Positions 1 to 24,817 of a stretch of 24,817 nt of DNA are shown here, one piece after another. Position 1 is the stretch's first letter. Each line of letters opens with the position of its first letter. The stretch is from Nitrospinota bacterium (GTDB taxonomy: Bacteria > Nitrospinota > Nitrospinia > JACRGO01). Position numbers and translations under genes: made by a program. The notes beneath the pieces are model-generated. The model saw only the letters and a program-made list of their open reading frames with translations, ran no database searches and was not told where the DNA came from. The DNA lies in NCBI GenBank assembly GCA_016212295.1, contig JACRGO010000006.1, forward strand, positions 1 to 24,817. Reading direction: 5' to 3'.

Positions 1-408
1 ATGGGACTGCTTCAAAATTGACAAGTTTATATTTACTGGTTTTCAATTTACCCATAGACCCTAAAATCCTAACTCATTGATTTTGTTGGGTTTTTTAAAA
101 TTGATTTGTTGTTTTTTAATTTATGCGTAGGCTCTATAGTATAAGAATGTCCATTTTAAATCTTTTAAAATCACATAGCTATATGAGGCACACCCCCCTT
201 GATCCCCCCTTGCCAGGGGGGAATTTTTGAGATATTCCCCCTTAACAAAGCTGATCTTTACCCACATCTTTTGGGAATGTTAAAGCCCAAAGTATGGGAC
301 GCTATAATGATTGCACCCCGATGAGGGGTGCCAGACAGGGGGATACAATTTTCAGTCCACCCGAAGGGCGTTAAGTTCTTCAGAGACAACTGAGTCCTTA
401 TTCTTCGT
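1..408. other. Intergenic region with no convincing gene
   Basis: I see no credible coding sequence here; reading frames are short and the first 180 bases are AT-rich with many stops. The only structure I can support is a C-rich repeat around 189-252, listed separately. No tRNA cloverleaf or convincing sigma70 promoter stands out. Confidence 0.6.
189..252. repeat. C-rich CCCCCTT intergenic repeat
   Basis: The stretch contains CCCCCCTTGATCCCCCCTTG, then CCAGGGGGGAATTTTT, then ATTCCCCCTTAACAAAG. The CCCCCC and GGGGGG runs can pair into a hairpin. The ATTCCCCCTTAACAAAG word recurs at about 6502-6518, where it sits in a complete hairpin. This suggests a dispersed intergenic repeat family. No function is evident. 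Confidence 0.6.
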
Positions 409-1242
409 ATGAAAAAAATCGAACAACAAACAATCGCATCCTACGCCTACCTGTGGAATAAGGAGATCAAGCAGGAGCGCCATATTCACAAAACCCATTT
501 TGAAGTGGTGCAATCCATGCTGGATTCTCCCATTGTCCAAAAGGGGATAGGCATGGAGATCGGCTGCGGTCCGGGCCGCGACATGGAATTCATGGCAAGG
601 GCATATTCTGAAAATAAGTTCATCGCGGTCGATTTTAATTTCTCCATACTTGAAGTCGCGAAGAAGTTGCGGCCATTGAAGAATGTTTTCTTCGTGCGGG
701 CCTCGGCGCTGGCCTTGCCATTCAAGAATGGAAAGGTCGATTTTGTTTATTCCTTCGGCGTCCTGCATCATACCGTTGACCCCGCCAAGGGCATATCCGA
801 AATCGACAGGATACTGAAAGACAAGGGAACGGCCACGCTCTACCTGTACGAGAACCATGAGGACAACAGGATAAAATTCTATTCGTTGAAGGCCGTTACC
901 CTTTTGAGGCGGCTCACCATCCAACTCCCCCCAAGGGTTTTATATTCCTTCTGCGCGGTCCTGTCTCCTTTTATATACCTGCTGTTTTCCGTTCCAGCGG
1001 GATTGCTGGGCAAACTGGGAAAGGCCAAAGGCCTGGCCGATAAAATCCCCTTCAATTTCGGAAAACACCCCTTTGATCTCGTGGGCGATTTATTCGACCG
1101 GTTCGGGACCCCGATAGAGGTCAGATATGGCAGGGAGGAGTTGGACGGGACGATGAGAAGGGAAAAGTTCAGCAACGTCATTTTAAAAAAAATACCAGAT
1201 ACAGCCGGATGGGTCGTGTATGCCGCGAAAAACTCCAAATAA
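409..1242 (+). CDS. Class I SAM-dependent methyltransferase
   Basis: A 277-residue protein with the Rossmann-fold methyltransferase pattern. The SAM-binding motif I is EIGCGPGRD at residues 50-58, an acidic residue ends the next strand (Asp75), and the motif IV-like segment GVLHHTVDP is at 117-125, as in the Methyltransf_11/UbiE-like group. A hydrophobic stretch at about 180-205 may contact the membrane, so a lipid, quinone or glycan substrate is possible, but the substrate cannot be named. I see no Shine-Dalgarno sequence before the ATG. The last codons and the stop run into an AT-rich repeat (1229-1287), so the C-terminal residues may come from repeat insertion. Family assignment is firm; role is unknown. 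Confidence 0.85.
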   Translation: MKKIEQQTIASYAYLWNKEIKQERHIHKTHFEVVQSMLDSPIVQKGIGMEIGCGPGRDMEFMARAYSENKFIAVDFNFSILEVAKKLRPLKNVFFVRASALALPFKNGKVDFVYSFGVLHHTVDPAKGISEIDRILKDKGTATLYLYENHEDNRIKFYSLKAVTLLRRLTIQLPPRVLYSFCAVLSPFIYLLFSVPAGLLGKLGKAKGLADKIPFNFGKHPFDLVGDLFDRFGTPIEVRYGREELDGTMRREKFSNVILKKIPDTAGWVVYAAKNSK

Positions 1243-1287
1243 CAATTGTCAAATAACAAATAAATCTCAATAACTAAAATTATAAAG
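1229..1287. repeat. AT-rich dispersed repeat, left copy
   Basis: This segment contains CAATTGTCAAATAACAAATA and matches 24613-24671 in the same orientation with about five mismatches in 59 bases. It overlaps the end of the methyltransferase gene, supplying its stop codon. The second copy lies just upstream (gene sense) of the CDP-alcohol phosphatidyltransferase at the far end of the window. Confidence 0.85.
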
Positions 1288-1354
1288 AAAAAACAAGGAA
1301 ATGTAGTTGTTTTGGACATTCAGTAATTGTAATTTGTAATTTATTTGTTATTTG
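1250..1354. repeat. Inverted repeat, 16-bp perfect arms
   Basis: CAAATAACAAATAAAT at 1250-1265 is exactly complementary to ATTTATTTGTTATTTG at 1339-1354, with a 73-base loop. The left arm is part of the dispersed AT-rich repeat. The hairpin fills the gap between the methyltransferase and the aminotransferase. It could act as a terminator-like or mRNA-stabilising structure, or simply be the body of a small repeat element. Confidence 0.75.
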
Positions 1355-1397
1355 TAATTTGCTATTTGTCATTTGGGATTTTATTTCCCATTTCCTC

Positions 1398-1429
1398 TTG
1401 GTTGCGGTCATGCCGCGCCATGTTATAAT
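1398..1429 (+). promoter_or_regulatory. GC hairpin repeat with TATAAT; putative leaderless promoter
   Basis: TTGCGG at 1402-1407 and TATAAT at 1424-1429 are 16 bases apart, and the ATG of the next gene begins 9 bases after the TATAAT. Transcription would therefore start at or next to the start codon. The TTGCGG is part of a small hairpin (GCGG, loop, CCGC) of the GCCGCGCTATG repeat family seen again at 4336-4365 and 6379-6405. The -10 is a perfect hexamer; the -35 is weak. Confidence 0.4.
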
Positions 1430-1437
1430 CATTAACC

Positions 1438-2637
1438 ATGTATATTTCCACTAAGGTCAAGGAAAATCTGGAGAAGGCCTCATGGATACGAAAGATGTTC
1501 GAGGAAGGCATCCGGATGAAAAAGGAATTCGGAGAGGGGGAAGTCCTCGACTTCAGCCTGGGAAATCCCCTTATGGAGCCGCCAGATGAATTTTTTGAGC
1601 AGCTTGAGCGCATAGCCGGGGAGAGGAAAAAGGGACAGCACCGCTACATGCCGAATACCGGCTTCGTGGAAACGCGCCAGGCCGTCGCGGACCAGCTTTC
1701 CCTTGAAACAGGACTCCCCTTCACGCCCGATCACATCATCATGGTCTGCGGCGCGGCCGGCGGCTTGAACGTGGCCATCAAGACCATCATTGATCCGGGG
1801 GACGAAGTAATCATCCTCGCCCCTTATTTCGTGGAATATCTTTTTTATCTGGAAAATCATGGCGCCCGTCCGGTGATCGCTGAAACCGGCGAGGATTTCC
1901 TGCCGGACATGGACTCCATCGAAAACGCCCTTACCCGCAGGACCCGCGCCATTATAGTGAATTCCCCGAACAACCCGACAGGAAGGGTTTATGGAGAGGC
2001 ATTTTACCGGGACCTCCGTGATCTGCTTCAAAAAAGGGAACGGGAAACCGGAAGGCCGGTATATCTCCTGGCGGATGAGCCTTACCAAAGGCTTGTTTAC
2101 GAAGGCATTAAACCGCCGAGGGCCTTTCAATACGTTCCCAATTGCATAAGCGTGACCTCCCATTCCAAGGACCTTTCCATCCCAGGGGAGAGAATCGGCT
2201 ATATGGCCGTGAGCCCGCATTGCGCCGGGGCATCGGAGATAATTGGCGGGGCCGCCTTTTGCAACCGGACCCTGGGTTTCGTGAACGCCCCGGCCCTGGC
2301 CCAGCGTATTGTGGCGGGACTTCAATCCCTCTCGGTGGACGTTAAGGATTATGAGATGAAAAGAGATTTGCTTTACGGGGCCCTGAAGGGAATCGGTTAT
2401 GAAATTCACAAACCGGAAGGGGCGTTTTACCTGTTTCCCAAATCCCCTATTCCGGACGACGTCCAATTCGTGAAAATCCTCCAGCGGGAGAAGGTCCTTA
2501 CAGTGCCCGGAAGCGGCTTTGGACGGCCGGGCTATTTCAGGATAGCTTATTGCGTTGAGGAGAAAACGATCCGGAGGTCGGTGGACAGTTTTAAAAAAGC
2601 ATGGGAAGAGGCAGTTGGTGTTAACGCAAGACTCTAA
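1438..2637 (+). CDS. Pyridoxal-phosphate aminotransferase, class I/II
   Basis: A 399-residue fold-type I aminotransferase, a normal length for the family. Visible landmarks are the NSPNNPTG motif (about 175-182), the LADEPY segment whose Asp contacts the PLP ring nitrogen (about 211-216), the SHSKDL segment with Lys244 as the likely Schiff-base lysine, ERIGY at 251-255, and the conserved C-terminal FRIAY arginine that binds the substrate carboxylate. It probably transfers amino groups between an amino acid and a 2-oxo acid; the exact substrate is not clear. There is no Shine-Dalgarno sequence. A TATAAT ends 8 bases before the ATG, which suggests a leaderless transcript. The gene stands alone between repeats. 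Confidence 0.9.
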   Translation: MYISTKVKENLEKASWIRKMFEEGIRMKKEFGEGEVLDFSLGNPLMEPPDEFFEQLERIAGERKKGQHRYMPNTGFVETRQAVADQLSLETGLPFTPDHIIMVCGAAGGLNVAIKTIIDPGDEVIILAPYFVEYLFYLENHGARPVIAETGEDFLPDMDSIENALTRRTRAIIVNSPNNPTGRVYGEAFYRDLRDLLQKRERETGRPVYLLADEPYQRLVYEGIKPPRAFQYVPNCISVTSHSKDLSIPGERIGYMAVSPHCAGASEIIGGAAFCNRTLGFVNAPALAQRIVAGLQSLSVDVKDYEMKRDLLYGALKGIGYEIHKPEGAFYLFPKSPIPDDVQFVKILQREKVLTVPGSGFGRPGYFRIAYCVEEKTIRRSVDSFKKAWEEAVGVNARL

Positions 2638-2640
2638 GCT

Positions 2641-2779
2641 ATGGTCAACGCTTTTTAAAAAAGTGCCTTTAATTTTCTCAATAAAATTGGGGCCTTTCAG
2701 CATGTATACTTATTTTTTGTGTTTACTATCCGCTTCTTTGCCTGAAAAATTATGGCACTTTTTTAAAAGCGTTGACTAT
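2641..2779. mobile_element. MITE-like element with 26-bp terminal inverted repeats
   Basis: The sequence starting at about 2641 (GGTCAACGCTTTTTAAAAAA, then GTGCC) is the near-perfect inverse of that ending at about 2779 (GGCACTTTTTTAAAAGCGTT, then GACTAT). The arms are about 26 bases and the total is about 139 bases, with no coding capacity and TA at both outer edges. Size and symmetry fit a miniature inverted-repeat element. A large hairpin terminator after the aminotransferase is the alternative reading. Confidence 0.55.
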
Positions 2780-2818
2780 AAAACAGTGTATCGCTTAAAA
2801 TTTTGATAGCCATGCCTT

Positions 2819-2848
2819 TTGACTAAAAAAGGGAAGTTATGCTATAGT
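2819..2848 (+). promoter_or_regulatory. Sigma70-type promoter for rplU-rpmA
   Basis: TTGACT (2819-2824) and TATAGT (2843-2848) are separated by 18 bases, a good match to the housekeeping promoter, with predicted transcription start near 2855. This leaves a leader of about 40 bases before rplU. Confidence 0.7.
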
Positions 2849-2852
2849 GTCT

Positions 2853-2868
2853 TTTTAGTCCACTAAAA
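2853..2868. promoter_or_regulatory. Palindrome at the predicted rplU transcript start
   Basis: TTTTAGTCCACTAAAA is a perfect 7-bp inverted repeat with a 2-base centre, placed just after the -10 hexamer. It would form a hairpin at the 5' end of the rplU mRNA, or serve as an operator overlapping the start site. No known L21 leader motif is recognised. Confidence 0.35.
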
Positions 2869-2893
2869 TACAAAAAAAGCTGGAGGGATAAAA

Positions 2894-3211
2894 ATGTTCG
2901 CTGTTTTTCAAACCGGCGGGAAACAATACAGAGTGGTTCCCGGAGATGAGGTCAATATAGAAAAAATACCCGGCAATGTCGGGGAAACGGTGAAATTCGA
3001 CCGGGTCTTGGCCGTGGGCCAGGACGAGTCCGTGGAAATCGGGGTCCCGATAGTGCAAGGCATGGCCGTGACCGGGGAAATCCTGCGGCAGGCCAAGGCC
3101 AAAAAAATCATTGTCTTTAAATTTAAAAGAAGAAAAAAATACAGGAAAAGGCAAGGACACCGCCAGGAATACACGCGATTGAAGATCACAGAAATAGGCA
3201 AGGCGTCTTGA
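2894..3211 (+). CDS. rplU: 50S ribosomal protein L21
   Basis: A 105-residue protein of standard L21 length. It begins with the typical MFAVFQTGGKQYRV segment and contains the VDFxxVL-like strand (here KFDRVLAVG) and the basic KKYRKRQGHRQ segment near the C-terminus that contacts 23S rRNA. A clear GGAGGG ribosome binding site lies 7 bases before the ATG. It is followed by rpmA, the usual L21-L27 pairing; the common third partner obgE is absent here because the next gene converges. Identification is firm. Confidence 0.98.
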   Translation: MFAVFQTGGKQYRVVPGDEVNIEKIPGNVGETVKFDRVLAVGQDESVEIGVPIVQGMAVTGEILRQAKAKKIIVFKFKRRKKYRKRQGHRQEYTRLKITEIGKAS

Positions 3212-3223
3212 GAAGTAAATAAT

Positions 3224-3277
3224 AGTGACGAGTGACGAGAAAAACCTGTTTGAACTCGTTACTTGTCACTCGTCACT
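3224..3277. repeat. GTGACGA inverted repeat between rplU and rpmA
   Basis: AGTGACGAGTGAC (3224-3236) is exactly complementary to GTCACTCGTCACT (3265-3277), a 13-bp stem with a 28-base loop. The loop also contains degenerate copies of the same word (GACGAG and CTCGTTAC), so it looks like an inserted intergenic repeat element. It has no T-tract, so full termination is unlikely. It could attenuate transcription or affect processing of the rplU-rpmA mRNA. Confidence 0.8.
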
Positions 3278-3299
3278 GATTTTATTAGGGAGTATAAAA

Positions 3300-3566
3300 A
3301 TGGCTCATAAAAAAGGGCAGGGAAGCACAACCAACGGCCGGGACAGCATCGGCAAGAGGCTCGGAGTAAAACGGTTTGGCGGGGAAGCGGTGTCCGCCGG
3401 AAGCATACTTGTGCGGCAATGCGGCACGAAATGGCACCCAGGCAGGAACGTGGGCGTGGGAAAGGATTACACCCTGTTTTCCAAGATTGACGGGGTCGTC
3501 AAATTCGAATCCAAGGGAAAAAATAAAACCAAGGTGAGCGTGTACGAGGCCGTAGCAGCGGTTTAA
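3300..3566 (+). CDS. rpmA: 50S ribosomal protein L27
   Basis: An 88-residue protein starting [16 protein letters not shown], the strongly conserved L27 N-terminus that reaches the peptidyl-transferase centre. The core [19 protein letters not shown] and [19 protein letters not shown] are also canonical. An upstream in-frame start at 3225 is possible, but it would read through the intergenic hairpin and lacks family support. The ATG at 3300 has GGGAG a few bases upstream and gives the normal N-terminus. Its stop codon overlaps the stop of the convergent mlaC-like gene. Confidence 0.97.
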
Positions 3567-4189
3567 AGGAGTCCTTCCGGGATTTCTTTTTCGGCTAGCT
3601 TTTTTTCCAATTTCCGGACCAGATCACTGTAAGAGCCGTCCCTTACAGTCTGAAGGAATTTATTCTTGAGGTTCCTTCCCAGGCTCACGCCGTCCATGAT
3701 CACGTCGTAGATAAGCCATTTCCCGTTGACCGGCCTCAGCTTGTATTCTATCTCTATCTCTCCCTCCTTACGGTGAGTGATGGTGGTGGAAATGGACGCC
3801 TCTTCACCCTTGGTTTTTTCCCGGTCGAACGCCACTTCCAGGTCCCTGAAGAATTTCCCGCTCTTAGGGTAAGCCACGTTCTTAAATATTTTCCCAAAAA
3901 GCTCCTCGAATTGTTTTTTTTCTTCCTTGGACCTCTGGTCCCAATATTCGCCCAGGGACCACCGGGAGAGCCCCTGGATATCCACCAGGGAATTAGCTTC
4001 ATCCTTGAGTTTTTCGTTTCTGGCCGCGTCCTCCCTGGTGGCCGGGCCGTCTTCTTCCTTAATGGCCTTGATTTTTTCCAGGAGTTCCTTTACAACCAAT
4101 TTTGGGGCCGTGTCCTCAACCGCCGCTATTGAAGAGTAGCCAGGCAGCAGGAAGAGGCAAAGCAAAATGACTACCTTTTTCATAAACAT
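3563..4189 (-). CDS. mlaC: MlaC/Ttg2D-family periplasmic phospholipid-binding protein
   Basis: A 208-residue protein with a signal peptide (about residues 1-22, two start Met codons at 4189 and 4183). The mature part has the MlaC/Tol-Tol-Ttg2 layout: an N-terminal helical half with the [21 protein letters not shown] segment, and a C-terminal beta half with [25 protein letters not shown], which is diagnostic. MlaC carries phospholipid between the outer-membrane MlaA complex and the inner-membrane MlaFEDB transporter. No other mla genes are next to it, so it is either an orphan or served by a distant operon. A GGAG precedes the first ATG by 4 bases. Its last codons overlap rpmA on the other strand. 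Confidence 0.88.
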
Positions 4190-4335
4190 GGTTCTCCAAA
4201 AAATTGACCTTAATAATTTATTATAACTTTTAATTTTTCCCGTTTCATCTTGAGGCCAAGCGCCGGCGTTTAATTAAGCTTATGGATTTGTTATTATTAA
4301 GTTCATCGAACATTTGAATACATCGAAATTTATTT

Positions 4336-4365
4336 TGGTTGCGGCAACGCCGCGCTATGAAAAAT
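4336..4365. repeat. GCCGCGCTATG hairpin repeat
   Basis: TTGGTTGCGGCAACGCCGCG, then CTATGAAAAA. GCGGC and GCCGC form a 5-bp stem with a 3-base loop directly before the gmhA start codon, and the ATG itself lies inside the repeat. Similar words occur at 1398-1422, at 6379-6405 on the opposite strand, and in degenerate form at 24602-24616. Confidence 0.6.
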
Positions 4366-4920
4366 TCCATAAAAAAAACCTTTGAACGGAGCATTGCGGT
4401 CAAGCAAATGGCGCTTGAAACCCTGGTGGACCCGATAGCTGAAGCAGCTACGGCGATGGCTTCCTGCCTGAGGGAGGGGAAAAAGATCGTTTTAATGGGC
4501 AACGGAGGAAGCGCGGCGGACGCCCAGCATATCGCCGCGGAATTCGTGGGCCGCTTCCTTAAGGAAAGAAGGCCTCTCCCGGCCATTGCATTGACCACCG
4601 ACGCCTCCATTCTTACCGCCATTGGAAATGATTACGGGTTTGAAAAGGTCTTTGAAAGGCAGGTGGAGGCGCTCGTCCGCGAAGGCGATGTTGTTATCGG
4701 GATCAGCACGAGCGGCAACTCGGAGAACGTGCTCGCGGCCCTGAAAAAATCCAGGGAGCTTGGCGCCAGGACCATTGCGCTGCTGGGCTGCGGAGGGGGA
4801 AAAATCGCGCTGGAAGCGGATATACCCATAACGGTGCCTTCAAGCGAGACCCCGAGGATTCAGGAGACCCATATCACCATAGGACACATTCTTTGCGAGG
4901 AGGCGGAAAGGAATGCCTGA
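4357..4920 (+). CDS. gmhA: Sedoheptulose-7-phosphate isomerase
   Basis: A 187-residue SIS-domain protein (E. coli GmhA is 192). GmhA converts sedoheptulose 7-phosphate to D-glycero-D-manno-heptose 7-phosphate, the first step to ADP-heptose for the LPS inner core. The phosphosugar loop MGNGGSAADAQHIAAEFVGR is at about 47-66, a second Ser/Thr loop GISTSGNSENV at about 113-123, and the C-terminal RIQETHITIGHILCE carries the conserved Gln and His of the active site. An in-frame TTG at 4339 would add six residues, but lies in a hairpin repeat; the ATG is preferred although it lacks a clear ribosome binding site. The stop overlaps the hldE start by 8 bases, so translation is probably coupled. Confidence 0.93.
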   Translation: MKNSIKKTFERSIAVKQMALETLVDPIAEAATAMASCLREGKKIVLMGNGGSAADAQHIAAEFVGRFLKERRPLPAIALTTDASILTAIGNDYGFEKVFERQVEALVREGDVVIGISTSGNSENVLAALKKSRELGARTIALLGCGGGKIALEADIPITVPSSETPRIQETHITIGHILCEEAERNA

Positions 4921-6382
4921 GGTCTTGAAAAAAATATTTGAAAGCGACCGGATGCCTAGGGTCCTGGTTGTCGGTGATATTATCCTGGACGAATATATCT
5001 GGGGCAGCGTGGAGCGCATCTCCCCCGAGGCCCCGGTTAAGATACTGGACAGCAAGGCGGAAAACATGGTCCCGGGCGGGGCGGCCAACGTGGCCAACAA
5101 CCTGGCCGCCATGGGCTGTGAAACCATTTTATGCGGGGCGGTGGGCAGGGACGAAAAAGGTGGAAAGCTCCTGGACCTTATAAAGAAGATAGGCATTGAT
5201 TGCTCAGGGGTGTTGAATTTCGTCCAGCGGCCCACCACCAACAAGATCAGGGTGATCGCCCATAACCAGCAGATCCTCAGAATAGACAAGGAAGACCGCA
5301 GCCCCATCCAGGCGGAGACCGAGGAGAAAATCATTGAGTTTATCCATGATACCGTCCCTCAAGTTGACGGGATCATCTGCTCGGATTATAACAAGGGGAT
5401 ACTGGCGGAAAACGTCTTGAAGGCGGTGATCCACAGGGCCAGGCAGCACAGGAAGCAGGTTATTCTGGATCCCAAGGGCCTGGATTTTTCCAAATACAAC
5501 GGGGTCCATTGCATAACCCCCAATGAAAAGGAAGTGGAGAGGGCATGCCCCATCAAGATCCAGGGCGAGGAAGACCTGGAGCGGGCGGTGCAATACCTTT
5601 TCGGATTGATCAAGGCCGAGGCAATCCTGGTCACGAGGGGGAAGGACGGCATGTCCCTTTTCGAGGAGGGAGGGAAAAAGTCGACGAAAATCGACGCGGA
5701 CGCAAGGGAGGTGTTTGACGTCACCGGCGCGGGAGACACCACCATCGCTGTCTTCGGCATGGCGCTTTTTTACGGATTTGACTACCTGAACGCAGCCAGG
5801 CTTGCCAACATGGCTGCCGGAATAGTGGTGGGAAAGGTGGGGACCTCCGTGGTCACCAGGGAAGAGTTGAATCTTTTCCTGACGGAGGGAAAGCTCCTCT
5901 CATCCAGGAACATTCTCAGCCAGAACGAGCTCCAGCAAGTGGTCTGCCAAGCCAAGAGCATGGGAAAGAAGGTGGTTTTCACAAACGGCTGCTTCGATAT
6001 CCTCCACGGCGGCCATATTGAATTCCTTCAGCAGGCCAGGTCCATGGGAGACTTCCTCGTGGTGGGGATCAACAGCGATTCCTCCGTGAAGGGCCTGAAA
6101 GGCAGCGGGCGTCCGATAAAGACCCAAACGGAGCGGGCAAGCATTCTGGCAGCCCTCAAATACGTGGACGCAATAACCATTTTTTCAGAGCCCACGCCGT
6201 ATAAGCTCATAAGTGAATTAAAGCCTGACGTTCTCGTCAAGGGGAGCGACTATAAGGTCGACGAGGTGGTGGGAAAGGACATAGTGGAAGGTTACGGGGG
6301 AAAGGTAAAGCTGGTACAGATAGTCGAGGGCCTCTCCACCACTAGGCTTGTTGAGAAAATAAGAAATAACAATAAAACATAG
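4913..6382 (+). CDS. hldE: Bifunctional heptose-7-phosphate kinase / heptose-1-phosphate adenylyltransferase
   Basis: A 489-residue two-domain enzyme with the normal HldE order. The N-terminal ribokinase-like (PfkB) kinase spans about 1-325, with the GGAANVANN substrate segment at 55-63 and the catalytic DVTGAGDT at 269-276. The C-terminal nucleotidyltransferase spans about 350-489, with TNGCFDILHGGH carrying the HxGH motif at 365-368. It phosphorylates heptose 7-phosphate at C1 and, after GmhB, transfers AMP to heptose 1-phosphate. GmhB and HldD are not in the window. It overlaps gmhA by 8 bases, with GGAAAGG just before its ATG. Its stop codon touches a GCCGCGCTATG repeat. Identification is firm. 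Confidence 0.96.
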   Translation: MPEVLKKIFESDRMPRVLVVGDIILDEYIWGSVERISPEAPVKILDSKAENMVPGGAANVANNLAAMGCETILCGAVGRDEKGGKLLDLIKKIGIDCSGVLNFVQRPTTNKIRVIAHNQQILRIDKEDRSPIQAETEEKIIEFIHDTVPQVDGIICSDYNKGILAENVLKAVIHRARQHRKQVILDPKGLDFSKYNGVHCITPNEKEVERACPIKIQGEEDLERAVQYLFGLIKAEAILVTRGKDGMSLFEEGGKKSTKIDADAREVFDVTGAGDTTIAVFGMALFYGFDYLNAARLANMAAGIVVGKVGTSVVTREELNLFLTEGKLLSSRNILSQNELQQVVCQAKSMGKKVVFTNGCFDILHGGHIEFLQQARSMGDFLVVGINSDSSVKGLKGSGRPIKTQTERASILAALKYVDAITIFSEPTPYKLISELKPDVLVKGSDYKVDEVVGKDIVEGYGGKVKLVQIVEGLSTTRLVEKIRNNNKT

Positions 6383-6405
6383 CGCGGCATGGCAGCAGCC
6401 GGAAC
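6379..6405 (-). repeat. GCCGCGCTATG repeat, reverse orientation
   Basis: On the - strand this reads GGCTGCTGCCATGCCGCGCT, then ATG. It matches the element at 1401-1423 (GGTCATGCCGCGCCATGTT) closely and overlaps the hldE stop codon. It is another member of the family that brackets gene starts and ends here. Confidence 0.6.
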
Positions 6406-6426
6406 TAAAAAGGTTTTTTCCCGCGG

Positions 6427-6482
6427 AGACCGCAAAGTTCGCAAGGAAAAAGAAGGAAATTGATATAAAAAGCCTTTGTGGT
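6427..6482. repeat. Imperfect inverted repeat after hldE
   Basis: GACCGCAAAG near 6427-6436 pairs with CTTTGTGGTC near 6473-6482 with one mismatch. The region also holds the CGCGGAGACCGCAAAGTTCG wording of a repeat with the look of widespread CGCAGAG-type intergenic elements. TTTTT follows the right arm, so it may work as a terminator for gmhA-hldE. Confidence 0.5.
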
Positions 6483-6490
6483 CTTTTTAC

Positions 6491-6535
6491 ATCCCCATTC
6501 ATTCCCCCTTAACAAAGGGGGATTAAGGGGGATGT
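6491..6535. repeat. CCCCCTT/AAGGGGG hairpin repeat
   Basis: ATTCCCCCTTAACAAAGGGG followed by GGATTAAGGGGGAT forms a strong G/C stem. The outer ATCCCC at 6491 can pair with GGGGAT near 6530. The left half equals the element at about 233-250. It lies in the 232-base gap between hldE and the diheme lipoprotein gene and may help separate transcripts. Confidence 0.65.
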
Positions 6536-6614
6536 AAATATGCATTTAGCGGCTACTATCGTGGTTATATAGTATTCCGCTGAATAGTTACTAAAAATTT
6601 AGATAAATGAAAAA

Positions 6615-7001
6615 ATGAAAAAAAAATATCATAATGGCTTTAGCGCGTTGATTTTAATAACGGCCCTTTTCCTGGCGGGCTGCCAGGAAAACCCTTTAAA
6701 GGAAGCGTTCAAGGGGACTTATCCCATCGGGAAGAGCAACAAAATCATCAATGAATACTGCCAGTCCTGCCACGTCCACTCGAAATTCGTCCCGGACGCC
6801 CACATCGACCAAATGAACCTGGCGTACTCCAGCCGTCTGTTCCGCACCACCAATGAATGCCGCACCTGCCATTTCATGGAGGAAAATATTTTGGGCGACA
6901 CCCTCCGCAAGCACAGACGCCCTCATGCCGTGGCCAAGGGAAAGTACAACGATTTCATCAAGGATGAATTGGAAAAAAAGAAAGAGGCTAAAAAGGAATA
7001 A
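6615..7001 (+). CDS. Diheme c-type cytochrome lipoprotein, small
   Basis: A 128-residue protein with a lipoprotein signal peptide: basic start, hydrophobic core, and lipobox LAGC with the lipidated cysteine at residue 23. Two CxxCH heme-attachment motifs follow, CQSCH (49-53) and CRTCH (82-86). Other histidines (63, 101, 105) could be axial ligands. The tail is lysine- and glutamate-rich. It should be a membrane-anchored periplasmic electron carrier that needs the Ccm or Ccs maturation system. I do not recognise a named family. The stop overlaps the rfbD start by one base, so it is probably co-translated with an LPS sugar gene, which is unexpected for a cytochrome. An earlier ATG at 6608 is out of frame. 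Confidence 0.8.
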   Translation: MKKKYHNGFSALILITALFLAGCQENPLKEAFKGTYPIGKSNKIINEYCQSCHVHSKFVPDAHIDQMNLAYSSRLFRTTNECRTCHFMEENILGDTLRKHRRPHAVAKGKYNDFIKDELEKKKEAKKE

Positions 7002-7924
7002 TGCCGGGAAAGAAAATCCTCATCACTGGCGCGGCCGGGATGCTTGGCTCGGACGTATTGAAGCTTTTTAACGAAGCGTCGGCTGGAAACCATTTTCAAG
7101 TTATCGGGACCACGCGAAAGGAATGCGACCTCGCGGACCGGGAGTCCTTGAACCAGCTCCTTGCCGGGATACGCCCTGATCTGGTTATCCATTGCGCGGC
7201 ATACACGGATGTGGACGGCTGCGAGGGACAACGGGAAAAGGCCTTTACCGCCAATGCCGGGGTCGCGGGAAACCTGGCGGAAGCGTTGGGAAAACTAGGG
7301 TCCCGCCTCTTCTACATCAGCACCGACTACGTCTTCAGCGGGGAAAAGATTTCTCCTTATACCGAGGATGATCCGGCGTCTCCCCTCAGCGTCTACGGCC
7401 GGTCCAAGCTGGAAGGCGAAATCTCTGTGTTGACGCTTGGAGACAAGGGGACCGTCATTCGCGCCTCATGGCTCTTCGGACATAACGGCAGGAATTTCGT
7501 GAAGGCGATCCTTGCCAAGGCCAGGTCGGAAGGAAAATTAAGGGTCGTGGATGACCAGAGAGGCTCTCCCACCTATACAAAGGACCTTGCCGGGGGGATT
7601 TTAAATCTAACACGATTGGACGCCTCCGGAATATATCATCTCACCAACAGCGGGGACTGCACCTGGTTCGCGTTCGCAAGGGAAATAGTGGACCAGGCTG
7701 GGCTTGACGGCATCGAAATCACCCCCATCACCACGGAACAAATAGGCCGCCCGGCCAGGAGACCAAAAAACTCAGTGCTTTCCTGCGGAAAATACAGCGC
7801 GCTGGCCGGAAAACCCATGAGGCACTGGCGCGAGGCGTTAAGGGAGTACCTCGCCCTTGACACACCCCGGCCTTCGGCCACCCCTCTCAAGAGGGGAATT
7901 TGTTTTTACCCGCCAGCGCTATAA
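7001..7924 (+). CDS. rfbD: dTDP-4-dehydrorhamnose reductase
   Basis: A 307-residue short-chain dehydrogenase of the RmlD family, which reduces dTDP-4-keto-L-rhamnose to dTDP-L-rhamnose for surface polysaccharide. The NAD(P)-binding ITGAAGMLGSDV is at 8-19, the catalytic STDYVF segment at 107-112, and the YxxxK pair is Tyr132/Lys136 in VYGRSK. DDQRGSPTYTKDLA and RPKNSVL near the C-terminus are typical. The natural end of the family is near REYLAL; the last roughly 20 residues (from DTPRPSATPLK) are encoded by one arm of a 33-bp inverted repeat and look like a repeat-derived extension. It overlaps the diheme lipoprotein gene by one base. rfbA, rfbB and rfbC are not in the window. Confidence 0.93.
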   Translation: MPGKKILITGAAGMLGSDVLKLFNEASAGNHFQVIGTTRKECDLADRESLNQLLAGIRPDLVIHCAAYTDVDGCEGQREKAFTANAGVAGNLAEALGKLGSRLFYISTDYVFSGEKISPYTEDDPASPLSVYGRSKLEGEISVLTLGDKGTVIRASWLFGHNGRNFVKAILAKARSEGKLRVVDDQRGSPTYTKDLAGGILNLTRLDASGIYHLTNSGDCTWFAFAREIVDQAGLDGIEITPITTEQIGRPARRPKNSVLSCGKYSALAGKPMRHWREALREYLALDTPRPSATPLKRGICFYPPAL

Positions 7925-8012
7925 TTTCCAGCGGCATACCAGATACCCTTGTGATTTCCCGCTGCTTGCCGTCACCTATAAATTCCCCTCTTGAGAGGGG
8001 TGGCTGAAGGCC
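7869..8012. repeat. 33-bp inverted repeat coding both convergent C-termini
   Basis: The arm at 7869-7901 is the reverse complement of 7980-8012 with a single mismatch. Each arm contains the 16-bp palindrome CCCCTCTCAAGAGGGG or its complement, and the loop is 78 bases. The left arm encodes the end of RfbD and the right arm encodes the last residues (FSHPSQEGNL) of the 2108-aa protein. It can act as a bidirectional terminator; on the + strand the left palindrome is followed by AATTTGTTTTTA. Confidence 0.85.
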
Positions 8013-11000
8013 AAGGTAAACATTATTTCGTATAGCCTCAAAAGCTGGTCCAGCTTGGATCTTACCTGCCCCGTTTTTTCCAGGGAGACGGCGTCAACCG
8101 GGGACGCCTTTTTTATCTCGTCCTCAATAGCAAAAAGTTCCTTGATGGCCTTCAGCGTCTCGTGGATATTCTCTCCCCATGATTTTGCCTCTTCCTTTCC
8201 AGGCTTGGACGGCGCGTCTCCTTGCATGGACGCAAGAAGGTCCAGGATTTTGTCCAGCGCTTCATGCGCCTTCTGGCTTGGGAGATTAATGGAGGAAAGT
8301 ATCTCCCGCGCGTCCAAAAGCATCTTCAGGGCGTCTCCCTGGACGGAGATTTTCAAGGAAACCGTGTCATAGAGCCCGTAGGCATTGTCCGCGGTTTTGT
8401 AATAGACCTCCGTGGTGAGGGAAATATCACCAGGATTTCGGGGCGCCCGGATGAAAACCCTCTTCTGGATTTCCTGGCCTATCCCCAAGGTGAACTCAAA
8501 AGAGAGGCTAGCGTCATTTTCCCTTGCCCAGCCAAGGGGACCAATGGCCTCCGTCCCTTCGGGAAGGACTTCCCTTAATTTCATATTTCCATCAAACCCC
8601 AGGCTTTTCACGGTTATTTTCACAGGGATGATTCCGCCTGCAAGCAGGGCCTCCTCTTTTTGGGGCGAGGTCCATTGGATGGAATTTTTTATCACTTCCA
8701 TGAGGGTATCCTCGTTTTGGGCCGTTCTGGATTCATCAGGATCGAAGGCGAAAAAGACCGCCCTCCCGTCTCCATATTGATTCATCACCAGGCCGGGACA
8801 GGTCTTTCCTTCCTTGTCCCGGATTTCCGCCGCCACTTGCGAAGCGGACCCTTCCCTTATCTCCACCTTCGCCACTTTCCCCTTCACGGCAATTGCCCCT
8901 TGTTGAGTTATGGGACTGTCATGGAGAGAGAGTATCCGGGTTTTCTTATTCAAAAAGCCCTTGAATTTCATCCCGAAGAGGTCTGGTCCTTCTTTTTCCT
9001 CCTCTTTCCAGCGCGCGGTGATCAAACCCGTCCCGGCGTTAACCTGCTCCGCCAGCTCTTCGTCCATGCGGCCCATGAGAGGCTCATGGCCTTGGCCGAT
9101 TATATAGAGATTGTACCGGTTGGACCTCAATAGTTTCCGGAAATCATTTTTGTCATGGACGATTGTGTAATACAACCCCATCTGGTCCAAAACAGTCCGG
9201 AAAAGCCCCTTTCCAGCCGGCGCTCCTTCATCATCATCTTCCTGTTTTTTTTCTTTCCCGAGCCACAACAGGACTCGTGCGGCCTTGTCGATCTCCTTGG
9301 TGATTTTCAAGGCCGGCGTTACCGTGATGGGACCGCCGGCCAGTGGGACTTCCACGCCGTTGGACAGGACCGCCCGCAGGACAACCAGATAGGTTGTGGC
9401 GTCCCCTGTGACCGGAAGGTTCAACATGGGTATGGTTTGAATATTTTGATAGGTCCCCTGCCTTTGCAAATTCTCCGCCGTATCTACCAGGGTGTAGTAA
9501 ATCCGCCCGCTTTCCGGATCGCCTATAAGCACCTTCAAATTAAGTCCGGGGACCCCTTCATTGCCCAGGTTCGTGACCGCATATTCAATATTCAAGCTTT
9601 TCAGTTGCGGCAGTATTCGAGGCGACGGAGTGAGGCTCCCCACCAGGCCCGCTCCGGTCAAACGGGTCGACTGAATTTCAAAGGCAGTGGAGACAGTCGA
9701 CAGGAGGCTTCCGGAGGCGTCCTTTACCTCAAGCAGGGCCTTATAGGTTCCCGGCGGGTTGCCGCCGGTGTTCCAGGCGAATTGGGATTGATGAACTGCC
9801 CCGGAAACCAGGGAGATCCCGGCCACTGTACCGGAATGGACAACCAGGTTTTGCGCGTCTGAAATAGTGACTGTGGCCCGCAGGTCCGCGAAGGTGAAGG
9901 CGTCCCCGGGCCGCGCCTGGTTTGTGATGGAGGAGGACAGCATGACGGCTTCGTTGGAACGGTAAGCAACTTTATCCGCCGTCAATCTGCTCGTGAAGAG
10001 GAATCCGGCCGTGCTGTCCGGCGTGCCGGGATTGCAGTCGTTATCCAGGCCGTCTCCCATTATCTCCGCAGCGCCCGGATTGACGGCCGGGTCCCCGTCG
10101 CTGCAATCCGCCGGAGGAGAAAATCCGTCTCCGTCCACATCCGGACTAGAAGACAACGAGGTCCCCGCAACCGCCAGAACAAAGGTCTGCATACCGGTCC
10201 CGCCCTTGCCGTCCCGGACCGCGACGTAAACGGCGTGGCTGCCCGCGTCCCCCGCTCCCGGCGCCCAGGTGATTCGCCCGGTGGACGGCTCAATGGCCAT
10301 TCCCGCCGGACCTTTAAGCAGGGCGTATGCCAGGACGTCTCCATCCGGGTCCCCTGCCGCCGCATCATACACATAAGGCGCGCCTATGGAGGCCGCGGTT
10401 ACCGGCTGGGAAGTAATGGAGGGCGGATTATTGGTGGAAACAGGGGCGCCGGACCCGCAAGCGTCAGCGGCGAAAACAGCCGCGTTATTGTTTTCATCCC
10501 CTTCATTGACCCTGCCTGCTCCAAGGCCGTCGTCATCGGCCGCCGCCATCAGGGTTACAGTCCCCGCGGTTGGCGCTTGCCAGGTCCACGCCACATCCTC
10601 ATACGTTCCTGGCGCCAGGGGGCCGGTGGTTCGGGCGGTCCCCAGGAGGGTGCTGCCGGAGCTTATATCGTAGAAGGCGATCTTGGTCCCGGCGCCGATA
10701 TTCACGCCTCCCCCGTTGCCGATCCGCACAGTAACATCCGCGGAGGCCGGACAATCGGCCTGGCCGATGCGCGGGAAGGAGGCGGTGACGTCAGGGGCCA
10801 GGTTCAAGGCCGCGCTAAGCTGCACGTTGGCGCGGTAGTTGTTGTATATTTCCCAGTTATTCAGTTCCCGCGCCGGAATGGTCCCGTCTTCGTTCACATT
10901 GGTAACGTGATAGGTGTGCTGGTTCCATATCCTACGGGTATTGGCCCAATCGCCGTCCTTGGACTCAAAGACCCGCACCCCGTTTTCCACGCCCCCGAAC

Positions 11001-14000
11001 AACTGGTTGGACACCACCACGATTTCGGCCTGGCCGTCGTTGTCCACATCGGCCACCACCGGATATTCTAGCTTGGTTCCGGAGGGGTTCCGGGTGGAGA
11101 AAAGGACCTCTCCCGTGGACCCTTTGTACACGCGCAAATAGTCCTGGTCTCCGTAAAGGACCTCCGCGCTCCCGTCTCCCTCGAAATCGAAAACCGTGGA
11201 CCCCGTGATGGCGGAGCTTTCGTCATTGGTCGGCGAGAGCCACCGCACGCCGCCGTCAGTCTCGAAGACCACGTAGTGGCGCCCGCCGGCCACGCCGATC
11301 TCCGGCGCGCCGTCTCCGTCAAAGTCCGCCACCGTGGGAGGGCCTCCATCGCCGCCGTAGCCGGCGAAGACCGGACCCCATTTGACGGACCCGTCGTGTT
11401 CCAGCAGCCATACATATCCGCCGGCCACGACCACTATCTCCGGATACCGGTCCGAGTCGAAGTTTCCAACCGCGTTATAACCATCTCCCACGCCGGCGTT
11501 CCGCCAGAAGATCGTGCCGTTTGCCCTATACGCCGTGTTTCCAGCCACCACTTCCGGGGTCCCGTCAAGGTCGAGGTCAGCCGCAAGGGAGGTATATACC
11601 GCCGTTCCCCCGCCGCCTTTCCAAAGCACGGCGCCCTTGGAATCTATCACCGTGGCGCCCACGATGATCTCAGGCTGCCCGTCTCCGTTGAGGTCCGCTA
11701 TGGCGGGACTGCCGTACCAGGTGGTGGGTATATATTTCGTGGTCTCCCACTTCAGGGTCCCGTCATGCTCAAAGGCCAACATTTGGGCCGAAGAGGGATA
11801 CCATCCGGCTGTTTTCATGACAATAATTTCAGGCAGGCCGTCTCCGTCAATGTCCCCCACCGCCGGAGAAACGCCTGGTATGGTCGTGTAACCGGCTGCA
11901 GTGAAAATCTCCCTTCCGTCAGCTCCGCTGACTGCCCGTAAAACTCCGTTTGTTTGATAGTTGGAGTTATAAGAATTGAAAATGACGTCCGGTATGTCAT
12001 TTGCGTCGATCTTCCCGTCCCCGTTGTCGTCGGTGAGATTGGCCACAGCCGGCGCGCACATCACCTGGTCGTGGGAAGGCATGACCGCGCTCCTCTTCCA
12101 CCACCATTTCAGAACAGGAGACAAGGGACCGGGAGGCGGATAAAACCTGCCCGCCCGGCCGCTGTCCGTTATGTTGTTGGACTCGTCCGCCTCAGCCACC
12201 GCGTTGCCGCTGTCCACCCAGGCGTGGATAAGATTGTCCCGGAACAGGACCGCGCCTGAAATATTCACCGGGACCGTCACCTGCTCGCCTGAGGCCAGGG
12301 GGGCCGCGTATTCAGCGGAGCCAAGGACCGGGTCCCCTCCAGCGTCGAAAAGGCCGTTCAGGTTGCGGTCCTCGAATAGGAGGATGGAGAAAGCTCCCGG
12401 CGTGGCCGCGTCCCCGGCGTTGCCGGTCCGCACCCCAACGGTTCCAGTGATTTCCAGGGTTTGGGTATCAGTGGACGCGCCCGATTTGTCCACTGCCGCT
12501 GCCACGAGGTCAGGCCCGGCGGAGGACAGGGAGACCACGATAATAAAACTCTGGCTGTCAGTTCCGCCCCTGCCGTCCCTGGCGTACAGGGTGACCCGGC
12601 TCTCGCCCGCTGCTGCGGGGGTCCAGGTGATCAGGCCGGAAGCAGGGTCGATATTCATCCCCTGCGGGGCCATGGACAGGGTGTAAGTGACCGGGTCGCC
12701 GTCCGCGTCCCCGGCCATGATCTGGTAACTATAAGAGGACCCCACTGTGGCATGGGAGATTGGGGTGGAAGTAATGGCCGGGGGATGGTTGGCGCCCGGG
12801 GCTCCGCTGTCCACGCTGATAATAAAGGATTGGGAGTCCGCGCCCCCCTTGGGGTCGCGGGTCCCCACTACGATGCGGTGGTCCCCGGCCTGCGTGGAAC
12901 CAGGGGTCCAGGTGATAAGCCCTGTGGCGGGGTCGATGGCCATGCCCGCTGGGGCGATAAGGAGGCTGTAGGTGATAGGGCCGCCGTCCGGGTCCGCAAC
13001 GTCCACGTCATAGGTATAGAGCGTATTCACTGTTGCCGAGGAGGAGGGCGCGGAGGTGATCCTCGGCGGCTGGTTCACGGACGCCGATACTATCTGTAAA
13101 ACTTCACTGGATTCGTTGTCCGCCTCGTTGGCTTCCTGGATAAGGTCGCCTGGGTCCGCCTGGACCAAAATCACCTGGCTGCCGGAATATCCGGTGGCGT
13201 CAAGGACAATACTCGCCGTGGCGGACAATCCCGCGCTCACGACAGGAATTACGGTTTCCCCGATCATGGCCGCGTTGTTGCTGGAATCCAGGATGGAAAA
13301 CCGCGCGGTGACGGAGTTGGCCGCCGCAAGGCCCGTATTATTGATCTGGGCCGTGATGGTGACCGTTTCTCCAGGATTCGGCGTTGGATTGGAAAAGCTC
13401 ACCGCACCCACGGAAAGGTTTGGCCTCACCATGGCCAGCGCCCTTAGGGCCAGGGCCGTGGAATAGGGGTCGTCGTTCCAGGAGCCGTTAATTTGCTGGC
13501 TGGCGGTGAGATAGTTAAGGACTCTTTGCGCCGCCGCAAGGTTCGCTGGGGTGAAGGCCCCGCTTTCCACCAAGGCGATAAACGCCAGGGCGGATTCATA
13601 AACCGTTGATACCGGGCCTGCGTTGAATCCTCCGTCCGCGTTTTGCGTGGAAAAAAGAAATGCGGAAGCCTTATCTATGGTGGCTTGCAGATTATATATT
13701 GTTTTGTATCGCGAAAGGGCATTGAGGGCCAGGGCTGTGAGATAGACATTGCCCGGCTCTCCCTGGGAAAGGGTCCACCCACCGTCCGTCTGCTGCCTGG
13801 AAGAGAGGAAGGCCAGGGCTGAGGAAAGGGACGGTCCGGCAGGTTGGCCGGAGGCCGCCAGGGCCTTGAGGGCAAAGGCGGTATCTAACATGGCGCTCTC
13901 GTAATCAGGAAAACCCCCGAACCCGCTGTCCGGGTTTTGATGGGTGAAAAGCGCGGAAACAAGCAGTGAAATATCGTTGCCCGCTGGACTGTTCACCATG

Positions 14001-14302
14001 ATTTTCCGGGAAAGATATTCGGTGTTGATCTCTGTGTTATTATTGAGAAAGGCAAGGGCCGGACCGTAAGGGGACCGTGCCTGCTCTCCCAGGGCCTGAT
14101 AGGTCTTGAGGACCTCCGCCGTGGACTGCACCGAAGTGGTCAGCGAAGCGGGCGTATTGCCGAAACCGCCGTTCATGTTCTGCTGAGTGGCCAGCCAGTC
14201 CAACCCTGTGGCCGCTTGGGCGGCAAGGGGAAAACCAAAAAAGAAGAGGAAAAGCAAGACTGCGCAAAACAACGTATTTTTTTTCTTTTCGCTGGTTTTC
14301 AT
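7976..14302 (-). CDS. Giant secreted multidomain protein (toroid, CARDB, He_PIG, FG-GAP)
   Basis: A 2108-residue exported protein with signal peptide 1-31. In order: a squalene-cyclase/prenyltransferase-like alpha-alpha toroid with repeated QQxxDGGW/GGF motifs (about 33-292); a CARDB domain (295-405); two He_PIG/cadherin-like domains (412-498, 506-592); a second CARDB-like domain (597-715); FG-GAP/VCBS repeats with DxDGDGxPEI calcium loops forming a propeller (745-1115); a third CARDB-like domain (1170-1282); a third He_PIG (1291-1380); a MopE-like DVDGDGFSPPADCSDGD metal-binding motif (1388-1430); two further beta domains (1435-1670); a glutamine-amidotransferase-like fold (1675-1880); a DUF11-like domain (1885-1997); and a helical tail. 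It probably works at the cell surface in adhesion or matrix building. The toroid lacks an alpha-2-macroglobulin CLEQ thioester motif. GGAAGGGA precedes the ATG, which overlaps the fragment stop as ATGA. Confidence 0.85.
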   Translation of the reverse strand: MKTSEKKKNTLFCAVLLFLFFFGFPLAAQAATGLDWLATQQNMNGGFGNTPASLTTSVQSTAEVLKTYQALGEQARSPYGPALAFLNNNTEINTEYLSRKIMVNSPAGNDISLLVSALFTHQNPDSGFGGFPDYESAMLDTAFALKALAASGQPAGPSLSSALAFLSSRQQTDGGWTLSQGEPGNVYLTALALNALSRYKTIYNLQATIDKASAFLFSTQNADGGFNAGPVSTVYESALAFIALVESGAFTPANLAAAQRVLNYLTASQQINGSWNDDPYSTALALRALAMVRPNLSVGAVSFSNPTPNPGETVTITAQINNTGLAAANSVTARFSILDSSNNAAMIGETVIPVVSAGLSATASIVLDATGYSGSQVILVQADPGDLIQEANEADNESSEVLQIVSASVNQPPRITSAPSSSATVNTLYTYDVDVADPDGGPITYSLLIAPAGMAIDPATGLITWTPGSTQAGDHRIVVGTRDPKGGADSQSFIISVDSGAPGANHPPAITSTPISHATVGSSYSYQIMAGDADGDPVTYTLSMAPQGMNIDPASGLITWTPAAAGESRVTLYARDGRGGTDSQSFIIVVSLSSAGPDLVAAAVDKSGASTDTQTLEITGTVGVRTGNAGDAATPGAFSILLFEDRNLNGLFDAGGDPVLGSAEYAAPLASGEQVTVPVNISGAVLFRDNLIHAWVDSGNAVAEADESNNITDSGRAGRFYPPPGPLSPVLKWWWKRSAVMPSHDQVMCAPAVANLTDDNGDGKIDANDIPDVIFNSYNSNYQTNGVLRAVSGADGREIFTAAGYTTIPGVSPAVGDIDGDGLPEIIVMKTAGWYPSSAQMLAFEHDGTLKWETTKYIPTTWYGSPAIADLNGDGQPEIIVGATVIDSKGAVLWKGGGGTAVYTSLAADLDLDGTPEVVAGNTAYRANGTIFWRNAGVGDGYNAVGNFDSDRYPEIVVVAGGYVWLLEHDGSVKWGPVFAGYGGDGGPPTVADFDGDGAPEIGVAGGRHYVVFETDGGVRWLSPTNDESSAITGSTVFDFEGDGSAEVLYGDQDYLRVYKGSTGEVLFSTRNPSGTKLEYPVVADVDNDGQAEIVVVSNQLFGGVENGVRVFESKDGDWANTRRIWNQHTYHVTNVNEDGTIPARELNNWEIYNNYRANVQLSAALNLAPDVTASFPRIGQADCPASADVTVRIGNGGGVNIGAGTKIAFYDISSGSTLLGTARTTGPLAPGTYEDVAWTWQAPTAGTVTLMAAADDDGLGAGRVNEGDENNNAAVFAADACGSGAPVSTNNPPSITSQPVTAASIGAPYVYDAAAGDPDGDVLAYALLKGPAGMAIEPSTGRITWAPGAGDAGSHAVYVAVRDGKGGTGMQTFVLAVAGTSLSSSPDVDGDGFSPPADCSDGDPAVNPGAAEIMGDGLDNDCNPGTPDSTAGFLFTSRLTADKVAYRSNEAVMLSSSITNQARPGDAFTFADLRATVTISDAQNLVVHSGTVAGISLVSGAVHQSQFAWNTGGNPPGTYKALLEVKDASGSLLSTVSTAFEIQSTRLTGAGLVGSLTPSPRILPQLKSLNIEYAVTNLGNEGVPGLNLKVLIGDPESGRIYYTLVDTAENLQRQGTYQNIQTIPMLNLPVTGDATTYLVVLRAVLSNGVEVPLAGGPITVTPALKITKEIDKAARVLLWLGKEKKQEDDDEGAPAGKGLFRTVLDQMGLYYTIVHDKNDFRKLLRSNRYNLYIIGQGHEPLMGRMDEELAEQVNAGTGLITARWKEEEKEGPDLFGMKFKGFLNKKTRILSLHDSPITQQGAIAVKGKVAKVEIREGSASQVAAEIRDKEGKTCPGLVMNQYGDGRAVFFAFDPDESRTAQNEDTLMEVIKNSIQWTSPQKEEALLAGGIIPVKITVKSLGFDGNMKLREVLPEGTEAIGPLGWARENDASLSFEFTLGIGQEIQKRVFIRAPRNPGDISLTTEVYYKTADNAYGLYDTVSLKISVQGDALKMLLDAREILSSINLPSQKAHEALDKILDLLASMQGDAPSKPGKEEAKSWGENIHETLKAIKELFAIEDEIKKASPVDAVSLEKTGQVRSKLDQLLRLYEIMFTLAFSHPSQEGNL

Positions 14303-14896
14303 AAGAGTCCCTTCCTTATAACAGTATGGCGCATAATTGCATTAAGGTTTTTATCCATATAGGTTGGCTTCTCACGGAGCTGTAAATTTGTTGTTTGGCT
14401 AGTTCCTCCTCCAGCCAATCCTCCGCTTATCATATAAGCGCCAGCACCAGTTGTCGGGTCTAAAACTACATGTCCAACGCCTTTCCAGTCGTAATACTGG
14501 ACTTCCGATTGTGAAACGATGACCTTCTTTCCGGCGTTTATTGAGTTTTGTATCTCTGTCTTTACATCACTTGATATTTGAAGGGTTGAAAGGAGTTGGC
14601 CGACATTGCCGCTGTCAATCGTCAATATTGAAATGCCTTGCTGATTCGCATATTTCAATAATTTCATTGCTGATACCGAAGGTGTATTTACAAATGCCTC
14701 GAATATCCTGTGTTCCCAGGCTGATGAGGTCGTGCCTGAAATATTCATGAATACTTTGCTTCTATTCGTATCGCCTGTAAAAGAGGCTGTTGAATAAACA
14801 TCTCAGTCTACATCTATGCTCAAACCGCTCTGACTTGCCGAGCGAGGAACGCCAAAAAGATAGGAGATGTTTATATCAAGAGTTTCAATAGCCTCT
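14299..14896 (-). pseudogene. Truncated, nonsense-disrupted copy of the transglutaminase-like protein
   Basis: This repeats residues about 695-850 of the 1036-aa neighbour. Homology starts at an EAIETLDINISYLFG segment and runs through GVPRSASQSGL and NISGTTSSAWEHR to YMISGGLAGGG, after which a different 23-residue-scale tail follows, ending NAIMRHTVIRKGLL. A TGA at about 14806-14808 replaces the AGA arginine codon of the parent (DVDRDVY becomes DVD-stop-DVY). The remaining open frame, 149 codons from the ATG at 14748, has no Shine-Dalgarno sequence or signal peptide. DNA identity is about 97% for 14414-14729 but only about 82% for 14761-14880. The stop overlaps the 2108-aa start (ATGA), so any translation would be coupled to that gene. 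It may be a decayed gene or a silent recombination module. Confidence 0.85.
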
Positions 14897-14941
14897 GGCA
14901 TTTGTCTTTTGTCTCATATGAATCTCCACTCACTCCCCCAC

Positions 14942-15895
14942 TTAATACCAATCAGGACTGCTCCCTTCAGTAATTTTTATAGGTACCCCACTTTCTATAT
15001 CTAAAATGTATATCTTTGAAACATCCGGCCCTGTTTCCATGCCACAGGCATAAACAAGGTGTTTTGAATCAGGACTCCAAGAAATAGAATTACACCAATC
15101 GCTATAATCTCTTCTCACATCAGCCAATTCAAAGACTTTGTTTTGTTCCACATCAAAGATAACCAACGCTTTACCTGGAATCTCACCTTTTAAATATGCA
15201 ATCTTTTTCCCATCCTTTGACCAGGCTGGTAAATCTCCTGCATCAAATCCTATATCTTTGCTACTCTTTGTAGATATATCAACCAAACTCATTTTCCGCA
15301 GGTATTTAAAGTATCGCAATTCCTTTTTTTTATCGGGAGAGGGAATTATCTGATAAAATTTATCTCTCTCAGTATATGGTAAAATTACTTGCTGTTGAGA
15401 TGTCTCTACGTTAACCATATTTTCCTGCAGCGGACTAGCAGGCAGACCTGATGAAAAATATATATTTTTTCCGTTATTATCCCACTGCGGCATTTGAGAA
15501 AAATTCGTAGAAAGATGTGGGAATTTTTGTTTGCCTAATACATCTACTATAGAGGGTGTATATGTCAATCTTCTCTGGTTCGTTCCATCTGTATTCATAA
15601 GATATATCTCCATATTATTATCCTTATGACGAGTAGAAACAAAGGCTATCTTTTTTCCATCAGAAGACCATTTAGGTTGTTCATTATTCTTGGTTTTAGT
15701 CAATCGTTTTACTTTGCCACTTTTGCCATTTAATATATAAATATCAGTTCCTTTACCAACTTCAAATTGGCTTTGAAAGACAATCTTTCCTTCAAATATA
15801 AGTAGATCCTTAGCAAAGCTATTGCTACTATACAGAAAATAAAATAACAATAAAATAACATATAGAAAAACTTTATTGCTTTTTTTAATAAGCAT
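14942..15895 (-). CDS. Secreted TolB-like (PD40) beta-propeller protein
   Basis: A 317-residue protein with a signal peptide (about 1-29, ending NSFAKD). The mature part repeats the WD40-like PD40 pattern of TolB: DIYILNGKSGKVKRLT, PKWSSDGKKIAFVSTR, EIYLMNTDGTNQRRLT, PAWSKDGKKIAYLKG and SISWSPDSKHLVYACG. This fits a periplasmic propeller of about six blades without the TolB N-terminal domain. An in-frame start at 15940 would overlap the upstream gene; the ATG at 15895 is preferred because AAAGGAG sits 8 bases before it. It begins 13 bases after the stop of the 1036-aa gene, so the two are co-transcribed. The gene is visibly more AT-rich than its surroundings, as is the C-terminal part of the preceding gene. 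A role as partner or immunity protein for the NlpC/P60 domain is inference only. Confidence 0.82.
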   Translation of the reverse strand: MLIKKSNKVFLYVILLLFYFLYSSNSFAKDLLIFEGKIVFQSQFEVGKGTDIYILNGKSGKVKRLTKTKNNEQPKWSSDGKKIAFVSTRHKDNNMEIYLMNTDGTNQRRLTYTPSIVDVLGKQKFPHLSTNFSQMPQWDNNGKNIYFSSGLPASPLQENMVNVETSQQQVILPYTERDKFYQIIPSPDKKKELRYFKYLRKMSLVDISTKSSKDIGFDAGDLPAWSKDGKKIAYLKGEIPGKALVIFDVEQNKVFELADVRRDYSDWCNSISWSPDSKHLVYACGMETGPDVSKIYILDIESGVPIKITEGSSPDWY

Positions 15896-15908
15896 AACAT
15901 TGACTCCT

Positions 15909-18900
15909 TTAAGGATTAGTGGATGGGAATACGGTTCCATAACCTACAAATGCATCTTGCTTATTTATTTTAGTCTTGAAATATCCTTTGACCGAATAAA
16001 ACTCTACCCCAAGCGTTACACCAGCAGATACCATTACATCATTCCAGAGATATATCCCAACATGGGTTATACCATCATCTTCCTTGAGGTTTTTATTCCT
16101 ATCGTCAGTATTTTGGAAAAATACAAGGTCTCCGGTTTGGGGGTATGAAGTGAGTCCATTCTGAGCTACAATAAAATCATATTGTATTTGTGCATTTTTT
16201 GGATTTGATGGTGTTCCCATAACATTGATCCCAGATTGGGTATAGACATAGCTCACTAACCCTGAACAATCTATTTTATTTTTACAAGTCGATGGTATTG
16301 GTGTGAAAGGGTCTTTGCAGCCAAATCCATAAAGCGTTCCAACCATGCCTATAGCGTTTACCATAATAGAGTATCTCAATACTTTAACGGTATTTATGTA
16401 TGAATACGAACTTTTATCCATCGTAATAGGTGGATTAGAATTAGTAGGAATGGTAGCCGTCCCTCCACCCGCCAATCCTCCGCTTATCATATAAGCGCCA
16501 GCACCAGTTGTCGGGTCTAAAACTACATATCCAACGCCTTTCCAGTCGTAATACTGGACTTCCGATTGTGACACGATGACCTTCTTTCCGGCATTTATCG
16601 CGTTTTGTATCTCTGTCTTTACATCGCTTGATATTTGAAGGGTTGAAAGGAGTTGGCCGATATTGCCGCTGTCAATCGTCAATATTGAAATGCCTTGCTG
16701 GTTCGCATATTTCAGTAATTTCATTGCTGATACCGAAGGTGTATTTACAAATGCTTCGAATATCCTGTGTTCCCAGGCTGATGAGGCCATGCCGGAGATA
16801 TTCATAAATGCCTTGCTTCTATTCGTATCTCCTGCAAGGGAGGCTGTTGAGTAAACATCTCTGTCAACATCTATGTTTAACCCACCTTGACTTGCTGAAC
16901 GCGGAATACCAAAGAAATAGGATATGTTTATATCCAGTGTGGTTATTGCTTCTGAAGGATGCTTCAGATATGCCATCTGGAAGGTCTTGGCATAAAGGTC
17001 GTTCTCAAAGGTGAGGTGGTGGAAGTAGGAAAGGCCGATGGAGTAGAGAAGCTCTCCCAACAGGTCGTCCAGAGTAACTGCATCTATATTCTTTGAGTTG
17101 TTCTGAAGTTTCTCCATCCTTGCACCGGCTACTTCCACAGGCGTCTTGTTTGCTTGTATTGTTATGGCAGAATATGTGCCTGCTATTACATTGTTTTGAA
17201 CTATATCCGACCCAAAGGCCGGTGTGTAAATATTCACTGCGAAGGTTTGTGTTGTGCCCATCCCCACACTGCCGCCGGTTACCGCATCAATACCGTCTGC
17301 TTTTAACACCGGCTTTACTTTCAGAAGGTAGGGCGGGACATTGAGCATATCCCCGCCGTATTGCGTTACAAGGGTTTCATCGCTGGATGTTGCCGGGATA
17401 TAGGAAAGGGTAATCCTTTTGTCGCTGAGCTCCGGAAGTGTTTCGGTAACCGAGGAGCCGCCTTCGCCGAACATGTCCGTTGAGATTTGTAATGTAACTT
17501 TATGTCTCATGCTGTCCGGGACTGTGGAATATTTGCTTCCTTGAACTACAACCTTGTATGGCAATGTTCCCAACAGATATGGGAAGGTATGCTGATTAAT
17601 AACTTTCGTGGAAGGCAGGTCTTGTGCGCCGAGGATGTCTTCTATTGTTGCCGTAGGCATATTCGCATCCAGCCAGGCAAGCATCTGCTTACCGTATTGC
17701 TGATACGGAGTTATGTCTTGTATATCCGAAATATAGCCGCTCATAAACTGGTCGCCGTTGAAGGAAAGCGAGGAATATAAATCCAGTCCTGTTTCATAGG
17801 TATACTGTTTGAACGATGCATCCAACGGTATCCATGTATCACCCTGCTTATGCACCGCCCCTCTTGATGGAATATAATCCACATACGCTTCCACCCAAAC
17901 ATGCTCCATTTGAATTTTAATGACCTGTCCGTCTGATGTAACTAGCTGGGCCGGAGTACCGCCGCTGACAATGAAGTTCCCGGCGGCAACAGGATCGGTA
18001 AATCCTCCCGCCCAATTCATGGCTTTATCGATGGGAACTTCAATGGCGCCGTGGACATAACGGGCCGGGATGTTAGAGACGCGAAGGAGGGCGATCAGGA
18101 GACTGGCCGTATCAAAGGAATTACACTGTTTTGTCTGCAAGCACATGTCCGCCCCTTGGATGGAGCCGTAGGTGGGAACAAATTCTATGTTGTTCCGCAC
18201 CCATTCATATATTTTTATGGGCTCATTGTTCAATTGGGCCGCCAAATCCTGGATATCTTGAGCGAATTGGACCTCAATGGTTTCATTAAGGTCTTCCGGC
18301 GTTGGGAGGTCCTGCGTTACCTGGGCCATAAGGAAGGCGGATGGGTCGCCGTTATAGGCCAGGAGGATCGGTTCATTTTGAAATTCCGAGTACTCTTCTT
18401 TTTTCAGGCGGGGTTTTTGCTTTTTGATCTTCGGCGTTCTGTGAGGCAGGTTGTCGGGGTCCACTGGAGTGTGCATGTGTTTCTTCTGTTTCTTCTCTAA
18501 ATGCTCCTTGGCTTTTTTGGCCTTGATCTTGCGGTCCTCATGGTCTACGGACCCTTCAACGGCATCGAGGTTCTCCAGCAGGGTCCGGATTTCAGTTTGG
18601 TACGAGGCCAGGGCCTGGTAATGCCGGTCTAAGATGACCTGGGGAAGCTTTTTCGCCTTCAGGTCTTTTTCTATCTTTTGAAAGTTCTCTTTCGCCTTTT
18701 GATCCAGCTTCCTCAGTTTCTTTTTGAGCTTTTTGAGATCGTCTTTCTCAAGGGAATCCTCTTCTCCCTTTAGCAGCTTTTCCTCAAGCTTGCCCAGCTT
18801 CTCTTCGATCTCTTCCAGGGTGCGGGAGAGTTCCTCCTCTTCCGAGACGCGTTTTTCCTGCGTCCCGGTTTCGGTCCTGCTGGACCTCTCGGACGCCTCC

Positions 18901-19019
18901 TTGGCCGCCAGGACCACGGGAAAGATGAATGCCCAAAGGAAAATGGCCAAGGTAAAAGCGGTGACGGATTTAAAAATAGCACGATGATAATGGACCCATG
19001 AAAAGAATGGAAATTTCAT
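15909..19019 (-). CDS. Secreted transglutaminase-like protein with C-terminal NlpC/P60 domain
   Basis: A 1036-residue exported protein. Residues 1-39 form a signal peptide; 55-200 are a Lys/Glu-rich coiled coil; 255-410 hold a transglutaminase-like core with the triad Cys299 (KQCNSFDTASLL), His373 (MEHVWVEAY) and Asp400 (WIPLDASF). The middle (about 480-850) is of unknown fold and ends in YMISGGLAGGG. Residues about 880-1036 are an NlpC/P60 cysteine peptidase domain with Cys918 in IDCSGLVSYVY and His986 in THVGIYLW, likely to cut peptidoglycan peptides. The ATG has GGAGGG upstream. DNA encoding the last roughly 185 residues is AT-rich unlike the rest, pointing to a replaced C-terminal module. 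It heads a four-part - strand cluster ending in the 2108-aa protein. Domain calls are firm; biological role is unknown. Confidence 0.87.
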   Translation of the reverse strand: MKFPFFSWVHYHRAIFKSVTAFTLAIFLWAFIFPVVLAAKEASERSSRTETGTQEKRVSEEEELSRTLEEIEEKLGKLEEKLLKGEEDSLEKDDLKKLKKKLRKLDQKAKENFQKIEKDLKAKKLPQVILDRHYQALASYQTEIRTLLENLDAVEGSVDHEDRKIKAKKAKEHLEKKQKKHMHTPVDPDNLPHRTPKIKKQKPRLKKEEYSEFQNEPILLAYNGDPSAFLMAQVTQDLPTPEDLNETIEVQFAQDIQDLAAQLNNEPIKIYEWVRNNIEFVPTYGSIQGADMCLQTKQCNSFDTASLLIALLRVSNIPARYVHGAIEVPIDKAMNWAGGFTDPVAAGNFIVSGGTPAQLVTSDGQVIKIQMEHVWVEAYVDYIPSRGAVHKQGDTWIPLDASFKQYTYETGLDLYSSLSFNGDQFMSGYISDIQDITPYQQYGKQMLAWLDANMPTATIEDILGAQDLPSTKVINQHTFPYLLGTLPYKVVVQGSKYSTVPDSMRHKVTLQISTDMFGEGGSSVTETLPELSDKRITLSYIPATSSDETLVTQYGGDMLNVPPYLLKVKPVLKADGIDAVTGGSVGMGTTQTFAVNIYTPAFGSDIVQNNVIAGTYSAITIQANKTPVEVAGARMEKLQNNSKNIDAVTLDDLLGELLYSIGLSYFHHLTFENDLYAKTFQMAYLKHPSEAITTLDINISYFFGIPRSASQGGLNIDVDRDVYSTASLAGDTNRSKAFMNISGMASSAWEHRIFEAFVNTPSVSAMKLLKYANQQGISILTIDSGNIGQLLSTLQISSDVKTEIQNAINAGKKVIVSQSEVQYYDWKGVGYVVLDPTTGAGAYMISGGLAGGGTATIPTNSNPPITMDKSSYSYINTVKVLRYSIMVNAIGMVGTLYGFGCKDPFTPIPSTCKNKIDCSGLVSYVYTQSGINVMGTPSNPKNAQIQYDFIVAQNGLTSYPQTGDLVFFQNTDDRNKNLKEDDGITHVGIYLWNDVMVSAGVTLGVEFYSVKGYFKTKINKQDAFVGYGTVFPSTNP

Positions 19020-19132
19020 ACCCCTGCCCTCCAGGAAAGGAATTTCGGTTTTCTTTTAAAGGATAGCGGACGGTCTCTTCTTGAATAACAAAACAATACT
19101 CATATTAATTTAATCCAAATTTCTTTTTTGTC

Positions 19133-19148
19133 AGTGATTTGTGTCACA
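19133..19148. promoter_or_regulatory. CRP/FNR-family operator, site 1
   Basis: AGTGATTTGTGTCACA matches TGTGA-N6-TCACA at nine of ten positions. Its centre is 23 bases from that of a perfect site at 19156-19171, about two helical turns. If transcription of the 1036-aa gene starts near 19099 on the - strand, this site would be centred close to -41.5, the class II activator position. Confidence 0.5.
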
Positions 19149-19155
19149 TTTTGTC

Positions 19156-19171
19156 TGTGATCTATATCACA
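19156..19171. promoter_or_regulatory. CRP/FNR-family operator, site 2 (perfect palindrome)
   Basis: TGTGATCTATATCACA has perfect TGTGA and TCACA half-sites with a 6-base spacer, the consensus of CRP-type regulators; HcpR-type regulators of anaerobes use similar TTGTGA-N6-TCACAA sites. It lies about 140 bases upstream of the 1036-aa gene start on the - strand and over 300 bases upstream of the divergent HEAT-repeat gene. Confidence 0.65.
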
Positions 19172-19202
19172 AATGAGAAATATGCCTGTTTTATCTTTCC
19201 AA

Positions 19203-19301
19203 TAGGGAAAGGTTAGGCCGCACCATTGCCAGCGCCCTTAAGGCCAGGGCCGTGGAATATGGGCCGTCATTCCAGGAGCCGTTGGGAAGCTGGGCGTCAA
19301 T
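19203..19301 (-). pseudogene. Relic of a second copy of the 2108-aa gene
   Basis: Read on the - strand this gives IDAQLPNGSWNDGPYSTALA followed by LRALAMVRPNLS. It matches the toroid end of the 2108-aa protein (QQINGSWNDDPYSTALALRALAMVRPNLS, about residues 269-297, DNA 13410-13500) almost residue for residue. DNA identity is roughly 80-85% over about 90 bases. Both ends fall away abruptly and no start or long frame remains. Confidence 0.85.
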
Positions 19302-19596
19302 GAATGATTTTTTCGTTTATCTCAACCTATTTAGGACTTACGTGGATCAGACATTTTTCCCTTAGATCGCTCCTTGGTAAAAAAATCAAAAAAGAGGGCC
19401 GGGGAGACGTTTGCATTAAGATTGACTTTCAATGGCTTTCTTGCTAAGTTTTAGCAGGATTTTATGGGAAATAAAATAAATTCCCGCAAGCGTGGAAGCA
19501 GAAGTGGGCATGGAAAGAAATCGCATACCGCGCTCCGCCCCTCCGGTCCTCTTCTCTAAACGAAGCTCTTTAGAAGATCATCCGAGATCGCAAGAG

Positions 19597-22500
19597 ATGA
19601 AAAGAAATCCCTGGGTTGCCATCGGGTTCCTTGCATTGGTTTCATCGGTTGGCCTCTCCATCTGGGCAGGTCTGGCGGTTGACGGCATTAAAGCGCCTAC
19701 AAGACTCGTTAAGGGACCTGATGAGACCGTCTACGTCCTTGCCTATGACAAAATTGTCAAGGTTTCAGTTTATGGAGATGTCCTTCAAACCTACGGCCTC
19801 AATTCGGATCTTCGCTTGGGAGAACCGGTTGCGGATTTCTACATCGAGCCAAACGGTGATTTGCTGGTCGGCCTCGCGGACTCCCAAGAGATCCGAATCT
19901 ATTCCAAGGATGGGAAATATCTTCGCACTCACTCGAGAAAATCTTCTCCTCCGCCACGGGAACAAAGCCGCGACTTTCGATTTACCAAAGACCCGGAAAG
20001 CGGCCGACTCTACGTGGCCGATACCTTCCACAACAGGATTCAAATATACGGCGGCAACGAGAAGGAAATTTCATCTCTGACGAGCTTTTTGGGAATCCCT
20101 CTCGGCCATCCCAACGGCATGGTCTTCGAGGACGGGAATCTCTTTGCCACGGACCGCGACCATAGCCGTGTTTTGGTTCTCGGACCAGACGGCGAAGTCA
20201 AACGAGCGATCCAATTGAATTCAATTCTCCGATCGTTAAATACCCTCCCTCTTAGAATTTCGCCTTCGGGTGAAAACATCTTTGTGCTTTCGCGCCCCCC
20301 ACTGCCTATGCCGGGGCGGGAAGTCCACATCGTATTTCCGGAACCTAAAAATATCGGGGCGATTGGCCTCTCAAAGGATCCTCGGGCCGCGATCGCGCAA
20401 GCCATGGAGATGGACCGTGGACCCAGCAGACCCATTCACAAGGGTGAATTTCTTGACCTCCAGGACGTGCTGGCCAGGGCGGACGACGTATTGATCGCCG
20501 ATACTGGATCAATGAAAGTTCTTCGGTTTTCACACCATGGGGAAGCTTTGGAGTTTTTCGGAAAGGATTCCCTTGAACGCGTGCTTTCAAAAGTCCGGGG
20601 GAAGCGAAAGGCATTGGAACTTATGTATCCTATATCCATTGCTGGGGCGTGTGTTGTTCTGGCCGCTTTCCTGATTGCGTTGCGAAGGGAAAGAAAGGCC
20701 TCGGCATCAGTTGCAACACCACTTCGTCCACAGGGAAGGCTATGGATACAAGAACTCCTGGGCTCCAGAGACAGCCGACGGCGGAAGATGTTGCTTGTCC
20801 TGTTGCCCTGTCTTGGGCAGGTTGCCGTAGGAAAAGATTTCAGGGCTTTTTTATATCTTGTTCCTTTAATCGCCTTTTTGTCTCTGACGGTGGAACTCAT
20901 ATCAGCCTATTTTTTCGACCTTTCCGTCATTCCCAGCGTCATTAACCAGGTTGCCCTTATTACGGCGGTCTTATGCATCAGCATCTACACCTGGGTTTTT
21001 ATGGTGGTGGATGCCTTGCGGCTGGATCGCTCCGCCGGTTTGCCGCTAAAAACCCTACCATTTAGATACAAAATCCTTTGGAATGTACTCCCTCTTGTTA
21101 CCGCTGTTCTGGGCGCGGGAGGCCAGTTCGCCCAGGAATATCTGGTCAAATATTTTCCCGCGGTCGGGAATTCTTTAAAAACCATATTCATAAATTTTTT
21201 GGCGTCGCTAAAATATAGCTCACTTTTTGCGGTTTTGTATGGCGAGTTTCTTTCAAGGAACCTTATCGCATGGGGAACAACAACCGCTTTCATTTTCGGA
21301 TCGATGGCATGGCTAATCTCTTCCAGAAAGCCTGACGTATTGGCTATGGGTTTTCTGGGTCTAATCTCAGGGGCTCTCTTGTGGATGGTGGCAGTCGCTT
21401 CTTGCGGGATAGTTTTTGATGATCCCCAAACCGGATCGCTGATAACTTTCCCCGTCCAGGGATTTGCCACAGGCTTGTTGTTGTACCTTGTCGCGGGGCC
21501 ATCACGCCTTTCGTTTCTGATCATTCCCGCCGCCTTGTCCGCTACCTGGGTTGGACTGATCCTCGCTGCCTTCACAATCTTTATGGGAAATTCCATATAC
21601 GGCGCATCCTTTATTTATATGGCTGTCATTCCATTCGTTGTTCACCAGGCCGTTCTTCGCGTTACATTTTCCTTGGGAACCATTCAGGCATATACCCCTC
21701 CTTCCGAACCTGGCCGCTTCATTTTATTGAAGCCCATCGGCTGGGCAAGCCTGATCTTGCTCTTGGTATCCGTAGCCGGAGGGATCTATCTCAACAGGCC
21801 CATGACGGGCAATCAACTATCGGCGCTGACTGAAAGACTTGTGTTTCTCAGGAATACAGAGGCTCTGGCCCTGGAGGAACTCGATGGCCTTAATGATAAT
21901 GATAAGCTCAAACTGGTTCCTGAACTCATATCAAGCATTAAGAATAATCCCGGCCCCGTTGCTTATTACGGTAACAGAGCTGCAACTGCTTTAGGCCGAA
22001 TCGGGCCCATCGCCGTTCCACAACTCATAGAGGCGTTGAAGGATACTAATCACTCAGTAAGGTATTTTGCCGCGAAATCCTTGGGCCTCATGGGGCCAGA
22101 CGCAAAGGCGGCCGTGCCGGCCTTGGCTGCAAATTTGAAGGACAAAGATGATACCGTCCGTTATGGAACAGCGGAGTTCCTAGGAATGATCGGACCGGCG
22201 GCGGAAGAAGCCGTTCAAGCCTTGATTGATACCCTGCGAAATGACGAGTATGATCTTGCGCGCGAATATGCGGTAATAGCCATAGGGAAAATTGGGACAC
22301 AGACTCCGGATGTTATGAGCGCTCTTGTTGATGCCGTTCGAGATCCGGATCATTCCGTTGCACACAAGGCAGCCGAGGCGCTTAGCGCCATGGGCGCAAG
22401 GGCCGTTCCGGAACTTACGGAGTTACTTAAAAGTCCGGCAAAGAGCATCCGCTACCGTGCTATCACAGCGCTTGCGAGCATCGGGCCTGATGCCAAACAA

Positions 22501-23703
22501 TCCGGCCTATCCCTCTTATCAGCACTCAGGGACGATGATGAAAACATCCGCCTTGCCGCGGAGCGCGCGCTTGCGAAGATCGATCCCAATCTCACCTTGC
22601 CCGTTAATGATCTTATTCTACATTTAACACAAGGTGATGAGAAAAAGAGGATTTCAGCGGCCTTCGCATTAGGGAAGAGTGGAGAAGAAGCAGCCACGGC
22701 GCTTATCCCTCTTATAAAAGACGGGAACTTTGAGATTCGATTGCTGGCGATAAACGCCCTCGGAATGATTGGGCCTCCAGCCCAAAAAGCCGTTCCAATC
22801 CTAGAGAAATTACTGAAAGACAAGGAACAAGCCATCCGCGGAAACGCCGCCTGGGCCTTGGGAGAGATAGATATGGACCGCAAGCCAGGGGCCGAAACGG
22901 TGGCCGACCAACTAGCAGGGATCGATAAACTTGTGGAGGGCTCCATGACACCGCTAGGGGACAGGGCCTATGCAAGCAGTGGAAGGCTCCTGGTATATGC
23001 CATCGAACGCCTCGAGGGCCTGGAAAAGAAATACCCCAGGTCTTCCGAGATGGATATGATATTATTCATGTCGGGGAACATCAAGTCCGCCATAGGCGGC
23101 ATGACGGACGCTGTGTATGGAGATTCTCCGGAGAAAGTTTATGTAGACACTCATCGTGACCAATATGATTTTCCGTATTTGGCGGTTGTATATAAAGGAA
23201 GCGCATTCCATAATATCATTAAGGACTACCCCGATAGCCCATGGGTCGACGACGCGGCTTTTGCCTTGGCAATAAACAAGACCAAGGGAGGAGAATGTGA
23301 AAGCGATTTCAATTGTCGCGTAAGCCGCTCTGTCGGCGCATTACTTCCATTCATAGAAGATTATCCGAATAGCCAGAAAATTTCGGGAGCCGTTCAGAAC
23401 ATCAATCAGGATATCTTACAACTTGCGATCAATCCTGAAGAGTATGGAAACTGGGTCGTTGACGTCACGAAGGAGTCAAGACAACTTCTCGACGAATACC
23501 ATGAAGCGCTCCTCTCCGTGCCGAGCCTGTCCATCCGCTCGGAGGCGCTATATCCCCTGGCATGGACCTACCTCAGGGACAAACAATACAGTCGCGCTGA
23601 TTCCATCTTTAAAGACCTCCTCGACAATTATTCCAACCTTGAGAATCGTGAAGACATCGAAAAGGCACGGGAGGAATTGAAGGCATTGATACAGAAACCA
23701 TGA
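19597..23703 (+). CDS. Giant membrane protein: NHL propeller, TM bundle, HEAT repeats, TPR-like tail
   Basis: A 1368-residue protein from this ATG; in-frame starts at 19492 (GTG) and 19510 would add up to 35 residues before the hydrophobic N-terminus, and none has a strong ribosome binding site. Residues 5-28 are a signal or anchor helix. Residues about 30-320 form an NHL-type propeller (GRLYVADTFHNRIQIY, DDVLIADTGSMKVLRFS). About ten transmembrane segments lie between 343 and 733. HEAT/PBS-lyase-like repeats span about 780-1095, with recurring AAxALGxIGP and AVPxLxxxLKD units. A helical TPR-like region ends the protein (about 1120-1368; YPLAWTYLRDKQYSRADSIF). The HEAT and TPR parts should act as binding scaffolds at the membrane; the side they face is unclear. 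I do not recognise a named family. It ends 5 bases before the stop of the convergent downstream gene. Confidence 0.82.
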   Translation: MKRNPWVAIGFLALVSSVGLSIWAGLAVDGIKAPTRLVKGPDETVYVLAYDKIVKVSVYGDVLQTYGLNSDLRLGEPVADFYIEPNGDLLVGLADSQEIRIYSKDGKYLRTHSRKSSPPPREQSRDFRFTKDPESGRLYVADTFHNRIQIYGGNEKEISSLTSFLGIPLGHPNGMVFEDGNLFATDRDHSRVLVLGPDGEVKRAIQLNSILRSLNTLPLRISPSGENIFVLSRPPLPMPGREVHIVFPEPKNIGAIGLSKDPRAAIAQAMEMDRGPSRPIHKGEFLDLQDVLARADDVLIADTGSMKVLRFSHHGEALEFFGKDSLERVLSKVRGKRKALELMYPISIAGACVVLAAFLIALRRERKASASVATPLRPQGRLWIQELLGSRDSRRRKMLLVLLPCLGQVAVGKDFRAFLYLVPLIAFLSLTVELISAYFFDLSVIPSVINQVALITAVLCISIYTWVFMVVDALRLDRSAGLPLKTLPFRYKILWNVLPLVTAVLGAGGQFAQEYLVKYFPAVGNSLKTIFINFLASLKYSSLFAVLYGEFLSRNLIAWGTTTAFIFGSMAWLISSRKPDVLAMGFLGLISGALLWMVAVASCGIVFDDPQTGSLITFPVQGFATGLLLYLVAGPSRLSFLIIPAALSATWVGLILAAFTIFMGNSIYGASFIYMAVIPFVVHQAVLRVTFSLGTIQAYTPPSEPGRFILLKPIGWASLILLLVSVAGGIYLNRPMTGNQLSALTERLVFLRNTEALALEELDGLNDNDKLKLVPELISSIKNNPGPVAYYGNRAATALGRIGPIAVPQLIEALKDTNHSVRYFAAKSLGLMGPDAKAAVPALAANLKDKDDTVRYGTAEFLGMIGPAAEEAVQALIDTLRNDEYDLAREYAVIAIGKIGTQTPDVMSALVDAVRDPDHSVAHKAAEALSAMGARAVPELTELLKSPAKSIRYRAITALASIGPDAKQSGLSLLSALRDDDENIRLAAERALAKIDPNLTLPVNDLILHLTQGDEKKRISAAFALGKSGEEAATALIPLIKDGNFEIRLLAINALGMIGPPAQKAVPILEKLLKDKEQAIRGNAAWALGEIDMDRKPGAETVADQLAGIDKLVEGSMTPLGDRAYASSGRLLVYAIERLEGLEKKYPRSSEMDMILFMSGNIKSAIGGMTDAVYGDSPEKVYVDTHRDQYDFPYLAVVYKGSAFHNIIKDYPDSPWVDDAAFALAINKTKGGECESDFNCRVSRSVGALLPFIEDYPNSQKISGAVQNINQDILQLAINPEEYGNWVVDVTKESRQLLDEYHEALLSVPSLSIRSEALYPLAWTYLRDKQYSRADSIFKDLLDNYSNLENREDIEKAREELKALIQKP

Positions 23704-23708
23704 ATCCA

Positions 23709-24602
23709 TCAGCCCGCGCCCCTTCCTCTTCCAAGGACAAGCGCCGCGGCATAGCCGTTCCCAAAAATAATCAAAAACCATAAAAACTCCTCAAGACAGC
23801 CGAAAAGCGTGAAAATGGAGAGGAACATGATCTGCGTCCCGAAGCAAAGCGGGGCAACCCCGGCCAGGAATTTTTTGTCCGCGTACCAAAATCCTTCAAG
23901 GGATTTTCCGGACAATTTAAGGCCGCCTTTTCTTGCCTTATCGAGGGCATTCAGGTCCAGCCAGGCCGCCAGCCTGTCCTGCCAGCCATAGATCAACAAA
24001 TAGATGAGATGCAGGAAAAAAAGGAGCCTTCCGGAAGCGCTCCTCATATATCCGGTCCTCTCGCTTTCCTTGATTCCTTCGTCCGTTCTGTTCAAACCTT
24101 CACCGGCGAGGAATTTTTTGTAGGAAACGAGGTAGTAGCAATAAATGGAGCAAAGGACAAATCCCGTGGCCATGGCGGGGAAGGAAAGCAGGTACGCCTT
24201 GTTCCCCATCCCCTTGGAGGCGAGATTATATCCTATCCCGGCAAAGAGGCATAGATAAGCAACAGCGTCCGCCAGGGAATCGAGAAATCGCCCCAGCCTG
24301 GTGGCGATCCCCTTCGCCCTTGCTATATGGCCGTCCACGGTGTCGAGATAATTTTTCAACTGGATAAAAAGGACGCCGAGCAGGGAGGAGGCATAATCGC
24401 CTTGAGCGTAAAACCAAGCGGAGATGATGCCGGACGACATTGACATGAAAATTATCGCCTCCGGGCGGACCGGCGTATAGTACAGCTTCTCCACCACCCA
24501 GGGCAGTGCCGGAGTCCATGCGTAATTTATGTCGAAGAACCTTTCCTCGGAGGAAAATTTGGACGCCTTGTCAAAGGAAAATTTTTCGTAATGGTTAGCC
24601 AC
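23709..24602 (-). CDS. CDP-alcohol phosphatidyltransferase family protein
   Basis: A 297-residue membrane enzyme with the exact family signature D-x2-DG-x2-AR-x8-G-x3-D-x3-D at Asp87, Asp90, Gly91, Ala94, Arg95, Gly104, Asp108 and Asp112. These aspartates bind two metal ions and catalyse transfer of a phosphatidyl or related phospho-group from a CDP-linked donor to an alcohol, with CMP released. Several hydrophobic helices follow (about 115-215 and 255-290). The acceptor cannot be named; the length and the long N-terminal segment do not single out PgsA or PssA. The start is a GTG, with GGAG 14 bases upstream, and the leader lies in the dispersed AT-rich repeat. Confidence 0.88.
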   Translation of the reverse strand: MANHYEKFSFDKASKFSSEERFFDINYAWTPALPWVVEKLYYTPVRPEAIIFMSMSSGIISAWFYAQGDYASSLLGVLFIQLKNYLDTVDGHIARAKGIATRLGRFLDSLADAVAYLCLFAGIGYNLASKGMGNKAYLLSFPAMATGFVLCSIYCYYLVSYKKFLAGEGLNRTDEGIKESERTGYMRSASGRLLFFLHLIYLLIYGWQDRLAAWLDLNALDKARKGGLKLSGKSLEGFWYADKKFLAGVAPLCFGTQIMFLSIFTLFGCLEEFLWFLIIFGNGYAAALVLGRGRGAG

Positions 24603-24612
24603 GTCGTGCTAT

Positions 24613-24671
24613 GAAACTCCAAATCACAATTGTCAAATAACAAATAAATCTCAATAAACAAAGTTATAAAA
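24613..24671. repeat. AT-rich dispersed repeat, right copy
   Basis: It matches 1229-1287 over 59 bases with about five differences, including the AACTCCAAAT start and the CAATTGTCAAATAACAAATA core. It is preceded by GTCGTGCTATGAAA, a degenerate form of the GCCGCGCTATG element. The two element types may therefore belong to one composite repeat. The rest of the window to 24817 is AT-rich with no gene seen. Confidence 0.85.
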
Positions 24672-24817
24672 AACAACATTGCTGTCCGGTTTAAAGTTCT
24701 TTAAAAACAATAGGTTGAGAATAAAATATGCTTTAAAAGTGTAATTTTAGCAAAAAATTTATGCATATTTTGATCATTTTTTTTACAGGTACTTTTGAGA
24801 GTAAAATAGTTCAAAAC

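What the first reader, a model, noticed from the sequence alone, without database searches (positions are those of the whole stretch)
14299..19019. Possible polymorphic-toxin-like locus with an exchangeable C-terminal NlpC/P60 cassette
Seen: a secreted transglutaminase-like protein ends in an NlpC/P60 peptidase domain, the next gene encodes a secreted propeller protein, and beyond it lies a fragment carrying the parent's pre-C-terminal segment joined to a different tail. Homology stops sharply at the GGLAGGG codons (14414 and 16471). Known: polymorphic toxin loci (CdiA, Rhs, MafB) have a conserved trafficking part, a variable C-terminal toxin, an adjacent immunity gene and orphan C-terminal modules with homologous junctions. 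Inference: this is such a system with a transglutaminase-like carrier and a peptidoglycan-cutting effector.
Basis: partly seen in the sequence, partly recalled or inferred. Interest (0 to 1): 0.8.

Follow-up and report, generated by a model that had tools for sequence, protein, structure and literature searches.

The report
RHS-less polymorphic toxin with swappable tails
A secreted bacterial protein carries an interchangeable C-terminal weapon domain (here a cell-wall-cutting peptidase) beside a likely protective gene, and relatives in many bacteria share the carrier but have dozens of unrelated weapon tails, which points to a little-studied family of bacterial warfare proteins.

Summary
The window encodes a 1036-aa Sec-type carrier: inactive transglutaminase domain, conserved pre-toxin domain ending in GGLAGGG, then an NlpC/P60 tail. 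It is followed by a secreted TolB-like beta-propeller gene and a decayed orphan copy of the pre-toxin segment (91% identical over 482 bp, stopping at GGLAGGG). In 75 homologous carriers and cassettes from Nitrospirota, Geobacterales, Firmicutes and others, the pre-toxin domain is shared but tails fall into 40 clusters: NlpC/P60, M15, PLA2-like, caspase-like, ART-like, and many membrane-active. The next gene co-varies with the tail (26 of 88 tail-similar pairs versus 9 of 2397; 0 of 2000 permutations) and its predicted location matches the tail's likely site of action. Two genomes whose downstream flank is 96% identical carry different tail-plus-neighbour cassettes, breaking at the GG codons. 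So this is a polymorphic toxin-immunity system. It is a new variant: a published class has inactive transglutaminase N-termini but always with RHS repeats. This carrier lacks RHS, has a pre-toxin domain absent from Pfam, pairs an NlpC tail with a propeller-type immunity candidate, and precedes a toroid/CARDB/FG-GAP surface protein. Toxicity, immunity and delivery are untested.

The parts
18906..19019 (-). N-terminal hydrophobic export signal of the carrier (residues 1-38), followed by a coiled, charged linker (to about residue 230)
   Evidence: Sequence; the N-terminal region is also present in most full-length homologues aligned
17817..18266 (-). Transglutaminase-fold domain, residues 252-401, predicted inactive: His373 and Asp400 invariant, catalytic Cys position is Ser301 (Ala/Asp/Ser/Met in homologues)
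   Evidence: Pfam PF01841 E 1.8e-15; 16-carrier alignment; alignment to 3isr_A places Ser301 on the catalytic Cys
16461..17111 (-). Conserved pre-toxin domain (residues 637-853) ending in TGAGAYMISGGLAGGG
   Evidence: No Pfam family; alignment A3; found in 47/395 genomes of one phylum sample and 23/141 of the Geobacter argillaceus order; pLDDT mostly about 85-95 in the model
16461..16481 (-). GGLAGGG junction, the variability breakpoint
   Evidence: Homology to the orphan stops here; tails diverge here across homologues
15909..16460 (-). C-terminal toxin module: NlpC/P60 peptidase (Cys918, His986; third position Ser998), 37.0% GC versus 49.1% for the carrier N-terminal part
   Evidence: Pfam; Foldseek match to NlpC/P60 autolysin domain 7cfl, TMt 0.77; GC and positions
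14942..15895 (-). Candidate immunity gene: secreted TolB-like beta-propeller protein (317 aa from the second Met), 33.6% GC
   Evidence: PD40; TIGR02800 TolB-type match below cut-off; AlphaFold model pLDDT 80.6, best PDB matches TolB; PD40 genes beside NlpC tails also in L015, L023, L027
14404..14901 (-). Orphan pre-toxin segment (degenerate, interrupted by TGA), 91% identical in DNA to the carrier's
14299..14403 (-). Truncated 34-aa orphan tail, probably the first residues of a lost NlpC-type tail
   Evidence: Best match to the L015 NlpC tail, 39/1000 shuffles as good; overlaps the start of the next gene
7976..14302 (-). Conserved partner gene: 2108-aa secreted protein with prenyltransferase/TED-like toroid, CARDB, He_PIG and FG-GAP domains
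   Evidence: Pfam; a homologue lies downstream of the last cassette in 28 loci plus the window
19203..19295 (-). Short remnant of the toroid gene upstream of the carrier, suggesting unit duplication or exchange
   Evidence: tblastn

Best explanation
This is a polymorphic toxin-immunity locus. The carrier is exported by Sec and presents, on an inactive transglutaminase/beta-rich stalk and a conserved pre-toxin domain, a C-terminal effector that is exchanged as a cassette with its immunity gene. Here the effector is an NlpC/P60 peptidase predicted to cut peptidoglycan of neighbouring cells. The secreted TolB-like propeller encoded next to it is predicted to bind and block the peptidase in the producer's own periplasm, as the partial propeller Tsi1 does for the NlpC/P60 effector Tse1. 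Orphan pre-toxin segments provide homology for recombination that swaps tail plus immunity; the one here has decayed. Shown from sequence: carrier conservation, tail variability, breakpoint, neighbour co-variation, a natural swap. Inferred: toxicity, immunity, target, delivery route and any release by processing near the GG motif.
For: 75 homologues share the pre-toxin domain while only 116 of 2775 tail pairs are similar, giving 40 clusters. Tail kinds include NlpC/P60, M15, PLA2-like, caspase-like, RHYT ART-like and TM-rich. Neighbour genes co-vary with tails (26 of 88 versus 9 of 2397 pairs; 0 of 2000 permutations). Neighbour location tracks the tail: TM tails have a neighbour with two or more TM in 34/38, soluble tails in 4/30 (p 1.2e-10), and RHYT tails have soluble neighbours 3/3. 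Cassette swap between L018 and L029 with a 96.1% identical downstream flank. Orphan cassettes each with its own neighbour in G095, L022, L028, L030 and L033. Orphan in the window 91% identical up to the junction. AT-rich tail plus neighbour (37.0 and 33.6% GC versus 49.1%). Propeller-type hits beside NlpC tails: PD40 in window, L015, L023, L027; DUF5128 in L136; SBBP in L135; Tsi1 precedent PMC3391265.
Against: No experiment shows toxicity or immunity. The third NlpC catalytic position is Ser998 rather than His/Asp as in several relatives, so activity of this copy is uncertain. In the closest relative L015 a 199-aa secreted protein lies between the NlpC tail and the PD40 genes, so the cognate immunity gene is not fixed within the NlpC group. 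The one orphan in the window is decayed. TolB paralogues are common, so the propeller alone is weak evidence.
Confidence: 0.88

Rival explanations
1. The carrier is an envelope-remodelling or adhesion protein whose NlpC/P60 tail works on the cell's own wall; the propeller is a TolB paralogue for wall or outer-membrane upkeep, and the orphan is an ordinary duplication remnant.
For: NlpC/P60 and TolB-type proteins commonly serve self-wall functions (established knowledge); the TolB fold is the best match of the propeller.
Against: Homologous carriers end in PLA2-like, caspase-like, ART-like, M15 or TM-only tails with unrelated neighbours, and tail and neighbour change together. A housekeeping role does not predict this.
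Confidence: 0.06
2. Tails diversify by recombination but serve antigenic or phage-receptor variation, or attack eukaryotic predators rather than bacteria.
For: Surface display and variation would look alike (inference); caspase-like and ART-like tails could act on eukaryotes.
Against: A co-varying neighbour whose predicted location matches the tail's site of action fits self-protection; peptidoglycan-cutting tails have no eukaryotic target.
Confidence: 0.05
3. The system works as above but the PD40 propeller is not the immunity protein for this NlpC tail; it is a leftover or accessory gene.
For: In L015 another secreted gene sits directly after the NlpC tail; window tail versus L027 tail is only weakly similar (E 0.028) although the neighbours match (E 6.7e-7).
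Against: It is the gene immediately after the tail here and also in L023 and L027; it shares the low GC of the tail; soluble-tail loci have a secreted-type neighbour in 26 of 30 cases.
Confidence: 0.15

Closest known systems
Polymorphic toxins with N-terminal inactive transglutaminase domains (Zhang et al. 2012, PMC3482391, section 19)
   Same: Export signal, transglutaminase domain with a lost catalytic residue, variable C-terminal toxin
   Different: The published class always has RHS repeats after the domain; no RHS match in the window carrier, and a pre-toxin domain sits directly before the tail. RHS-bearing homologues that also contain this domain exist (L155, L014)
NlpC/P60 toxin domains of polymorphic toxins (Hoch_2166, PMC3482391)
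   Same: NlpC/P60 peptidase predicted to act as the toxin domain against target cell walls
   Different: Carrier and neighbour of Hoch_2166 were not compared here
T6SS Tse1/Tsi1 of Pseudomonas aeruginosa (PMC3391265)
   Same: NlpC/P60 effector with a periplasmic propeller-like, DPP IV-like immunity protein
   Different: No T6SS domain hit on the carrier; the candidate here is a TolB-like propeller, while Tsi1 is a partial propeller; no claim of homology
CdiA/CdiI (T5SS contact-dependent inhibition)
   Same: Conserved carrier, variable C-terminal toxin, adjacent immunity gene, orphan modules
   Different: No CdiB-like gene noticed in the window and no T5SS domain hit on the carrier; own-genome ShlB search empty but uncontrolled
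Rhs toxins
   Same: Variable tail after a conserved motif, orphan tail modules
   Different: No RHS repeats in the carrier

Membership tests
Polymorphic toxin system (general kind) | Conserved N-terminal part with export signal | tested here: met
   N-terminal hydrophobic segment by sequence, plus conserved carrier in 16 full-length homologues
Polymorphic toxin system (general kind) | Highly variable C-terminal domain after a conserved junction | tested here: met
   40 tail clusters among 75 sequences sharing the pre-toxin domain
Polymorphic toxin system (general kind) | Adjacent gene specific to the tail (immunity candidate) | tested here: met
   Tail-neighbour co-variation, 0/2000 permutations; location match p 1.2e-10. 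Protection itself not testable here
Polymorphic toxin system (general kind) | Stand-alone cassettes with junction homology, and swaps | tested here: met
   Orphans in G095, L022, L028, L030, L033 and the window; L018/L029 swap
Polymorphic toxin system (general kind) | Tail is toxic to bacteria | not testable with these tools
   Needs expression experiments
Inactive-transglutaminase RHS toxins (Zhang 2012) | Transglutaminase triad incomplete, domain near the N-terminal signal | tested here: met
   No Cys at the catalytic column in 16/16; His and Asp kept
Inactive-transglutaminase RHS toxins (Zhang 2012) | Followed by RHS repeats | tested here: not met
   No RHS match in the window carrier; RHS present in longer homologues such as L155 and L014
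CDI (CdiA/CdiB) | TpsA secretion domain and a partner CdiB | tested here: inconclusive
   No such Pfam domain in the carrier; own-genome PF03865 search empty but the control did not ring
Rhs | RHS repeats/core domain | tested here: not met
MafB | MafB N-terminal domain (DUF1020) | tested here: not met
   No such hit in the Pfam scan of the carrier

The most novel reading that the evidence does not exclude
The carrier plus the downstream toroid/CARDB/FG-GAP protein form an undescribed two-protein delivery system that places effectors mainly in the envelope (periplasm or inner membrane) of neighbouring cells. That would explain why most recognised tails are peptidoglycan, lipid, membrane or protease agents, why no nuclease family was hit above cut-off in the 30 tails scanned, and why immunity candidates are mostly secreted or membrane proteins.
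Probability: 0.35. Interest if true: 0.8.

Novelty: new variant of a known kind. Interest (0 to 1): 0.66.

Why it matters
It points to a carrier family with a pre-toxin domain absent from Pfam, found in about 12% of genomes in one sampled phylum (that of a Nitrospirae relative) and 16% of genomes in the Geobacter argillaceus order. It gives a ready set of new effector and immunity candidates after one recognisable motif, including TM-only tails and propeller-type immunity candidates for NlpC peptidases, and it poses a testable delivery question.

Tried and rejected
Single-sequence scan of genome contigs found nothing; the pre-toxin alignment was needed. The own phylum gave almost no relatives (2 of 77 genomes, the window's own included), so variability was tested across phyla rather than strains. 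An active transglutaminase (crosslinking or self-processing) was considered and rejected because the catalytic Cys is absent in all 16 carriers. A second, distinct toxin on the orphan was considered; the 34-aa tail is too short and looks like the start of an NlpC tail. Pre-toxin domain against PDB sequences: no credible match. The ShlB control did not ring, so CdiB absence is not claimed. Two hmmscan calls were misdirected by wrong coordinates. TM tails could not be assigned to known pore families. Paper searches found no description of this RHS-less carrier family in the held library, which does not prove there is none.

Full report
What is there. The window is one whole contig of a 3.7 Mb draft genome. 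On the minus strand lie, in order, a 1036-aa carrier (15909-19019), a secreted PD40 propeller (14942-15895), a degenerate copy of part of the carrier (about 14299-14901), and a 2108-aa secreted toroid/CARDB/FG-GAP protein (7976-14302). The carrier has an N-terminal export signal, a coiled linker, a transglutaminase-fold domain, beta-rich middle domains, a conserved domain ending in TGAGAYMISGGLAGGG and an NlpC/P60 tail. The parent and orphan copies are 91% identical over 482 bp, and the match ends at the GGLAGGG codons. The orphan's tail is a 34-aa stub whose best match is the start of the NlpC tail of the closest relative.

Transglutaminase domain. In 16 full-length homologues His373 and Asp400 are invariant but the catalytic cysteine column holds Ser, Ala, Asp or Met (register fixed by alignment to 3isr_A). 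It is therefore predicted inactive. Such N-terminal domains were reported in polymorphic toxins in 2012, always followed by RHS repeats (PMC3482391). Here RHS repeats are absent. Longer homologues in the Geobacter order (L155) and in one genome of the window's own class (L014) have the transglutaminase domain, pre-toxin-like homology, Ig-like domains and RHS repeats, so the present family looks like an RHS-less sibling.

Test of variability. An alignment of the pre-toxin domain retrieved 24 loci from named genomes, including Geobacter argillaceus and Geothermobacter hydrogeniphilus, and further genomes: 47 of 395 in the phylum of the Nitrospirae genome G101 and 23 of 141 in the order of G. argillaceus. 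Among 75 carriers or cassettes all pre-toxin segments are similar (this is by selection), but only 116 of 2775 tail pairs are, and tails form 40 single-linkage clusters. Recognised kinds: NlpC/P60, M15 peptidase (L145), prokaryotic phospholipase A2-like (L077, L070; below the Pfam cut-off), caspase-like with His-Gly and Ser-Cys motifs (12 sequences; Pfam support very weak), RHYT tails resembling ART toxins (motif only), and many small tails with one to five predicted membrane segments. No nuclease family was hit above cut-off in the 30 tails scanned.

Neighbour genes. The gene after each tail co-varies with it: among 71 tail-neighbour pairs, 26 of 88 tail-similar pairs also have similar neighbours, against 9 of 2397 others; no permutation in 2000 reached this (related sequences are not independent, so the exact number should not be over-read). 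Predicted location also fits: membrane tails have a neighbour with at least two membrane segments in 34 of 38 cases, soluble tails in 4 of 30; 26 of those 30 have a secreted-type neighbour; all three RHYT tails have soluble, signal-less neighbours (simple hydropathy rule). This is what immunity proteins should look like.

A natural swap. Two genomes (L018, L029) share a downstream flank of 4.6 kb at 96.1% identity and pre-toxin segments at 89%, yet tail and next gene are unrelated, and the break falls at the GG codons. L029's cassette instead matches that of a Nitrospirae genome, L016 (tail E 1e-48, neighbour E 1e-81). In the window itself the tail and propeller gene have 37.0 and 33.6% GC against 49.1% for the carrier N-terminal part.

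The propeller. The model (pLDDT 80.6) is a TolB-like propeller. PD40 genes follow NlpC tails in the window, L023 and L027, and after one other gene in L015; other NlpC neighbours carry DUF5128 or SBBP propeller matches, while DUF4424 proteins and unclassified lipoprotein-like genes occur in others. The NlpC/P60 T6SS effector Tse1 is inhibited by Tsi1, a partial propeller (PMC3391265); this is a precedent of function, not evidence of homology. Caution: the third catalytic position of this NlpC copy is Ser.

Partner gene. A homologue of the toroid protein lies downstream of the last cassette in 28 loci plus the window, against 8 assessable loci without it (the script listed the window among those without because its toroid gene overlaps the orphan's end). 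Its role is unknown; surface anchoring or delivery is a guess.

Verdict. Membership in the general kind (polymorphic toxin system) is met on every feature that could be tested in sequence; membership in the RHS, CDI or MafB families is not met or not shown. The carrier is a new variant. Toxicity, immunity and delivery remain to be tested.

Noticed in passing
window 19203-19295 (-): A 31-codon remnant of the toroid gene upstream of the carrier; L015, L033, L120 and L153 also have toroid genes or fragments on both sides of a carrier, hinting at tandem duplication or exchange of whole units.
   Followed up: partly
L034 4780-5895 and 9691-10809: An apparent direct repeat of about 1.1 kb (same predicted proteins) flanks the carrier gene in a Desulfuromonadaceae genome.
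   Followed up: no
L141 5878-7014 (-): The secreted gene beside a caspase-like tail has a weak serpin match (E 0.0014, below cut-off): possibly a protease-inhibitor type immunity protein.
   Followed up: no
G116 (loci L033, L120-L125): The Candidatus Magnetocorallium paracelense genome has ten pre-toxin copies with many different tails, the richest arsenal seen.
   Followed up: partly
L156 2844-11439: A longer homologue with a weak alpha/beta-hydrolase match and no RHS match, followed by similar small lipoprotein-like genes and an orphan segment.
   Followed up: no
G000:C3 18868-19134 (L158, L159): A 419-codon frame with two RHS repeats elsewhere in the window's genome, possibly another toxin remnant.
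   Followed up: no
window 19492-23703 (+): A 1403-aa protein with HEAT repeats and weak NHL matches, divergent from the toxin locus; no link found.
   Followed up: no
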